NCBI RefSeq assembly: GCF_030127145.1
Contig: NZ_CP126158.1
Span: 1,612,001-1,676,000, forward strand
Direction of reading: 5' to 3'
DNA length: 64,000 nt
Origin: Halobaculum halobium
GTDB lineage: Archaea; Halobacteriota; Halobacteria; Halobacteriales; Haloferacaceae
Each line of letters begins with the position of its first letter. The stretch's first letter is position 1. The notes below the pieces were generated by a model. The model saw nothing but the letters and a program-made list of their open reading frames with translations. It was not told where the DNA came from and ran no database searches. Positions 1 through 64,000 of this stretch are shown here, piece after piece. The position numbers and the translations under genes are program-made.

Positions 1-918
1 GTCGAAGGTGGTGCGCTCTTCGATGCGCTGGGCGGCGACGAGATCTCCCTGGCGCTCGAAGTAGGAGACGCGCTGCTCCATCAGGTCGCTGATCTCAGCG
101 ACCGCGGTGTCGATCTGGTCCTCGGGCAGCGAGTAGTGCTCCGCGGGGTGAATCAGCGTGGCGGGCTCGTCGCTCACGACCGTCCCGTCGACCACGTCGA
201 CCTTGCGCATCCTGTCGATCTCGTCGCCCCACAGCTCAACCCGAACGGCGTGGCGACCGTACATCGGGAACACCTCGACGGTGTCGCCGCGGACGCGGAA
301 CGTCCCCTGCTGGAAGTCGACGTCGTTGCGCTCGTAGTTCAGGTCGACGAGCCGCTTCAGCAGCTCGTCGCGACCGATCTCCTGGCCGACCTCCAGTTCC
401 AGCGCCATCCCGCGGTAGTTCGCGGGATCGCCCAGCCCGTAGATGGCCGAGACGGAGGCGACGACGATCACGTCGTCTCGCGTCAACAGCGACCGCGTCG
501 CGGAGTGTCTGAGGCGGTCGATCTCGTCGTTGATCGACATCTCCTTGTCGATGTAGGTGTCCGTCTGCTCGACGTACGCCTCGGGCTGATAGTAGTTGTA
601 GTAGGAGACGAAGTACTCGACGGCGTTGTCCGGGAACAGGTTGCGAAATTCCTCGTACAACTGCGCCGCGAGCGTCTTGTTGTGCGCGATCACGAGCGTC
701 GGCGTGTTCAGCTCCTCGACCACCCACGAGACGGTGTTCGTCTTCCCCGACCCCGTGACGCCAAGCAGCGTCTGCTCGGTCATCCCCGACTCGTAGCCGT
801 CGACGAGCTGGCGGATCGCGTCCGGCTGGTCGCCCGCGGGATCGAACGGGGCGTCGACGCGCAGCGGCTTCTCGGCGTCGGGTCGGTCCGGCGAGAGGGG
901 ACCCTGCGACTCGCTCAT
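1..918 (-). CDS. uvrB: Excinuclease ABC subunit B (3' end outside window)
   Basis: UvrB loads onto DNA with UvrA, checks for damage and recruits UvrC in nucleotide excision repair. Reading the minus strand from the ATG at 918 gives an uninterrupted frame to the window edge, about 306 residues of the roughly 680 usual for the family. The Walker A motif GVTGSGKT, the [12 protein letters not shown] segment and the beta-hairpin region with [11 protein letters not shown] are all present, so this is the helicase-like N-terminal half. The start follows a normal haloarchaeal N-terminus ([19 protein letters not shown]). The rest of the gene lies before base 1. Identification is secure. Confidence 0.97.
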
Positions 919-1228
919 TGTGTGTGGTGTGGGGTGGGACACACTTGACGAGCGCGGTCGAGCGAACGAGCGAACAGCGTGAGCGAGTGAGTGAGACCGC
1001 GGGAAACGGCGGAGCGGCCCTGTGCCGCTCCGCCCATCGAAGAGACCGCGGAGAGTCGGCGGGATGCTTGCGGGCGCACCGTCCATGGAAGAGCGCGGTC
1101 GCCGCGATCCACTGCGCGGCCGAGCGAACGCCCGAGACTGCGACGACAGCGGCCGAGACCCGTCACGGACGCCGGCGACGTTCGCGACCGCCGAAACGCA
1201 TACCACCCGAAGCCGAGAACGACCGGAC
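919..1228. other. Intergenic gap between uvrB and a small gene
   Basis: About 310 bases between divergently transcribed genes. It begins with low-complexity GAGCGA/GAGTGA-type runs at about 950-995. I see no convincing RNA gene or conserved reading frame; overlapping frames on both strands are arginine-rich and look non-coding. Promoters for both flanking genes must lie here, but only weak TATA-like sequences are visible. Confidence 0.5.
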
Positions 1229-1501
1229 ATGACGCGACAACTCCTCGCAGACGCGGCGGAGCACGCCGACCGCGCGGCCGAGGCCGCCGACGGCGAGACC
1301 GCCGAGCGACTCGGCGGCGTCGCCGACGACCTCCGAGCGGTCGCCGACGAGAGCCGTTCGGGGCCCGACCACGGCTGGATGGCCAAGCGCATCAACACGG
1401 TTCGCGAGGCCGCTGACGGCGCGGATGCGGCGGTACGCGAGCACGCCGACGCGGCGGTCGAATCGATCAGCGAGTACCGCGAAGGCGTCGCCGGCGTCTG
1501 A
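1229..1501 (+). CDS. Small acidic helical protein (DUF7553-like)
   Basis: A 90-residue, alanine- and acid-rich protein predicted to be mostly alpha-helical, with no cysteines, membrane segment or signal. It resembles small soluble haloarchaeal proteins grouped as DUF7553, but that match is from memory and unverified. The ATG at 1229 was chosen because upstream in-frame codons are arginine-rich and look like non-coding sequence. It is followed 61 bases later by the CetZ gene, which has its own promoter, so the two need not be co-transcribed. Function unknown. Confidence 0.65.
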
Positions 1502-1531
1502 GCCTGCCGAACGGATCGGAACCGGGATCGC

Positions 1532-1539
1532 GATTTATC
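1532..1539 (+). promoter_or_regulatory. TATA-like box for the CetZ gene
   Basis: GATTTATC is centred about 27 bases before the ATG at 1563, the spacing expected for a leaderless haloarchaeal transcript. Confidence 0.55.
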
Positions 1540-1562
1540 ACTGACGGCGACAACGTCCGGCC

Positions 1563-2711
1563 ATGAAGGTGGGACTCGTCGCCGTCGGACAGGCGGGCGG
1601 CAAGATCGCCGACGCGCTGTTGCGGTACGAGCGAAACGCCGGCGCCGACATCGTCGCGGGCGCGGTCGCGGTCAACACCGCCCGCGCGGACCTGCTGGGG
1701 CTTCGGGAGGTCGACCCCGAGCGCCGCGTGCTCATCGGCGGCGACCGGGTGAAGGGCCACGGCGCCGGCGCGGACAACGAACTCGGCGCCGAGGTGGCGC
1801 GCGACGACGTCGACGAGATCCGGGACGCGATCGACGTGATCCCGACGAGCGACGTGGACGCGTTCCTCGTGGTCGCCGCGCTCGGCGGCGGCACCGGGTC
1901 CGGCGGCGCGCCGGTTATCTGTCGTGAGCTCCGCCGGATCTACGAGGAGCCGGTGTACGCGCTCGGCGTGCTCCCCGCCCGCGACGAGGGCGGCATCTAC
2001 ACCCTCAACGCCGCGCGGTCGCTCAAGACCGTCGTGGAGCACGCGGACGCGACGCTGTTGTTCGACAACGACGCCCACCGCGAGTCGGGTGAGAGCCTCG
2101 CGGGCGGGTACGGGCGCGTGAACGACGAGATCGCCCGCCGGCTGGGTGTGCTTCTCTCGGCCGGGGAGGCGCGCGACCCGACGCCGGAGAAGGTGGTCGA
2201 CGCCAGCGAGATCATCAACACGCTCGGGCGCTCGGGCGGGGTCGCGTCGCTCGGCTACGCGTCGGCGCCGCTGGAGCGCAAGCGCGGGCTGTTCGGCGGC
2301 AGAAAGCAGATCGCAGAGGACGCGCTGGAGTCGACGACGCGCGTGACCGCGACCGTCCGACGGGCCGCGTTGGGCGGGCTGACGCTCCCGTGTGAGCTGC
2401 AGGACGTGGAGCGGGCGCTCGTCGTCGTCAGCGGCCCGCCGGAGGCGCTCTCGCGCGAGGGGATCGAGGACGCCAGACGGTGGCTGGAGACGGCGACCGG
2501 CACCCCGGAGGTGCGCGGCGGCGACTACCCGCTGCGCGACACCGATCACCTCTCGGCGGCGGTCCTGCTGGGCGGGGTCGCGGCGGCGCCGCGGCTGGCG
2601 GAGCTACGCGCGGCCGCCGTGGAGGCTCAGCGAAACGTCGCTGCCATCGCCGAGCGCGCCGAGCTCTCGGCCGGGATCTGGGACGCCGAGGGGCTCGACC
2701 CGCTGTTTTGA
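1563..2711 (+). CDS. CetZ-family tubulin/FtsZ-like protein
   Basis: A 382-residue GTPase of the tubulin superfamily. CetZ proteins control cell shape and motility in haloarchaea. Visible signatures are the N-terminal GQAGGKIAD motif, [10 protein letters not shown], the [14 protein letters not shown] segment, and the glycine-rich nucleotide loop [10 protein letters not shown] near residue 105, followed by [16 protein letters not shown]. These match CetZ rather than the canonical FtsZ1/FtsZ2 signature, where the loop is usually GGGTGTGAAP. The C-terminal half is less conserved, so this is probably one of the several CetZ paralogues, not CetZ1 itself. It likely assembles into cytoplasmic or membrane-associated filaments. 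The paralogue number cannot be assigned from sequence alone. Confidence 0.9.
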
Positions 2712-2748
2712 ACACCGGCCGGGCGGACCGACCGATCGACGCTCGGTC

Positions 2749-3378
2749 TCAGCAGACGTTCTTCGGCTTCACGCCCATCGACTCCAGCGTCGCCACGTAG
2801 TCGTCGTACGCGTCGTCGACGACGGCATCGGCGGCGTCGCGGGCGGCGGCCCAGTCGTCGGCGCCGTCGCACACCTCCGCGAGCACGTCGAGCGCGTCCG
2901 CGAGGCGCTCGGCCAGGTCGTCGCGGATCGCGCGGAAGTCGTTCGACGACGCCGGGTCGGCGTCGCCCACGAAGAAGCCGACCGTCTGTTCGGCGCGCGC
3001 GTGCGAGACGACGAGCCGGCCGTACGCGCCGCCGACGCGCTCGACGGTGTCGGTCAGGCCGGCGAGGGTGTCGTACTCCGGGTACTCGTGGGCGTCGTCC
3101 GTCTCGGGGTCGAAGTCGGCGTCGGCGACCTCGCGGTGCCCGCGCGCGTCCTCGGCCACGTCGCCGAACAGCGCCGCGGCGTCGCCGTTGGCCTCGTCGG
3201 CGCTCCACGACTCGAACGCCCGTCCCGCGAGCGCGAACTCGGCGGCGACGGCGGTCCGGACGGCGCCGGCGTCCATCTCGCCGCCGGTGAGCGCGTACAG
3301 CGACTTGGAGGAGCCGAGCCGCGACAGCGGCGTCTCGTTGTCCGCGCGGAACTCGTCGGAGAAGACGTCTGCGTCCAT
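2749..3378 (-). CDS. Conserved haloarchaeal helical protein, function unknown
   Basis: A 209-residue acidic, soluble, largely helical protein with an N-terminal LSRLGSSKSLYALTGGEMD block and a short conserved-looking tail, SMGVKPKNVC, ending in cysteine. The long helices with spaced Glu/Asp/His residues could form a four-helix, ferritin-like bundle, but no clear metal-ligand pairs are seen. It is convergent with the CetZ gene and divergent from the membrane-protein gene at 3473. The start ATG at 3378 is the first in frame. I recognise it as a protein widespread in haloarchaea but cannot give a function. Confidence 0.75.
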   Translation of the reverse strand: MDADVFSDEFRADNETPLSRLGSSKSLYALTGGEMDAGAVRTAVAAEFALAGRAFESWSADEANGDAAALFGDVAEDARGHREVADADFDPETDDAHEYPEYDTLAGLTDTVERVGGAYGRLVVSHARAEQTVGFFVGDADPASSNDFRAIRDDLAERLADALDVLAEVCDGADDWAAARDAADAVVDDAYDDYVATLESMGVKPKNVC

Positions 3379-3472
3379 GCGCGGACGTACGCCGGTGTAT
3401 CGCTTGAAACCCTCGCCGCCGACAGCGCTGCCCCGGCGACACCCTTACCAGCCGCCCGGGAGAGTCGGAAAT

Positions 3473-4621
3473 ATGTCACGTCCCTCCGGCGAGTCGCGGT
3501 CCGTCTCGACCGCCCTCGCAGCGGCCGGGCGGCTCCTCCGCGACCGCCCCGCCGCGGTCCTGCCGGCGTACCTCCTCTCGATCGGACTCACCGCGGCCGC
3601 TCGTGTCCCGTTGACCGCGGGGATCGGCATCGCCGTCGCCTCGCTGGCGGCGACCGGGCGGCTGGAGCCGCTCGTCCGGGCTGTCGTCGAGCTACAGGAG
3701 GCCGCTCGCGCCGCCGAGGGATCGAGCGGGTCGGGGGCGTTCGAGTCCGGCCCGGGAGCCGGCGCCGACGGCCTCCCCGCAGGCGCCGGCGAGGCGCTGG
3801 CCGACGCTGCCGCGAACGCCGCCACGCCGACGGTCGTCGCGGCCGTCGGACTCGGCGTCGCCGGCGCGGTTCTGGTCGGCCTGCTCGCGGGGGCGCTGGG
3901 ATCGGCGGTGACGTACGGGACCGTCTGGGCCGGGCTGGACGGACGTGCCCCGCTCGCCTCGGGCGTTCGGGCCGCCGGTCGCTGGCGGACGTTCCTCGGG
4001 ATCGCGCTCGTTCGCCTCGCCGTCGTCGCGCTCGCGCTGGGCGCGCCGCTGGTCATCGGGACGAACCTCGCGGTCTCGCCCGCCGTGATCGCCGGCGACC
4101 CCGCCGCCGCCGCGGCCGCGGTGCTGCTGCTTGTCGCCCTGGTCGGCCTCGGCGTCGTGGTCGTCCTCCTCGCGTCGTTCCTGCTCGCGTTCGCGGAGTC
4201 GGCTGCGATCGTCGACGGCGCGGGGACCGTCGGGTCGGTCCGCGCGAGCCTCGGCTTCGTTCGCGACCACCCGGCGCACGCGCTCGGGTTCGCGCTGGTC
4301 GCCGTCGGCGGCTACGTCGCCGCCGCGGTCGCCGTCGGCGTCGCCAACGCCGCCGGCGCGGGGAGCCTCGGCGGTATCGTGCTGCCGCTCGTGGTCGCTC
4401 CGCTGCTCGACGCCGGCGCGACGGCGTTGTACGCCGGAAGCGACAGGCCCGCTTCGATCGACCGCCCCGGGGCGATCGCCCGGGTCCGGCGTGCGCTCGG
4501 CGACGGCTGGCGCGAGCTCGGGGGTTCCTCGCCGGCCATCCGGTCGCAGTGCTCGCCGCGCTCGCGACGCTCGTGGGGGGGATCGCCGCGGGCTACGCCA
4601 CGACCGCGCCCTACGGGGTGA
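3473..4621 (+). CDS. Membrane protein, N-terminal part (DUF7847/SpoIIM-type fusion, frameshifted)
   Basis: Starts at the ATG at 3473 and encodes about six hydrophobic helices rich in Ala, Val, Leu and Gly, ending in a cytoplasmic stretch with RVRRALGDGWREL. After the five-G run at 4520-4524 the frame becomes arginine- and proline-rich and stops at 4621, while the neighbouring frame at once continues with a plausible transmembrane sequence. In haloarchaea I recall one longer protein of this kind, in which a DUF7847-like membrane half is joined to a stage II sporulation protein M-like half. So this is probably the front part of a single gene broken by loss of one G. The function of such proteins is unknown. 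Confidence 0.7.
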   Translation: MSRPSGESRSVSTALAAAGRLLRDRPAAVLPAYLLSIGLTAAARVPLTAGIGIAVASLAATGRLEPLVRAVVELQEAARAAEGSSGSGAFESGPGAGADGLPAGAGEALADAAANAATPTVVAAVGLGVAGAVLVGLLAGALGSAVTYGTVWAGLDGRAPLASGVRAAGRWRTFLGIALVRLAVVALALGAPLVIGTNLAVSPAVIAGDPAAAAAAVLLLVALVGLGVVVVLLASFLLAFAESAAIVDGAGTVGSVRASLGFVRDHPAHALGFALVAVGGYVAAAVAVGVANAAGAGSLGGIVLPLVVAPLLDAGATALYAGSDRPASIDRPGAIARVRRALGDGWRELGGSSPAIRSQCSPRSRRSWGGSPRATPRPRPTG

Positions 4622-5070
4622 CCGCGTCGGGTCCCGAGGACGTTGCGGGCGTGTTCGGGACGGTTCCCGTCGGGCCGTTCGTCACCATCGCGGCGAACAA
4701 CTGGCTCGTGAGCGCCGGACTCGCGTACGGCGGGATCGCGTTCGGCGTCCCGGCGGTTTCGGGGCTGCTGTTCAACGGCGTCCTCGTCGGCGCGCTCGCG
4801 GGCGTGTTCGACCGGCTGGCGTTCCTGGCACTCGTGGCGCCCCACGGCGTGCTCGAACTCCCGGTGATCGCCGTCGCCGGCGGCCTCGGACTCCACCTCG
4901 GTGGCGTCGGGTGGCGCGCAGTTCGGGGTCGAACGAACCCCGATGAGGTCGCGACCGCGCTGGAGCGGGCCGCTCGCGTCCTCGTCGGGATCGGAATCCT
5001 GTTGATCGTCGCGGCCGCCATCGAGGCGTTCGTGACCCCGCGGGTCGCGGCAGTCGTGCTGGGCGGGTAG
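4522..5070 (+). CDS. SpoIIM-like membrane protein, C-terminal part of the frameshifted gene
   Basis: This frame carries about 180 residues with five hydrophobic helices and the landmarks of the stage II sporulation protein M family: an ANNW segment (NNWLVSAGLAYGG), VSGLLFNGVLVGA, and APHGVLELP followed by a glycine-rich helix. Upstream of 4522 the same frame is arginine-rich nonsense, and no good ATG precedes the first helix; the nearest alternatives are GTG codons at 4549 and 4573. Adding one G to the run at 4520-4524 joins this frame to the preceding one as ...WRELGGFLAGHP..., with no other change. If the shift is real, this half is probably untranslated or made separately. Confidence 0.65.
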   Translation, partial: GFLAGHPVAVLAALATLVGGIAAGYATTAPYGVTASGPEDVAGVFGTVPVGPFVTIAANNWLVSAGLAYGGIAFGVPAVSGLLFNGVLVGALAGVFDRLAFLALVAPHGVLELPVIAVAGGLGLHLGGVGWRAVRGRTNPDEVATALERAARVLVGIGILLIVAAAIEAFVTPRVAAVVLGG

Positions 5071-5185
5071 CGGCCGTCTCCGGCTCACTTGCTGCCGCTC
5101 GGCGCCGGTCAGGGTCGCAACCGGCAGAAATGCCGGGAGGGAGACACATACGCACCTTTTTCATGGTTGGTGTCTGAGCGCGCCT

Positions 5186-6661
5186 ATGGGCGACCCGTCG
5201 CTCGGTGAACTGCTCCTCGACACCGCGCAGGACAAGATCGCCGTGATCACCGAAGACGGAACGTTCACCTACGTCAACGCCGCCGCGGAGACGATCCTCG
5301 GGTACGATCCGGAGACCCTTCTCGGCGAGAACGCCTTCGAGTACATCCACCCGGACGACGCACCCGCGGTCCGCCGGGAGTTCGCCCGGACGGTCCGATC
5401 GGACGACTACGACGAAACGACCGTCACCTACCGGCACCGAACCAGCGGCGGTGACTGGTCCTGGCTCGAAAGCCGGATGTCGAACCTGACGGACGCGACG
5501 ATCGACGGCTACGTGGTGAGCTCTCGCGACATCACCGATCGAGTCGCCGCCGAGAAGACCCGCGAAGAGGCCGCCGCACGGTTGAACACGATCGCGTCGA
5601 TGTCGGGGGACGGCCTCTGGCTGTTCACCGGCGACTGGTCGGAGGCGCTGTTCGTCAACGACGCCGTCAACCAGATCTACGGCGTCTCCCCGGCGGAGCT
5701 GTACGACGACGCGGTGGCGTTCATCGATGCGATCCATCCGGACGACGTCGCCTCGGTGATCGACGCGATGGAGCGGCTCAGCGGCGGGGAGTCCATCGAC
5801 ATCGAGTACCGGGTCAACGCCGAGGAGAACTTCACTCGGTGGGTGTGGGTACAGGCGGTGCCGATCGTCGAGAATGGCTCCGTGACGCGGATCGCCGGGT
5901 TCAGCCGCGACGTCACCGAACGTCACCGTCGCGAACAGCACCTAGTGGTGATGGACAACCTCCTCCGACACAACCTCCGGAACGACCTCAACGTGATACT
6001 GGGCACCGCAGAGCAGATCGCCGACGAGTTCCCGGAGGCGGCGGCGCTGACCGATCAGATCCGAACGACCGGCACGCGACTGCTCCAGACCGCGGCCAAG
6101 GAGCGGCAGATCATCGAGCTCGTCGTCAACCAGCGGTTCAACGAGCGAACCGCGCTCGTCGACGCCGTCGAACGCGCGGTCGACCGGGTGCGCGACCGAC
6201 ATCCGCAGGCGCTCGTCGAGTCCGTCGTGGAGTCGGGCGAGCCGTCGGTGCGGGTGTCGTCGTTGACCGTGGTCGCGGTGACGGAACTGCTCGAAAACGG
6301 GATCGTTCACTGCGACGACGACCGGCCGGTTGTCAGCGCTCACGTTCGGACTGGGGACGGGGAGGCGACGATCGAGATCGCCGACGACGCCGATCCGATC
6401 CCCGACATCGAGGTGAACGTGTTGACCGGCTCTCACGAGTTCGGAATGGACCCGGTCCGCCACAGCAGCGGACTGGGGAGCTGGCTCGTCTACTGGTGCG
6501 TCGAACTCTCCGACGGCGACATCAGCGTCGATCGGGGTGCGACACGAGGGAACCGAGTCGAGATCAGCGTCCCGACGCTTCCGGGAGAGTCCGAGTCGGA
6601 CGGGTCGAGAGCGGACGAACCGGACGCGAGCGTCGACCGAATCGACGGCGCGTCCGGCTGA
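5186..6661 (+). CDS. PAS-PAS sensor histidine kinase
   Basis: A 491-residue soluble kinase. Residues about 10-120 and 130-245 are two PAS domains, each followed by a PAC-type segment (GYVVSSRDITDR and RIAGFSRDVTERHR). The dimerisation/phosphoacceptor helix carries LLRHNLRNDLNVI with His262, the typical haloarchaeal form. The ATP-binding domain has ELLENGIVH as its N-box and GLGSWLVYW as the G2 region. There is no transmembrane segment, so the signal is probably intracellular, for example redox, light or a small ligand. No response regulator is adjacent, as is common for haloarchaeal orphan kinases. A T-rich box at about 5154-5163 lies some 27 bases before the ATG. Confidence 0.92.
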   Translation: MGDPSLGELLLDTAQDKIAVITEDGTFTYVNAAAETILGYDPETLLGENAFEYIHPDDAPAVRREFARTVRSDDYDETTVTYRHRTSGGDWSWLESRMSNLTDATIDGYVVSSRDITDRVAAEKTREEAAARLNTIASMSGDGLWLFTGDWSEALFVNDAVNQIYGVSPAELYDDAVAFIDAIHPDDVASVIDAMERLSGGESIDIEYRVNAEENFTRWVWVQAVPIVENGSVTRIAGFSRDVTERHRREQHLVVMDNLLRHNLRNDLNVILGTAEQIADEFPEAAALTDQIRTTGTRLLQTAAKERQIIELVVNQRFNERTALVDAVERAVDRVRDRHPQALVESVVESGEPSVRVSSLTVVAVTELLENGIVHCDDDRPVVSAHVRTGDGEATIEIADDADPIPDIEVNVLTGSHEFGMDPVRHSSGLGSWLVYWCVELSDGDISVDRGATRGNRVEISVPTLPGESESDGSRADEPDASVDRIDGASG

Positions 6662-6691
6662 TCAGTCCGCGTCCGGGTAGCCGCGAGCGAC

Positions 6692-7561
6692 CTACTCGCC
6701 GCCGGGCTCGCTGCCCGTCACGATCGGGGCGCGCACGAGATTGCCCCACTCCGTCCAGGAACCGTCGTAGTTGACGGTCTGGTCGGCGCCGACGAGTTCG
6801 TGGAGCGCGAACCACGCGACCGACGAGCGCTCGCCGATTCGGCAGTACGCGACGATCTCGTCGTCTCCCTCCGCGAGCACGTCCTCGTACAGCTCCTCCA
6901 GCTCCGCCTGGGTCTTGAACGTCCCGTCGTCGTTGGTGACGGAGGCCCACGAGATGTTGCGGGCGCCGGGGATGTGGCCGCCGCGCTGGGCGGTCTCCTG
7001 GAGTCCGGGCGGGGCGAGAATCTCGCCGCTGTACTCCTCGGGCGAGCGAACGTCGACGAGCGGAACGCCCGCGCCGATGGCGTCGTCCACGTCGTCGCGG
7101 TACGCGCGGATCGACTCGTCTGGCTCGTCGGCCTCGTAGCTCGTCTCGGGGAACGACGGTACCTCGTCGGTGGTCGGGTAGTCGTTCTCAAGCCAGTACT
7201 CGCGGCCGCCGTCGAGGAGCTTCACGTCGTCGTGGCCGTAGTACTTGTACTGCCAGTAGGTGTAGGCGGCGAACCAGTTCGAGTTGTCCCCGTAGAGAAC
7301 GACCGTGGAGTCGTCGCTGATGCCGTGTTCGGCGTTCAGCGCCTCGAAGTCGTCCTTCGTGAGCACGTCGCGCTGGGTCTGGTCTTGGAGATCCGTCTCC
7401 CAGTTGAAGCCGATTGCGCCGGGGGCGTGTTCGGCGTCGTACGCCTCGGTGTCGACGTCCACCTCCACGAGTCGGTGCGCCGCGTCGTCGGACTGGAACT
7501 CGTCGAGGTGGGACTCCACCCAATCGGCGTCGACGAGCACGTCCTTCGCGTAATGTGACAT
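6692..7561 (-). CDS. Thiosulfate sulfurtransferase (two-domain rhodanese)
   Basis: A 289-residue tandem rhodanese that transfers sulfane sulfur from thiosulfate or 3-mercaptopyruvate to acceptors such as cyanide or thiols. The N-terminal domain (about 1-130) lacks a cysteine at its loop (LYGDNSNW) and is structural. The C-terminal domain has the active-site loop CRIGERS, the six-residue rhodanese loop with basic residues. The start is the ATG at 7561 (MSHYAKDVLVDADW); earlier in-frame starts would run through the promoter. It is divergent from a second rhodanese-like gene at 7813. Sulfurtransferase assignment is strong; the physiological donor is unknown. Confidence 0.93.
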   Translation of the reverse strand: MSHYAKDVLVDADWVESHLDEFQSDDAAHRLVEVDVDTEAYDAEHAPGAIGFNWETDLQDQTQRDVLTKDDFEALNAEHGISDDSTVVLYGDNSNWFAAYTYWQYKYYGHDDVKLLDGGREYWLENDYPTTDEVPSFPETSYEADEPDESIRAYRDDVDDAIGAGVPLVDVRSPEEYSGEILAPPGLQETAQRGGHIPGARNISWASVTNDDGTFKTQAELEELYEDVLAEGDDEIVAYCRIGERSSVAWFALHELVGADQTVNYDGSWTEWGNLVRAPIVTGSEPGGE

Positions 7562-7587
7562 TGCACTCACCCATACGTGTTCCCGCC

Positions 7588-7596
7588 GTATAATAC
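7588..7596 (-). promoter_or_regulatory. TATA box for the 7561 rhodanese gene
   Basis: GTATTATAC on the minus strand, centred 31 bases before the ATG, is a strong match to the archaeal TATA element in an otherwise GC-rich gap. Confidence 0.65.
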
Positions 7597-7783
7597 CCGT
7601 ATCACCGGCAGAGGCGGCCAATCGTCGCTCGAACCGGATGATGTTGCCGTGGGTTTTCGCCCCCCTCTCGGGACACCTGTCACCGGCGACGGACCGCGGC
7701 GACCGGAGGCACCACGGCGTGCGTTGAGCAGCAACAATTGCTGCTTCCTCTGACGGGGCGCGGGCGTCGCCGGGGCGGCCGGG

Positions 7784-7791
7784 CTTTTACC
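7784..7791 (+). promoter_or_regulatory. TATA-like box for the 7813 rhodanese gene
   Basis: CTTTTACC is centred about 26 bases before the ATG at 7813. Together with the opposing box at 7588 it makes this gap a divergent promoter region. Confidence 0.45.
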
Positions 7792-7812
7792 GCGGCCGTG
7801 CGAACGGCGGCC

Positions 7813-8646
7813 ATGAACGACACGTTCGTCCCCGCCTCGTGGCTCGCCGACCGGGTCGGCGAGGTCCGCGTCGTCGACGTGCGCGACGCCTGGGAGTACG
7901 ACGGCATCGGCCACGTTCCGGGCGCCGTCTCGATCCCGTTCGACGAGTTCCGAAGTGACGCCGGCGAGAGCGCGGCTTTAGCCGCGGACGAGTCGAGCGA
8001 CGACGAGCCGCGAGACCACGGCGACGAGGGGATGCTCCCCGGCGTCGACCGGTGGAGCGAACTGCTCTCCGACGCCGGCGTCTCCCCCGGAGACGAGATC
8101 GTCGCGTACGACGACGAACACGGCGTGTTCGCCGCCCGGTTTCTGGTGACCGCGGAGCTGTACGGTCACGACCCCGCGCGGCTGCACGTGCTCGACGGCG
8201 ACTATAGCTCGTGGAGCCGCGAACGCGAGACAGCGCGCGAGGCCCCCGAAGTCGACGCGGCCGACTACGAACCCGGCGAGCCCGCGGACTCCCCGCTCGT
8301 GGATTTCGAGGGCGTTCGCGACCGTCTCGGCGGAGAGACCGTGATCGTCGACACCCGCGACCCCGAGGAGTACGCCGCGGGACACCTCCCGGGCGCGGTG
8401 AACCTCGACTGGCTGGAGCTGGTCGACCCCGACACGCGCGGACTGAAGCCGCGTGCCGAGTTGGAGGCGACGCTTCGGGCGAGTGGAATCACCCCGGATC
8501 GGGAGGTTCTGTTGTACTGCAACACGGCTCGGCGGATCAGCCACACGTACCTCGTGCTCCGTCACCTCGGCTACGAGGACGTGCTGTTCTACGAGGGAAG
8601 TCTCACCGAATGGGAGCAGCGCGACGGCGAAGTCGTCGCCGAGTAG
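7813..8646 (+). CDS. Rhodanese-like sulfurtransferase (second copy)
   Basis: A 277-residue tandem rhodanese. The N-terminal domain starts VRVVDVRDAWEY and has YDDEHG where the active loop should be, so it is inactive. The C-terminal domain has VIVDTRDPEEYAAGHLPGAVN and a loop CNTARRIS with one cysteine. This loop differs from the CRIGERS loop of its divergent neighbour, suggesting a different acceptor or donor. An acidic insert (about residues 55-75) separates elements of the first domain. The ATG at 7813 fits the upstream TATA-like box. It could act on 3-mercaptopyruvate or in sulfur relay; the sequence cannot decide. Confidence 0.88.
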   Translation: MNDTFVPASWLADRVGEVRVVDVRDAWEYDGIGHVPGAVSIPFDEFRSDAGESAALAADESSDDEPRDHGDEGMLPGVDRWSELLSDAGVSPGDEIVAYDDEHGVFAARFLVTAELYGHDPARLHVLDGDYSSWSRERETAREAPEVDAADYEPGEPADSPLVDFEGVRDRLGGETVIVDTRDPEEYAAGHLPGAVNLDWLELVDPDTRGLKPRAELEATLRASGITPDREVLLYCNTARRISHTYLVLRHLGYEDVLFYEGSLTEWEQRDGEVVAE

Positions 8647-8678
8647 GCGCACGGAGCGGCAGCCGACAGACGCGCGAC

Positions 8679-9749
8679 TCAGGAGGAATGCTCGTCGTCG
8701 GTCTCCGGCGGCGTCCCATCGGGGGGCAGGTCCGGATCCGCGCCGAGCCCCGGGAGCTGTTGTTGGGTGGGAACGCCGTTCTCCGAGAGCAGCCGCACCG
8801 TCTCGGCCAACAGCGCGACGACGAGCGGTCCGACGACGAACCCGATCGCCCCCAGCGTGAGCAGCCCACCGACGAAGCCGACGAAGTACACGGAGACGGG
8901 GAGGTCGGTTGCGCCACCGGCGAGCCGCGGGCGGATCACGGCGTCGGGAATGAACCCGACGAGGATCAGTCCGACGACCAGAACGATCATCGCGCGGAAG
9001 GCGTTGCCGGCGACGAGGTCGACGACCGCCAGCGCGACGACGACGACGCTCGGTCCCAGCACGGGAACGAACTGGAGCACGCCCGCAACGACCGCCAGCG
9101 CGAACGGCGAACTGTACCCAAGCGCCGCGAACGTCACCAGCGCGACGGCGAACGTCGCGATCGCGGTCGCCCCCTGCAGCACGTAGATCGCCCGCAACGT
9201 CGACGCCGTGCGGCGGTGGAGCGCGAACAGGACGTCGTGGTACGCGCCGGGGCACAGCCGCAGCACGGCGACGCGCGGCGCGTTCGGCTTCAACAACAGC
9301 CCGTACACGAGAATGACGAACACGACGAGCTTCAGTGCGATGACGGGGGCCGCCGCTGCGAGCGAGATCGCGAGATCGCGCAGCGTCGCCTGCGCGGCCT
9401 GCAACAGCGGCGCCGTTTCGAGCGCGTACGCGAACGCCCCGATCTCGACAGAGATCCGTTCTGGGATCGCCTCGAAGAACGTCAGTAGGTCCCGACGACG
9501 GCGATACAGCACGAACGCGATCGGCACCGCGAGCGCGACGACGCCGAGAAAGCCCGCGGCCGTCGCCGCGCCCGCGGCGACGCGGTCGGGATAGCTGCGT
9601 CCGCTAACCATCTCGCGGAACGGGTACAACACGTACGCGACGGTGATCGCGAACACAACCGTCGAGAGGACGCTCGCGAGCACGAGCGCCGCGAGGACGA
9701 GAAGCCCGGCCAGCAGCGCCGCGAGCGCGGTCCGCCGACTGGGCTGCAT
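8679..9749 (-). CDS. AI-2E family transporter (PerM/YdiK-like)
   Basis: A 356-residue integral membrane protein with about eight hydrophobic helices, two near the N-terminus, a soluble stretch after RRRRDLLTFFE, then a C-terminal bundle. The conserved family segment GVLQFVPVLGP and the helix GFVVGPLVVALLAE near the C-terminus identify the AI-2E/UPF0118 family. Despite the name, archaeal members are thought to export ions or small solutes; the substrate is unknown. The tail is acidic and proline-rich. The ATG at 9749 gives a short cytoplasmic N-terminus before the first helix; an extended version would add arginine-rich, untypical sequence. Confidence 0.85.
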   Translation of the reverse strand: MQPSRRTALAALLAGLLVLAALVLASVLSTVVFAITVAYVLYPFREMVSGRSYPDRVAAGAATAAGFLGVVALAVPIAFVLYRRRRDLLTFFEAIPERISVEIGAFAYALETAPLLQAAQATLRDLAISLAAAAPVIALKLVVFVILVYGLLLKPNAPRVAVLRLCPGAYHDVLFALHRRTASTLRAIYVLQGATAIATFAVALVTFAALGYSSPFALAVVAGVLQFVPVLGPSVVVVALAVVDLVAGNAFRAMIVLVVGLILVGFIPDAVIRPRLAGGATDLPVSVYFVGFVGGLLTLGAIGFVVGPLVVALLAETVRLLSENGVPTQQQLPGLGADPDLPPDGTPPETDDEHSS

Positions 9750-9904
9750 ACGGCTACACCGCACCCCTCGGTACAAAACGGTTGCCCGTCGGAAGCCGGG
9801 CGACGATCCGTTCGTGGGCTGAGAGACCGTGACCGTCGCTCGCGGGTCGGCGACCGCAACGCGGACGACCGCCTTCCCCACCGCCGGCACTGCGAACCGC
9901 GGGG

Positions 9905-9913
9905 ATTAATTAT
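9905..9913 (+). promoter_or_regulatory. TATA box for the thiamine-type ABC operon
   Basis: ATTAATTAT is centred about 27 bases before the ATG at 9936 in a GC-rich gap, a strong leaderless-promoter arrangement driving the three-gene transporter operon. Confidence 0.65.
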
Positions 9914-9935
9914 CTCCGGGTGTGACCACCGAGTA

Positions 9936-11114
9936 ATGACAGACGCGAACGGACGCAGCAGACGGCGATTCCTCCGGGCGGTTGGGGCCGCAGGCGTCGC
10001 CGGGCTCGCCGGCTGTTCGGCCGAGCCAGTCGCTGAGGAGACGACGAGCGAGCCGACCGATGCGGGCGGCACCGCCGAACCGACCGCGGGGACGACGACG
10101 GGAGAACCGACCGAGTCGATGGCCGACACGCTCGTGGTCGCGACGTATCCGCCGTTCGTGAACGCGCCGTCGACGAGCCCGGGCGCGTGGCTCAAAGAGG
10201 AGTTCGAGTCCGAGTTCGACGCGACGCTCGTGTACCAGACGCCCGACTCCGAGCTCAACTACTACATCGAGCGCGCGGTGCAGGGAGTTGACTTCGAAGC
10301 CGACGTGTACGTCGGGCTCGACACGGGGCAGCTCATCGACGTCGACAGCCAGCGCGGCGAAGGGCAGTTCACGGGCCCGCTGTTCGCGGAAGCGGGCGAC
10401 ATCGCCGGCGGCGACGCGATCAAAGACGGCCTCCGATTCGACCCGCAGAGCCGGGCCGTCCCGTTCGACACCGGCTACGTCTCGCTGGTGTGGAACGCGA
10501 CGATGGACGGCGGCGAGTTCGCCGCCCCCGAGACGTTCGAGGATCTGACGGCCGCCGAGTTCGGAGATGATCTCATCGCGCAGAACCCGACAACCTCGAC
10601 GACCGGCGAGGCGTTCATGCTCCACACCATCGACGCTTTCGGCACAAACGGCTACCTCGACTACTGGGAGCGACTCCAAGACAACGGGATCACCGTGCTC
10701 GGCAACTGGTCGGACTCCTACTCGGCGTACCTCAACGAGGAGGCGCCAATGATCGTCTCGTACTCCACCGACCAGGTGTTCGCCTCCACCGAGGGACAGG
10801 ACCTCGACAAACACCAGATCCGGTTCCTGAACGACCAGGGGTACGCCAACCCGGAGGGGATGGCCCGATTCGCCGACAGCGACGCGCCGCGGCTCGCCCG
10901 ACGATTCATGGAGTTCATGCTCCGGCCGGAGATCCAGGCCGGGATCGCCCAGCGCAACGTCGCGTTCCCGGCGATCGCGGACGCGCCGCTGCCCGAGGAC
11001 TACGCGCAGTACGCCAAGGAGCCGCCCGAGTCGGTCACCTTCACGTACGACGAACTCGAAGCGAACCTCGGCACATGGACCGACCAGTGGGCGCGGCGCT
11101 TCGCCGGCGGGTGA
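9936..11114 (+). CDS. Thiamine-type ABC transporter substrate-binding lipoprotein
   Basis: A 392-residue extracytoplasmic binding protein of the TbpA/ThiB family. The N-terminus has a Tat signal (SRRRFLRA) and a lipobox LAGC with Cys27 as the probable lipid anchor, followed by a Thr/Glu-rich tether to about residue 65, then LVVATYPPF, the start of the periplasmic-type fold. The internal motifs YVGLDTGQL, VPFDTGYVSLVWN and SDSYSAYLNEEAPMIVSYSTD are typical of thiamine/thiamine phosphate binders. It is the first gene of an operon with a fused permease and an ATPase. Substrate assignment is by family; an iron-binding protein of the same fold is the main alternative. Confidence 0.85.
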   Translation: MTDANGRSRRRFLRAVGAAGVAGLAGCSAEPVAEETTSEPTDAGGTAEPTAGTTTGEPTESMADTLVVATYPPFVNAPSTSPGAWLKEEFESEFDATLVYQTPDSELNYYIERAVQGVDFEADVYVGLDTGQLIDVDSQRGEGQFTGPLFAEAGDIAGGDAIKDGLRFDPQSRAVPFDTGYVSLVWNATMDGGEFAAPETFEDLTAAEFGDDLIAQNPTTSTTGEAFMLHTIDAFGTNGYLDYWERLQDNGITVLGNWSDSYSAYLNEEAPMIVSYSTDQVFASTEGQDLDKHQIRFLNDQGYANPEGMARFADSDAPRLARRFMEFMLRPEIQAGIAQRNVAFPAIADAPLPEDYAQYAKEPPESVTFTYDELEANLGTWTDQWARRFAGG

Positions 11115-12847
11115 GCGGAGCTCGACTCGCTCGAGCCCTTCGACGCGCGCGGACGGCCGGTCCCGCGGCACTCGCCGAGCGGTTCGCGCTCCCCCTGCTG
11201 GCGGCCGTCACGGCCCTCCTGCTCGCGCTGCTGTTCTACTACCCGATCGCGACCGTGTTCGTCGACGCCGTCGTCGAGGGCGACCGGGTCACTTTCGGAC
11301 CGCTCGCCGAGGTGCTCACCGACGAGTTCTACCTCGTTCGCGTGCTCGGGTTCACCGCGTACCAGGCGCTGCTGTCGACGGCGCTCAGCGTCGCCCTCGG
11401 GCTGCCGGGCGCGTGGGTGCTCGCGCGCTTCGAGTTCCGCGGTCGCGAGACGCTTCGGTCGGTGACGATGGTGCCGTTCGTCGTCCCCTCGGTGCTGGTC
11501 GCCGCGGCGTTTTACGCCACGTTCGGCGCGAATGGGACGCTCAACGCGGGGCTGTCGGCGCTCGGGCTCCCCGAGCTCGACTTGCTTCCGTCGCTGGGCG
11601 CCATTCTCGTCGCGCACGCCTTTTACAACGCCCCGCTCGTGACGCGCGTCGTCGCCGCGGCGTGGGAGTCCGTCGACGCCGGCGCCGTCGAGACCGCCCG
11701 GTCGCTGGGCGCCTCTCCGCGGCGGGCGTTCCGCGACGTGGTGGTGCCGCAGCTGCTTCCGGCGGTGCTCACCGGCGCGACGCTGACGTTCGTGTTCACG
11801 TTCGCGACGTTCGCCATCCCGCTGGCGCTGGGCGGCTCGCAGTACGCCACCATCGAGGTGTTCATCTACGCGGCCAGACGCCAGTTGGAGTACGGCCGCG
11901 CGGCGTCGCTGGCGGTGTTGGAAACTGGGGTCTCGCTGTCACTGATGGCGGTGTACCTCCGGTACGAGCGCGCGCAGGCCGCCGAGCGCCGCGACACGCG
12001 CGGGTTGATCCGCCGGTCGCTGTGGCCCGAGTCGTGGACCCGCGAGCGGGCCCTTCGCCGGCTCGCGATCGCCGGCTACGCCGTCGTCGTCGCGCTCGTG
12101 TTCGTCGCGCCGCTCGCGAGCATGATCTACGCCAGCGTCAGCGTCGACGGCCGGCTCACGCTCGACGCCTACCGGTTCCTCCTGGAGCGACAGGCGACCG
12201 GTGCGGACTTCCAGGTGAAACCGTTCCCCGCAATCGTCAACTCGCTGCTGTTCGGGGCGGCGACGCTCGCGCTCGCGCTGCCGCTGGGCGTCGCGATGGG
12301 CGTGCTCACGACCAGGCGATTCCGCGGGCGCTGGCTCGTCGACGCGCTGTCGATGGCGCCGCTCGCAGTCTCGGGGATCGTCGTCGGCCTCGGGCTGCTC
12401 CGCGGGCTCGTGTTCGGGGTCGAGGCGTTCGGCTACCGGTTCACCGTCACGGGCGCCGTCGCCATCGTCGCCGCCCACGCGGTCGGCGCCTACCCGTTCG
12501 TCGTGCGGACGGTGGCCCCGCCGCTGGACCGCCTCGACCGGGCGCTCGTCGAGTCGGCGCGGGCGCTCGGCGCCTCCCGCGCGCGGACCGTGCTCGACGT
12601 CGAGTTGCCGCTCGTGTGGCCGGGGATCGTCGCCGGCGCGGCCTTCGCGTTCGCCATCTCCATCGGCGAGTTCGACGCCACCGTCATCCTCGCGGAGGGC
12701 GGCGGCACCGACACTATGCCCGTCGCCGTCGAGCGGTTCATCGGTCGGCGGCTCGGCCCCGCGACCGCGATGGGGACGGTGTTGCTGGCGGTGACGGCGG
12801 CCTCGTTCGTCGTCATCGAGCGCGTCGGGGGTGAGTTCCGTGGGTGA
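11111..12847 (+). CDS. Thiamine-type ABC transporter permease (two fused transmembrane domains)
   Basis: A membrane protein of about 578 residues with roughly twelve helices arranged as two binding-protein-dependent permease domains, as in ThiP and iron(III) permeases. Each half has an EAA-type coupling loop: AVETARSLGASPRRAFRDV in the first and ALVESARALGASRARTVLDV in the second. I chose the GTG at 11111, which overlaps the previous stop as GTGA and gives translational coupling; the ATG at 11075 would overlap the binding-protein gene by 40 bases. It overlaps the ATPase gene by 17 bases. It should work with the 9936 and 12831 products at the membrane. Confidence 0.87.
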   Translation: MSGARLARALRRARTAGPAALAERFALPLLAAVTALLLALLFYYPIATVFVDAVVEGDRVTFGPLAEVLTDEFYLVRVLGFTAYQALLSTALSVALGLPGAWVLARFEFRGRETLRSVTMVPFVVPSVLVAAAFYATFGANGTLNAGLSALGLPELDLLPSLGAILVAHAFYNAPLVTRVVAAAWESVDAGAVETARSLGASPRRAFRDVVVPQLLPAVLTGATLTFVFTFATFAIPLALGGSQYATIEVFIYAARRQLEYGRAASLAVLETGVSLSLMAVYLRYERAQAAERRDTRGLIRRSLWPESWTRERALRRLAIAGYAVVVALVFVAPLASMIYASVSVDGRLTLDAYRFLLERQATGADFQVKPFPAIVNSLLFGAATLALALPLGVAMGVLTTRRFRGRWLVDALSMAPLAVSGIVVGLGLLRGLVFGVEAFGYRFTVTGAVAIVAAHAVGAYPFVVRTVAPPLDRLDRALVESARALGASRARTVLDVELPLVWPGIVAGAAFAFAISIGEFDATVILAEGGGTDTMPVAVERFIGRRLGPATAMGTVLLAVTAASFVVIERVGGEFRG

Positions 12848-14057
12848 CGACAGCACCACCCACGTTCGAGTGGAAGATCTCCGCGTCGAATACGGTTCGA
12901 CGACCGCGCTCGACGGCGTCGACCTTCGCGTCACCGAGGGGGAGTTCTTCACCCTCGTTGGCCCCTCCGGGTGCGGGAAGACCACCACGCTCCGCTGTCT
13001 CGCGGGGTTCGAGGAGCCGACCGCGGGGGCCGTCCACATCGGCGGCGAGTCGATGGCCGGGGTTCCACCCGAAGCCAGGGGGGTCGGCGTCGTGTTCCAG
13101 AGCTACGCGCTGTTCCCGCACATGACCGTCGGCGAGAACGTCGCGTACGGTCTCCGATTCGCGGAGCCGCCCGCGGGGACGACGAAGTCCGAGCGCGTCG
13201 CCGAGTTGCTCGACCTCGTCGACCTGCCTGAGTTCGCCGACCGCGACCCGGACACGCTGTCGGGCGGGCAACAGCAGCGGGTGGCGCTCGCCCGGGCACT
13301 CGCGCCCGAGCCGCGACTGCTCCTGCTCGACGAGCCGATGTCGGCGCTGGACGCGCGCCTTCGCGAGCGCCTCCGGGTACAGGTGCGGGAGATCCAGCGC
13401 GAACTCGACATCACGACCGTGTACGTCACCCACGATCAAGAGGAGGCGCTGTCGGTCTCCGACCGCGTCGCCGTCGTCAACGACGGTCGGATCGAACAGG
13501 TCGGCCCGCCGCGGGCGCTGTACGACGCGCCGGCGACTCGGTTCGTCGCGGAGTTCCTCGGCGACAACAACGTGTTCGCGGGCGCCGTCGTCGACGACGC
13601 CAGCGGGTCGGTCCCCACGGGTGTTGCCGGCGGCGACGCCCGATCGTCGCCGGCGCTTCGGATCGAGGGGGGTGGAGGTGAGTCCCTCCCGCTTCCAGTC
13701 GAAGCTGAGGTCGGTCCCCGCGAAGGGGACCGACTCGTCGTCTGTATCCGCCCCGAACGGATCCGGGTTCGCTCCGGCAAGAGCGCGGACACGAGTAAGA
13801 CGGAACGCCCGACTGCGTCGTCACGGTCGGCGAGCGCCGACCAGTCGGCTGGAGGTCCGACGGACGATGGCGCCAGCGCGACGCTGTCTGCGACCGTCAC
13901 CCACACCGAGTTCCTCGGGGACGCGACCCGGGTCGGCTGCGAGTGGAACGGCGTCGAGGTGGTCGCACAGACCGCTGGGGACCGGTCGTTCGCGGTCGGG
14001 GAGGCGGTGACGCTCGCCGTCGACGCCGCGGACGTGCATGTGGTCGAACGTGAGTGA
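12831..14057 (+). CDS. Thiamine-type ABC transporter ATP-binding protein
   Basis: A 408-residue ATPase with a GTG start inside the end of the permease gene. Walker A is GPSGCGKTT, the Q-loop VFQSYALF, the signature LSGGQQQR, Walker B LLLLDEPMSALD and the switch histidine VTHDQEE. A long C-terminal half (about residues 240-408) holds an OB/TOBE-like regulatory region broken by a hydrophilic Ser/Thr/Asp linker at about 320-350. The POT/CysA/ThiQ-like architecture fits the importer encoded upstream. It could also energise a second permease, but the overlapping genes argue for a dedicated system. Confidence 0.87.
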   Translation: MSSVGDDSTTHVRVEDLRVEYGSTTALDGVDLRVTEGEFFTLVGPSGCGKTTTLRCLAGFEEPTAGAVHIGGESMAGVPPEARGVGVVFQSYALFPHMTVGENVAYGLRFAEPPAGTTKSERVAELLDLVDLPEFADRDPDTLSGGQQQRVALARALAPEPRLLLLDEPMSALDARLRERLRVQVREIQRELDITTVYVTHDQEEALSVSDRVAVVNDGRIEQVGPPRALYDAPATRFVAEFLGDNNVFAGAVVDDASGSVPTGVAGGDARSSPALRIEGGGGESLPLPVEAEVGPREGDRLVVCIRPERIRVRSGKSADTSKTERPTASSRSASADQSAGGPTDDGASATLSATVTHTEFLGDATRVGCEWNGVEVVAQTAGDRSFAVGEAVTLAVDAADVHVVERE

Positions 14058-14134
14058 GCGGACGGGCGTCGACCGACCCGTCGCGACCGCCTCGACTCCC
14101 GTGGTTTTTCACAGCCCGCTGAGTCACGGGTCCC

Positions 14135-14446
14135 GTGAGCGAGACCGATGTGAGCGGCGGCTGGGACAGATCGATACAAGACCTGCTGCTCGTCTGGCTG
14201 GTCACAGTCGTCTCGGCGGGTTTCCTGCTACTCGCCGGCGTGCTCGAACCGCTGATGGTGCTGATCGTCGGCGGGAGCCTCCTCGGCGGGGTGTCGATCC
14301 TGCTGGGCCGCGGGCCGCTCACCGTCGGCGAATCGACTCAGTCAGCCGACGAGGACCGCCCCGATACTGGGAGCGACGGCGGCCCGAGTGGAAACGACGG
14401 CAGCCGAGGTGGGAACGACGGCGGCGACAAATCGACAGACCGATGA
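14135..14446 (+). CDS. Small membrane protein with hydrophilic tail
   Basis: Begins at GTG 14135 and encodes 103 residues: a short N-terminus, two adjacent transmembrane helices (about 17-58), then a Ser/Gly/Asp-rich tail with repeated GNDG. A T-rich stretch about 28 bases upstream may be its TATA box or the terminator of the ABC operon. I do not recognise a family. The helices and acidic tail support a real haloarchaeal membrane protein; the exact start is uncertain. Confidence 0.55.
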   Translation: MSETDVSGGWDRSIQDLLLVWLVTVVSAGFLLLAGVLEPLMVLIVGGSLLGGVSILLGRGPLTVGESTQSADEDRPDTGSDGGPSGNDGSRGGNDGGDKSTDR

Positions 14447-14464
14447 ACCGGGCGCGACCGCCGG

Positions 14465-15157
14465 TTACGGCGCCACGCCGACGGTGAGCAGCGTGCCGAG
14501 TTCGCGGTAGCGCTCAACCATGGCCTCGCGCGTGTCCCAGTTTTCCGTCGGGAACGCTTCAGCCGGCGGGATCTCAGTTTCCCGGTCGGGGACGCTGTCC
14601 TGTTCGGCGACGGACAGTCCGGCCTCGCGGAACGCCGCTCGGTACTGGTCGGCGTCCCAGCGGGTCATGTCGACGGAGATGTGCTCCTGCCAGTCGTGGC
14701 TGTGGACGTTTTCCTCGTAGTAGTTGACCGCGCAGTAGAACGTGCCGCCGGGCTTCAGGACGCGCGCGACCTCCCGGAGCGTCTCGTGTGGGTCGGCGCT
14801 GTAGTAGAACGCCTCCATCGTGAAGGCGTGGTCCAGCGAGTCGTCAGCGAACGGGAGGTGACCGAAGTCGCCGACGACGAAGCCGAGTTGGGCTGCCGGC
14901 GACGCGTCGACGGCGTACTCGCGAGCGTTGCGCGCCATCTCGGGAGCGCCGTCGAGGCCGTAGCCGCGGGCCATCCCGGCCGACTCTGCGAGCGCGCGAA
15001 GCGCGTAGCCGCTGCCGGTTCCCAGGTCGAGGACGCGGTCACCGTCCTCGATCGGCATCCGTGCGAGCGCGTGCTTCGCGGTGTGCCAGTGGCGCTCCTC
15101 CATTCCCTTGTCGCGGCCGTCGGCGGCCCACGAGTCGAACTCGTCGCGAACGCTCAT
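14465..15157 (-). CDS. Class I SAM-dependent methyltransferase
   Basis: A 230-residue cytoplasmic methyltransferase. The SAM-binding motif I is VLDLGTGSGYALRAL, followed by the acidic motif II loop YGLDGAPEM, GDFGHLPFADDSLDHAF (motif IV region) and VLKPGGTFYCAVNYYEEN. This is the UbiE/type 11 pattern, which methylates small molecules or quinones, but the substrate is not determined by sequence. The ATG at 15157 (MSVRDEFDSW) was preferred over an in-frame ATG seven codons earlier because the N-terminus matches related proteins. It is convergent with the small membrane protein gene. Confidence 0.85.
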   Translation of the reverse strand: MSVRDEFDSWAADGRDKGMEERHWHTAKHALARMPIEDGDRVLDLGTGSGYALRALAESAGMARGYGLDGAPEMARNAREYAVDASPAAQLGFVVGDFGHLPFADDSLDHAFTMEAFYYSADPHETLREVARVLKPGGTFYCAVNYYEENVHSHDWQEHISVDMTRWDADQYRAAFREAGLSVAEQDSVPDRETEIPPAEAFPTENWDTREAMVERYRELGTLLTVGVAP

Positions 15158-15341
15158 GTCGTGGCAGTCGACGGCCACGACCTAAGGGTCCGCCGGTGTC
15201 GGACCGGCGCCGGGCTCGACGGAGATGCCCCCTAGCCGGCAGAGAACCGGAAGGGGGAGCCGGCAGGGAACGGCGGTCGAGATCCACGTGACGGGGCGTG
15301 ACGAGGTGGGGCTTTAGGAGGGATGCGGGCATAGCGAGGGT

Positions 15342-15770
15342 ATGCACGTCCGGGACGCGGTGGAGGCGGACGCCGAGGCGCTGGCGGCCATCGCGGACGC
15401 GCCGTCGGACGCGATGCGGGGCCTGGTCCACGACCGGACGGTTCGCGTCGCCGTCGAGGAGGCCGCCGCCACGGACCCGAACGAGGACGTCGACGCCGAC
15501 CCCGACGACCTCCTTGGATTCGTCAGCTTCGACGTCCGCGGCGACACCGTCCACGTCACCCAGTTCGGCGGCACCCGCGGGGCCGCCGAACAGCTGCTTG
15601 CCGAGCCCCTCCGGTTCGCCGCCAGCGAGAGCATGGGGGTCGAACTGCTCGTCGTCGAGGGCGAGACGGAACTCCGGGAGGCGGCCGAGTCGGCCGGCTT
15701 CGTCGAGTCGGGGGCGGGGCCGCGGTTCGAGGGGAAGGCGACGACGCGCTACCGAGTGGAGAAGGCGTGA
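15342..15770 (+). CDS. GNAT-like acetyltransferase domain protein
   Basis: A 142-residue single-domain protein. The N-terminus HVRDAVEADAEALAAIADAP is the usual first strand and helix of GNAT folds, and LLGFVSFDVRGDTVHVTQFGGTRGAAEQLLAEPLRFA corresponds to the central strands and the acetyl-CoA loop. The canonical Q/RxxGxG/A signature is degenerate (GGTRGAAEQL), so catalysis is uncertain. An acidic insert near residues 45-58 is haloarchaeal in style. A TATA-like GCTTTAGG lies about 29 bases before the ATG. Substrate unknown. Confidence 0.75.
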   Translation: MHVRDAVEADAEALAAIADAPSDAMRGLVHDRTVRVAVEEAAATDPNEDVDADPDDLLGFVSFDVRGDTVHVTQFGGTRGAAEQLLAEPLRFAASESMGVELLVVEGETELREAAESAGFVESGAGPRFEGKATTRYRVEKA

Positions 15771-15813
15771 CGACGGATCGCCTGAAGGCGCGACCACGCC
15801 GACGCCGTCGGGG

Positions 15814-15999
15814 TCAGTCGTCGCTCGGAACCTCGGGGTCACTGAGGGAGGCGTCGGGAGCGAACACGACGCCCGGATCGAGGTCGTCGAGCGGTTCGCC
15901 CGCGCGAACCCGGTCGGGCCAGTCGTGGTTTGCCAGCGCGCCGGCCCCCAACGTGACCACCAGGGGTCGGTCGGTAGGCTCCGTCTGACGGCCGATCAC
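15814..15999 (-). CDS. Small acidic protein translationally coupled to dp1
   Basis: A 61-residue frame starting at GTG 15999 inside the last codons of dp1; start and stop overlap as GTGA, the pattern used throughout this genome for coupled genes. The product has no cysteines or membrane segment; it has a hydrophobic start (PLVVTLGAGALANHDW) and an acidic, Asp/Pro-rich end. I recognise no family. The tight overlap and haloarchaeal composition support a real gene, but its short length leaves doubt. Confidence 0.5.
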   Translation of the reverse strand: MIGRQTEPTDRPLVVTLGAGALANHDWPDRVRAGEPLDDLDPGVVFAPDASLSDPEVPSDD

Positions 16000-17588
16000 A
16001 CGAACTTCCGGACAGTCATGTCGAGCGTATCGAGATCGAGGATCGGCGCGTGAGCGACGTCAGGGTCGATGTTGACGGACTTCTGGAAGTCGGTCTGGGC
16101 CTGCCAGCAGCCGGAGTTGACCGCGAGGACGTTGTGGTACTTCCCCCATCCGAGCTTGTGGACGTGGCCGGTGTGGAACACGTCCGGCACCTCGTCGATA
16201 ACGAGGTAGTCGCGCTCCTCGGGGGCCACGCGGGTCTTGCCGCCGAACTGCGGAGCGACGTGGCGCTTCTTGAGAAGCTGGTACATCGCCTTGTGCGGAT
16301 CGTCGTAGCTGGCCTTCTCCTCGGGTAACTCCGCGATAACCTCGTCCAGCGAGACGCCGTGATACATCAGGATCGAGACGCCCTCGACGTCGACCATCGC
16401 GGGGTTGGACACGATCTGTGGGTCGTGCGCGCTCATGATCTCTCGAAGCTCCTCGTCGAACCCCGGCTGCGGCTCGGCGAGTCGAACCGCGTCGTGGTTT
16501 CCGGGGATCATCACGATCTCCATGTCACCGGGCACCTCCTTCAGGTGCTCCGAGAACGTCTCGTACTGGTCGTAGATGTCGATGATGTCGAGTTCCTCGT
16601 CTTGGTTCGGGTAGACCCCCACGCCTTCGACCATGTCGCCCGCGATGAGGAGGTACTCGACCGATTCGGCGTCCTCGGTGTGGAGCCAGTCGGCGAAGCG
16701 CGACCACGCGTCCGCGAGAAACTCCTGAGACCCGACGTGCACGTCCGAGATCAGCGCCGCCTGGACGTGACGGTCGGCGGTGCTCGGCCGGTAAGTGCGC
16801 GGAACGTCGGGGAAGTGGATCGCGTCGACGAAGACGATCCCCGCGTCGTCGGCGAGCGTTCCGGACACGGCGATGCACTCGTCCATGAGGAGCTCGTCGA
16901 CCAGGTCCGCGATGTCCCGGTCTTTCATCACCAGACACGGGAACGTGCCGGTGGTGTCCTCGAGTTCGATGAGCCAGTGGCCCGACGCGGTCGACCGGAT
17001 GTCGTTGACCAGGCCGATCATCTCCACGTCGGCGCCGCCGCCCATCGCTTCGATCGAGTCTGCGGGCCGGTGGTTGACGCGCCCCCGGAGCTGTCCGGAG
17101 AGCCGTTCGTACCGGTCGCGGAACACGCCGACGAACTCGTCGTACGCGCCCGTCCCGGTCGACTCCCCGGTCATATCGTTCGCGACGACGGGCTGCTGTG
17201 GGGACCGATCGCCGGCCGGATACCCCCCCGTTTCGTCTGGAACAGCGCCGGCGTCCTGTTTGGATTTCCGCCCGGCCGTTCCAGTCGAAACAGAGGGGTT
17301 TGACGGCGGAGCGTCGTTCGTCGACGGCGGCGATCCCGAATTCGCCGACGCAGCGGGCGGGGTCGCGTCCGCGACCTGTTCGGGGTCCGGAAGGGGATCG
17401 CTTTCGACCGCCTCGCGGACGTGGTCGGCGGTGAGAACGAGCGCGTCCTCCGGCGCAGTTTCGATGGCGGCTTCGAGTGCGAGATCCGGCGTCGCCGATT
17501 CGGCGATGAGGGTGACGGCCTCCCGTTCGGCGTTGTACCCGCGGCGGGCGAGCGCCTGTACGATTCGAGAGGACGTCTCCAGCGGCAC
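15996..17588 (-). CDS. polB: DNA polymerase D small subunit DP1
   Basis: DP1 is the 3'-5' proofreading exonuclease subunit of the archaeal replicative polymerase PolD. The 530-residue product has an N-terminal helical domain (MPLETSSRIVQALARRGYNAEREA), a Ser/Pro/Thr-rich linker at about 70-145, an OB fold (about 185-255), and a calcineurin-like phosphoesterase domain with DVHVGS near 282, GDMVEGVG, PGNHD and GHVHK. I chose the GTG at 17588 because family proteins begin MPLET; an upstream TTG at 17615 would add nine residues. The linker DNA contains two origin-recognition-box-like sequences. It lies beside the signal peptidase and orc1, the usual haloarchaeal oriC1 neighbourhood. Confidence 0.95.
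   Translation of the reverse strand: MPLETSSRIVQALARRGYNAEREAVTLIAESATPDLALEAAIETAPEDALVLTADHVREAVESDPLPDPEQVADATPPAASANSGSPPSTNDAPPSNPSVSTGTAGRKSKQDAGAVPDETGGYPAGDRSPQQPVVANDMTGESTGTGAYDEFVGVFRDRYERLSGQLRGRVNHRPADSIEAMGGGADVEMIGLVNDIRSTASGHWLIELEDTTGTFPCLVMKDRDIADLVDELLMDECIAVSGTLADDAGIVFVDAIHFPDVPRTYRPSTADRHVQAALISDVHVGSQEFLADAWSRFADWLHTEDAESVEYLLIAGDMVEGVGVYPNQDEELDIIDIYDQYETFSEHLKEVPGDMEIVMIPGNHDAVRLAEPQPGFDEELREIMSAHDPQIVSNPAMVDVEGVSILMYHGVSLDEVIAELPEEKASYDDPHKAMYQLLKKRHVAPQFGGKTRVAPEERDYLVIDEVPDVFHTGHVHKLGWGKYHNVLAVNSGCWQAQTDFQKSVNIDPDVAHAPILDLDTLDMTVRKFV
17220..17244 (-). promoter_or_regulatory. Origin-recognition-box-like site inside dp1 (leftward)
   Basis: On the minus strand the site reads TTCCAGACGAAAC followed by a seven-G run and TAT. 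It matches the ORB layout seen at 20921 and 21109 (TTCCA, three bases, GAAAC, purines, G-run). Its G-run points away from the partner site at 17278. Confidence 0.6.
17278..17302 (+). promoter_or_regulatory. Origin-recognition-box-like site inside dp1 (rightward)
   Basis: GTTCCAGTCGAAACAGAGGG continues with GTTTG, and is almost identical to ORBs at the origin. It forms an inverted pair with the 17220 site across 33 bases, in the part of dp1 that encodes the poorly conserved linker. Confidence 0.62.
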
Positions 17589-17711
17589 GCCCAGTGGTCC
17601 GCCTGCGGCAGTCAAAAGGATAGCGACTGGAAAGAGCCGTCGACCCGACGCGATGCCGACGGAGAGACGGTAGCAGAAGGTTCAACACCGGTCGTCGGGT
17701 TCAGACGAGTA

Positions 17712-18509
17712 ATGAGCGACGACGGTCGGCAGCCCGACGACCCGCTGTCACGGTTCCTCCACGGTGAGACGGGCGCGTTGGTGTTCGTCCGCGAAGTACT
17801 CACGTCGGTACTTGCAGTCGCACTGGTCGGGCTCCTGTTGTTCGCCGTTTCCGGCGTCTGGCCCCCGATGGTCGCCGTCGAGTCGGGGAGCATGGAGCCA
17901 CACATGGAGCGCGGCGACCTGGTGTTCATCACGGAACCCGACCGCTTCACCCCCGAGTTTGCGCACGGCGACACGGGAATCGTCACCTACGAGACTGGCG
18001 CGGCGGAGGCGTACACCACCTTCGGCGAACCAGGGTCCGTGATCGTGTACCATCCACCGGGGTCGGGTGGTTCCCCCATCATACATCGCGCGCGATTCCA
18101 CGTCCAGGAGGGCGAGAACTGGGTGGATCGGGCGAATCCCGACTACCTCCCGGCGACCTCGTGCGAGGGCGTTCCCGCCTGTCCCGCACCGTACGACGGA
18201 TTCATCACGAAGGGTGACGCGAACGCCGAGTACGACCAAGTTAGCGGGATCGCTCCCGTCGTGAAATCCGAGTGGGTCCACGGCGTCGCGCGCGTTCGGG
18301 TCCCGTATCTCGGGTACGTTCGTCTCGTCTTCTCGGAGGCCGTACTAGTCCAGATAGACGGAGGGGCCGATGGCGTGGTACCCGCCGTCGGTGGCGAACG
18401 CGTCTCCGTGACCGGAAGCGAGCGGACGACGACCACCGGAGTAGTCGGATCCGCGTCGCCGACACTTGCTACTGGTTCGGCCCACGGGACGCCGACGGCC
18501 ACCGCCTGA
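17712..18509 (+). CDS. Type I signal peptidase (SipW/Sec11-like)
   Basis: A 265-residue membrane-bound signal peptidase that removes Sec signal peptides on the outer face. One N-terminal transmembrane helix (about 28-48) is followed by the catalytic SGSMEP motif with Ser60. As in archaeal and eukaryotic ER enzymes, the general base is histidine, SPIIHRARF with His125, not lysine. Box E-like GFITKGDANAEYDQ follows. A second hydrophobic segment lies near 205-220, and the tail is a Thr/Ser-rich region likely to be exposed or glycosylated. The ATG at 17712 sits 29 bases after a TATA-like GGTTCAAC. It is divergent from dp1 and convergent with orc1. Confidence 0.92.
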   Translation: MSDDGRQPDDPLSRFLHGETGALVFVREVLTSVLAVALVGLLLFAVSGVWPPMVAVESGSMEPHMERGDLVFITEPDRFTPEFAHGDTGIVTYETGAAEAYTTFGEPGSVIVYHPPGSGGSPIIHRARFHVQEGENWVDRANPDYLPATSCEGVPACPAPYDGFITKGDANAEYDQVSGIAPVVKSEWVHGVARVRVPYLGYVRLVFSEAVLVQIDGGADGVVPAVGGERVSVTGSERTTTTGVVGSASPTLATGSAHGTPTATA

Positions 18510-18850
18510 CGCCTTCGTCGCTGACCGACGCTGTGGCCGAGTGTCGCCGATTGGTGTCGGCGGCCACCAGTGAAATCGGCACACGGAATTGACCGTTATT
18601 CTGCGGCTTCTTCGGCTCTCGTGTGGAATCGACCCTCTCGCGTGGGTGGGATCGTTGGCGTGGTTCGGACTGTTTCCACGTGACCGGAAGGTTCGTGTGA
18701 GCCCAGCAGTCCACGTGGTATCGGTTGTTCACGGGCACCAACAGTTCACGCCAATCAAGCGTTTCGAGTGGAGTGAAATAGCAACCTAAATGCACAGAGG
18801 TAGTCGACGTCGTGGAGTCGAACCCATGGGGTGTCCAATCGGCGGCCTGG
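18510..18850. other. Gap between convergent signal peptidase and orc1 genes
   Basis: About 340 bases with no convincing reading frame on either strand. Two CCACGTG hexamer-type sites occur near 18676 and 18712. A tRNA T-arm-like string near 18816 does not fold into a tRNA. Transcripts from both sides should end here, but I see no strong T-run. Confidence 0.5.
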
Positions 18851-20527
18851 TCAGTTGTCGAACCGGGCCTGGACGAACGGCTGGACGTCCTCGATGTCGC
18901 CGAGCCGGGAGTCAGACAGGAGGACGGCCTCCGTTTCGTCGATCGGGACCGACAAGGAGATCTCCTTCGTGCGCCCGTACCGACCCTTCGAGACGACGAC
19001 GGCGTTGACGATGCCGAGCATGTCCAGTTCGGAGATGAGATCGGTCACCCGTCGCTGAGTGAGCACGTCGGCGTCGATCTCCTCACAGAGGCGCTTGTAG
19101 ATGTTGAACACCTCCCCGGTGTTGACGTTGTGGACGCCGTTCTGTTCGAGAAGGATGATCGAAAACAGGACGATCTTGCTTTGCGTCGGGAGGGTCCGCA
19201 CGACCTCGACGACCCGGTCGAGTTCGATCTTGTCTTGTGCCTGTCTGACGTGCGCCTCCTCGACGAGGTCGGCTTGCGAGCGCTCGGCGAGTTCACCCGC
19301 GGTCCGGAGGAGATCGAGTGCGCGGCGAGCGTCGCCGTGTTCCTGCGCGGCGAAAGCGGCACACAGCGGGATCACGTCTTCGGTGAGCGCGTCGCCCTTG
19401 AACGCGATGTCCGAGCGGTGCTGGAGGATGTCGCGCAGCTGGTTGGCGTCGTACGGCGGGAAGACGATCTCCTCTTCGCCGAGGCTCGACTTGACGCGGG
19501 GGTCGAGGAAGTCGGTGAACTTCAGGTCGTTCGAGATCCCCATGATGGAGATCCGCGAGTTCTCGAGTTCGGAGTTCATCCGCGAGAGGTTGTACAGCGT
19601 GTCGTCCCCGGATTTCTCGACGAGCTTGTCGATCTCGTCGAGCATGATCACGACGACGCGCTCGTGATAGTCGACGGCGTCGAAGAACGTCGAGTAGACG
19701 CGGTCCGTCGGCCACCCGGTCATCGGCACTTCCTCCATCTCCTCGCGGTCCGACTCGCGGTCGGCGATGCGCTCGTCGACATCCGCGACGGCACCGAACT
19801 CTGTCCCGTCGAGTGCGCTGTCGTCGTCGGCAGCCGTAGATCGGAGATCGCGGAGTTCGTCGAGTCGGTCGCCGATGACTCGCTTGTTCTTCTCAATGAA
19901 CTTGTTCGCGAGCTGTGCGAGCACCCGGTACTGGGTGTCGGTCACTTCGCAGTTGATGTACTCGACCTCGCAGGGAACATCGTACTTCTGGCTGGTCGAC
20001 TCCAGTTCCTGGGAGACGAACTTCGCCGAGGCGGTCTTTCCGGTTCCGGTCTTCCCGTAAATGAGAATATTCGACGGCGTTTCACCTCGCAACGCGGACA
20101 CGAGGATCGTCGCCATCTTGTTGATCTGGTCTTTCCGGTGGGGGAGCTCGTGAGGGGTGTACGAGGGACGCAGCACCTCCTTGTTCTCGAAGATGGGTTC
20201 GCCCGAAAGGAGATCATCGAACAACCCGGTGCTTGCCTCGTCGTCCTCGTCCGCGAGCACCTCGTCGACATCGAGGTCGACGTCGGTCCGCGACCGCGAC
20301 CCGGAGCCGAAGTCGAATTCGGATCCGGAGGGCTCACCGTTCGCTTCGGCGCCGTCCCGTCTCGGGTCGGCGCTGTCGCTGTCTGGGCCCGACGACCGCT
20401 CTGCATCCGACGACTGTCCGTCGCTTCGGGTGGAGTCGTCGGTGCTGTCCGAGCTCGTCGCCGCGCCCGACCGGTCGTCGGTTCCGCCGTCGTTCGAATC
20501 GTGTCCCGGCTCGTCGTCCCGTGTCAT
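18851..20527 (-). CDS. orc1: Orc1/Cdc6 replication initiator of the oriC1 type
   Basis: A 558-residue AAA+ initiator that binds ORBs, opens the origin and loads MCM. Residues 1-100 are an acidic Ser/Asp-rich extension. The ATPase core starts near LRPSYTPHELPHR, with Walker A GKTGTGKT at 158-165, Walker B MLDEIDKL, sensor 1 GISND and a sensor 2/helical lid. The C-terminal winged helix includes LTQRRVTDLISELDMLGIV. Sequence blocks match the haloarchaeal initiator that sits at the primary origin. I chose ATG 20527 (MTRDDEPGHD); an in-frame ATG at 20566 or TTG at 20653 would run through ORB1. An ORB lies 11-34 bases before the start, so Orc1 may repress its own gene. Confidence 0.96.
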   Translation of the reverse strand: MTRDDEPGHDSNDGGTDDRSGAATSSDSTDDSTRSDGQSSDAERSSGPDSDSADPRRDGAEANGEPSGSEFDFGSGSRSRTDVDLDVDEVLADEDDEASTGLFDDLLSGEPIFENKEVLRPSYTPHELPHRKDQINKMATILVSALRGETPSNILIYGKTGTGKTASAKFVSQELESTSQKYDVPCEVEYINCEVTDTQYRVLAQLANKFIEKNKRVIGDRLDELRDLRSTAADDDSALDGTEFGAVADVDERIADRESDREEMEEVPMTGWPTDRVYSTFFDAVDYHERVVVIMLDEIDKLVEKSGDDTLYNLSRMNSELENSRISIMGISNDLKFTDFLDPRVKSSLGEEEIVFPPYDANQLRDILQHRSDIAFKGDALTEDVIPLCAAFAAQEHGDARRALDLLRTAGELAERSQADLVEEAHVRQAQDKIELDRVVEVVRTLPTQSKIVLFSIILLEQNGVHNVNTGEVFNIYKRLCEEIDADVLTQRRVTDLISELDMLGIVNAVVVSKGRYGRTKEISLSVPIDETEAVLLSDSRLGDIEDVQPFVQARFDN

Positions 20528-20537
20528 CCGTTCGTTG

Positions 20538-20561
20538 TACCCCCTTGTTTCGACTGGAACT
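20538..20561 (-). promoter_or_regulatory. Origin recognition box 1, at the orc1 start
   Basis: Minus strand GTTCCAGTCGAAACAAGGGG, continuing GTAC. It lies between the likely orc1 start codon and its upstream AT-rich promoter region (GTTTTTTAAC near 20675), so binding could both mark the origin and repress orc1. Confidence 0.75.
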
Positions 20562-20920
20562 CGCATCGAGCACCTGCCGAAGAGCGGGTTCTCACCCGGT
20601 GTATCGGGAGTATTGGACCCGGAACGGTGATCGATTGCGTCCAGATGATGCAACCGAAGTGGATGGACAGCCTGTTAAAAAACGTTACTGTTTGGCCGGC
20701 GCAGCGTCGGACTACCGAGGTCAGAACTGCGAGTTCGACGAGAAAGACAGGAGTGGATCGAAGTCAGCGGGCCACAGCTTGGGCCGTGGGCTCCACGTTG
20801 CATTACTGCGATCGTCACTCACCCCCTACGACGTTGCGTAACTGAATTCGACTAGAAATACTCCCGGCGGATCCCAGGGAGGAACTGCTACGAGACCCGA
20901 TGACGGGGTGATATGACGAC

Positions 20921-20949
20921 CCCCCCACCCCTTCGTTTCCGGTGGAGAC
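20921..20949 (-). promoter_or_regulatory. Origin recognition box 2, left of the unwinding element
   Basis: Minus strand TCTCCACCGGAAACGAAGGG followed by GTGGGGGG. Extended G-string ORBs of this kind flank the unwinding element of haloarchaeal oriC1. Confidence 0.8.
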
Positions 20950-20989
20950 GGAGACTGACGGGGTGGGGGACGGGTGCCGCTAGACTGCA

Positions 20990-21055
20990 GCATCTTTATT
21001 ACACCATAGGTTAAACAATATCCGCACGACTAGCAGATATATTTTATTTAGGTTG
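20990..21055. other. AT-rich DNA unwinding element
   Basis: The stretch contains CTTTATTACACC, TTAAACAATAT and AGATATATTTTATTTAGG, about two-thirds A+T, unlike anything else in the window. It sits between ORB2 and ORB3, where melting is expected. Confidence 0.8.
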
Positions 21056-21108
21056 TGGTGAGGTCTAGATAACTGCTCCGAGCTTCCCCCTCCACCCGAG
21101 TTCGGCCG

Positions 21109-21137
21109 GTTCCACCCGAAACAGAGGGGTGGGGGTG
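21109..21137 (+). promoter_or_regulatory. Origin recognition box 3, right of the unwinding element
   Basis: Plus strand GTTCCACCCGAAACAGAGGG followed by GTGGGGGTG, inverted relative to ORB2 and sharing its long G-string. A weaker TCCACCCGAG half-site lies just before it at 21091. Confidence 0.8.
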
Positions 21138-21452
21138 TGCAACTTCAGTCGGACTCATGTCGATACCAGGCTCCTGACCGACAGTGGTGAGCCTCTCCGC
21201 TCGAGTCGTGTTACCGAGACGCATAGCAGCCGGCCGACAAACACGCCGCCCTGGTTCGTCGGGGACCGCTCTTGACGCTAGTGGTCCCGGCTAGTACGCG
21301 ACTCTGCACGCTCAATCAACCGTGTACATCCACTCGAATTCCATGCAACCCCCCTCTTCATCCGTGTGCGAACTGTCGCTCGCCAGCACCGGATGTGGGC
21401 ACTCGACTATCGAACGCGCCGAGAAACCCCACCGTAACCCGTCTGACGTAGT

Positions 21453-21460
21453 GCTTAAGT
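21453..21460 (+). promoter_or_regulatory. TATA-like box for the oapABC operon
   Basis: GCTTAAGT about 66 bases before the oapA ATG predicts a leader of roughly 40 bases, longer than the leaderless norm here. Confidence 0.45.
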
Positions 21461-21522
21461 GGCGCGGATGGTTTGGGGCGATAACGCCCTCCACACGGGA
21501 CGGAGGGGAAACGGAGGCCAGG

Positions 21523-22164
21523 ATGGGTCTGCTCACCAATCTCAGGGACAGTATCACACGGGTCACCGATCGGCTCTTCGCCGACGACGAGCCCAAACGG
21601 ATCGGGATATACGGCCCGCCGAACGCGGGTAAGACGACGCTGGCGAACCGGATCGCTCGCGACTGGACTGGCGACGCGGTCGGTCCAGAGAGTCACATCC
21701 CGCACGAGACGCGTCGCGCGCGAAGAAAAGAGAACGTCGAGATCGAGCGGAACGGCAAAACCGTCACCATCGACATCGTGGACACGCCGGGTGTGACCAC
21801 GAAGGTGGACTACAAGGAGTTCCTCGATCACGACATGGAGAAAGACGACGCCGTCAAGCGCTCGCGCGAGGCGACCGAGGGCGTCGCGGAGGCGATGCAC
21901 TGGCTCCGCGAGGACGTCGACGGCGTCATCTACGTGCTCGACTCCAGCACCGACCCGTTCACGCAGGTCAACACGATGCTCATCGGGATTATCGAGAGCC
22001 AGGACCTGCCGGTGCTTATCTTCGCGAACAAGGTCGACCTCGACGACGCCGACGTCAAGCGCATCGCCGACGCGTTCCCGCAACACGAGACGGTGCCGCT
22101 GTCGGCGCTCGAGGGCGACAACATGGACGAAGTGTACGAGAAGATCGCGGAGTACTTCGGATAA
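21523..22164 (+). CDS. oapA: Origin-associated Era-like GTP-binding protein
   Basis: A 213-residue P-loop GTPase. G1 is GPPNAGKTT at 31-39, G3 DTPG at 87-90, G4 NKVD at 169-172, and SALEG near 197 serves as G5. The pattern is Era/Obg-like, but the protein lacks the KH or OBG domain, so it is a short archaeal form. It is the first gene of a three-gene operon beside oriC1; haloarchaeal annotation calls these origin-associated proteins OapA, B and C. Its stop overlaps the oapB ATG by one base. A role in replication or in ribosome-linked control near the origin is inferred from position only. Confidence 0.88.
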   Translation: MGLLTNLRDSITRVTDRLFADDEPKRIGIYGPPNAGKTTLANRIARDWTGDAVGPESHIPHETRRARRKENVEIERNGKTVTIDIVDTPGVTTKVDYKEFLDHDMEKDDAVKRSREATEGVAEAMHWLREDVDGVIYVLDSSTDPFTQVNTMLIGIIESQDLPVLIFANKVDLDDADVKRIADAFPQHETVPLSALEGDNMDEVYEKIAEYFG

Positions 22165-22559
22165 TGCCCGAGGCGACCACTCCGGACGACGGCGACGACG
22201 GCGTCCGCATCGACCTGATCAGCGGCGGCCGCATGGAGGGACTCACCTCGATGGAGAAGATCCGCCTCATCCTCGATTCGGTCCGCGACGGGGACATCGT
22301 CGTCCTCGAAGCGGGCCTGTCGCCCGAGGAGGAGTCGAAGCTCATCGAGGTCACGATGACGGAGATCAGCCCCGACGACTTCTCCGGCATCGAGATCGAG
22401 ACGTACCCGTCGACCCAGCAGGCCAACCAAGGGCTCGTCGGACGGCTCCTCGGGAAGGAGGAGGCCGCCAACAAACTGACCGTAATCGGGCCAGCGAACC
22501 AGATCGAGACGCTGCACAAGGACGAAGACCTCATCAGCGCCCTCGTCTCCCGCAAGTAG
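22164..22559 (+). CDS. oapB: Origin-associated protein OapB (DUF2073)
   Basis: A 131-residue soluble protein with the DUF2073 layout: GVRIDLISGGRMEGLTSMEKIRLILDSVRDGDIVVLEAGLSP segments, then EESKLIEVTMTEI and a C-terminal ANKLTVIGPANQIETLHKDED block. It overlaps oapA by one base and is followed two bases after its stop by oapC. Its constant pairing with the GTPase in archaea suggests it is a partner or regulator of OapA. Biochemical function is unknown. Confidence 0.88.
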   Translation: MPEATTPDDGDDGVRIDLISGGRMEGLTSMEKIRLILDSVRDGDIVVLEAGLSPEEESKLIEVTMTEISPDDFSGIEIETYPSTQQANQGLVGRLLGKEEAANKLTVIGPANQIETLHKDEDLISALVSRK

Positions 22560-22561
22560 CG

Positions 22562-23143
22562 ATGCCTCACCAGTGCACCAACTGCGGACGGACGTTCGCC
22601 GACGGGTCAAAGGAGATGCTCTCTGGGTGTCCCGACTGCGGCGGCAACAAGTTCCAGTTCGATCCGGCAGGCGGAAGCAATACCGCTCCGCCCGAAACGG
22701 AGAACGCCCCGAGTCGAACCGCTTCGACAGCCCAGCGCGAGGAAGCGGAGCCAGACGAAGCGACGGAGGCAAGCACGTCACCACGGGCCGAACCCGAGAC
22801 GGAGGACGGCGCACAGGCGAGCGCCCGCTCCGATGTCGTCTCACCGGACGAGCTCGCGGCGGCCGCGGAGTCGACCGAGCCGGCGGCGGTCGACCGGGCC
22901 GAACAGCAGGACGTACCCGCGTCGGCTGACGACGCCGACCCGTCGGAGGCGGAGGCGTCGGACCCGAACCTGGACGCCCTCCGGCAGAAGCTCAACGACC
23001 AGTTCGAGTCCATCCGTATCGTCAGTCCGGGCCAGTACGAACTGAACCTCATGGAGCTGTACGACCGCGAGGAGTACATCATCTCGTTGCGCGAGGACGG
23101 CCGATACGTCATCGAGATGCCCGAGGGCTGGGACGACCGCTGA
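22562..23143 (+). CDS. oapC: Origin-associated zinc-ribbon protein OapC
   Basis: A 193-residue protein. The N-terminus is a zinc ribbon with CTNCGRTF and CPDCGGNKFQF (two CxxC pairs). A long acidic Ser/Glu/Ala-rich linker (about 40-145) leads to a compact C-terminal domain, ESIRIVSPGQYELNLMELYDREEYIISLREDGRYVIEMPEGW. The ribbon suggests contact with nucleic acid, ribosome or a protein. It is co-transcribed with the GTPase and DUF2073 genes, and the strong linkage to oriC1 is the only hint of function. Confidence 0.88.
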   Translation: MPHQCTNCGRTFADGSKEMLSGCPDCGGNKFQFDPAGGSNTAPPETENAPSRTASTAQREEAEPDEATEASTSPRAEPETEDGAQASARSDVVSPDELAAAAESTEPAAVDRAEQQDVPASADDADPSEAEASDPNLDALRQKLNDQFESIRIVSPGQYELNLMELYDREEYIISLREDGRYVIEMPEGWDDR

Positions 23144-23290
23144 CTCGGAAGCGAGCTATCGACGCCGATCGTCGCTCGCCTCCGTTCTCCACCTGAATCG
23201 AGCCGGCATCGAGGTTCGTCTCTCTGTTCCTTCCGAACGTTCCGCCGATTTCGATAGGTCCTTGGATCCAGCCCGATCGATTGAAACCGG

Positions 23291-24796
23291 ATGCCTTCTG
23301 CCCTCCGCGAGCGCCTCCGGTCGATCCTGTTCGCGTTCCCGTTGGCGTTGGCGTCACTCGGACTCGTTGATCGACGGAAGGGCGAGGAAGCGTTCGACCT
23401 CGCCGTTCCGGTGATGGTGACCGGCGGCCTGCGCACGCTCCTTCGCGTTGCCGACTTCCTGATGGTCGGGATGTACGCCGGCGGCGCGGCGATCGCGGCG
23501 CTGGAGTTCGGATTTCAGTACTACTTCGTTCCGTTCGGCCTCGCGCTCGCACTCACGTCCGGTACGATCAGCGTCGTCTCCCGGTTTCAGGGGGCCGACG
23601 ATCCCGCGGAGGCGAACTTCGCGATCAAGCAGTCGCTGTGGCTCGCGATCGCGCTCGCGGTACCGATCACCGTCTTCACGCATTTCTTCGCCGAAGAGCT
23701 GATCGGCGTGCTCACCAACGACGCCCGGACTATCGAACTCGGCGGCGACTACCTGCGGGTCGTGATGTACTCCGTGGGGTTCCGCTTCTGGTCGATGATC
23801 GCCGCCCGGGCGCTCGCCGGTTCCGGCGACACCCGTACGCCGATGTACGTCCGCCTGCTCACGCTTCCGACGAACGTGGGACTCAACGCCGCGCTCATCT
23901 TCGGGCTCGGGCCGTTCCCGGAACTGGGCGTCGTCGGCGCCGCGTGGGGGACCGTCGCCGCGACGACGCTCGCGGGCGTCGTGTTCGCGTGGGCGCTGCT
24001 CTCGGGTCGGTACTCAGTCAGACTCCCGATCCGCGGGAAGCAGTGGGACACCGAGATCGCCAGCGAACTCGTCAGGGTGAGCCTCCCGCTGGCTGGCACC
24101 CGGCTCTCACGGACGTTCGGTCGGTTCCCGTTCCTGTTCCTGCTGGGAGTGCTCGGGACTGATGTCGTCGCCGCCTACGCCATCGGACGACGGGTGATGC
24201 TGCTCGCGCTGATGCCGGCGTGGGGCTACTCGACCGCCGCCTCGACGCTCGTCGGACAGGCGATCGGGGCCGGGAATCCGGAGGAAGCGGACGAGTACGG
24301 CTGGCAGACGCTCCGGCTCGCGCTCGTCACGCAGTTGCTCATCGGCGCGGTCATCGCGCTGGCCGCGCGGCCCATCGCAGCGGCCTTCGGGTCGGAGAAC
24401 CTCGCGCTCACCGTCACGTTCGTCCGGGTGTTCGGCCTCGGCGTCGCCGGCTTCGCCGTCTCGCGGACGATGCGCGGTGGGCTTCGCGGTGCCGGCGACA
24501 CGCGGTGGCCCTTCTACGGCGGCATCATCAGCACCTACGTGGTCCGGCTGCCAATCGCCGTACTCGCGCTCCCGGCCGGGTACGCCGTCACACTGTTCTC
24601 GGGACCGCTCGCGGCCGCACTCGGGCTCGCCCCGCTGGTCGTCCCGCTCCCGGGCATGGGCCTTGGACTGCTCGCGGTGTTCGCGGCCATCCTCGGGGAT
24701 ATGTACGCCCGGGCCCTCGTCAACGTCGTTCGCTACCACAGCGACGCGTGGAAGACGGTGGCCCGCGAATCCGGCGTCGGCACATCGGCCGATTGA
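23291..24796 (+). CDS. MATE family efflux transporter
   Basis: A 501-residue, twelve-helix antiporter of the MOP superfamily that exports drugs or metabolites using a Na+ or H+ gradient. The two six-helix halves are recognisable: the first from FDLAVPVMVTGGLRTLLRVADFLMVGMYAGGAAIAA, the second after a cytoplasmic loop near ELVRVSLPLAGTRLSR. Other MATE features are VGQAIGAGNPEEADE and RGGLRGAGDTRWPF. The start at ATG 23291 gives a cytoplasmic N-terminus of about 25 residues. It appears monocistronic. Confidence 0.92.
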   Translation: MPSALRERLRSILFAFPLALASLGLVDRRKGEEAFDLAVPVMVTGGLRTLLRVADFLMVGMYAGGAAIAALEFGFQYYFVPFGLALALTSGTISVVSRFQGADDPAEANFAIKQSLWLAIALAVPITVFTHFFAEELIGVLTNDARTIELGGDYLRVVMYSVGFRFWSMIAARALAGSGDTRTPMYVRLLTLPTNVGLNAALIFGLGPFPELGVVGAAWGTVAATTLAGVVFAWALLSGRYSVRLPIRGKQWDTEIASELVRVSLPLAGTRLSRTFGRFPFLFLLGVLGTDVVAAYAIGRRVMLLALMPAWGYSTAASTLVGQAIGAGNPEEADEYGWQTLRLALVTQLLIGAVIALAARPIAAAFGSENLALTVTFVRVFGLGVAGFAVSRTMRGGLRGAGDTRWPFYGGIISTYVVRLPIAVLALPAGYAVTLFSGPLAAALGLAPLVVPLPGMGLGLLAVFAAILGDMYARALVNVVRYHSDAWKTVARESGVGTSAD

Positions 24797-24861
24797 AGAC
24801 GAGCGCTCTCCCTGTCGCCGAACGCGAACCCGGCGTGTCTCGAAGAATTTCAGTGTCTCCC

Positions 24862-24931
24862 GAGAACCTCGGGGTTTCACAGAGATCTCGGAGGCCGCCA
24901 GAGAACCTCGGGGTATCACAGCGAATCTCGG
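24862..24931 (+). repeat. Imperfect 39-base direct repeat between genes
   Basis: GAGAACCTCGGGG, then T/ATCACAG and a CTCGG block, appears at 24862-24891 and again at 24901-24931. A decayed copy precedes it (24830-24860). Each unit can pair CCGAGA-type ends with CTCGG, so the transcript may fold. Confidence 0.6.
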
Positions 24932-24967
24932 CGTGTTCGGAACCCAACGACGGCCGCGTATTGAAGC

Positions 24968-24974
24968 CTTTATC
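24968..24974 (+). promoter_or_regulatory. TATA-like box for the 24999 small gene
   Basis: CTTTATC is centred 28 bases before the ATG at 24999. This supports that ATG rather than the one at 24984 as the start. Confidence 0.55.
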
Positions 24975-24998
24975 ACCCGCGCCATGCCACATCGAGAC

Positions 24999-25088
24999 AT
25001 GAGCAAGGCGACGAAGATCGTGCTCGGTACCGTCGGCGTGTCGACCGTCCTTGCGGTCGGCATCATCCTCGTTCTCGCGTTCGGGTAG
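24999..25088 (+). CDS. 29-residue single-span membrane peptide
   Basis: Encodes MSKATKIVLGTVGVST followed by a hydrophobic run to the end: a two-lysine N-terminus and one transmembrane helix, nothing else. It has a well-placed TATA box and ends one base before the ATG of the next gene, so the two are probably co-transcribed. Similar tiny membrane proteins occur in haloarchaea, but I cannot name a family. It may anchor or modulate the 25090 product. Confidence 0.6.
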   Translation: MSKATKIVLGTVGVSTVLAVGIILVLAFG

Positions 25089-25089
25089 G

Positions 25090-25878
25090 ATGGCCGGTTT
25101 CGAACGGCGGACGCTAGCGTCGTCCGTCGAGGCTGTCCGCGAGGTGTACGCCCCGAACAGCGTCGTCCTCGACGCAGGTGCGGACTTCGAGACGCTCCCG
25201 CCGGAGGCGGCCGAGGAGCTCGGCCTGCTGGTCGACGCCCTCGATCCAGCCGCGTACCCGACGGCGTGGCTCCCCGACGACGCGCCCGCCCAGCTTCGTC
25301 GCTACGCGGGCTCCGATTTCACCATCGGGATGCCCGGGGACGGGACCGTCGTGTGGACGCGCCAGACGACGCCGCCGACGGTCATCGCGAAGAAGCGCGC
25401 GGAGGGGACGCCCGACGACTTCCTCGCGTTCCTGCTGGCCGAGGCATTCGTCGAACTGTCGCTGGAGGCGCCCGAGCACTTTCTCCCCTTCTTCGGCGAG
25501 TCGTACCGCGATCTCGCGGCGGCGACGCCGCTCGGCCCAAACGAGACCTACCAGCTCGCGGCGGCGTTGTTCGACGCCTGGGTCGGCATCCAGACGCGCG
25601 AGGTGTTCGAGGGATGGGAATCCGACCACCCTGAGATCTACGCCGCGTGGACCGACGCGGGCGATCAGCTCGTCGATCGCCTCGAAACCCTCTCGGGCGA
25701 CGTCGCGCGCGGCGACCGCTCTTTCACCGCCGCGACCGAGTACGCCTGCGCGGCGGTGAAACACGACCTCGACCTCCCGGCGCCGTTCTCCGCGCTGGAC
25801 ACCGACGCCTACCGGGACCACGGCGCCGATTACGCGGTCCGCTGGGCACAGAAGACGTTCGAGAAGCTCGCTGAGTAA
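25090..25878 (+). CDS. Conserved haloarchaeal protein (DUF7089-like)
   Basis: A 262-residue soluble acidic protein. Typical blocks are VVLDAGADFETLPPEAAEELGLLVDALDP, YAGSDFTIGMPGDGTVVWTRQTTPPTVI and a C-terminal YAVRWAQKTFEKLAE. I recall such proteins as DUF7089, a family found only in haloarchaea. No catalytic motif is evident. It is downstream of the 29-residue membrane peptide. The convergent gene at 26672 belongs to DUF7090, a family often found beside this one. Confidence 0.78.
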   Translation: MAGFERRTLASSVEAVREVYAPNSVVLDAGADFETLPPEAAEELGLLVDALDPAAYPTAWLPDDAPAQLRRYAGSDFTIGMPGDGTVVWTRQTTPPTVIAKKRAEGTPDDFLAFLLAEAFVELSLEAPEHFLPFFGESYRDLAAATPLGPNETYQLAAALFDAWVGIQTREVFEGWESDHPEIYAAWTDAGDQLVDRLETLSGDVARGDRSFTAATEYACAAVKHDLDLPAPFSALDTDAYRDHGADYAVRWAQKTFEKLAE

Positions 25879-25894
25879 CGGGAAGCGGATCGTG

Positions 25895-26032
25895 TCGAGG
25901 GCGGAAAGCGGGTCATTTCGAGGGCGGAAAGCGGGTCATTTCGAGGGCGGAAAGCGGGTCATTTCGAGGGCGAAAAGTGGATCATTTCGAGGGCGAAAAG
26001 TGGATCATTTCGAGGGCGGAAAGCGGGCCATT
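25895..26032 (+). repeat. 23-base tandem repeat, six copies
   Basis: Units begin at 25895, 25918, 25941, 25964, 25987 and 26010. The unit is TCGAGGGCGGAAAGCGGGTC plus ATT; copies 4-5 carry the variant AAAAGTGGATC and the last ends GCCATT. The array is head-to-tail with no spacers, in the gap between convergent genes. Because 23 is not a multiple of three it cannot encode a peptide repeat. Confidence 0.93.
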
Positions 26033-26084
26033 CCGGTGGCAGGAAGCCTATCGTCTCAGGAGCGGAAGGCCGGCTTGCTCGGCG

Positions 26085-26672
26085 TCACTCCTCGGGGAGT
26101 TCGACGGTCGCGTCGCCGTCGTCGGTGAGGTCGATCACCACGTCGAACAGCTCTCGGAACCGTCGGATCTCGTCGTCGTCGTGGACCTCCCGCGAGAGGT
26201 GGAACAGCCCGACTGCGTCGTATTCAGTCAAGAGGTCGAGCATCTGGCTCGCGGCGTCGCGGACGCCGTCGACATCGGCGTAGTAGGCCAACTCGGTGAG
26301 CGAGTCGACGCTGATCCGGCGCTTTCCGGCGTGGGAAGCGAGGAACGATTCCACCTGTTCGACGACGCCGTCGAGGTCGTCGGGGGCGGAGACGTAGTGG
26401 AAGTGGTCGGAACTCCGCCTGGAATACCCCCGCTCGACTGAGATCGTGTCGAGGATCTCCGCGCGCGACTCATCGACGTCGTAGTGTTCGAGCTTCTGCT
26501 CGACCTCGCGGGCGGTGGTTCGCGTGGAGACGACGAGGAAGTTGTCGGTGTCGGCTTTCAAGAAATCCGTGTCGATTCGATCGGTCTCGCCGATGCTCGG
26601 GTGAAGAAGCAGCACCCCTGTTCCGCCGGGGATCGTCGTGTCGGCGTCGCCGACGGCGAGCGTGTAGTCCAT
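26085..26672 (-). CDS. KaiC/RecA-like domain protein without Walker A (DUF7090-like)
   Basis: A 195-residue soluble protein with the strand-helix rhythm of a KaiC/RecA core: GTGVLLLHPSIGETDRIDTDFL, NFLVVSTRTTAREVEQKL and RRISVDSLTELAYY (Walker B-like). The nucleotide loop (HPSIGETD) lacks GKT, so ATP binding is doubtful. Haloarchaeal relatives are annotated as DUF7090 or HTR-like proteins. I chose ATG 26672 because the TATA box is 28 bases upstream; ATG 26678 is the alternative. Function unknown, perhaps regulatory. Confidence 0.8.
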   Translation of the reverse strand: MDYTLAVGDADTTIPGGTGVLLLHPSIGETDRIDTDFLKADTDNFLVVSTRTTAREVEQKLEHYDVDESRAEILDTISVERGYSRRSSDHFHYVSAPDDLDGVVEQVESFLASHAGKRRISVDSLTELAYYADVDGVRDAASQMLDLLTEYDAVGLFHLSREVHDDDEIRRFRELFDVVIDLTDDGDATVELPEE

Positions 26673-26696
26673 GTACATGACAGCGACCGCTTGAAC

Positions 26697-26703
26697 TTAA
26701 ATT
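26697..26703 (-). promoter_or_regulatory. TATA box for the DUF7090-like gene
   Basis: Minus strand AATTTAA, centred 28 bases before ATG 26672, in a GC-rich context; decides the start choice. Confidence 0.6.
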
Positions 26704-26796
26704 CCGCTGCGCTTCTCGGGACCGCCGTTCCGTTCGTTCGACGGCGATCGTCTCACGATCGTCGGAGCGATTCGACGGGCTCGCTACCCTGCTGAC

Positions 26797-27978
26797 TCAG
26801 AACTCCGCCTGCACGATCTCGAGCACCTCCTCGCGGTCGTCCCAAGAGACGAAGATCGCAACGGAGGTGGCGGAGGTGATGATATCGTGAACGTTGATTC
26901 CCGCGTCCGCGAGCGGGCCGACGATGCTGGAGACTACCCCCGGTTGGTTCGGAAGTTCCCCGCCCATGACGCGGATGACGGCGTAGTCGTTCGTGGTGCT
27001 GACCGACGACAGCGAGCCGTCGCCGACGACGACCTCGTCGTGGAGGGCCGCCTCCGCGCGGTCAGAGACATCCGTGTCGACGTAGAACGTCACCGAGTCC
27101 ATCCCCGAGGCGACGGCGTCGATGTTGATATCCCCTTTGCGGAGCGCCTCCGAGAGGTCCGCAAGGATCCCGGGTCGGTTGCGGATCGCGCGCCCGGCGA
27201 CGGTGATGCACGCCAGGGGGTCCTCACGCATGTCGATGAGATTCTCGAAGCTCCCCTCGATCCGCGTGCCGCCGCCGAGGAGGTCGCCGTGCTGGTAGTG
27301 AACCACGCGGACGTCGAGCTCCTCGTCTTTGTACACGAGCGCCGATGGCGCGATCACCTCGGCGCCGCGGAACGAGAGGTTCCGCAGTTCGTCGACGGTG
27401 ATGGTTGCGACGTTGCGCGCCCCCTCGACGACGTGGGGGTCACCGGTCATGACGCCCTCCACGTCGGTGACGATCACGACCTCGTCGGCGTCCATGTACC
27501 TGCCGAGCATCACGGCGGTCGTGTCCGAGCCGCCGCGCCCGAGCGTGGTTACCTCGCCGTCGATCGTCTGGGCGAGAAAGCCCGTGATGACCGGGACGAC
27601 ACCGTCCATCTCCGCGGCCAGCGCGGCCGCACGCTCCTTCGTCGCTTCGACGTCGACCTCCCCGACCTGGTTGGTGATCACGGGCCACTCGTCGCGCCCC
27701 GGTTCGAGGAACACCGCGTTCACGCCCCGGGCGGCCAGCGCCGCCTTCAACATGCGCACGGAGGTTCGCTCGCCCATCGAGACGATCTCCGCGCGGTCCT
27801 TGTCGCCGATTTCGAAGGTAATCTCGTCGATGAGATCGTCGGTGGTCGATCCCATCGCGCTCGCGACGACGGCGATCTCGTGACCGGCCTCGACGGCTGC
27901 GGCGATCGAGTCGGCCGCGCGCTCCACGCGGTCGCCCGACCCGAGCGAGGTCCCCCCGAACTTCGCGACGACACGCAT
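26797..27978 (-). CDS. Aspartate kinase
   Basis: Phosphorylates aspartate, the first step toward lysine, threonine and methionine. The 393-residue protein has the N-terminal KFGGTSLGSGDRVE motif, the catalytic-domain SMGERTSVRML and GRGGSDTTAVML segments, TDVEGVMTGDP, and two C-terminal ACT domains (about 255-320 and 325-393, beginning ITVAGRAIRNRPGILADLSEAL and YAVIRVMGGELPNQPGVVSSIV). The ACT domains imply feedback control by an amino acid, probably threonine or lysine. It stands alone, with no neighbouring biosynthetic genes. Start is the ATG at 27978. Confidence 0.94.
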   Translation of the reverse strand: MRVVAKFGGTSLGSGDRVERAADSIAAAVEAGHEIAVVASAMGSTTDDLIDEITFEIGDKDRAEIVSMGERTSVRMLKAALAARGVNAVFLEPGRDEWPVITNQVGEVDVEATKERAAALAAEMDGVVPVITGFLAQTIDGEVTTLGRGGSDTTAVMLGRYMDADEVVIVTDVEGVMTGDPHVVEGARNVATITVDELRNLSFRGAEVIAPSALVYKDEELDVRVVHYQHGDLLGGGTRIEGSFENLIDMREDPLACITVAGRAIRNRPGILADLSEALRKGDINIDAVASGMDSVTFYVDTDVSDRAEAALHDEVVVGDGSLSSVSTTNDYAVIRVMGGELPNQPGVVSSIVGPLADAGINVHDIITSATSVAIFVSWDDREEVLEIVQAEF

Positions 27979-28140
27979 TACGACTGCACCCCGCCCGCCA
28001 GCGGTGGACGTACGTCAGATTCTCCGCGATTCATGCCGCCGGATAACACCGGTTCGCGTTTAACGCTGTCCTCTCTCACAAGGGTCGCCGGACGCGATCG
28101 TGTCCAGCGTCGCCACCGGCGTCGCGGGAGCAGACGACGC

Positions 28141-28184
28141 GATGAGGCTGGACAGCGGATGCGATGAGGCTGGACAGCGGATGC
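28141..28184 (+). repeat. 22-base perfect direct duplication
   Basis: GATGAGGCTGGACAGCGGAT plus GC occurs twice in succession in the gap upstream of the DUF2391 gene, probably a recent slippage duplication. Confidence 0.8.
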
Positions 28185-28249
28185 GATGACGCGACGCCAG
28201 ACGACGTAGCAACGTGGGGTGTTTTCACCTTCCACTGTAACGGGCCGAT

Positions 28250-28690
28250 ATGGTCGGACGCAGCCGCCGGTTCGCCTTCGCGGACACCGCCCAGCAGATC
28301 GTCGGCGGCTTCCTGCTCGCGGGACCGTTCGTCGTCACCGACGAGGTGTGGGGGCTCGCCGTCGGGATGGCGTGGTATCAGGCGGTCGTGACCGTCGGCA
28401 TCGTCCTCGCGGTCGGCTACGGCGCGCTGTACAAGGCCGACGACGACCGCGACCCGGACCGCGAGGCGGAGGTCGGCGGGGTACCGCTGCGGTTCGTCTC
28501 ACTCATCGTCGTCTCGTATCTCTCCGTCGGGATCCTCGCGCTGTCGTTCGACGCGCCCGCGACGCTCATCCCGAACCACGTCGACCCGCCGGTGTCGATG
28601 CGCGATCAGGTGTACATCACGCTGAAGGCGATGAGCGTCGGCTCCGTCTTCTCGGTGATCGGTGCGGCGACGGCGGACTCCGTGTTCTGA
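28250..28690 (+). CDS. Integral membrane protein (DUF2391-like)
   Basis: A 146-residue protein with four predicted transmembrane helices. It opens FAFADTAQQIVGGFLLAGPFVVTDEVWGLA and ends LKAMSVGSVFSVIGAATADSVF. A charged loop with many Asp, Arg and Glu residues lies between helices two and three. The pattern resembles DUF2391 membrane proteins. A TTTTCAC element about 29 bases before the ATG may be its promoter. Function unknown. Confidence 0.75.
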   Translation: MVGRSRRFAFADTAQQIVGGFLLAGPFVVTDEVWGLAVGMAWYQAVVTVGIVLAVGYGALYKADDDRDPDREAEVGGVPLRFVSLIVVSYLSVGILALSFDAPATLIPNHVDPPVSMRDQVYITLKAMSVGSVFSVIGAATADSVF

Positions 28691-28774
28691 GCGCGAGGAT
28701 TCCGCGGCTCGAGCCGGCGAACTACGTGTTCCGAGAAGCCGACGCTACGTGCTCGCGCTACTCCCCGTAACCGT

Positions 28775-28856
28775 CACCTCCCGCGTCACCGTTCGCGACC
28801 CCACCTCCCGCGTCATCTTGTGCAACGGTCACCTCCCGCGACCGCCACCTCCCGTG
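28775..28856 (+). repeat. Four scattered CACCTCCCGCG repeats
   Basis: The 11-base motif occurs at 28775, 28802, 28830 and (as CACCTCCCGTG) 28846, in the gap between the DUF2391 gene and the convergent TM2 gene. Spacing is uneven (27, 28, 16). Probably non-coding low-complexity sequence. Confidence 0.55.
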
Positions 28857-28881
28857 ACCGCCGCCTTCGCCTGCTACATCG

Positions 28882-30276
28882 TCACCCACCGTACTGCCGC
28901 TGGAACTCCTCTTCCGACTTCGTGAGGTAGATGACCGCTTCGATGAGAGCGATCGTTGCGGGGATGAACGTCCACGACAGCAGCAGGTACAAGATTCCGC
29001 GACCGGTGTTCCCGAGGTAGAAGTGGTGGGCGCCGATGAACCCGAGGAAGATGGCGAGCAGCGCCGCGCTGGTCTTGTCTTTCGATCCGGATGCGGACGC
29101 GGACGTGTCCGACTGACGAACGCCACACTCCGGACAGAGTTCGGCCTGCTCTTTGATCACGGAACCGCAACTAGAGCAGTACATCTCGTCGGCGCCCGCG
29201 GTTCGACTGGTTCCGCCTCGGGTCTCGTCGGGTCGACCGCTGGCGACGTCCGCGTTCGCGTCGGTGGACGCGTCCCTCCCGCCGCTCCGATCGGGTTCGG
29301 CCCGCGCGGAGTCCGCCGTCGCGCCTCTCGAATCGGACGCTTCCTCGTCGTCGCCCTCGCGGTCGCCGGAATCGCTTCCGGGACCCGCTCCGGGGGATTC
29401 GCCGCCGGAGTGGCGCTCGTCGCTTTCGGGCTCCCGAGTCCCGGTCGGTCGGCTCGCGGCAGCATCCCCGGCGGCGTCCGCCCCTGTCCGTGCGTCTCCT
29501 CGATTCCCGTCGGTCGGGGTCGCGCCGGCGGTCCTCCCCGCCGGTTCGTCTTCGGCGCCCGCAGTCGTCGACGGCTCTGCGTGGTCACCGTCTGCGCTCG
29601 ACACGTCGTCGGGGTCTTCCCCCTCGTCCCCGAATCCCCAGCCGCTGTCGGCGGCCGCTCCCGACCCCGATGCCGATCGGGATGTCGACGCGGACGCGGT
29701 GGCGTCACCGCCGTCGATACCGCCGTCGCCGGCGGCGCTCGCACCCTCGCCGGTCGGCGCGTCGTCGAAGCCCCACGTCCCGCCGGCGTCGGTTCCGTCG
29801 TCGCCGAACCCCCAGCCGTCGTCGCGGTCGGCGCCGACGGCGTCGTCGCGGTCGGCGCCGACGGCGTCGTCGCCGCCGAAGGGACCGCCGTCGTCGCCGA
29901 AACCGCCGCCGCTCGTCTCGGCGGCCGCGAAGGAGTCCACGCCGCCGGTTCCCCTCTGGCCGACGCCGCCTCGACCGCCGGCGGTCGAAAACGAGACCGA
30001 ACCCGCGGTGATCGTCGCCGCCACGCGGCCGGAGCCGTCGGTCGGATCGAACCGTTCGGTCGCCTCCGGACCGTCTCTGACCTGTACCCCGATCTCGACC
30101 GGGCCGTCGACCGACTCCGACCACTCGCGTCGCGCCCCGGGATCGAGCGTCACCCGATCGACGAACAAGACGTCCCCGCCGGTGCGACACCCGACGTTCG
30201 CCGTCGTCCGCGACCCCGTCTCGTTGACGACGGCGATCGCGAGGTCGTCGGGGAGGTTTTCGTCAATCCAATCCAT
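28882..30276 (-). CDS. Zinc-ribbon and TM2-domain membrane protein with long disordered linker
   Basis: A 464-residue protein in three parts. Residues 1-100 form a small beta-rich domain (LAIAVVNETGSRTTANVGCRTGGDVLFVDRVTL). About 110-375 is a very acidic Gly/Asp/Ser linker with repeated WGFGDDG-like motifs. The C-terminus has a zinc ribbon (MYCSSCGSVIKEQAELCPECGVRQ) and then a TM2 domain, two helices split by GAHHFYLGNTGRGILY. TM2 proteins sit in the membrane with unknown roles. ATG 30276 (MDWIDENLPDD) was chosen; a longer start would cross the promoter. A typical haloarchaeal TM2 protein is far shorter, so the linker is the unusual part. Confidence 0.83.
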   Translation of the reverse strand: MDWIDENLPDDLAIAVVNETGSRTTANVGCRTGGDVLFVDRVTLDPGARREWSESVDGPVEIGVQVRDGPEATERFDPTDGSGRVAATITAGSVSFSTAGGRGGVGQRGTGGVDSFAAAETSGGGFGDDGGPFGGDDAVGADRDDAVGADRDDGWGFGDDGTDAGGTWGFDDAPTGEGASAAGDGGIDGGDATASASTSRSASGSGAAADSGWGFGDEGEDPDDVSSADGDHAEPSTTAGAEDEPAGRTAGATPTDGNRGDARTGADAAGDAAASRPTGTREPESDERHSGGESPGAGPGSDSGDREGDDEEASDSRGATADSARAEPDRSGGRDASTDANADVASGRPDETRGGTSRTAGADEMYCSSCGSVIKEQAELCPECGVRQSDTSASASGSKDKTSAALLAIFLGFIGAHHFYLGNTGRGILYLLLSWTFIPATIALIEAVIYLTKSEEEFQRQYGG

Positions 30277-30303
30277 TAGTGGTGGCAGATCCGGTCGGAC
30301 GGT

Positions 30304-30310
30304 CTTAATT
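30304..30310 (-). promoter_or_regulatory. TATA box for the TM2 gene
   Basis: Minus strand AATTAAG, centred 31 bases before ATG 30276, in GC-rich sequence. Confidence 0.55.
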
Positions 30311-30347
30311 CCCCGACACAAACGGCTCCCGATAGCGCCTGACTCGA

Positions 30348-30462
30348 TCGACCAGTCACCGTCCTCGGCACGCCGATAGTCGACCGCTCACTGCCCGTTG
30401 GCGAACCGATCGTCGACCGGTTACCGTCCGTCAGCACGTCGACGGTCGACCGCTCACCGTCC
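30348..30462 (+). repeat. 17-base motif repeated four times at 32-33-base spacing
   Basis: TCGACCGCTCACCGTCC-like copies start at 30348, 30380, 30413 and 30446. The last copy runs into the 3' end of the phosphoesterase gene. The sequence between copies varies. The regular period of about three helical turns may indicate a tandem duplication now decaying. Confidence 0.6.
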
Positions 30463-31146
30463 CTCGGCGAGGCGGCTCCCGATCCGCTCTGGAAGGCCGG
30501 CGTCGGCGACGGCGTCGGCGACGGCGTCTGTGTCGTACTCGACGCGTCGCTCCTCGACCTCGCGAGCGTCGACGTCCAGAACGGCGTACGCCGCGCGCGG
30601 ATCGCCGTCGCGCGGCTGCCCGACGCTCCCCGGGTTCACGACCGCGCCCTCGGGAAACACCCCGTGGTGCTGGACGTGCGTGTGCCCGAGCACGAGCGCG
30701 TCGAGGTCGCCCTCGTCGACGCCGAGGCGATCGGCCGCCCTCGCGACGAGGCCGCCGGAAAACTCCCGCCGGCGCGTGTAGTGGTCCGGGTCGTCCGGGT
30801 GCCCGTGGACCACCGCGACGCGCCCGTCGGCGACCGTCCGCCGTTCGGGGAGTCCGCCGAGCCAGGCGAGTGCGTTCTCGTCGAGGCTCGTCCGGGCGTG
30901 TTCGACGCCCGCGAGGGCCATCGGGTTGAACCCGGTCGCCGACCCGGTGGCGACCGCCCGATCGTGGTTCCCTTGGACGGTCGGCACCGATCGCTCGCGG
31001 AGCGCCGCGACGCACTCGGCCGGCCAGGGGTTGTATCCCACCACGTCGCCCGCGCAGACGAGTCCGTCCACGGGCGGCATGTCATCGAGGACGGCTTCCA
31101 GTGCGATGCGGTTGCCGTGGACGTCCGAGAGGAGGCCGAGTCGCAC
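30454..31146 (-). CDS. Metallophosphoesterase of the YfcE/MJ0936 type
   Basis: A 230-residue calcineurin-like phosphoesterase. Metal ligands are visible in order: LLSDVHGN, GDVVGYNPWP, GNHD, VHGHPDDPDHY and GHTHVQHH, ending in NPGSVGQPRDGDP. These are the motifs of archaeal phosphodiesterases that hydrolyse cyclic or model nucleotides with Mn or Ni. I chose GTG 31146 (MRLGLLSDVHGN) because the family starts at this point; a GTG at 31233 would add 29 untypical residues. Natural substrate unknown. Confidence 0.88.
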   Translation of the reverse strand: MRLGLLSDVHGNRIALEAVLDDMPPVDGLVCAGDVVGYNPWPAECVAALRERSVPTVQGNHDRAVATGSATGFNPMALAGVEHARTSLDENALAWLGGLPERRTVADGRVAVVHGHPDDPDHYTRRREFSGGLVARAADRLGVDEGDLDALVLGHTHVQHHGVFPEGAVVNPGSVGQPRDGDPRAAYAVLDVDAREVEERRVEYDTDAVADAVADAGLPERIGSRLAEGR

Positions 31147-31252
31147 GTGATCGTAGACGCACTCGGGGGTAGTAGGTCCGGCGGCGTTCGGCGCCAACTG
31201 CTCCGACCGGTTCTCTTCGGAGCGGAAGTCCACGGATCACCCCGACTCCGGC

Positions 31253-32296
31253 TCATCCTAATTCGAGCATCTCCATACAGTCGAGATGTGCCTCCAACGC
31301 GGGGTTCGACCGGTACGTCACCGTCTCGGTGTCCGGATCGTACCGGATCACGTTCGCCTCCTGCAACTTCGGGAGATGCGTGTGAACGAGTTGAAGATCG
31401 ATACGGTCGGTGCTGTCGGAGGTCACCGAGGGGGCGGTACTCACTCGATTGAGTACGACGTCGACCAACTCGTCGAGCGGGATCTCATCGTCGGGCCGCC
31501 CCCGCAGTTCGTACAACAGCGTCCGCCGAACAGGGTTGCCGACCAGATCCAGCACCGTGTCGAACGAGTACGGCAGCGAAACCGCGTCCGGCGGATCGGC
31601 CTCGCGAGACGTGCGCCCGGGTCGGCTGTCGACAGTCTCCCGGAACGACGGTTCGACAGTCGCGGACTCCGCCGTCGAGACGGTCCAGCCGTCGCTGGTG
31701 CGCTCGAGCACCGCGTCGTACAGCGGCCGGAGCATCGCGAGCAGCGACTCCGGGCAGTCAGCGGGGTCCACGTGGTGGTGTGCGAACACGCCCAGATCAG
31801 TACACAGCGTGTTCAGCGCTCGAACGAGATCGACGAGATCCTGCGCCGTGTAGCGATCCACCAGGGTTTCCAACGAGTCCACACACAGCTGCGTCCGGTG
31901 GTCGGTGTCGGTCCACGCGCCGATCTGCGCCCCGATCTTCACGGCGAAGTCCAACAGATCGGCGTCGGCAGCGATCGACTCGAGCGTGATCGAGGGTGCC
32001 GAGGAGACGGCGCGCGCGCCCGCTCCGGCGCCGGTCCCTCTAGTGTCGACAGGTCGGGCGTCGATGATCGCGGCCCGCGCCGGCAACTCCGCCCCGACGT
32101 GCTCCTGCCACCCGCCGAGCCTGTCGTCTGGCCCCTTGTTCAACGTCACACAGATCACGTCTGGATGGGGTGGACTGTGACGCGTGATCAATTCAGCACA
32201 CGCCGTCGAGTCCGCACACGAGTGGGACGGAGCGACGAGCAGGACAGTCGATGCGTCGCCGATCGATTCTGTGATGGTGGCGTTGTTTCCAGTCAT
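31253..32296 (-). CDS. KaiC-like (DUF7504) protein with C-terminal winged helix (DUF7344)
   Basis: A 347-residue two-part regulator. The N-terminal half is a RecA/KaiC-like fold (STVLLVAPSHSCADSTACAELI, VICVTLNKGPDDRLGGW, THLCVDSLETLVDRY-like region) without a proper Walker A, matching haloarchaeal DUF7504 proteins. The C-terminal half (about 250-347) is a DUF7344-type winged helix: LVGNPVRRTLLYELRG, LVHTHLPKLQEANVIRYDPDTETV. It probably binds DNA and responds to an unknown cue. ATG 32296 was chosen from the TATA position. It is likely monocistronic. Confidence 0.78.
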   Translation of the reverse strand: MTGNNATITESIGDASTVLLVAPSHSCADSTACAELITRHSPPHPDVICVTLNKGPDDRLGGWQEHVGAELPARAAIIDARPVDTRGTGAGAGARAVSSAPSITLESIAADADLLDFAVKIGAQIGAWTDTDHRTQLCVDSLETLVDRYTAQDLVDLVRALNTLCTDLGVFAHHHVDPADCPESLLAMLRPLYDAVLERTSDGWTVSTAESATVEPSFRETVDSRPGRTSREADPPDAVSLPYSFDTVLDLVGNPVRRTLLYELRGRPDDEIPLDELVDVVLNRVSTAPSVTSDSTDRIDLQLVHTHLPKLQEANVIRYDPDTETVTYRSNPALEAHLDCMEMLELG

Positions 32297-32321
32297 GAGA
32301 CAAGAATACAACACACCACCC

Positions 32322-32328
32322 GATAAAC
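32322..32328 (-). promoter_or_regulatory. TATA box for the DUF7504 gene
   Basis: Minus strand GTTTATC, centred 29 bases before ATG 32296; a textbook leaderless promoter position. Confidence 0.6.
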
Positions 32329-32400
32329 GTACCCCGGCCGACAGTTCCGCCGGCTGACGGGCTGGCTTCCCGTTTCGATCCGTTCAGCCTCCGCTGTTGC

Positions 32401-32985
32401 TCACTCCTCGCTCGTGTTTTGCACGGCGAAGGAACTCCCGCTGTCACTGACGTGGACCCCCGCTGCGCAGACGGCGTGTTCGTACTCGAGTCCGTACGCG
32501 GTCCGCGCGGCCGCCACTGCGGTCCGCGGCTCGAACTCGAACGCTCGGGGCTCGTCCTCCTCGTACGTCGCCACGAGGTGTGGTTCGTCGACCTCGTGGA
32601 CCACCAGCGCGTCGCGGCGGACGATCCCCACGTAGCCGGCACCCTCCTCGACGATTCCCGCGACGCGCGGGGTGTCGTAGTCGTCCTTCTCGTAGTCCAT
32701 CGCGTGCAGCGCCTCGACGAGCGCGTCGCGGGCGGGGTACCCGCGGTCGTACTTCTCGGCGATCGGGTCCACGTGCGAACCGTTGCCGACGACGGCGCCC
32801 TCGCCCGCCGCCCGCGCGCAGTTGTACGAGACGTACGGGTTGTCCGTCTCCTCGGCGTCGGCCGTCGGGACCACGGTGAGCGTGTCGTCGCCGCGCCGCG
32901 TCACCTTGCGGTTCGGGAACGAACGCGAGGAGACGCGGTACGCGCCGACCTTCGGCCCGATGACGACGAACCGTCCGATGTACAT
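32401..32985 (-). CDS. purO: IMP cyclohydrolase, archaeal type
   Basis: PurO closes FAICAR to IMP, the last step of purine synthesis in many archaea, replacing the C-terminal activity of bacterial PurH. The 194-residue product starts [20 protein letters not shown] and contains the family blocks [49 protein letters not shown] and [16 protein letters not shown]. The length is normal. ATG 32985 is supported by a TATA box 40 bases upstream. No other purine genes are adjacent. Confidence 0.95.
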
Positions 32986-33021
32986 ACACGACTGTGTATC
33001 ACGAGCGGACAAGTAGATGAT

Positions 33022-33029
33022 GATATATG
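33022..33029 (-). promoter_or_regulatory. TATA box for purO
   Basis: Minus strand CATATATC, 40 bases before the ATG, predicting a short leader of about 12 bases. Confidence 0.5.
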
Positions 33030-33127
33030 CACGTGTGCGGAAACTCGCGCGACGAACCGCACTCCTCGTTGCTGAATGAATGTTCAGAATATTTATCCGG
33101 GCGGTCACCGTCATTCGATCGAAACCC

Positions 33128-34321
33128 GTGCGAACTCCTTCAGTATCCGTCGTCGCCGTCTGTCTGCTGCTCGTCGTCGGCGGGGTCGCGGGCGTCACCG
33201 CACCCGCCGCAGCCGACACGTTCGTGACGATGACCACCGACGTCTCCACGGAGGATCCGGTCCCCGAGGAGGCGTTCACGGTCACGACGACACTGGCGAA
33301 CGACGGCGACAGCGACGACACGTACCGCATCACTGACCTCTCGGTCGCGGAGGTCTCCGACCGCAACTACGACGAGGAGGACGAGGAGTTGGCGGTCCTC
33401 GACGTCTCCGACCCACTCGCTCCGGGATCCGAGCGGACGTACGACTTCTCGGTCACGCTCGAAGACACCGGCGAGCAGACGGTGTACGTCCACGCGACAC
33501 TGCTCAGTTCCCGCGGCGACCGCAAGCACATCGTCCAGGCGGTGACCGTCGACGTCGACCAGCCCGACCCGCAGCTCGAACTCGACGTGAGCGACGCCGT
33601 CGTCGGCGCCGAGCGGACGGTGAACGTCACCGTCGCCAACGGGCTCGACGCGTCGGTCAGCCAGATCGACGTGCGAGTCTCGTCGCCCGCAGACGCGCTC
33701 GCGTTCCGCACGAGCGGTCGCGTTCGGGCGACGCTCGCGGGCGGGGATACCGCCGCGTTTTCCTTCCCGGTGAAGGCGACCGAGGCGGGACAGTTCCCCG
33801 TCGAGGTGACGCTCGCGTACACGCTCGAGGGCGACCGTCGAACCGTCACCCGGACGTTCGACGCCGACTTCTCCGAGCCGCAGAACCCCGGCGAGATCCG
33901 GCTCACCGGCGTCAGCGTGACGCGCGGTCCCGACGGCGTGTTACAGATCGCAGGAAGCGCGGCCAACGTCGGCAGCACAGACGTCGGCAGCGTCCTCGTC
34001 AGCGTCGTCGACGGCGACGGCGTGCAGGCCGCCGACCCGCAGCCCGACTACTTCGTCGGCGGCGTCGAGGGCAGCGACTTCGCCTCCTTCGATCTCAACG
34101 CCGAGCTGACGGGCGATCGAACCACCGTCCCCGTCCGGGTGGAGTACGTCGTCGACGACGTCCGCCGGTCGTACACGACCGACGTGCGCGTGAGCCAGGC
34201 CGCGCTCGCGACCCCGACGCCGGCGCCGCAGGGCGGCCCGCTCGGCGGGCTTCCGCTGCTTCCGACCGCCCTCGCCGTCCTCGTGATCGTGCTCGGTGGC
34301 GCGCTCGTGCTCCGCCGCTGA
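33128..34321 (+). CDS. Exported COG1361-type protein with C-terminal membrane anchor
   Basis: A 397-residue secreted protein. A signal peptide (hydrophobic core [16 protein letters not shown], cleavage near APAAAD) leads to repeated Ig-like beta domains with [42 protein letters not shown] and [27 protein letters not shown], the COG1361/NEW3-like pattern. A Pro-rich spacer and one helix end in RR, anchoring it outside the cell. I chose GTG 33128 since an AT-rich TATA-like box at 33087-33097 would otherwise fall in the coding sequence; ATG 33080 is the alternative. It overlaps the ABC ATPase gene by one base, so it is probably the external part of that exporter. Confidence 0.82.
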
Positions 34322-35076
34322 TGGCGGGACCCGAGGACGCGGACGCCGACGAGCGCAGTTCCGGGGCCGGCGCCGTCGACGCGTCGGCCCCCCCGGTCAT
34401 CGCGGGCCGCGACGTGGTCAAGGAGTACGTCACCGGCGGCGAGACGGTGCGCGCGCTGGGCGGCATCGACTTCCGGGTCGACCCGGGAGAGTTCGTCGCC
34501 ATCGTCGGCCCGTCGGGGTCGGGGAAATCCACCCTGCTGAACATGCTCGGCCTGCTCGACGAACCGACCAGCGGCCTCGTGGAGCTGGAGGGCGTCGACG
34601 TGGAGACCTTCGGCGACGCCGAGCGGACGCGCAAGCGCAAGGAGACGATCGGGTTCGTTTTCCAGAGCTTCCACCTCATTCCGACCCTCACCGCCGTCGA
34701 GAACGTCGAGGTGCCGCGGCTGCTCGATCGAACGCCGACCCGGACCCGCGAGATCGCGACTGACCTCCTCGAACGGATGGGGATCGGCGACCGACTCGAG
34801 CACTACCCCGACGAGCTGTCCGGCGGGCAAAAGCAGCGCGTCGCGATCGCTCGGGCGCTCGTGAACGAGCCGCGGCTCCTGCTCGCGGACGAGCCGACGG
34901 GGAACCTCGACCGCGACACCGGCGATCAGATCCTCGCGGAGTTCGACGCGATCACCGACGAGGGCGTCGCCGTCGTCACCGTCACCCACGACGACTACGT
35001 CGCGCAGTTCGCCGACCGCGTCGTCAACCTCATCGACGGCACCGTCCGCGAGGACGAGGAGGCTGTCACCGGATGA
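34321..35076 (+). CDS. MacB/LolD-type ABC transporter ATP-binding protein
   Basis: A 251-residue ATPase with an acidic, Ala-rich extension of about 28 residues. Walker A is [15 protein letters not shown]-loop [16 protein letters not shown], signature [12 protein letters not shown], Walker [13 protein letters not shown] and switch [16 protein letters not shown] is typical of the MacB/LolD/FtsE group, which drives mechanotransmission rather than import. Its ATG overlaps the previous stop as TGATG, and its own end overlaps the permease start as ATGA, so the three genes are one operon. Confidence 0.92.
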
Positions 35077-36254
35077 AGCTCCTCCACCGCCTGTGGGGGT
35101 CGTTCCCGGCGTTTCTCATGGCGCGCCGGAACGTCGCGCGGGCGAAGACGCGCTCGGCGCTGGCGGTCGCGGTCATCCTCATCGGCGTCGTCGCCATCGG
35201 CGCCATCGGCGCCGGCGGGGTCGCCTTCCAGGAGTCGCAGTTCGAGACGCTCGGCTCGATCGGCGCCGACGTGCAGGTGTTCGCCGGCGAGGACAACGAG
35301 AACGGCTACCTCACCGCCGCCGACGTCGGCCGGATCGACCGCGTCAGCGGGCAAGCGGAGATCGTCCCCCTGAAACAGGAGAGCGCGGACGTGATCGAGG
35401 GCGGCTCGGCCGCCGGGAGCGCGACGGTGTACGGCGTCGAGGACCCCGCGGCCCTGTACGACGTCGACGAGGGGTCGATCCCGCCGAACTGGCGAAACGG
35501 CGTGCTCGTCGGGTCGACGCTCGCCGAGCGCTACGACCTCCGCCCCGGCTCGAAGGTGACGCTCCGGCGAACGGTCACCGAGGACGGTGAGACAGTCCGC
35601 CGGACCGAGGAGTACCGCGTGACGGCCGTGCTCGCGCAGGCCGGACAAGCCGACATCGCCAACCCGAACGAGGCGTTCGTGCTCCCGCCGGGCGAGTTCG
35701 ACGACGACGTCTTCGCGCAGGTGATCGTCCGTTCGGAGGACGCGACGAGGGCCAACGAGACCGCGATGCAGATCAAGCGGACGTTCAACGGCCGTCGCCA
35801 GATCGTCTCCGTGTTCGAGCGCGGCGACATCGCCGAGCAGATCGACGAGGCGTTCCGGCTGATCAACCTGTTCCTCGTCGGCATCGGCGCCATCTCGCTG
35901 GTCGTGGCGGGGGTCTCCATCGCGAACGTGATGCTCATGGCGGCGATCGAACGCCGCGAGGAGATCGGCGTGTTGCGCGCGGTCGGCTACCAGAAGTTCG
36001 ACATCGTCCGGATCATGCTCGCGGAGGCGACGCTGTTGGGGCTCGTCGGCTCGCTGCTGGGCGGCGCGGTCACGCTCGGCATCGTCGCGGTGATCAACGA
36101 CGCGCTGTTGGGCGACCCGTTCGCGTACCCTGCGGGGTCGCTGCAGTACGTCGCCGTCGGGATGGTGTTCGGGGTAGTCGCGAGCCTGCTCGCGGGTATC
36201 TACCCCGCGTGGACTGCCGCCCGCGAGCGGCCCGTGGAGTCGCTGCGTGGCTGA
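35073..36254 (+). CDS. MacB-like ABC permease
   Basis: A 393-residue permease with the MacB topology: one helix near residues 25-50, a large external MacB core domain (about 55-270, including a YRVTAVLAQAGQADIANPNEAFV block), then three C-terminal helices (VVAGVSIANVMLMAAIERREEIGVLRAVGYQKFDIVRIMLAEATLLGLVGSLLGG). The ERREEIGVLRAVG coupling sequence is diagnostic. With the ATPase and the anchored beta-domain protein it should form a type VII ABC complex moving a lipid, peptide or signal. Substrate unknown. Confidence 0.92.
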   Translation: MKLLHRLWGSFPAFLMARRNVARAKTRSALAVAVILIGVVAIGAIGAGGVAFQESQFETLGSIGADVQVFAGEDNENGYLTAADVGRIDRVSGQAEIVPLKQESADVIEGGSAAGSATVYGVEDPAALYDVDEGSIPPNWRNGVLVGSTLAERYDLRPGSKVTLRRTVTEDGETVRRTEEYRVTAVLAQAGQADIANPNEAFVLPPGEFDDDVFAQVIVRSEDATRANETAMQIKRTFNGRRQIVSVFERGDIAEQIDEAFRLINLFLVGIGAISLVVAGVSIANVMLMAAIERREEIGVLRAVGYQKFDIVRIMLAEATLLGLVGSLLGGAVTLGIVAVINDALLGDPFAYPAGSLQYVAVGMVFGVVASLLAGIYPAWTAARERPVESLRG

Positions 36255-36364
36255 CCGCGTCGCGACCGGGTCGCGATCCAGCCGGGACCCGCGCGCCTCG
36301 CCCGTCGCCGGCCCCGCCGGCTTCGGGGGGTTCATTACTCCGCGTCCGCGAGGGGAGCCGAGGG

Positions 36365-37048
36365 ATGAGTGACGGTACGAACGGGGAGTCCGATGCGGGC
36401 GACGCGGCGACCGGTGACGGCGACGCGTCGGACGTGAACACCCTGATCATGGAGGCGACCTATCGCGCGCTGTGCGAGCACGGCTACGCCGAGTTGAGCG
36501 TCTCGCACATCGCCGCGGAGTTCGAGAAGAGCAAATCGCTGCTGTACTACCACTACGACTCCAAGGACGACCTCCTCGCGGGATTCCTGCGATTTGCCGG
36601 CGACCACTTCCTCGCGATGCTGGAGGAAGCCGAGCACGAGGCCGACTCGCCGGTCGACCGGGTCCGCGCGCTCGTCGACATCTACCTCGGGACGGAGTTG
36701 GACGAGGAGATGGCCGAGGCGCAGCGATCGATGATCGACCTCCGCGCGCAGGCGGTCGCACAGCCCCGGTTCCGCGAGGAGTTCACGCGCACCGACCGCC
36801 ACCTCCGCGAGCGCCTCGCGACCGCGCTCGCCGACGGGGTCGAGGCGGGCGTCATCGACGACGCGGTCGAACCGGAATCGACCGCGACGTGGCTGTTGTC
36901 GGCGCTCACCGGCGCGATGCTCCAGCGACACACCGCCGAGTTCGACGTGGTCACGCCCGTCAGGGCGGCGCTCCACGGCTATATCGACACCTTCGCCGTC
37001 GGCGACGACGCGGGGGACACCACGGGCGAGGACGCCGGGAATAACTGA
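36365..37048 (+). CDS. TetR/AcrR family transcription regulator
   Basis: A 227-residue regulator. An acidic N-terminal tail (about 1-22) precedes the DNA-binding domain, NTLIMEATYRALCEHGYAELSVSHIAAEFEKSKSLLYYHYDSKDDLLAGFL, with the classic helix-turn-helix and YYHYDSK. The rest is a helical ligand-binding domain with a C-terminal TetR_C-like segment (STATWLLSALTGAML). It lies 110 bases after the MacB-like permease in the same direction, so it may control that exporter. Ligand unknown. Confidence 0.9.
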   Translation: MSDGTNGESDAGDAATGDGDASDVNTLIMEATYRALCEHGYAELSVSHIAAEFEKSKSLLYYHYDSKDDLLAGFLRFAGDHFLAMLEEAEHEADSPVDRVRALVDIYLGTELDEEMAEAQRSMIDLRAQAVAQPRFREEFTRTDRHLRERLATALADGVEAGVIDDAVEPESTATWLLSALTGAMLQRHTAEFDVVTPVRAALHGYIDTFAVGDDAGDTTGEDAGNN

Positions 37049-37133
37049 ACACGGCGAGTGAACGCCCGGAGTGACTGCGAGGAGTGATCGCCGCGAGCAC
37101 AGGCTTTTCACGACGCCGGAAGTGTCACTGTGT

Positions 37134-37544
37134 ATGGCAGATGACGAAGCGAACCCAACCGGAACCGATCGTGACAACAGCCGCTCGCTCTCCCGGCTCG
37201 GACGCGTGCTGTTCGGGCTCGGGCTCGCGCTGCAGGCCACGGAGGACTTCCGCGACATGGAGGACTCGATCGAGTACGCGGAGTCCGCGGGAGTGCCGAT
37301 GCCCGACCTCGCGGCGCCGTTCGCCTCCGGGATGATGCTCGTCGGCGGGCTCGGCGTCGCACTGTGGCGACTCCCGAAGATCGCGACCGGCGCGGTCGTC
37401 ACGTTCCTCGCGGTGGTGACTCCGACGATGCACGACTTCTGGAACGAGGAGGGCGACGCCAGCGGCGAGCGGCTCGCCTTCTTCGGCAACCTCGCGATGT
37501 TCGGCGCGGCGCTGGCGTTCCTGCGCGAGGCGTACCGGTCTTGA
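37134..37544 (+). CDS. DoxX-like membrane protein
   Basis: A 136-residue protein with four predicted helices. The first is preceded by a hydrophilic tail. Features are LGRVLFGLGLALQATEDFRDM, MPDLAAPFASGMMLVGGLGVALWRLPKIATGAVVTFLAVVTPTMHDFWNEEGD and a final LAFFGNLAMFGAALAFL. The GLGxxLxxxED... and MHDFWN elements fit the DoxX family, related to quinol-linked or redox membrane proteins. It follows the TetR gene by 85 bases. Role unknown. Confidence 0.85.
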   Translation: MADDEANPTGTDRDNSRSLSRLGRVLFGLGLALQATEDFRDMEDSIEYAESAGVPMPDLAAPFASGMMLVGGLGVALWRLPKIATGAVVTFLAVVTPTMHDFWNEEGDASGERLAFFGNLAMFGAALAFLREAYRS

Positions 37545-37800
37545 GGCCCGAGTGGCGATCGTTTTCAGAGTCGCCGAGGCCACCGTCGTCGGCCGATCCG
37601 GATTCCGTCGGTTGATTCCGCAAGCGCTGTCGCATAAACTCAATACTCGATAACATGTCCTTCGGTCACCGGCCGGTGACGATGACGACGCCACTCAAGC
37701 CGTCCGGAGTTCTTGGATTGACGGTGATGACGGCGGTCGGGCTGTACCAGTTCGTGCGCCTGTCGAGCGGATCGAGCGTACCGCCGTGGCTGATCGGCGG

Positions 37801-38703
37801 TCACACGTCCCGTCGGGCGAAGGCGACGACGGCGACAACCAGACACAGCGCTGTCGCGGCCAGCAACACCGCGACGGAGTCGAGCGCGTACTCGCCCCGG
37901 ACGAGCACGCCGGTCGGATCGAGATACCGCGCCGGCGCGACCGCGCCGACCCGCTCGTAGTCGCTGCCGGTGACGACCGCCTCGACGATCCACGTGGCGA
38001 ACACGACGCCGAGGGCGACGCGGCCCGCGGTCCGACCGCCGTCGATCGCCACGCCGAGGACCAGCCCGACTGCGCCCCACAGCAGGAGGTACGGCACCGA
38101 CAGCGCGTGTAGCGCGAACAGGTCGGCAAGCGAGAGCGCGTCCCCGACCGCGAGAGAGACGCCGTACAGCGCGAGCGGAACGACGGCGTTCACGACGACG
38201 ACCGGCACGAGCAGCGCCAGAAACAGCCCGACGATGACGCTCCGTCGGGCCGTCGGCGCCGCGAGCGTCGCGTCGAGTCGGTCGGTGGCGATTCCGCCAG
38301 CGACGCGCCCTGCGGCGACGTACGCGACGTACGCCGCGAGGCCGACGATCCACCCCAGCGTGTAGAACTCCGAGGCGAGGAGACCGGGGACGCTGCCGAG
38401 CGACTCCAGACCGAACAGCGCGCGCAACGCGGGCGGAAGCGCCTCCGTCAGCGCCTCGACATCGACGCCCGCGGTGACCTGCGGGCCGATCCAGACGTAC
38501 AGCGATCCGAACAGCGAGAGTGCGACGGCGGCGACGGCCGACGGCACGACCAGCCGCTCGCCCTCGTAACGGGCGATCGCCAGCGTCGCGGTCGAGGGAC
38601 GAGCGGCGCCGACGGACTGTCGTTCGCCGCCGACGGTCGCCGGATCGGCGCTCCGTCGCGGCCGCCGAGGATCGGTTCCGGCGTCGGCGTCGGACTCGCT
38701 CAC
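37801..38703 (-). CDS. ABC-2 type permease (second of a pair)
   Basis: A 300-residue permease with a GTG start at 38703. A hydrophilic N-terminus of about 38 residues is followed by TLAIARYEGERL and six helices; the conserved VAYVAAGRVAGGIATDRLDATLAAPTARRSVIVG loop contacts the ATPase. The C-terminus is FARRDV. It is paralogous to the upstream permease (same ARYEGE start and helix order), so the exporter probably uses a heterodimeric channel with the 39477 ATPase. Substrate unknown, often drugs, lipids or peptides. Confidence 0.87.
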   Translation of the reverse strand: MSESDADAGTDPRRPRRSADPATVGGERQSVGAARPSTATLAIARYEGERLVVPSAVAAVALSLFGSLYVWIGPQVTAGVDVEALTEALPPALRALFGLESLGSVPGLLASEFYTLGWIVGLAAYVAYVAAGRVAGGIATDRLDATLAAPTARRSVIVGLFLALLVPVVVVNAVVPLALYGVSLAVGDALSLADLFALHALSVPYLLLWGAVGLVLGVAIDGGRTAGRVALGVVFATWIVEAVVTGSDYERVGAVAPARYLDPTGVLVRGEYALDSVAVLLAATALCLVVAVVAFARRDV

Positions 38704-39484
38704 ACGTCCACCCCCGGAACCGACCGATCGCCGCGACCAGCAGAACGGCGGTCACCGCAAGCAGGATCCCGGCGCCCGCGAGGTCGTACTCGCTCGCGGT
38801 GAGCACCGCGACCGGGTCGTAGTAGCGCGCCGGTGCGAGCGCGCCGAGCCACGCGAGGTCGGTGCCGGTCACCACAACGCTGAGGATGTAGGTCGCGGCG
38901 ATCGCGCCAGCGCCGGCGCCCTCGGCGGCCCGGCGGGTCGGCGCGAGCACCGAACACAGCGTCCCGACCGCGACGCAACACAGGAGGTACGGCACCGAGA
39001 GAGCGTGGACCGCGAGCACGTCGACTAGCGGCAACGGGTCGTCGATCGCGATCGACCCGCCGTAGACGACGGCGGCGACGACGACGTTCGCGAGCGCGAC
39101 CGGCAGCAGGCCCGCGGCGTACGTCTCCGCGAGCAGGCGCGTCCGGGAGATCGGCGACGCGAGCACGAGTTCGATCGTGTCGTCTTCGATCCGGCCCGCG
39201 AGGCTCCCGGCCGCGAGGTACGCGACGTACGTCCCGAGCCCGAACACCCAGCCGAACACGTACAGCTCCGCGGCCATGAACCCCGCGAGCGTCCCGATCT
39301 GCTCCAGTCCGAACGACTCGACGAGCGACGGCGGCAACTGGTCGGCGTATGCCGTCAGATCGACCTGGTCGAGCAGTCCGGGCGCGATGAGCAGCATCAT
39401 GGCCCCGAACGCCGCCAGCGACGCGGAGACGACCACCGCCCCGAGGAGCCGCTGTTCGCCCTCGTAGCGCGCGACCTCAAACAT
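38700..39484 (-). CDS. ABC-2 type permease (first of a pair), stop lost by a frameshift
   Basis: Begins at ATG 39484 with MFEVARYEGEQRLLG and has six helices with an ATPase-contact loop (AAGSLAGRIEDDTIELVLASPISRTRLLAETYAAG), ending AAIGRFRG. At the five-G run (minus strand of 38711-38715) the reading continues as arginine-rich nonsense for over 300 residues to 37640, in the antisense-like shadow of the next gene. Restoring one G gives ...RFRGVDV and a TGA at 38702-38700 that overlaps the next GTG as GTGA, matching the paralogue's FARRDV end. The true gene is about 262 residues. The shift may be a sequence error. Confidence 0.82.
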
Positions 39485-40493
39485 CGCCGGACTCCACGGG
39501 GCGTTCGTCGCTCGGTCCCTCACCGCTCAGCGCCTCGTCATTCTCCCCTCGGTCGCTCGGTTCCCCACCGTCGCTCGCTCCGTCATCCAGTCCCCCGTCG
39601 TAAAAGCGCATGAACACCGCCTCCAGCGGTGCCTCTTCGATGGTTAAATCGAGCAGGTCGTACCCGCGCAGCCACTCCAGCAGCGCATCGTACGACCCCG
39701 TGTACGTGAACGAGACGGTCGCGGCGCCGTCCGCCGTCTCCGCTGCAGTCTCGGTCACCGCGACGTCGTGTGCGGCCGCGAGGGTCACGTCGTCGGCCGC
39801 GAGCGTCTCCGCCGCGTGGACGCGGACGGTCTTCCCGCTGCGTTCGAGCAGCGACTCGACGTCCTCCAGCGCCGCGAGGCGGCCGTCGCGGATGATCCCC
39901 ACACGGTCGCACACCTTCCGGACCTCACTCAGCACGTGCGACGAGAAGAAGAACGTCGTCCCGCGGTCGCGCTCGTCGCGGACGAACCGGTGGAACTGCG
40001 CCTGCTTCAGCGGATCGAGCCCGGTGGTCGGCTCGTCCATGACGAGGAGGTCGGGGTCATGCATGAACGCGATCACGATGGCGAGCATCTGGCGGTTCCC
40101 CCGCGAGTACTCGCCGACGTCGCGGTCGAGCGGCGGGTCGAACAGCTCCAGCAACTCGGCGCTGCGCTCGTCGCCGCGGAGGGCGCCGTGGTAGTCGAGG
40201 ATGCGGCGGCCGGTGACGTGGTCGTCGAACGACGGCTCGCTCGGAAGGTAGCCGACGTTCGCGCGGGCCCTGCGGAGCGCGTCGGCGTCTGTTAGTTCCG
40301 CGCCCAACACGCTCGCGGTGCCCGCAGTCGGCGACTGAAAGCCCATGAGCGTCCTGATTGCGGTCGTCTTCCCGGCCCCGTTGGGGCCGAGAAACCCGAA
40401 CACCTCCCCGGATTCGACGTCGAAGGTGAGGTCCTCGACGCCGCGCACGTCGCCGTAGTACTTCGTGAGCCCGTCGAGTTCGAGTGGCGGCAT
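39477..40493 (-). CDS. ABC-2 transporter ATP-binding protein
   Basis: A 338-residue ATPase of the DrrA/CcmA type. Walker A is GPNGAGKTTAIRTLMGFQSPTAG, the Q-loop region NVGYLPSEPSF, signature YSRGNRQML (a common variant of LSGGQ in this subfamily), Walker B LLVMDEPTTGLDP, and switch SSHVLSEV. A C-terminal domain (about 210-300) ends in an acidic tail. Its end overlaps the first permease gene by 8 bases, forming an ATPase-permease-permease operon. Likely an exporter. Confidence 0.9.
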   Translation of the reverse strand: MPPLELDGLTKYYGDVRGVEDLTFDVESGEVFGFLGPNGAGKTTAIRTLMGFQSPTAGTASVLGAELTDADALRRARANVGYLPSEPSFDDHVTGRRILDYHGALRGDERSAELLELFDPPLDRDVGEYSRGNRQMLAIVIAFMHDPDLLVMDEPTTGLDPLKQAQFHRFVRDERDRGTTFFFSSHVLSEVRKVCDRVGIIRDGRLAALEDVESLLERSGKTVRVHAAETLAADDVTLAAAHDVAVTETAAETADGAATVSFTYTGSYDALLEWLRGYDLLDLTIEEAPLEAVFMRFYDGGLDDGASDGGEPSDRGENDEALSGEGPSDERPVESGDV

Positions 40494-40663
40494 CTCTCCG
40501 TTTATCTCGACTGTGACGGGATATCAGCATTCCGACGGGATCGCCCGGCGGGAGGCGTCGTCGCCTGACGGCCGCGGATCCGGCTTCGGATGCCGGTTCC
40601 GCTTCGCAACACTCATAACCTCCAGCCAACAATCACCGGGTGCACGGCGACGCGATCCCGAGC

Positions 40664-40736
40664 AGTCCCATGGGGTAGTGGCCAATCCTGTTGCCTTCTG
40701 GGGGCAACGACGAAGGTTCGAATCCTTCTGGGACTA
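40664..40736 (+). tRNA. tRNA-Gln (anticodon CTG)
   Basis: A 73-base cloverleaf. The acceptor stem AGTCCCA pairs with TGGGACT, followed by discriminator A. The D arm has GGGTAGTGG-type sequence, the anticodon stem GTTGCC/GGCAAC encloses loop TTCTGGG with CTG at 40698-40700, and the T arm carries GGTTCGAATCC. There is no intron and CCA is not encoded. A TATA-like CTCATAACC lies at 40612-40620, about 50 bases upstream. The anticodon reads CAG. Confidence 0.95.
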
Positions 40737-40798
40737 CTCCCGGTTTCTCCGCGCCCGTCACGTTTCGACTCGACGCGAGCGCCGCTCGCGCAACGCGA

Positions 40799-40821
40799 TC
40801 TCCAGTGGAAACGAGGGGGTG
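40799..40821 (+). promoter_or_regulatory. Isolated origin-recognition-box-like site
   Basis: TCTCCAGTGGAAACGAGGGG followed by GTG matches the haloarchaeal ORB pattern as closely as those at the origin. It lies 63 bases after the tRNA-Gln gene and 94 bases before the CBS-protein gene, with no orc gene or AT-rich element nearby. Confidence 0.55.
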
Positions 40822-40914
40822 TTCGCGATCCACCGTGAGCCGCCGCTGCCACCCCACCAGAGCGGGCCGTCCGGCGCCCCCGACCGATTTAGTGACGGGG
40901 CGTCTCCTCCGCAC

Positions 40915-42213
40915 ATGGTCACGGTCGATCCGCTCTCTGTTCGCGTGCTCGGCGGGGGAGCGATTCTCGTGTTGTTGGCGTGTTCGGCGTTCTTCTCGAG
41001 CAGCGAGATCGCGATATTCAGCGTGGAGCGCCACCGAATCGGCTCGCTCGCCGAGACCGGCGGGCGGGCGGGAACCCTCTTGGAAGCGCTTCGATCAGAT
41101 CCGCATCGCCTGCTGGTGACCATCCTCGTCGGCAACAACGTCGTAAACATCGCGATGTCGTCGATCACGACGGCGATCCTCGTCGCCGCGCTCCCCACGG
41201 GGATCGCCGTCACGGTCGCGACGCTCGTGTTGACCGTGATGGTGCTGGTGTTCGGCGAGATCGTGCCCAAGTCCTACGGGGTGGCCAACGCCGAGACGTG
41301 GGCGCTCCGAACGGCGCCGACGCTCCGGCGATTCCAGCGCGCGGCGGGGCCGGTCGTGACTGCCTTCGACGCGGTGACCAGACGACTGAGCACGGTTGTC
41401 GGCGGCGAGACGGCGATCGAAGCGCCGTACGTCACCCGCGACGAACTGGCGGCGCTGGTGCGCACGGCCGAGCGCGGCGGCGAGATCGACGCCGGCGAGC
41501 GGGAGATGGTGGAGTCGGTGCTGGGGCTCCATGAGGTGACCGCGAGCGACGTGATGGTCCCGCACGGGAACGTCGTCGCCGTCGACGCGACGACCTCGAT
41601 CCGCGACGCGGCGACGCTGGCGGCCGACGAGCGGGTGACTCGTCTCCCGGTGTACGACGGGACGCTCGACGAGCCTCGCGGGATCGTCGACCTGCGTGAC
41701 TTGGAGCGGGCGCTCGCGCTCGACGAGTCGGTGCCGATCGAGCGGCTCGCGACGCCGACGCTGTCGGTTCCGGCGTCCGAGCCGATCGACACGATGTTGA
41801 CCCGCATGCAAGACGAGCGCGTCCAGATGGCGCTGGTCGTCGACGACGGCGGCGCCGTCGTGGGGCTCGTGACGGTGCAGGACGTGTTGGAGGAGATCGT
41901 CGGCGACCTGTTCGACGTGGGCAGCGAGGCGAGCATCCGCGCGGTCGCCGACGGGGTGATCGTCCGCGGCGACGTGTTCCTCGACCGCCTCGACGCCGTG
42001 TTCGGCACGGCGATGGCGGCCGACGCGCCGGCTGCGGCCGAGACGCTCGCCGGCTACGTCTACCACCGACTCGGGCGCGTCCCCCGCTCCGGAGAACGGA
42101 TCGAACTCGACGGGATCGCGGTGACCATCGAACAGATCGACGGCGAACGGATCCGACGGATGTTCGTCGAACTCGGGGGTACCGACGCGGACGCGGGCGA
42201 TCCGCCCGCGTGA
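40915..42213 (+). CDS. CNNM/CBS domain membrane protein (hemolysin C-like)
   Basis: A 432-residue protein. An N-terminal DUF21/CNNM domain has four membrane segments (LLACSAFFSSSEIAIFS, LLVTILVGNNVVNIAMSSITTAIL, VLVFGEIVPKSYGVANAE). Two CBS domains follow at about 210-330 (MVPHGNVVAVDATTSIRDA and MALVVDDGGAVVGLVTVQDVLEEIVGD), then a CorC_HlyC domain (RAVADGVIVRGDVFLDRLD). Such proteins export or sense magnesium or cobalt, with CBS domains binding adenosine nucleotides. ATG 40915 is 27 bases after a GATTTAGTG box. Confidence 0.9.
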   Translation: MVTVDPLSVRVLGGGAILVLLACSAFFSSSEIAIFSVERHRIGSLAETGGRAGTLLEALRSDPHRLLVTILVGNNVVNIAMSSITTAILVAALPTGIAVTVATLVLTVMVLVFGEIVPKSYGVANAETWALRTAPTLRRFQRAAGPVVTAFDAVTRRLSTVVGGETAIEAPYVTRDELAALVRTAERGGEIDAGEREMVESVLGLHEVTASDVMVPHGNVVAVDATTSIRDAATLAADERVTRLPVYDGTLDEPRGIVDLRDLERALALDESVPIERLATPTLSVPASEPIDTMLTRMQDERVQMALVVDDGGAVVGLVTVQDVLEEIVGDLFDVGSEASIRAVADGVIVRGDVFLDRLDAVFGTAMAADAPAAAETLAGYVYHRLGRVPRSGERIELDGIAVTIEQIDGERIRRMFVELGGTDADAGDPPA

Positions 42214-42250
42214 GTCGCACCCTCACCGCCGGCGACGAGTCCGGCGGTCG

Positions 42251-42769
42251 CTACTTCCGCACGTCCAGCAGCGCGACGCGCTCGCGGATCACGTCCGCGA
42301 GCGTCCCCGCCGTCGCCGCCAACTCGGCGTCGGACACGTCGAAGTAGTCGCGGACGAGTTCCCCGTCGTACTCGCCGAGCGTGTCTGCCGGCGCCAGCAG
42401 GTCATCGACCCTCGACGCGGCCGCTCGTTCGCGCTCGCCTTTCGCGTCGCCTGCGACGGCTGCCCCGGCGGCGACGAGCACGACGACTGGGCGGTCGCCC
42501 TCGGAGACCCCCATGGTAAGCGCGCGGTCGATCTGTCGGCGCCCGGCGGCGTACAGCATGACCTCGACCCCGCGGTCGCGGGCGACGTTCTCCCCGCGGT
42601 CGATGGCGCGGTCCGCCAGCGCGAGCGCGCGTTCGAGGTGCGCGCGGTCGACGACGTAGCGGGCGTCGAACGCCTGCACGGTGCAGCCGGTCTCGGCGCC
42701 GATCGCCGTTACCTCGTCGAGAAACGCGTCGAGGTCGTCGATCTTCGCCTCGCCCTCGACGAGTCTCAC
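42251..42769 (-). CDS. cgi121: KEOPS complex subunit Cgi121
   Basis: Cgi121 binds the tRNA 3' end for the KEOPS complex that makes t6A37. The 172-residue product has the family blocks [49 protein letters not shown] and a C-terminal [10 protein letters not shown]. Its ATG overlaps the last codons of hel308 by four bases (ATGA), so it is translated from the same messenger. This pairing of hel308 and cgi121 is common in haloarchaea and may hint at a shared repair or tRNA role. Confidence 0.9.
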
Positions 42770-45264
42770 GAGAAATCACCGAACGTGGCCTGACCGGGCT
42801 CGTCCTCGTCGCCGTCCTCGCCGGTCGTCCGACTTCCCGCGGTCGCGGCGGCCGACGCGCTCGCGTCCGTCTCGACGCCGTCCATCGAGGGGTCCTGTCG
42901 GCCGACCGCCTGGAGGACGTTCTCCGCGGTCTTCTCGCGCCCGCGGAGCGCACCGAGCACGACCGACTTGTCGGCCTCGCGCAGCTCCGCTCGGGTCTCG
43001 ATCCCGGCCTCAAACAGCCGGCGGGCGCGCTTGCGACCGACGCCGCGCACGCCCGTCAAGTCGAGCAGCTCCTCGCGGACGCCGTCCTCGACGCGCTTCT
43101 TCGCCTCCCGGACGTCAAGCACCACGTCGAGGTCGAGCTCGTTCGCCAGCTGTTCGGCCGCGCCGAGGAGCCACTCGGCGGTATCGACTTTCCCCCGGAT
43201 GTCACCGGGGCCGACGCCGTAGCGCTCGGCGATGGTGTCCTCGTCGAGTTCGCCGGCCCAGTCCTCTAGCAGCCGCGCTGTCTTGAGCGCCGCCAGCCAG
43301 TCCTCCCACGCCACGTCCTCGAACTCCGAGGGCGCCCGGCCGAGGAACTCCGGCTCGCGCTCGTAGAACTGCTCCTCGTACGTCTGGCGGTCGCCCGACT
43401 TCAGGTACAGCTGGTACATGTCGGGCGTCCGCGCGACGAGGTGGTACAGCCCCAGCGGCGTGAGCGTCGGGCGGTCGGCGTCGCCGTCGGCGGCATCGGT
43501 GTCTTCGGGCCCCCCATCGTCGCCGTCGTCAGCGCTGTCTGCGCCGTCGTCAGCGACGAGGTCGGTTCCGGTGACGAACGACGCCTCTGCGGCGTCCTCG
43601 GGGACCTCGCCGTCGCCGGCGGGCCGGGTCCGCTGGGTCGCCGTCGCGGACGCGTCGGCGGTGCCGCCCGCGTCGCCCGCGCGTTCGACGCCCTCGCGGA
43701 GGCCGTCGACGATCTCCGCCGCGGACATCGGATCGAGGTAGAGCCGCGAGACGGTGTGGCCGATGCCGGTCGCGGTGAGGGTGCCGTCCTCGCGTTCGAG
43801 GAAGTCGTTGGCCGCCAGGTACTCCAGCACGCGGTCGGTCACCTCGCCGAGCCTGGCGTCGTCGCCCGTCTGGCTCGCGTACAGCGTTCGATCCAGAAAC
43901 TCCAGCAGGCCCGCTCGGGTCGTGGCGAACCCCGAGGCGACGGTCGCGAGCACGTGCGTGCGCAGCGCCGGCTCGGCGGCGAGCTTCGAGCGGACCTCTT
44001 CGGGGTCGGCCCAGACGTACCGCTCGAACAGCTCGTCCATCGTGTCGCGGTCTTTCGCGAGGAGGAGCGCCTCGCCGTAGGGGTCGAGCCCGGGGCGGCC
44101 CGCGCGCCCCATCATCTGGTGGACCTCCAGCGTGTCCAGCGGCTGCATCCCGCCGAACTCGCCGTCGTAGCGCTTCCAGTCGCGAACGATCACGCGCCGG
44201 GCGGGCGTGTTGACGCCGGCGGCGAGGGTGGGGGTCGCGCTGATGCACTTCACGAGTCGGTCGCGAAAGGCGTCCTCGACGAGCGAGCGCTGCGTCGCCG
44301 AGAGGCCGGCGTGGTGGAACGCCGCGCCCTCGCGCACGCACTCGGCGAGGTCGTCGGAGGTGTCGGTGTCGGAGTCGTCCCGGATCTTCTTCGCTAGCTC
44401 CTCCAACTCGGCCCGCTCGTCGGGTGCGAGCCGGCTCGCAGTCACGTCCGCGAGCCGCTTGGCGGCGCCCTCGGCGTTGCGTCGGGAGTTGACGAACACG
44501 AGCGAGGAGCCGCCTCGCCCCGATACCTCCTCGTCGAGGGCGTCGGCGACGAGCGCGGCCGTCGGCTTCTGTCCCTTCCCGACGGGGACCTCGCGTTGGC
44601 TGCCGTCGTCGAAGTTGACCGCGTTGCCGTAGTGGACGCCCGTCTTCAGTTCGATGGGGCGCCAGTCGGACTCGACGAGCGCGGCGTCGAGCCACCGGGC
44701 GACTTCGCCGGCGTTGCCGACCGTCGCCGAGAGCGCGACCACCTGCAGGTCGCGGTTGATCTTCCGGAGCTTCGCGAGGGTCACTTCGAGGGTCGGCCCC
44801 CGTCCCGAGTCGTCGACGAGGTGGACCTCGTCGGCGACCACGCACGTGAGGTCGTTCACCCACGGCGCGCCGTTTCGGATGAGCGAGTCGACCTTCTCGC
44901 TCGTGGCGACGATGATGTCGCGACTGGCGAGCCACTCGCCGTCGGACTGATAGTTGCCGGTGGAGACGCCAACGTCGATCCCGAACTCCTCCCAGCGCTC
45001 GAACTCGGTTTTCTTCTCGCTGGCGAGCGCGCGCAACGGGACGATGTACAGCGCCTTCCCGCCGCGGGCGATCGCCGAAAGCATCGCCAACTCCGCGATC
45101 AGCGTCTTGCCGGAGGCGGTGGGCACCGAGGCGACGACGCTCTCGCCGTCGGCGACGCCGGCCTCCACCGCCTCGGCCTGCGGCGGATAGAACTCCTCGA
45201 TTCCCTCCGCCTCCAGCGCCTCGGGGACGCCGTCGGGCAGGGTCGAGAGATCGGAGGGTCTCAT
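42766..45264 (-). CDS. hel308: ATP-dependent DNA helicase Hel308
   Basis: A superfamily 2, Ski2-like 3'-5' helicase that unwinds lagging strands and forks in repair and restart. The 832-residue product has the Q-motif region FYPPQAEAV, Walker [13 protein letters not shown] box ADEVHLVD, motif III LSATVGN, motif [17 protein letters not shown] and motif [17 protein letters not shown] winged helix, a ratchet domain and a helix-hairpin-helix end ([29 protein letters not shown]) follow. An acidic insert (about 575-650), rich in Asp, Ala and Thr, is haloarchaeal. Start is ATG 45264; it overlaps cgi121. Confidence 0.95.
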
Positions 45265-45333
45265 TACCCGAGGTAGCGGGGGTCTCGGGTTTAAGTTGTC
45301 GGAGGACGGGACGAGAACGGCTTCGGTCGGGGG

Positions 45334-46182
45334 CTACGGTTCGTGGACGTGCCCGCACTCGGGGCACTTGACCTCCTCGCCGCGAACCTCCGCGCTCGCC
45401 TCGCGCACGTCGCGCATCACCGACGAGATCTTGTCCTCGGCGGCCAGTTCCTCCTCGACGGCCAGGTCGGCGCCCTCGACCTCGAGTAGGAACTTCGCCA
45501 CCTCCGTCGACTCGTACATCACGTCGTCGAGGTCCTCGGCGGTGAAGAAGCCCGACATCGCGCCGTAGAGGAACGTCGCGCCCGCCTTGCGTACCTTCTC
45601 CTCGAAGGAGGCGCGCGCCTGGTTCACCGCCTGCGGGGTGTAGGTGTCGGTCATGAACGGGACGAGCCGGGGCAGGTTCTCGCCGATCTTCGTCATCTCG
45701 ACGCCCGTCTCCGTCCGGAAATCCGCACACAGCCGTGCGATCGCCCACTCTCGGGCGGTGACGTAGGTCCGGTCCCGGAGGAACTCATTGACGCGGTCGT
45801 ACTCCGCACGCTCCATCTTCTGGAAGCGGTCGTACTTCGCAACGTCGCCCGGCACGTCTTCGTCGGGCTCCTCGGCCGCATCGGCGCCCACGTCCGGCCC
45901 GGGAACTGATCCGGCATCGTCGCCGTTGTCGGCAGTGTCGTCCGCGATGTCGTCGTCCGTCGCACGGTCGCCCGAAGCGCCGTCGCCTGCAGTTGTGTCG
46001 TCTGCGACGTCGTCCCCCTCGGCGATGCGCCCGCTGGCTGCCGCCTCCTCGGTGGGGGTCTCGTCGGCGACCCCCTCGCCGCCGTCGGTCGCGGGTTCGT
46101 CGCTGGCCGCGCGTTCGTCGTCGGCCCCGGCCGCGTCGGCGGCAGCGTCGCCGTCGCCCCCGTGGTCCGCGTCGTCTGTCAT
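45334..46182 (-). CDS. DUF5806 family protein with acidic N-terminal region
   Basis: A 282-residue soluble protein. The first 125 residues are an Asp/Glu/Ala/Thr-rich, probably disordered tail. The conserved domain is VAKYDRFQKMERAEYDRVNEFLRDRTYVTAREWAIARLCADFRTETGVEMTKIGENLPRLVPFMTDTYTPQAVNQAR, ending CPECGHVHEP, which holds a lone CxxC plus His that might bind metal. The domain matches haloarchaeal DUF5806 and has a helical, possibly nucleic-acid-binding look. ATG 46182 was taken because earlier starts are overlapped by the Usp promoter. Confidence 0.85.
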   Translation of the reverse strand: MTDDADHGGDGDAAADAAGADDERAASDEPATDGGEGVADETPTEEAAASGRIAEGDDVADDTTAGDGASGDRATDDDIADDTADNGDDAGSVPGPDVGADAAEEPDEDVPGDVAKYDRFQKMERAEYDRVNEFLRDRTYVTAREWAIARLCADFRTETGVEMTKIGENLPRLVPFMTDTYTPQAVNQARASFEEKVRKAGATFLYGAMSGFFTAEDLDDVMYESTEVAKFLLEVEGADLAVEEELAAEDKISSVMRDVREASAEVRGEEVKCPECGHVHEP

Positions 46183-46274
46183 GGAGCCTCGTAGCCGAGC
46201 GACCGTGAAAAACCCGTCCCCACCGCGGCCGTCGACCGGCGGACGACAGCCGGACGCGACGCCCTCGGCGGCAC

Positions 46275-46284
46275 GCTTTTGTCC
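46275..46284 (+). promoter_or_regulatory. TATA-like box for the Usp/acetyltransferase pair
   Basis: GCTTTTGTCC is centred about 27 bases before ATG 46306, a leaderless arrangement. Confidence 0.45.
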
Positions 46285-46305
46285 GGTCCTCCCGACCGTC
46301 GGCGC

Positions 46306-46674
46306 ATGAAGGTACTGCTGGGCATCGGCGGGAGCGACGACTCGCTGCGCGCCCTCGAGGACACCGTCGAGCGGGCGCAGGCCGCCGGTGACGACCTCAC
46401 GGTCGCGATCGTGGAGAATCCGCGGTCCGACCGGTCGCCCGCGGCGGTCGACGATCGCGTCCGAACGGTACTCGCGGACGCGGGGATCGACGCCGACGTA
46501 CGGCGGGTCGAGGGCGACGCGGGCAGTCAGCTCGTCGCCATCGCCGAGGACGAGGATTTCGACATGATCGCGATCGGCGGGGGGCAGACCAGCCCGATGG
46601 GGAAGATCAACCTCGGAAGCATCGCACAATTCGTCCTGCTGAACTCCCACGTCTCGGTGAAACTGGTCCGATGA
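46306..46674 (+). CDS. Universal stress protein family
   Basis: A 122-residue Rossmann-like Usp protein: VLLGIGGSDDSLRALEDTVERA, DLTVAIVENP and FDMIAIGGGQTSPMGKINLGSIAQFVL, which retains the G-2x-G-9x-G(S/T) ATP-binding pattern in altered form. It overlaps the following acetyltransferase gene by four bases (ATGA), so the two are co-translated. Its role is inferred from the family only. Confidence 0.88.
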   Translation: MKVLLGIGGSDDSLRALEDTVERAQAAGDDLTVAIVENPRSDRSPAAVDDRVRTVLADAGIDADVRRVEGDAGSQLVAIAEDEDFDMIAIGGGQTSPMGKINLGSIAQFVLLNSHVSVKLVR

Positions 46675-47231
46675 ACGGCGATCGCGTCTACCCCGACGAG
46701 CCCGCCGGCCCGTTCGAGGCGCCGCCGGTGTCGTTCGCGGACCGCGAGGACCGGGACATCGAGGTCAGGCCGTATCCGCCCGCGGCCGCGGGAGAGGCCG
46801 GCGAGGACGAGTTCGAGGCGCTCGTGGAGATGTACACGGAGTTCGATCCGGCCGACCGCGCACAGGGTATCCCCCCGAGTCGGGAGTCAGACGTGCGCTC
46901 GTGGCTGGAGACGATCCTCGGCGACGACGGGTACAACGTCGTCGCGTGGGACGGCGACACCGTCGCGGGCCACGCGACGCTCGTCCCCGACGGCGACGCC
47001 TACGAGCTGGCGATCTTCGTGCTTCAGGCGTATCAGGGGGCCGGAATCGGCACCAACCTGATGGAGGCGCTGCTGGGCCACGGCGCCGCCAACGGCGTCG
47101 ACAAGGTGTGGCTCACCGTCGAGCGGTGGAACCGCGCGGCCGTCGGCCTCTACAAGAAGATCGGGTTCGAGACGAGCGACGCCGAGTCGTTCGAACTGGA
47201 GATGACGACACGACTGGTCGATCCGGCGTAG
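46671..47231 (+). CDS. GNAT family N-acetyltransferase
   Basis: A 186-residue acetyltransferase. Motif A is ELAIFVLQAYQGAGIGTNLMEALLGHGA with the QxxGIG acetyl-CoA loop, and motif B is VWLTVERWNRAAVGLYKKIGFET. The N-terminal 60 residues contain an insert PAAAGEAGEDEFEALVEMYTEFDPADRAQGIPP, which shapes substrate binding. It is coupled to the upstream Usp gene. Substrate (amine, peptide N-terminus or antibiotic) not known. Confidence 0.9.
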   Translation: MNGDRVYPDEPAGPFEAPPVSFADREDRDIEVRPYPPAAAGEAGEDEFEALVEMYTEFDPADRAQGIPPSRESDVRSWLETILGDDGYNVVAWDGDTVAGHATLVPDGDAYELAIFVLQAYQGAGIGTNLMEALLGHGAANGVDKVWLTVERWNRAAVGLYKKIGFETSDAESFELEMTTRLVDPA

Positions 47232-47317
47232 CGAGTCCGCCTTCACGCCGAGTCGAAGTTCCTCTGCGTTCCGTGCTGTCGGTCTGTTCTCGCCTGTTTC
47301 CGCCGCCGCTGTTCACG

Positions 47318-47764
47318 TCACACCGACAGCACGGGCTGGCTCGCGTACAGCAGGACGTACTCGGCTGCCTTCTCCAGCACCTCGCCGGGCTCACCCGTCA
47401 GCGGCTCGCGCGGGATGACGATGAAGTCGGCGTCGACGTCCTCGGCGGTGTCGAGGATGACCGACCCGGGGTGGGTGGTCTTGCGCTTCGTCGAGAAGCC
47501 GTACGCGATCGAACTGGACACATCGACGCCCTCCGCGTGGGCGATCTCGCGAACCGTGTCGGTGAACGCCTCGGTGTCTTCTGCGACCTCCGACTGGTCG
47601 ACGACGTCCTCCTCGATGGCGCGCACGACCTCCTCTCCGAGGACGTACACGGCGTGGACCTGCGCGTCGTACCGCTGGGCGACGGCGACGGCGTACTCGA
47701 CCGCCGTCAGTGACTCGTCGCTCCCGTCCACGGGGACCAACACGCGCTCGACGGTCAGGCTCAT
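47318..47764 (-). CDS. Universal stress protein family
   Basis: A 148-residue Usp protein: VERVLVPVDGSDESLTAVEYAVAVAQRYDAQVHAVYVL at the N-terminus and DADFIVIPREPLTGEPGEVLEKAAEYVLLYASQPVLSV at the end. The ATP loop is not the canonical GxxGxxxxxxxxxGS, so it belongs to the non-ATP-binding type or binds differently. ATG 47764 (MSLTVERVLVPVDGSDES) starts the fold directly. It is convergent with the acetyltransferase gene and unlike the Usp at 46306 in sequence. Confidence 0.9.
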   Translation of the reverse strand: MSLTVERVLVPVDGSDESLTAVEYAVAVAQRYDAQVHAVYVLGEEVVRAIEEDVVDQSEVAEDTEAFTDTVREIAHAEGVDVSSSIAYGFSTKRKTTHPGSVILDTAEDVDADFIVIPREPLTGEPGEVLEKAAEYVLLYASQPVLSV

Positions 47765-47882
47765 ACGGATGCCTGCGTCGGAGTGCGTGAAAGGTGTTCC
47801 CCTCGCGCGTGTCGCGATCCTCCGACGCACTGGGAGGGCTCCGGGGATCGACCCCCCGTCGATCGGCGGTCGCGTCGCCGGC

Positions 47883-49688
47883 TCACTCGAGCGCCGACAG
47901 CGAGAACTCGAAGGCGGCGACGGGCACCTCCATGTCCCGGTCGACGAGCACCTCGGGGTGGAGTTCGCCGACGACGCCGACGGCGTCGCCGTCGATCACG
48001 ACCGTGGCCACGCGTCCGGGGATGAAACTCGGGTGCTCGGTCGCGGGCGTCGAGAGGTCGACGTCGAAGTCGTCGCAGACTGCCTGCAGGCGCGCCTTCG
48101 CGTCCTCGTAGGTCGCGTCCGTGCGCGCGAGCACGGCGGCGACGCGGTGGTCCTCGGCGACGCGGGTGTTCTCCTCGTCGTCGCGGTGTGCCACGAAGCC
48201 CACTTCCGCGAGATCCTGCGGGTAGCTCCGGTGGGTGTTGTTCTCCAGCACCTGCACCAGCGAGGGGAGCACCCACGTCCGCAGTTGGGTGTAGTCCTCG
48301 CTGTACGGGCTGGTGATCTCCGCGCGCGGCTCGGAACCGAGCGGCGCGTCCGCGAGATCCGCGCCCGCCTCGCGCTCGTCGAGCCGCAACCGGTCGTAGT
48401 TCTCCGCGGCCGCGGTCATGTGGAAGTTCAGCATGTCCTCGAAGCCGAGGCCGATCAGGCTCGTGCGCACCGCCCGCTCCAGCCGGGAGCGCTCGTGGCG
48501 CCCGCCGATGGTGCCGATGTCGGGGTACGTGGGTTCCAGCTCGTTGAACCCGTAGGCGCGCCCGACGTCGTCGACGAGGTCGAGCGGGTGGAGCACGTCG
48601 ACGCGGTACGGCGGGATCGTCACGTCGTAGACGGTCTCCGATTCGCCCAGACTGTAGGCGGCGTCGAGCCCCGAGCGCTCGAACAGGTCGACGACTTCGT
48701 CGCGCTCCAACTCGACGCCGAGCATCGTCTCGATTCGGTCGTGCGTGACGGACTTCTCGTCGGTGTCGAGATCCGGTCGGATCAGGTCGGGGCCGTACTC
48801 GTCGGGGTACGTCGCGCCGTCTTGGTACCTGACTTGCACCTCCTCGACGGTGCCGCCGCGGGCGGAGAGCGCATAACAGAGGATGACGCACATCTTGTCG
48901 ATGGTCCACTGGTCGGTCCCGGTCAGCTCGATGAACAGGTCGCGGGACTCCGCGTCGACTTCCGTGCGCTTCCCGTTGATCACCGGCGGGAACGAGAACA
49001 GGCCGAGTTCGTCGTAGATCGCGGGATATCGGTCAAGATCCGCGACGAGATCGGCGTATTTCTCGCCCGTGTCGTGCTCGGCCAACACGTCCGCGGGCGT
49101 CAGCTCGGCGTTCGCGTCCAGCGGGACGAACCGGTCGCCTGCGGGCTCGACCCCGCGGTAGGTGATGGTCTTCTCGGTCGCGGCGAGATCCGCGGAGGCG
49201 GCGTCGATGGTGCCGGAGGGTTCGCTCTCCTCGGTGAGCGCCTGTCCCTTCAGCATCGTCAGGTCGTGGACGCCGATCGCGCCCTTCGCGCGACCGCGCC
49301 CCATCGTCGCGTGCAGCTTCTCCTGCAGTTGGATCAGCGACTCCAGGCCGGACTCGCCGAGTTCGACGCCGCGGACGACCGCGCCGGTGACGTACGGCCG
49401 CTCCTCGGGCACCGAGGGGTCGACTTCGATGGTCCAGTCGGCGTCGTTCGTGTTCGGGACGTACACGCCGCGGTCGGCGCCGTACTGGTAGCGCAGCGAG
49501 CGCGCGACGCCCTCGACCGACAGCCGGTCGAGGCGATCGGGGCCGAACTCGAACTGGAGCAGGCCGTCGTCGGTGTCTCCCTCGTACTCCAACCCGAGCG
49601 CGAACAGGTCCTGTTTGAACTCCTCGTCGCTCTTCTCCTCGCCGGTCAATCCTCGAAGCTCGTCCGTGTCGATGTCGACGACTGGCAT
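47883..49688 (-). CDS. pheT: Phenylalanyl-tRNA synthetase beta subunit
   Basis: The 601-residue beta subunit of the heterotetrameric synthetase. Blocks visible: VVDIDTDELRGLTGEEKSDEEFKQDLFALGLEYEG, YVTGAVVRGVE, GRGRAKGAIGVHD, the B5 DNA-binding-like domain, VLHPLDLVDDVGRAYGFNELEPTYP and the catalytic-like core LVDREMEV... region. It has the shorter archaeal/eukaryotic layout, without the bacterial N-terminal B1 expansion. It shares a base with the pheS stop (start at 49688), so pheST is one operon in the usual order. Confidence 0.95.
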   Translation of the reverse strand: MPVVDIDTDELRGLTGEEKSDEEFKQDLFALGLEYEGDTDDGLLQFEFGPDRLDRLSVEGVARSLRYQYGADRGVYVPNTNDADWTIEVDPSVPEERPYVTGAVVRGVELGESGLESLIQLQEKLHATMGRGRAKGAIGVHDLTMLKGQALTEESEPSGTIDAASADLAATEKTITYRGVEPAGDRFVPLDANAELTPADVLAEHDTGEKYADLVADLDRYPAIYDELGLFSFPPVINGKRTEVDAESRDLFIELTGTDQWTIDKMCVILCYALSARGGTVEEVQVRYQDGATYPDEYGPDLIRPDLDTDEKSVTHDRIETMLGVELERDEVVDLFERSGLDAAYSLGESETVYDVTIPPYRVDVLHPLDLVDDVGRAYGFNELEPTYPDIGTIGGRHERSRLERAVRTSLIGLGFEDMLNFHMTAAAENYDRLRLDEREAGADLADAPLGSEPRAEITSPYSEDYTQLRTWVLPSLVQVLENNTHRSYPQDLAEVGFVAHRDDEENTRVAEDHRVAAVLARTDATYEDAKARLQAVCDDFDVDLSTPATEHPSFIPGRVATVVIDGDAVGVVGELHPEVLVDRDMEVPVAAFEFSLSALE

Positions 49689-51184
49689 CAGTAGGTCACC
49701 TCCGCGTTCCGCAGGAACTCAAGATCCGCGAGTGTGCCGTGCAGGTCGCGGATGTCCTCCGCGCCCGTCGTGAGCATGGCGAGCCGTTCGAGCGCGAGCC
49801 CCCACGCCATCACGTCACAGTCGATCCCGAGCGGTTCGAGCACCTCGTCGCGGAACATGCCCGAGTTCCCGATCTCGATCTCCTCGCCCGTCTCGGGATG
49901 CTCGCCGAACAGCTCGAAGCTCGGCTCCGTATAGGGGTTGTAGTGCGGCTTGAACCGGATCTCCTCGATGCCGAACTGGCGGTAGAACTCCTCGAACGTG
50001 CCCATCAGATCGCGCACTGAGAGGTCCTCGGCCATCACCCACCCCTCGATCTGGTAGAACTCAAGCAGGTGTGTCGCGTCGAGGGTGTCGTTGCGGTACG
50101 CCTTCTGCACCGAGAAGTACCGCTTGGGCGGGTCGATGTCGGCGTTCGCGTACCCCGACAGGTAGCGCATCGACAGCGACGTGGTGTGCCCGCGCAGCGC
50201 GACGGCGCGCGCGAAGTCCTCGGACCACGGCGAGTGATAGCCGTCGCCGTCCTCGCCGACGCCGTTCCGGTGGGCGGTCTCGACGCGGTCGACGAGTCCC
50301 TCGGGGAGGTCGGCCACGGGCGGCACGTCCAGCGCGAACCGGTCCCAGTGGGTCCGCGCCGGGTGGTCCTGCGGCATGAACAGGCAGTCGTTGATCCAGA
50401 AGTCCGCGTCGGCGTGCGGGCCGTCCATCTCCTGGAACCCCATGCCGACGAGCACGTCCTTCACGCGCTCGGACATGCCGCGGAGCACGTGCTCGCGGCC
50501 GCCCTCGACGGCCGGGGCGTCGGCCTCGACGTTGTACTCGGCGAACTCCACGTCCTCCCACTCCCCGCCGGTCAGGAGTTCCGGCGTGAGGCGGTCGACC
50601 GTCTCGGCGGCCTCGACGCCCTCCATCAACGCGGTGACGCCCTCGTCGGTGAGCGTGACCGAGCGGACGGTCCGCTCGTCGACCTCGACGAGCCCGCGAC
50701 TCTCCAGTCGATCGAGGACGTCCGCGTCGTCGACCGCGTCGCCGTCATCGACCGCGTCGAGCGCGGCGGCCTCGGCGTCGGCCTCGGGGTCGGCGTCCGC
50801 CTCGGCAGAGACCTCGCCGGAGTCGACGACGCCGTACCCCTTCCGGGCGTAGTTGGCGAGCGCGATGTCGACCTCCGGCCCCTCCAGCCCGGCGGCGCCG
50901 ACGGCCTCGCCCATCCCGATGTCCCCGCCCGCCTCGCGTGCAGCGCGGAACAGGCGGACCTCGGGCAGTCCCTCGCCGCGGTACGTCTCTCCCTCGTCGG
51001 TGAGCGCTGCCGACTCCTCGACGCGCTCCTCGACGGCGACGAGACCCTCGTCTCGGAGGTCGAAGGCGGCGCGGGTGACCGTCTCGGGTTTCAGGTCCGT
51101 CTCGCTTGCGAGCTGTTCGATCGTCTTCGCATCGGTCGCGCTGGCGGCCTCCAGCAACGCGACCTGCGCCTGTGGGAGTCGCAT
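49688..51184 (-). CDS. pheS: Phenylalanyl-tRNA synthetase alpha subunit
   Basis: The catalytic 498-residue alpha subunit. The first 200 residues are winged-helix repeats (QVALLEAASATDAKTIEQLASETDLKPETVTRAAFDLRDEGLV), typical of archaeal/eukaryotic PheS. The class II core has motif 2-like LLRYLSG region DATHLLEFYQIEGWVMAEDLSVRDLMG, FRPHYNPYTEPSFELFG, and motif 3 GLALERLAML near the C-terminus. It is immediately upstream of pheT. The ATG at 51184 lies about 32 bases after a weak GACTAACC box. Confidence 0.95.
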   Translation of the reverse strand: MRLPQAQVALLEAASATDAKTIEQLASETDLKPETVTRAAFDLRDEGLVAVEERVEESAALTDEGETYRGEGLPEVRLFRAAREAGGDIGMGEAVGAAGLEGPEVDIALANYARKGYGVVDSGEVSAEADADPEADAEAAALDAVDDGDAVDDADVLDRLESRGLVEVDERTVRSVTLTDEGVTALMEGVEAAETVDRLTPELLTGGEWEDVEFAEYNVEADAPAVEGGREHVLRGMSERVKDVLVGMGFQEMDGPHADADFWINDCLFMPQDHPARTHWDRFALDVPPVADLPEGLVDRVETAHRNGVGEDGDGYHSPWSEDFARAVALRGHTTSLSMRYLSGYANADIDPPKRYFSVQKAYRNDTLDATHLLEFYQIEGWVMAEDLSVRDLMGTFEEFYRQFGIEEIRFKPHYNPYTEPSFELFGEHPETGEEIEIGNSGMFRDEVLEPLGIDCDVMAWGLALERLAMLTTGAEDIRDLHGTLADLEFLRNAEVTY

Positions 51185-51387
51185 TCGGTTGTGTCCGTGT
51201 GCGTGTGGTCGGTGGTTAGTCGTGTCGTTCCGGTACGCGTCGTTCGGACGGGAACCGGCCGATACCCGCGCACGGCGACCCGCGTCGGTTTCACGTGGCG
51301 GCGACCGCTCGGCCGCCGCCGCGGATCCTGTCGGCTGTTACCCCACGTCGCAGCGCTACTTATGCTCGCAACCGGCGTCTACCAGCT

Positions 51388-51867
51388 ATGGACTCCTCAC
51401 GCACCGACTCCCTCAAACACGCGGCCATCGGCGCGGCTGTCTCGCTCGTGACGTTCTTTCTGCCGCTCTCGCCGGTCATCGGCGGGGGCGTCGCCGGCTA
51501 CCTCCACGGCCCCGACCGGACCGAGGGCGCGAAGGTCGGGGGACTCTCGGGCCTGCTGGCGGCGGTTCCGGGCGCGGTGCTTGTCACGCTCATCGCGTCG
51601 ATCTTCGTCATCGTCGGGCCCGGCCAGCGCTCGGCGCTCCTCGTCGCCGTCGCCGTCTTCCTCGTGGCGCTGCTGTTCACCGTCGTCTACGGCGGGGTCC
51701 TCGGCGCCGCCGGCGGCTTCGTCGGCGCGCTGCTCAACGAGGAGTTCGCCCGCCCCGTCGAGACCGACCCCGCCCGGCTCCACGGCGACGTTCGGGACGC
51801 CGAGTCCGATCTCGACTCGGAAGTGACCGAGTTCGACGAGCCGATCGACGAATCGGCGAGCGTCTGA
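51388..51867 (+). CDS. DUF5518 membrane protein
   Basis: A 159-residue protein with four to five helices: HAAIGAAVSLVTFFLPLSPVIGGGVAGYLHGPDR, KVGGLSGLLAAVPGAVLVTLIASIFVIV, SALLVAVAVFLVALLFTVVYGGVLGAAGGFVGAL, then an acidic cytoplasmic tail. The GGGxAGYL and G-rich second helix resemble haloarchaeal DUF5518. A CTTATG box about 27 bases before ATG 51388 is its likely promoter. Function unknown. Confidence 0.85.
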   Translation: MDSSRTDSLKHAAIGAAVSLVTFFLPLSPVIGGGVAGYLHGPDRTEGAKVGGLSGLLAAVPGAVLVTLIASIFVIVGPGQRSALLVAVAVFLVALLFTVVYGGVLGAAGGFVGALLNEEFARPVETDPARLHGDVRDAESDLDSEVTEFDEPIDESASV

Positions 51868-51950
51868 TCGGCCGGGTCGACACCCGGTTCCCGACCGCCT
51901 GCTCACTCGGGAGCCCGTTCACTCGAGAGCCTGCCCGCGGGCTCTTCTGG

Positions 51951-51965
51951 CTTTTTCCGCTTTTT
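51951..51965 (+). terminator. T-tract terminator downstream of the DUF5518 gene
   Basis: Two five-T tracts (51952-51956, 51961-51965) follow a short GAGCC/GGCTC stem at about 51927-51944. This is about 85 bases after the DUF5518 stop and fits an archaeal T-rich terminator. Confidence 0.5.
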
Positions 51966-51984
51966 CATCCACCCGAGAGGCCAC

Positions 51985-53142
51985 TCACGCGACGTTCCGT
52001 TCCATCCGGCTCTCGCCGCGCTCGAAGCGTCCCCGGTCGAGCCCGGACACGTCGACGGTCGACGCCTCGCCGTCGAGCACCAGTTCCGCGACCGTCCGCG
52101 CGGTCGCCGGCGCGTGCTGGAAGCCGTGGCCGGAGAACCCCGCGGCGGTGACGACGCCGGGCACCGACTCCTCCACGATCGCGTGGTGATCGGGCGTCAC
52201 CGCGTACAGCCCGGCCCACCCGCCCGCGAGACGGGTCTCGGGACCGAAGTAGTCGGCCACTCTGCCGGCGCGTTCGACGGCCTCCACCGCCCACTCGGTG
52301 TCGGGCTTCTCGGAGAAGCGATCGGGGTCGGTCACGATCGGATCGGCCTCCGCGAAGTGCCCGCCGACGAGCGCGCGCCCGTCGCGCTCGGGCCGGAAGT
52401 GCGCGGTCGTGTCGGCGTCGATGACCAGCGGGTCCGACTCCGGAACCGGTCGCTCGGGCTCGACGACGGCCGTCTGGCGCCGGTGCGGGACGATCGGGAG
52501 GTCGTAGCCCGCGGTCTCGGCGAGTCGCGGCGCCCACGCGCCGGCGGCGTTGACGACGTAGTCGGCGTCGATCGGTTCGGTCGCCTCCCCGGCGAGTTCG
52601 ACCCGGACGCCCGATTCCCGGGGGTCCAGTCCCGCGACGGGCGTGTTCGTCCGGATCTCGACGCCCGCCTCGCGGGCGGCGCCGGCGTACCCCTGGAGCG
52701 CGAGGTGCGGGTCGGCGAAGCTGTCCGTCGGGCAGAAGGTGCCGGCGACGAACTCCTCCGACTGAAGACCGGGACACAACTCGGCCGCCTCGTCGGGGGC
52801 CACGAGGCGGCTCTCGACGCCGTACTCGCGTTGCATGGCGACCTGCTCGGCGAAGCCGTCGGCGGTGTCGCCGTCGCGGGTGCAAAAGAGGTAGCCCGTC
52901 CGCCGGCGGTCGATGTCGACGCCGAAGCGCTCCTCGAAGCCGTCCCACACCTCGATGGAGGCGACCGAGAGTTCGACGTTGACGCGGGTGGAGAACTGCG
53001 CGCGAATGCCGCCCAGCGCGCGGTCGGTGCTGCCGGCGCCGAGGCTCCCACGTTCGAGGAGCGTCACATCGGCGCCGTCGACGGCGAGTTCGTACGCGCT
53101 GGCGACGCCGACGATTCCACCGCCGACGACGGCGACGTGCAT
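51985..53142 (-). CDS. FAD-dependent amino acid/sarcosine oxidase-like protein
   Basis: A 385-residue flavoenzyme of the DAO family. The FAD-binding motif is VAVVGGGIVGVASAYELAVDGADVTLLERGSLGAGSTDRALGGIRAQF. Other parts match sarcosine/glycine oxidases: YVVNAAGAWAPRLAE, LPIVPHRRQTAVVEP and the C-terminal GLYAVTPDHHAIVEE and FSGHGFQHAPATARTVAEL. It oxidises a secondary or D-amino acid with FAD as cofactor. ATG 53142 was preferred to one four codons upstream. It is divergent from an ornithine cyclodeaminase-like gene, suggesting linked amino-acid metabolism. Confidence 0.9.
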   Translation of the reverse strand: MHVAVVGGGIVGVASAYELAVDGADVTLLERGSLGAGSTDRALGGIRAQFSTRVNVELSVASIEVWDGFEERFGVDIDRRRTGYLFCTRDGDTADGFAEQVAMQREYGVESRLVAPDEAAELCPGLQSEEFVAGTFCPTDSFADPHLALQGYAGAAREAGVEIRTNTPVAGLDPRESGVRVELAGEATEPIDADYVVNAAGAWAPRLAETAGYDLPIVPHRRQTAVVEPERPVPESDPLVIDADTTAHFRPERDGRALVGGHFAEADPIVTDPDRFSEKPDTEWAVEAVERAGRVADYFGPETRLAGGWAGLYAVTPDHHAIVEESVPGVVTAAGFSGHGFQHAPATARTVAELVLDGEASTVDVSGLDRGRFERGESRMERNVA

Positions 53143-53257
53143 AGGCATACCCATGCTATCGACTCACAAGAACGTTGCCGCCACCTCCCCGATCCGACGC
53201 GATTTCGCCCCGGCGGTCCGAGGAAACACCGAAGTTCCGCCGCGCCGACCCTCGCTC

Positions 53258-54241
53258 ATGCACGTCTTCGACGACGACGCCGTCGCGACCCTGCTCTCGC
53301 TCGACGCGCTCCTCCCGGTGATCGAGGAGGCGTTTCTCAAACAGGGGCGCGGCGAGGTGGAGCGCCCGGAACGGCCGCACTTCCCTGTCGGCGAGGGCCT
53401 CGACGGCCGGGCCGGGCCTGCTGGGACCGCCCTCGCGATGCCCGCGTACGTCCACGGCGACCCCGCGTACGCGACGAAGCTCGCGTCGGTCCACCCTGGA
53501 AACGCCGATCCGGCTGTCGATCGCCCTACGGTGCAGGCGCAGGTGCTGCTCACCGACGCCGCGAACGGCGCTCCGCTCGCGCTGTTCGCGGGCGAGCGCA
53601 TCACCAACGCCCGGACGGGATGTATCGGCGGGCTGGCGGCCCGCGGTCTCGCGGCGGGTACGGGGTCGGTCGACCTCGCGGTGATCGGCGCCGGCGAGCA
53701 GGCGCGCTGGCAGACCCGCGCGATCGACGTCGCCCGCGGCGTCGCCGGCGCCCGGATCTACTCGCCCACCCCCGACTCCCGCGAGGGCTGTGCGGCCGAC
53801 CTCCGGGCCGAGGGACTCGACGCATCGGCGGTCGAGTCGCCCGAGGCGGCCGTCCGCGACGCGGACGTGGTCGTTACGGCGACGACCAGCGAGACGCCCG
53901 TGTTCCCGGGGGAGGCGCTCGCCGCCGGTACGCTCGTCGTCGCCGTGGGCGCCTACGAGGCGGGGATGTGCGAACTCGATCGGACGACGTTCGAGCGCGC
54001 GGACCGGGTGTTCGCGGACGTCCCCGAGGAGGTCGCCGGCATCGGCGACGTCGTCGCCAACGAGGTCGATCCGGACCGACTGACGCCGCTCTCGGCGCTG
54101 TTCGAGGGAGAAGCGGGACGCGAGCGCGACGACGAGGTGATCGTCGTCGAGAGCGTCGGCTCGGCGGTACTGGATGCGGCGACGGCGAACCACCTCTGGC
54201 GAGAAGCGAGCGAGGGAGACGGCAGAGAGATCGCGTTTTGA
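53258..54241 (+). CDS. Ornithine cyclodeaminase/mu-crystallin family protein
   Basis: A 327-residue NAD(P)-dependent enzyme. The N-terminal barrel-like part (ALAMPAYVHGDPAYATKLASVHPGN) holds the conserved Lys (KLASV) for substrate. The Rossmann segment is DLAVIGAGEQARWQTRAIDVARG, with VVVTATTSETPVF. Family members deaminate ornithine to proline, reduce imines or oxidise alanine. The N-terminal loop ends do not decide between them. The gene is divergent from the flavin oxidase, so an imine made by one enzyme could feed the other; this is inference. Confidence 0.87.
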   Translation: MHVFDDDAVATLLSLDALLPVIEEAFLKQGRGEVERPERPHFPVGEGLDGRAGPAGTALAMPAYVHGDPAYATKLASVHPGNADPAVDRPTVQAQVLLTDAANGAPLALFAGERITNARTGCIGGLAARGLAAGTGSVDLAVIGAGEQARWQTRAIDVARGVAGARIYSPTPDSREGCAADLRAEGLDASAVESPEAAVRDADVVVTATTSETPVFPGEALAAGTLVVAVGAYEAGMCELDRTTFERADRVFADVPEEVAGIGDVVANEVDPDRLTPLSALFEGEAGRERDDEVIVVESVGSAVLDAATANHLWREASEGDGREIAF

Positions 54242-54281
54242 GCGCGGCGGCGGTCCGACGGTTCGGGCGACCGTCGGCGGG

Positions 54282-54434
54282 CTACTCCTCGTCTCCGTTC
54301 TGAATCGTCGTGATCGTGAGCCCGTAGGTCGTCCCACAGGCGTCACAGACCGCGACGGTGCTGACCTCCACGTCACCGCCGCGCGTGAAGTCAGACACCT
54401 GCTCGCCGCACTCACATTCGAACGCGTACTCCAT
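54282..54434 (-). CDS. 50-residue zinc-binding protein
   Basis: Reading the minus strand from ATG 54434 gives MEYAFECECGEQVSDFTRG, then a strand-rich middle, CDACGTTYGLTIT and an acidic end, stop at 54282. The Cys pattern CxC near the start and CxxC near residue 30 makes a complete four-cysteine zinc knuckle. Short haloarchaeal zinc-ribbon proteins of this size are common. It is convergent with the ornithine cyclodeaminase-like gene, 40 bases away. Function unknown, probably protein or nucleic-acid contact. Confidence 0.75.
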   Translation of the reverse strand: MEYAFECECGEQVSDFTRGGDVEVSTVAVCDACGTTYGLTITTIQNGDEE

Positions 54435-54584
54435 CGTATGACGTTCTCTCACGACGTGTCAATACGTCTTTCGGTCGGGGACTCCGTTCTGAGAGCTGGA
54501 GGAGAGTTGTTCCCGGAGAAATCGCCTCCGTTCCGACGGTTCCTCGGTCGGCCTCTCTGCCGTCGGCCGAAACGCTCGGTACTG

Positions 54585-54593
54585 TTTTTTTTT
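54585..54593 (+). terminator. Nine-T run, candidate terminator on the plus strand
   Basis: TTTTTTTTT lies in the gap before trpS, about 340 bases after the ornithine cyclodeaminase-like stop. It has the T-tract form of archaeal terminators for plus-strand transcripts, although no plus-strand gene is close. Confidence 0.35.
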
Positions 54594-54617
54594 AGCGGCT
54601 CGGGAAACGAGGCCTCG

Positions 54618-56225
54618 CTACTCCTCGTCGCCGGGGATCCCTCGCCGCGAGTCGTCGACGTTCAGGTCGATGTCGAGCTCCGAGAGCAGCTCCTCGGCCT
54701 CCTCGCGCTTCGCTTGATGCTCCGCGAGGAACTCTTCCATCAGCGTCGCCGCCTGCTCCTTGCAGCCGCCACAGAGGCGCTCGCCGCCGACGCACTCCTC
54801 GTACACCTCCTCGGCGAAGCCGTCGTCGTCGTTCGCCAGCAGGTACGCGTAGAGCTCGTACACCGGGCACTCGTCGGCCTTCCCGCCGAGCTCGCGCTGC
54901 TTCTCGGCCGTCTCGCGGCCGCCGGTCGTCGCCGACTTCACCTTGTCGTACCCCTCCTCGGGGTCGTCCAAGAGGGAGATGTGGCTCGCCTCGATCGACG
55001 AGGACATCTTCCCGCCGGTGAGGCCGGTCATGAAACGGTGGTAGATCGAGGACGGCGTGTAGAAGCCGAAGCCGCCGTTGTCGACTTCGACCTCGCGGGC
55101 GAGTTCCTCCGCCTCCGCTCGGTCCAGTTCGAAGGAGTCGATGTGCGCGTCGAACACGCGCTTCTCGCCGGGGACGGCCTCGACGAGCGCCTCGAAGGCG
55201 GCTTCGTCGGCGTTGCGGTCGAGGAACCGCGTCCGCGGACGGAGCGGCTCCATTCCGGCGTTCTCCAGCTTCTCTACGGCGCCTGCGCGGGCCGACTCGA
55301 ACTCCGCGTCGACATCCGCGTCGGCGAGCCACGCGGCGGCGTCCTCACAGCGCGGCGTCTCGGGGTCGTCGGCCCACGTCTCGCGCTCGTCGTAGGCGCG
55401 CCGGACGAGCACGCGCTCGGCGGCGTCGAACTCGGGGCTGGCGAACGCCTCGGTCACCCTGAAGTAGCGCGTCTTGCGCGCGATGTCGCGCGAGAAGCGC
55501 ACGTGTGGATCTTGGTCGGGGCCGACGGGGATGACGGTCGGCTTCGGCTCGTCCAACTGCGGGTAGAGGATGTCCGCCATCTGCGTGACGACCGACTGCA
55601 TGTGCGAGACAGAGGTGCCGCCGTCGAAGCCGTAGATCGATTCGAACTCCGCGAACCGGGCGTTTGACCCCAACTCGAACGCGAGGTCCTGCAGTCGACG
55701 GTTCGTCGACTGGCGGTACAGCTCACCCTCCTCCGCGTCGAACCCGAGCGCGAGCAGCGAGAGCAGGTAGTCGCGGGCGTGTTCGTCGATCTCCTCCCAC
55801 GTCAGCCCCCGGGCGGAATGGGCTTCCAGGTCCGCGATGAGCCCGTACGTATCTGCGCCCTGCTGCTGGTGGTAGATCAGTTCGTCGAACACGAGCTTGT
55901 GTCCGATGTGGGGGTCGCCGGTCGGCATAAACCCCGAGAGCGCTGCCGCGGGCTCGTCGTTCGCGAGCGCGCGGGCCACGGCGCCGTAGTCGCGGTGGCC
56001 GAAGATGACGCCGCGTCGCATGAGGTAGTGCGGCTCGGGCACCTCGTCGATGATCGCCTCGAACTCCTCGATGCCGAACTCCTCGAACAGCTCGCGGTAG
56101 TCCGCGACGGTCGCAGATCCCCAGGGGTCGAGCGCGACGCCGGTTCCACCGTCCGTTCGCGCCTCCGATTCCTCCGTCTCGGCTCCGTCGTGACCCCGCG
56201 AAGGGCCGGTGTTGTCGTCGCTCAT
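54618..56225 (-). CDS. trpS: Tryptophanyl-tRNA synthetase
   Basis: A 535-residue class I synthetase charging tRNA-Trp. The HIGH motif is in GDPHIGHKLVFDEL and the KMSKS equivalent is TGGKMSSSIEAS. The N-terminal 35 residues are an acidic extension, and the C-terminal part has an insert with a Cys-rich segment (CVGGERLCGGCKEQ) that may bind zinc. The sequence follows archaeal/eukaryotic TrpRS, longer than the roughly 380 residues of other archaea. Its ATG overlaps the stop of endA by four bases (ATGA). Confidence 0.95.
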   Translation of the reverse strand: MSDDNTGPSRGHDGAETEESEARTDGGTGVALDPWGSATVADYRELFEEFGIEEFEAIIDEVPEPHYLMRRGVIFGHRDYGAVARALANDEPAAALSGFMPTGDPHIGHKLVFDELIYHQQQGADTYGLIADLEAHSARGLTWEEIDEHARDYLLSLLALGFDAEEGELYRQSTNRRLQDLAFELGSNARFAEFESIYGFDGGTSVSHMQSVVTQMADILYPQLDEPKPTVIPVGPDQDPHVRFSRDIARKTRYFRVTEAFASPEFDAAERVLVRRAYDERETWADDPETPRCEDAAAWLADADVDAEFESARAGAVEKLENAGMEPLRPRTRFLDRNADEAAFEALVEAVPGEKRVFDAHIDSFELDRAEAEELAREVEVDNGGFGFYTPSSIYHRFMTGLTGGKMSSSIEASHISLLDDPEEGYDKVKSATTGGRETAEKQRELGGKADECPVYELYAYLLANDDDGFAEEVYEECVGGERLCGGCKEQAATLMEEFLAEHQAKREEAEELLSELDIDLNVDDSRRGIPGDEE

Positions 56226-57310
56226 GGGGTGAGTCGGTCGACCGTCAGGTAGTCGTTCGAGTCGTCGCCGGCGAGCGCAAAAACCATTCGCTTCCGCACG
56301 CCGCCGGCGAGGCGCACGTCCAGCGCGAGCTCCCGCGGGTGGAAGCGGTGATCCGGCTGGACCACCCGGACGAGTCGCTCGGAGTGGGGGAGTTCTGCGA
56401 CCGTCTCTACGGCGTCGTAGGTGCGGAAGTCGGCGCCGAACTTGTAGCCGGTCTTCGGGACGACTCCCCGGTCGCGAAGCTCGCGGTACACTGAGAGGCG
56501 GCGATCGAACCGCTCGCCCTCGACCGCTCGCCCGCGCTCGATCACTTCGTCGGCGTCGAGTTCGACGGCGCCGCGCGCGGCCAGATCGGCCGCCTCCACG
56601 AGTGACAGTTGGAGCGCGTCCACGTCGGCGTCGTCGCGCCCGGAGATCGGCTGGCCGTAGAACGCCGACTCGTACAGGTCGCCCGGAGGGGACCAGCAGA
56701 CGACGCGGTCGTCGAGCAGGTCAGCGTCGATGGCCGCGGGCAGGTCGTATTCGGTCCGACCGTCGAAGCCGCCGCCGGTCGCGCACGCGAAGTACGACAC
56801 CTCGCTCTCCTCGTCGACGACGGCGAGGGTCTGTCCCGCCAGTGCCGCCGCCGCCAGCTCCTCGCGCTCGCCGAGAACACGGACGCGGTGGTCGACCGGA
56901 CCGCCGGGCTTCTCGCCGCGTTCGAACACGAGGATGTCGGCGTCGCTCCCACCGCCGCCGCTCGCGTTGCCATCGCGGCCCGCGGTGTCCTCGCCGTCGC
57001 CGCGCTCGCGGTCGCTCCCGGGCCAGCCCTCGCGGGCCGGCGCGAGGTAGAAGCCCCGCTCGCGGAGATCTGCGTACACCAGAAACCGGGCGGCGAAGGC
57101 GTCCTCGCTGGCGACGCTGTCGCGGAAGAACGCCCGGAAGTCCATCCCCGAGATCGAGTCGAGATCGCCGCGGTACAGCAGGTGGGCCGCCTCCACCCGC
57201 GCGAGCGTCACGTCGGGGCCCGACGCGCGCCCGTATCCCCGGGCGTCGTGGAAGCGCTGGCGCGCGTCGCCGCTCGCGCGGACGACGCCGCCGTCGAGTG
57301 TCGCGTTCAT
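56222..57310 (-). CDS. endA: tRNA-splicing endonuclease EndA
   Basis: A 362-residue enzyme that cuts introns from pre-tRNA at bulge-helix-bulge sites. Two homologous halves are seen. The N-terminal one (about 1-165) is the structural repeat and contains an acidic Gly/Asp/Ser insert (about 105-130). The C-terminal one (about 175-362) carries the catalytic residues: Tyr in TGYKFGADFRTYD, His in LPHSERLVRVV and Lys in VRKRMVFALA. This is the archaeal two-repeat homodimer type. It is translated just before trpS. A CCTATACA box lies 28 bases before ATG 57310. Confidence 0.93.
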   Translation of the reverse strand: MNATLDGGVVRASGDARQRFHDARGYGRASGPDVTLARVEAAHLLYRGDLDSISGMDFRAFFRDSVASEDAFAARFLVYADLRERGFYLAPAREGWPGSDRERGDGEDTAGRDGNASGGGGSDADILVFERGEKPGGPVDHRVRVLGEREELAAAALAGQTLAVVDEESEVSYFACATGGGFDGRTEYDLPAAIDADLLDDRVVCWSPPGDLYESAFYGQPISGRDDADVDALQLSLVEAADLAARGAVELDADEVIERGRAVEGERFDRRLSVYRELRDRGVVPKTGYKFGADFRTYDAVETVAELPHSERLVRVVQPDHRFHPRELALDVRLAGGVRKRMVFALAGDDSNDYLTVDRLTP

Positions 57311-57333
57311 TGTGTGTACGGGCGGGTGGTCGG

Positions 57334-57341
57334 TGTATAGG
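57334..57341 (-). promoter_or_regulatory. TATA box for the endA-trpS operon
   Basis: Minus strand CCTATACA, centred 28 bases before ATG 57310. Confidence 0.6.
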
Positions 57342-57454
57342 GGCTGTGATCGTGTGGCTCACCGTGGCACGGCGTGTCGGGGACGTCGCGACCGTCGCCG
57401 CCCCGTCACCGTCGACGCCGCCGCCGACGTTGCCGCGGCGGCCGAGTCGCGCGC

Positions 57455-58231
57455 TCAGGGCTGTCGGTCGGGCTCCGGTGGCCGGTCAAGTTCGCAGGCG
57501 CCGTCGAGACAGCGCACGCCGGTCGCCGTCTCGAACCGGGGCAGCCCGCAGGCGCACTCGCCGGCGAACGTGCCCGCTGGGACCGAGAACGCCGTCTCGC
57601 AGTCGGGGTAGCCGTCGCAGCCGAGGAAAGCCCGGCCGCGGTGCTCTCGGACGCGCAGGTCGCGCCCGCAGTCGGGGCAGTCGAAGCGCCGGTCGAGCAC
57701 GTCGCGGACGGCCTCGGTCAGCGAGTCGCACGCGTAATCGATACACAGGCGGAGTTCCTCGCCGCGCTCGACGGTCGACAGCGGGAGCCCGCAGTCGTCG
57801 CAGGTGTCGTCGTCGTGGACGGTCGCGCCCGACGGCAGGCCGTAGCTGTCGCCGCAGCCGAGACAGACCACGTCGCCGCCGGCGCGTACCATCGCGGCGC
57901 CGCAGTCGGGCTTCGGACACTCGCCGACAGGGACGCCGGCGTCGCTGACGGGCAGTTCGACCACCTCGCCGGCGTCGTGCGACCGGACGGCGAGGGCGCG
58001 ACCCGAGTCGCGTGCGGTGACGGCGAACCCGTCGTCGTCCGCGTCGACGGTCAGCGAGTCGGCGCGCGTCAGCCACGCGACGGGCTGGTACCCCGAGCGG
58101 TCGTGAACGAGGACAGTCCGATCGGGCTTGGTGACGACGATCACGCGGCCGCGCTGGGTGCGCTCGTCGCCACTCGTCGTCTCGAAACGCGTCGTGCAGT
58201 CGCCCGCGAGGACGGTGGAGGTCGCTGCCAT
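57455..58231 (-). CDS. NucS-N-like domain protein with C4 zinc fingers
   Basis: A 258-residue protein. Residues about 10-95 (FETTSGDERTQRGRVIVVTKPDRTVLVHDRSGYQPVAWL) resemble the N-terminal DNA-binding domain of the mismatch nuclease NucS. Four or more CxxC-type zinc ribbons follow, the last two like topoisomerase C4 fingers (FDCPDCGRDLRVREHRGRAFLGCDGYPDCETAF). The NucS nuclease domain itself is absent. It probably binds single-stranded or damaged DNA. The gene is divergent from a HAD gene and preceded by a CCAAATAGG box. Confidence 0.8.
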   Translation of the reverse strand: MAATSTVLAGDCTTRFETTSGDERTQRGRVIVVTKPDRTVLVHDRSGYQPVAWLTRADSLTVDADDDGFAVTARDSGRALAVRSHDAGEVVELPVSDAGVPVGECPKPDCGAAMVRAGGDVVCLGCGDSYGLPSGATVHDDDTCDDCGLPLSTVERGEELRLCIDYACDSLTEAVRDVLDRRFDCPDCGRDLRVREHRGRAFLGCDGYPDCETAFSVPAGTFAGECACGLPRFETATGVRCLDGACELDRPPEPDRQP

Positions 58232-58368
58232 GGGGGTGCTGGTTCCGGGCTCCTATTTGGACCCTCGCACGCGGTCCGGCAGCGGCGAACCCGTCGCCTC
58301 GTCTCCCCGATCGTCGTCTCGTCCGCGTTGGCCGGAACGTCCATGCCGTCGGACCGAAACCGTTCGGT

Positions 58369-59220
58369 ATGTCCGAGTCATCCGGCGGCGACCCATCCGA
58401 CGCTCGGAGCGGCACCGACGCTCCCGACGCCACAGACGCGGCAGACACGACTGATTCGGCGGCCGACGACGACTCTGACTCCGCGCCCGGAACCGAACAG
58501 ACGGTCGTGGCCGACGACGCGCCGGTCGTCGTCTGCTTCGACATGGACGGCGTACTCGTCGACTCCGAGGACTACTGGCACGCCGCAGAACGCGAGGCGA
58601 TCCTGCCGCGCGTGCTCGCCGAGGGGTCCTCGACGCCCGACCTCGACGAGATCACGGGGATGTACTACGGCGAGATCTACGACTATCTCGCCGAGCGCTA
58701 CGAGCCGACCGTGGACAAAGCCGAGTTCATGGCGCTGTACGACGAGACGGCAACGGCGATCTACGGCGACCGCGTCGAACTGCTCACGGGCGCCCGGGAG
58801 TTCGTCGCCGAACTACGCGACGCCGGGGTCCCCGTTGCGCTCGTCTCGTCATCGCCGCGGGACTGGATCGAGGTCGTGATCGACCGCTTCGAACTCGACT
58901 TCGACCTCGTCGCACCCGCCGAGGAGTTCGACGGCCCGGGAAAGCCCGACCCGGGCGTGTACGAGGCGGCGCTCCGTGAGCTGGGTGGCGTTCCCGACCG
59001 CGCGGTCGCCGTCGAGGACTCCGAGAACGGCGTGCTCGCGGCCGTCCGATCGGGGGCGTACACGATCGCCGTGCGCGACGACCACAACGCAGACACCGAC
59101 CTCTCGGCGGCCGACGAGGTGGTCGACCGCGACGACCCGGAGTCGGTGTTCGCCGCGGTGCGTCAGTCGACGCGGACGATCCGGGAGTCCGTCTCGGGGA
59201 GCAACGGGAGTTCGGGGTAG
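58369..59220 (+). CDS. HAD family phosphatase (beta-phosphoglucomutase/PGP-like)
   Basis: A 283-residue HAD hydrolase. An acidic, Thr/Asp/Ala-rich extension (about 1-50) precedes motif 1 VVCFDMDGVLVDSEDYW with the nucleophilic Asp. Motif 2 is VALVSSSPRD, motif 3 Lys in PGKPDPGVYEAALRELG, motif 4 AVEDSENGVLAA. The helical cap is type C1, as in beta-phosphoglucomutase and phosphoglycolate phosphatase. The last 58 bases overlap the 3' end of the convergent helicase gene. Substrate unknown. Confidence 0.9.
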   Translation: MSESSGGDPSDARSGTDAPDATDAADTTDSAADDDSDSAPGTEQTVVADDAPVVVCFDMDGVLVDSEDYWHAAEREAILPRVLAEGSSTPDLDEITGMYYGEIYDYLAERYEPTVDKAEFMALYDETATAIYGDRVELLTGAREFVAELRDAGVPVALVSSSPRDWIEVVIDRFELDFDLVAPAEEFDGPGKPDPGVYEAALRELGGVPDRAVAVEDSENGVLAAVRSGAYTIAVRDDHNADTDLSAADEVVDRDDPESVFAAVRQSTRTIRESVSGSNGSSG

Positions 59221-61505
59221 ACGACTTCCACCTCGTAGCGCATCTCCGCTTCCCCCGGCGCGCCGAACACGCCGACGGGGACGGTCGTCTCGTCTGAGAG
59301 GTACAGCGTTTTCTCGGTCATCTCGACCCCGTTCGCGGTAACGCGGATCCCGGCTCGGGCGCTGCCGCCGACGTTGCGGACGGTCACCTCCAGCATCTCG
59401 TTTTCGCCGACGCCGATCGAGTCCGGGACCGCGCCCCACTCGACGACGGCGTTCGGAAGCGCCTCCGCCTGGCGGATCACGCGCTCCGCGACGCCCTCAG
59501 AGAGCCCTGCGCGCGTCAGCCGCTCGGCGCCCGCCGCGACCACGTCCGCGGGAGTCGTGAGCCCGCCCGCAGACAGCGACTCCGCGCGCCCCTCACCGAC
59601 GCCCTCGATGGCGGTGAGTCCGACCGCCTCGCGCTTGACGCCGTGTTCGACCCTCGCTTCGACGCGACGCACGAGGTTCGCCGCGCGTGGGCCGGCGACG
59701 GCGTCGGCGAACTCCCGCAGCGCCGCGAGCAGGCGTAGCGCGTTCTGCTGGATGATCCACGCGTCCGAGCGCAGATCCGACGGCATCGACCCGCGAACGG
59801 CCGCGTGCAGGATGGCGAGCACCTTCCGGTTGCCCCCCTCCAGGGCGGTGTCCACGTCCGAGAGCACGCGGTCGACGGCGTCGGCCTCCGAGGAGCGCGA
59901 GGAGGCGGAGTCGAACTCGGCGGCCGAGGCGACCGCGGTGAGGACGGCGCCCTCGTCGATCGTCTCCCGATCGGCGAGGTCGGCGAACCGCTCGGCCGTC
60001 TCCATCCGCAGGTAGTATTTCGAGGCAAGTCGGCCGAGCGTCGTCGCCGCGACACCGAGCTGATCGTCGGTCTCGACGAACCCGCGGTCGACGAGCGAGT
60101 TCAGCGTGTCGCGCACGCGGTCGCGGACGCCCTCGAAGTCGTACTCGTCGGGCTTGGTGCCGGCGCGCACGTAGTAGAAGGTGGTCTCCAGCCAGTCCAT
60201 CACGTCGTCCAGCCCCGAGATGGTGCCCAGCGCGATCTCGGCGTTCAGGTGCGAGTCCAGGTCCTCGGCGAGTCGCGACTCGATCTCCTTCCCCTCGCGC
60301 AGGAGCGTGCGGTACTTGTCGGCGTCCGATCGGTCGCAGACGACCCAGCCGTACCCCACGTCGTCGTAGCCGGGACGTCCCGCCCGCCCGAGCATCTGGA
60401 GCACGTCGAGCGGGCTGATGTCGACCTCGCCTTCGAGGGGGTCGTGATGCTTCGTGTCCCGGATGACGACGCAGCGCGCGGGGAGGTTCACGCCCCACGC
60501 GAGCGTCGAAGTGGAGAACAGCAGCTGTATCTTCCCCTCTTTGAACCACCGCTCGACGCGGTCCTTGTCGTTCTTCGAGAGACCGGCGTGGTGGAATGCG
60601 ACGCCGTCGACGACCGAGTGTCGGAGCGTGTCGTTGTCCAACTCCTTCGCGGCGTTGTGGAAGTCGTAGTCGCCGCGGGCGCCCATTTCCAGATCGCGCT
60701 CGCCGACCTCGTCGCGGGCCTTCTTCGCGGCCATCACGGTGTCCTGCCGGGAGGAGACGAACACCAGCGCCTGCCCCTCCTCGCGAATGTGCGGCTCCGC
60801 GAGGTCGAGCGCGCGGTAGAGCCGGCGGTACTTGTCGGCGAAAGAGTTGTCGCCGTGGGTGTACGTCTTGACCCCCGTCTCCAGGTCGACGGGGCGGTAG
60901 TCGTCGCCGAACTCGAAGGTGGTCTCCGGCGGGGCGTCGAGCCAGTCGGCCACGTCGTCGACGTTCGGCATCGTCGCCGACAGCGCGACGACGCGCGGGT
61001 CGCAGATGCGGCGGAGTCGGGAGACCGTGACCTCCAACACCGCGCCGCGCTTGTCGGAGTCGAGGAGGTGGACCTCGTCGATGACGCAGCAGTCCACGTC
61101 GTTGATGAAGTCGTAGCGGGCGGACTCGTGCTTTCGCGTCGCCGAGTCGGTCTTCTCGGGCGTCATCACGAGGATGTCGGCGCGCTCGGCGCGGCGGGGG
61201 TTGAGGTCGCGCTCGCCGGTCACGACGTACACCGAGTAGCCCAGGTCCTCGAAGCGCTCCCACTCGGACTCCTTTTCGTTCGTTAGGGCGCGCAGCGGGG
61301 CGATGAACAGCGCGGTTCCGTCGCTCTTGAGGGTCTCACAGATGGCGAGTTCCGCGAGCGCGGTCTTCCCGGAGGCGGTGGGGGCGGCCGCGACGACGTT
61401 GTCGTCGCGGTCGAGGATGGCCGGCAGCGCCTCCCGCTGCATTCGGTTGAACTCCTCGAACCCGAACGCGTCGGCGAACTCCGGGACGGCGTCTGCGACT
61501 TTCAT
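59163..61505 (-). CDS. Ski2/Brr2-like DEAD/DEAH helicase with Sec63 domain
   Basis: A 780-residue superfamily 2 helicase. Walker A is APTASGKTALAELA, box II VIDEVHLLD, motif III LSATMPNVDDV, motif IV LVFVSSRQDTVMAAKKA, motif VI MLGRAGRPGYDDVG. After the winged helix comes a Sec63/Brr2-like module and a helix-hairpin-helix stretch (AIEGVGEGRAESLSAGGL), ending in an FN3-like beta domain (NEMLEVTVRNVGGSARAG). It belongs to the Ski2 family, like Hel308, but the Sec63 and FN3 ends are those of archaeal Brr2-type helicases with RNA or DNA substrates. ATG 61505 was taken (MKVADAVPEFADAFG). Confidence 0.9.
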   Translation of the reverse strand: MKVADAVPEFADAFGFEEFNRMQREALPAILDRDDNVVAAAPTASGKTALAELAICETLKSDGTALFIAPLRALTNEKESEWERFEDLGYSVYVVTGERDLNPRRAERADILVMTPEKTDSATRKHESARYDFINDVDCCVIDEVHLLDSDKRGAVLEVTVSRLRRICDPRVVALSATMPNVDDVADWLDAPPETTFEFGDDYRPVDLETGVKTYTHGDNSFADKYRRLYRALDLAEPHIREEGQALVFVSSRQDTVMAAKKARDEVGERDLEMGARGDYDFHNAAKELDNDTLRHSVVDGVAFHHAGLSKNDKDRVERWFKEGKIQLLFSTSTLAWGVNLPARCVVIRDTKHHDPLEGEVDISPLDVLQMLGRAGRPGYDDVGYGWVVCDRSDADKYRTLLREGKEIESRLAEDLDSHLNAEIALGTISGLDDVMDWLETTFYYVRAGTKPDEYDFEGVRDRVRDTLNSLVDRGFVETDDQLGVAATTLGRLASKYYLRMETAERFADLADRETIDEGAVLTAVASAAEFDSASSRSSEADAVDRVLSDVDTALEGGNRKVLAILHAAVRGSMPSDLRSDAWIIQQNALRLLAALREFADAVAGPRAANLVRRVEARVEHGVKREAVGLTAIEGVGEGRAESLSAGGLTTPADVVAAGAERLTRAGLSEGVAERVIRQAEALPNAVVEWGAVPDSIGVGENEMLEVTVRNVGGSARAGIRVTANGVEMTEKTLYLSDETTVPVGVFGAPGEAEMRYEVEVVYPELPLLPETDSRIVRVD

Positions 61506-62081
61506 CTGTTGGGTCTCATGGGGTTCGGTCGGGGGTGCGGGGTGGCGCGGTCCGCGGTCGGCGGCGGCGAGCGACTCCGGAACCGGCTGGCGGACCGCGC
61601 CGGCAACTACGAGTAGGTCCGGGGGCTTCGGCGGATGAACCTTTCCCTCTCGGGTTGATCGGGCGTGGTCGTGTTCGTGGGGACATTCGTCGTATTCGAG
61701 GGAAAGCAGATGGCCGCGAAAGCCCACTCGGCCCCTTTCAGTCCCACCCAAATGTCACTGCCGCCACACTTACCTCGAAGCAAGCTCCGACGAATTCACA
61801 CTCGCTCCGCTCGCGTGAGCCTCCCCAGCCGATTCGCCTCGCTACCGCTCGGCTCATCCCTCGCGCGCGGCCCTTTTGTCAGTACGAGAAATCGAAGATT
61901 TCCCGTCAGTCGTCGGATTCCGGCGGAATCCGACGACATGAACGGGGTTTCGCCGAGCGGTTCCCGCAGTCGTTCGAGAGGCGCGAAGCGCCTCTCGTGA
62001 TGACGAGAGACGCCGGAGGCGTCTCTCGAACCACGCTCGCCGCTGGCGAGCGCGAGGAACCCCGAGGCGAAAAGAGGTTCA
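61506..62081. other. Gap between helicase and SDR genes, hairpin-rich
   Basis: About 575 bases without a convincing gene. The left part (61506-61870) is ordinary non-coding sequence with CG-rich words. The right part (61885-62055) holds five tightly packed tri-loop inverted repeats, listed separately. Both flanking genes are transcribed leftward, so this gap lies upstream of the helicase and downstream of the SDR gene. Confidence 0.55.
61888..62052. repeat. Cluster of five tri-loop palindromes
   Basis: Perfect inverted repeats with three-base loops at 61888-61902 (stem GAAATC, loop GAA), 61909-61937 (stem GTCGTCGGATTCC, loop GGC), 61975-61997 (stem CGAGAGGCGC, loop GAA), 62004-62028 (stem CGAGAGACGCC, loop GGA) and 62034-62052 (stem CGCTCGCC, loop GCT). 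Stems are 6, 13, 10, 11 and 8 bases. The third and fourth share CGAGAG ends. Confidence 0.85.
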
Positions 62082-62786
62082 TTAGAACTCCTCGACGTGC
62101 GGCCGCAGGTCGAGTTCCAGCGTCCACGCGCTTCGGTCCTGCTGGACGAGGTGCCAGTAGCTGTCGGCGATCGCATCCGGATCGAGGTACTCCTCGGGTG
62201 GTTCGGTCTCCACCGTGGGACCGAGGATGCCGCCGTCGATCACGACGTGCGCGACGTGGACCCCTTCGGGGCCGAGTTCCCTCGCCATCGACTCCGCCAG
62301 CCCCCGGGAGCCGAACTTTGCCATGGAGAACCCGACGGCGCCCTCGCGCCCGCGCACGGACGTGGTCGCGCCCGTGAAGATGATGGTGCCGCCGCGCTCG
62401 TCGGCCGGCCGATCCTCGCCGAGCATGTCGCCGACGGCCGCCTGCGAGCACAGGAAGTCCGCGCGCGGCCCGACCTCGTACGCGCGGTCGAACGCGTCCA
62501 GCGAGGTGTCGCGCACCCCCGTCCACGACGCGGCGCTGGCGTGGTTCACGAGCACGTCGACGGGGGCGAGTTCGTCGCGAACGCGGTCGAACGCCGTCGC
62601 GATGTCGCTCGGATCCGACAGGTCCGTCGCAACGCCGACGGCCTCCGTCGGGAGATCCGCCGCCAGTTCGTCGAGGTAGCCGCCGCTGCGCGCGAGCAGT
62701 CCGAGGTCGCACCCCTCGGCGGCGAAGCGCCGCGCGATCGACTCGCCGAGTCCCGGACCGACACCCGCGATAACTGCCGTTGTCAC
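62082..62786 (-). CDS. Short-chain dehydrogenase/reductase
   Basis: A 234-residue SDR enzyme. The cofactor motif is VIAGVGPGLGESIARRFAAEGCDLGLLAR (GxxxGxG type). VDVLVNHASA is the NNAG region. The catalytic Ser lies in the FTGATTSVRG segment, and the canonical YxxxK is replaced by FSMAKFGSRGL, so the tyrosine is missing or shifted. Activity is therefore uncertain and it may be a non-classical member. GTG 62786 is preferred for a leaderless start below the TATA-like GGTTATG; ATG 62813 adds nine residues. Confidence 0.85.
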   Translation of the reverse strand: MTTAVIAGVGPGLGESIARRFAAEGCDLGLLARSGGYLDELAADLPTEAVGVATDLSDPSDIATAFDRVRDELAPVDVLVNHASAASWTGVRDTSLDAFDRAYEVGPRADFLCSQAAVGDMLGEDRPADERGGTIIFTGATTSVRGREGAVGFSMAKFGSRGLAESMARELGPEGVHVAHVVIDGGILGPTVETEPPEEYLDPDAIADSYWHLVQQDRSAWTLELDLRPHVEEF

Positions 62787-62915
62787 AGGGCACGGGTCGG
62801 GCGGGCCGGGCATAACCGTTGGCCGGCCGTCGGCGTCGCTTCCGCGGTACCGGACGTCGTCGCCGCGGATCCACGGCCCTCTCGGGCGTGTCACGCCTCC
62901 CCTGACAACCGAGGC

Positions 62916-62922
62916 GCTTAAC
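62916..62922 (+). promoter_or_regulatory. TATA-like box for valS
   Basis: GCTTAAC is centred about 30 bases before ATG 62949. Confidence 0.5.
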
Positions 62923-62948
62923 AGTCGTTCGGGGAAAGTACGGGTGAC

Positions 62949-64000
62949 ATGCCCAGTGGGGATTACGACCCGGAGACCACAGAGCCCGAGTGGCAGCGGC
63001 GCTGGGTCGACCAGGAGACGTACGCGTACGACGAGGAGGCCGCGACCGATCCGAACACCGTCTTCTCCATCGATTCCCCGCCGCCGACGGTATCCGGCGA
63101 CCTCCACATGGGCCACCTGTACGGCTTTACCCTGCAGGACTTCGTCGCCCGCTTCGAGCGGATGAACGGCGAGACGACGTTCTTCCCGTTCGGCTACGAC
63201 GACAACGGCATCGCCTCAGAGCGGCTCACCGAAGACGAACTCGACATCCGCCACCAGGACTTCGAGCGCCGGGAGTTCCAGCGCAAGTGCCGCGAGGTGT
63301 GCGCTAACTACGAGGAGCAGTTCACCGAGAACATCCAGGGGCTGGGCGTCTCTGTCGACTGGAATCACACCTACCAGACGATCGAGCCGCGCACCCAGCG
63401 CATCTCGCAGCTCTCCTTTATCGACCTGTACGAGCAGGGCCGGGAGTACCGCGAGAAGGCGCCCGCGATCTGGTGTCCCGAGTGCGAGACGGCCATCTCG
63501 CAGGTCGAGACCGAAGACGATGAGCAGGACAGCCACTTCCACGACATCGCGTTCTCGGTTGCCGGAAGCGACGAGGACTTCACCATCTCGACGACGCGCC
63601 CGGAACTGCTTCCGGCGTGCGTCGCCGTCTTCGTCCACCCCGACGACGACGAGAACCAGCACCTCGTCGGCGAGTCCGCGGAGATCCCGCTGTTCGGTCA
63701 CGAGGTCCCGATCCTCGCGGACGAGAGCGTCGACATGGAGACCGGCTCGGGGATCGTCATGTGCTGTACGTTCGGCGACCAGAACGACATCGAGTGGTAC
63801 CAGATCCACGACCTGGACCTCCGCGTTGCCATCGACGAGTCCGGCCACATGACCGAGGTCGCCGAGGGGTACGAGGGGCTGCACTCCGCCGAGGCCGGCG
63901 AGGCCATCGTCGAGGACCTCGACGACGCCGGCGCGCTGCTGGACCGTCGCGCGATCACCCACACGGTGAACGTCCACGAGCGCTGCGGGACGAGCGTCGA
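62949..64000 (+). CDS. valS: Valyl-tRNA synthetase (3' end outside window)
   Basis: Reads from ATG 62949 to the window edge without a stop, about 350 of roughly 880 residues expected. The N-terminus YDPETTEPEWQRRWVDQETYAYDEE, the HIGH-type motif LHMGHLYGFTLQDFVARF, and the editing domain start FTISTTRPELLPACVAVFVHPDD with TGSGIVMCCTFGDQND identify ValRS of the archaeal/eukaryotic type. Zinc-binding CPECETAIS is included. The C-terminal catalytic half lies outside the window. Confidence 0.97.
   Translation, partial: MPSGDYDPETTEPEWQRRWVDQETYAYDEEAATDPNTVFSIDSPPPTVSGDLHMGHLYGFTLQDFVARFERMNGETTFFPFGYDDNGIASERLTEDELDIRHQDFERREFQRKCREVCANYEEQFTENIQGLGVSVDWNHTYQTIEPRTQRISQLSFIDLYEQGREYREKAPAIWCPECETAISQVETEDDEQDSHFHDIAFSVAGSDEDFTISTTRPELLPACVAVFVHPDDDENQHLVGESAEIPLFGHEVPILADESVDMETGSGIVMCCTFGDQNDIEWYQIHDLDLRVAIDESGHMTEVAEGYEGLHSAEAGEAIVEDLDDAGALLDRRAITHTVNVHERCGTSV

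Follow-up and report, generated by a model that had tools for sequence, protein, structure and literature searches.

An inverted ORB pair within the dp1 coding sequence and an origin-centred zone of ORBs in Halobacteriales

The window analysed here (the whole stretch of 64,000 nucleotides from Halobaculum halobium) is the oriC1 region of a haloarchaeon, with the gene order dp1, signal peptidase, orc1, oriC1 and Era-like GTPase. The dp1 gene (15996..17588, minus strand) encodes the small (exonuclease) subunit of DNA polymerase D (NCBIfam NF003116, E 3.7e-291, where the product is named DNA polymerase II small subunit), its nearest named relative being that of Halobaculum saliterrae with 88% protein identity. 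The longest open reading frame opens earlier, at 17615; we place the start at the GTG at 17588 because 80 of 80 homologues have GTG at this position. An archaeal signal peptidase gene (17712-18509, plus strand) lies between dp1 and orc1/cdc6-1 (18851..20527, minus strand; NCBIfam NF001625, E 2.5e-196), the product of which is the presumed binder of the ORBs. Solved DP1 structures can be aligned only from profile position 149 onward. The ORB pair that concerns us is encoded ahead of this folded part, in the linker of DP1, which is indeed as poorly conserved as originally suggested.

Both ORBs in dp1 match TTCCANNSGAAACNNNGGGG with zero mismatches. The left one, TTCCAGACGAAACGGGGGGG (17223..17242, minus strand), encodes the VPDETGG codons of DP1 and has no second G-run past its core; the right one, TTCCAGTCGAAACAGAGGGG (17279..17298, plus strand), has the PSVSTG codons of DP1 on its other strand. 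They stand back to back with their G-runs pointing outward, as the original prediction described them, 56 nt apart from start to start. The gap between the TTCCA ends (17243..17278) is 36 bp, not 33 bases as first claimed, and this spacer is of fixed length but encodes variable amino acids. The two sites carry the oriC1-type core TTCCANNNGAAACNNNGGGG with its G-string, and this core is kept across genera. A chance origin was rejected on the match counts: the window contains 7 ORB matches at up to 2 mismatches where dinucleotide shuffles lead one to expect 0.2, and the 3.46-Mb genome contains 9 exact matches to CCANNNGAAACNNNGGGG and 0 to a backwards-pattern control.

At oriC1 itself, a left ORB (20928..20947, minus strand; 1 mismatch to the TTCCA form) and a right ORB (21110..21129, plus strand), each with the extended (halo) G-string, enclose a region (20948..21109) with an AT-rich unwinding element at about 20990-21055, and their starts are 182 bp apart. 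A third, core-only ORB (20540..20559, minus strand) precedes the orc1 ATG by 13-32 nt; a consensus ORB upstream of orc1 has a counterpart in most named loci and is a candidate for autoregulation of orc1. The distance of 3.2 kb that had been given between the dp1 pair and the origin is correct for this ORB just upstream of orc1 but not for the oriC1 pair, which is 3.6-3.8 kb away. Similarly, the geometry of the dp1 pair was said to be that of oriC1, which is true of its orientation only. Archaeal oriC1 pairs (Sulfolobus ORB2/ORB3 and haloarchaeal oriC1) have the same ORB core in the same inverted orientation, but they flank an AT-rich element, have a variable spacing of about 180-350 nt and carry the halo G-string, whereas the dp1 pair has neither the AT-rich element nor the halo G-string and keeps to a fixed 56 nt.

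These differences hold across genomes and separate two classes of ORB. The halo G-string, a second G-run after the core, is present in 167 of 174 oriC1 ORBs versus 8 of 216 dp1 ORBs; in the sample genomes GGGGTGGGGG occurs only at ORBs flanking oriC1, and every dispersed ORB that we inspected there, like the ORB upstream of orc1, is core-only. In Haloarcula hispanica, an oriC1 plasmid lost its activity when the extended G-string on either side was mutated (PMC3936714). The spacer of the dp1 pair is not AT-rich (mean GC 0.66 in 108 pairs), which bears out the original prediction, so that two features of an origin, the extended G-string and an AT-rich unwinding element between the ORBs, are absent from dp1. 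Only a few other inverted ORB pairs of similar spacing were found near the origin. Four genomes of one family have a convergent pair near orc1, with G-runs inward and 50-51 nt apart. A recurrent sequence with 1 mismatch, TTCCA(G/C)GCGAAACA(G/C)CGGGC, is present once in each of several genomes and probably lies inside a conserved gene.

In a sample spread over the order, and at up to 2 mismatches, the inverted pair is found in dp1 of 32 of 55 genera and 11 of 16 families, at 56 nt from start to start and rarely at 53 or 68; a further 14 genera have a single dp1 ORB and 9 have none, and the pair must therefore be dispensable. ORB-like matches are strongly partitioned within the gene, 106 falling in 50 kb of dp1 linker and 3 in the 80.5 kb of remaining dp1 body. 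When 150 dp1 loci were scored with a matrix made from oriC1 ORBs only, the matches again fell in the linker, where 68 pairs had a spacing of exactly 56 nt, 5 a spacing of 53 and 2 a spacing of 68. The spacing is unchanged while the linker on the two sides of the pair ranges from 43 to 139 and from 14 to 78 residues (24 measurable genes). Single ORBs also occur elsewhere in the dp1 linker.

The bases of the dp1 ORBs are selected as DNA and not as protein. In 52 dp1 genes picked by their amino-acid pattern (a protein regular expression) alone, the ORB codons are GTT in 44 of 44 cases (5.2% in the gene body), ACT in 41/41 (4.8%), CCA in 51/52 (4.9%), GGA in 38/38 (5.4%) and GAA in 52/52 (26.5%), counts that are not independent events, the sampled genomes sharing kinship. 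Where the valine is replaced by Ala, Thr or Ile, or the threonine by Ala, Asp, Pro, Gly or Ser, the third base is T in every case. Among 449 dp1 codon columns ranked by bias beyond usage, ORB codons take ranks 1, 2, 3, 5, 8 and 10, rank 4 being the GTG start codon. Synonymous sites outside the ORBs vary across the same genera, and it is because the ORB wobble bases are fixed while these vary that we conclude that selection acts on DNA. The alignment of linker DNA proposed along with the original prediction thus gave a clearly positive answer: the ORB bases persist while the amino acids vary. It is most improbable, by contrast, that we are looking at a conserved DP1 peptide motif (PSVSTG ... 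PVETEG) whose codons resemble ORBs by accident. The linker does look conserved there at the amino-acid level; yet codons that the rest of the gene seldom uses have an unvarying wobble base here, which is kept when the residue changes, lone ORBs turn up at further points along the linker, and the spacer is fixed in length but not in residues. A protein motif was rejected on the codon test, the pattern being the opposite of conserved residues with free synonymous sites.

Outside the order, we compared 20 genomes drawn from further families of the phylum: dp1 lacks the ORB pair in every one, even though in 8 of them orc1 is no more than about 5 kb from dp1 and oriC1 has its ORBs. With the pair in 0 of 20 outgroup genomes, an ancient archaeal inheritance was rejected, and from the sequences compared the pair arose in, or early in, the Halobacteriales. 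Two outgroup genomes of one family share one ORB-like site, with 2 mismatches, whose position in the dp1 body is the same in both.

The original prediction also proposed that the pair might extend the Orc1 binding cluster, and here the data support a larger version of the claim. We listed exact consensus ORBs genome-wide in 26 genomes and computed statistics on the 21 chromosomes with a recognisable oriC1, leaving the oriC1 pair and the dp1 sites out of the count. Of the 69 other consensus ORBs, 65 are no more than 200 kb from oriC1, where a uniform spread would put 8.2, and 43 are no more than 50 kb from it, where a uniform spread would put 2.0; 16 are less than 3 kb from oriC1, beside orc1, and the remainder are still concentrated. 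The backwards-pattern control gave zero exact matches in 16 genomes. Consensus ORBs, nearly all of them, are thus confined to an origin-centred zone. In H. halobium, where oriC1 is at 1633.0 kb, zone ORBs are found at 1594.5, 1602.7, 1652.8 and 1818.1 kb; one of them is in the window (40800..40819, plus strand, core-only, 20 kb from oriC1), and those outside it are at 1594529, 1602740 and 1818093 and are all core-only.

The dp1 ORBs belong to this zone even when dp1 has moved. They lie 3-156 kb from oriC1 in 20 chromosomes, dp1 being usually 3-5 kb away but 16-19 kb in two Haladaptatus, 26 kb in Halomicrococcus, about 80 kb in Halosegnis, 130 kb in Halorarius, and 156 kb in a genome whose oriC1 is itself far from orc1. 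All of the relocated dp1 genes (16-156 kb) keep at least one dp1 ORB and usually the whole pair. One family includes two genomes in which some 150 kb separate the oriC1 pair and its AT-rich element from orc1 and dp1; origin and initiator gene have come apart there.

What the pair does can be approached from its position and its sequence. Our preferred reading, held tentatively and at a little less than an even chance, is that the dp1 ORBs are Orc1-binding but non-initiating sites of the origin zone, which titrate Orc1. On this view the predicted Orc1 sites make use of wobble and free positions in the DP1 linker codons, and the pair belongs with the other core-only ORBs of the origin-centred zone. 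We infer that Orc1 binds them, that replication does not start there and that their effect is regulatory. Since the zone is within about 200 kb of oriC1 it would be copied soon after firing, and the number of its sites would rise twofold at a time when they and the new oriC1 copies are in competition for Orc1; free Orc1 would therefore be taken up and re-initiation restrained. The back-to-back pair at its fixed distance might fix the placement of two Orc1 molecules relative to each other and leave a stretch of DNA too short for the helicase to be loaded productively. In Sulfolobus, MCM is directed by inverted ORBs into the DNA that they enclose (PMC12141716), and 36 bp would be tight for two MCM hexamers. 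As befits a titration locus, the pair is outside the origin, has no unwinding element and is origin-proximal (early-replicating); its retention when dp1 is 16-156 kb from oriC1 likewise fits titration anywhere in early-replicating DNA. Sequestration of the initiator, one of the functions suggested at the outset, is the best supported of them, although the function itself is deduced. Any effect of the dp1 pair would be regulatory and may be small, given that two ORBs with the AT-rich region suffice as a minimal oriC1 of H. hispanica on plasmids (PMC3936714). Genera with fewer dp1 ORBs do not in general have more of the remaining core-only ORBs in the 10 kb around (Spearman -0.12, P 0.53); a general compensation between the two was looked for and not found, although Halorussus and Haloferax look compensatory. 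Titration alone does not account for the retention of the pair in dp1 with a single, exact spacing. Simple titration needs no fixed spacing, and a two-Orc1 complex or a role in organising the origin region may for this reason be involved as well.

Such a role could even be the main one, although we consider this unlikely: Orc1 bound at many sites, about 200 kb to either side, would mark and fold the origin region or help to partition it, the dp1 pair being its most conserved site, with a function closer to that of ParB-parS than to the mere removal of free Orc1. The sites are spread over a broad zone and not gathered in one cluster, membership of the zone survives rearrangement, and the fixed spacing suggests a defined nucleoprotein complex; besides, deletion of cdc6A from H. 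hispanica is very difficult and that of oriC1 is not, which the authors of that study read as a sign of a role beyond oriC1 (PMC3936714). The present evidence, however, fits organising and titrating alike, and we found no segregation role for Orc1 in haloarchaea in the literature. Haloarchaeal chromosomes, moreover, are polyploid, which counts against an organiser of this kind.

Control of dp1 itself, the remaining suggestion of the original prediction, seems less probable again. Orc1 bound about 290-370 nt inside dp1 would hinder transcription, and the small subunit of polymerase D would then track the level of initiator. The pair does travel with dp1 (to 130 kb in Halorarius, about 80 kb in Halosegnis and 16-19 kb in Haladaptatus) and orc1 has its own ORB just upstream of its start; but the dp1 pair is deep in the coding sequence and not at a promoter, it stands at very different distances from the start (43-139 aa from a conserved N-terminal motif), and the zone of other ORBs, none of them in dp1, would be left unexplained. 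A shade less probable still is an auxiliary origin element, either a site of accessory or dormant initiation or one that enhances oriC1 by delivering Orc1 or MCM to it. Such an element would account for the oriC1-like inverted orientation with G-runs outward and for the usual distance of 3-5 kb from oriC1, but not for a spacer with a GC of 0.66 and no AT-rich element, nor for a pair that is kept at 16-156 kb from oriC1; the extended G-string, which H. hispanica oriC1 needs (PMC3936714), is in only 8/216 dp1 ORBs.

The proposed sites have parallels elsewhere. Escherichia coli datA is a high-affinity initiator-binding locus that has no origin activity and acts in negative regulation; it differs in being one locus that works through IHF-dependent DnaA-ATP hydrolysis, and we know of no datA-like cofactor for the dp1 pair. 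Closer to hand, H. hispanica oriC2D consists of 11 ORBs in a 722-bp intergenic region downstream of cdc6E and exerts negative control, probably through Cdc6E titration (PMC3936714). Like the dp1 pair as we read it, it supplies extra ORBs near a haloarchaeal origin, has no origin activity and is thought to titrate its cognate Orc1/Cdc6, but it is a dense, single intergenic cluster serving oriC2 and Cdc6E that is not in all haloarchaea, while the dp1 pair consists of two oriC1-type ORBs in a coding gene, conserved across most of the order. In Bacillus subtilis, removing six DnaA-box clusters led to early initiation (Okumura 2012, as described in PMC5295017). These oriC-proximal clusters resemble the zone in being redundant initiator sites near but outside the origin, and differ in that they are box clusters for bacterial DnaA, where haloarchaea have single sites for Orc1 and a fixed-spacing pair in a replication gene.

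In the literature that could be searched, neither ORBs within dp1 nor an origin-wide ORB zone are described. The published ORB searches that we read covered intergenic regions beside orc/cdc6 genes (PMC3528665), and the pair and the zone were missed because of this restriction, which is one of design. An origin-centred zone of initiator sites is therefore invisible to such searches. A simple rule, core ORB versus ORB with a halo G-string, separates presumed non-initiating from initiating Orc1 sites. To our knowledge, the archaeal safeguard against double origin firing is largely unknown. It is possible, though we would sooner doubt it than assume it, that Orc1 defines an origin domain of some hundred kb, made of core-only ORBs and anchored by the dp1 pair, which limits re-initiation and organises the origin region; if true, it would be, as far as we know, the first described in archaea. 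The dp1 pair itself is a precise, conserved and testable DNA element, both sites of which can be mutated synonymously with the protein untouched, and it is a case of a replication gene whose codon choice is overridden by DNA-level selection in most of an order.
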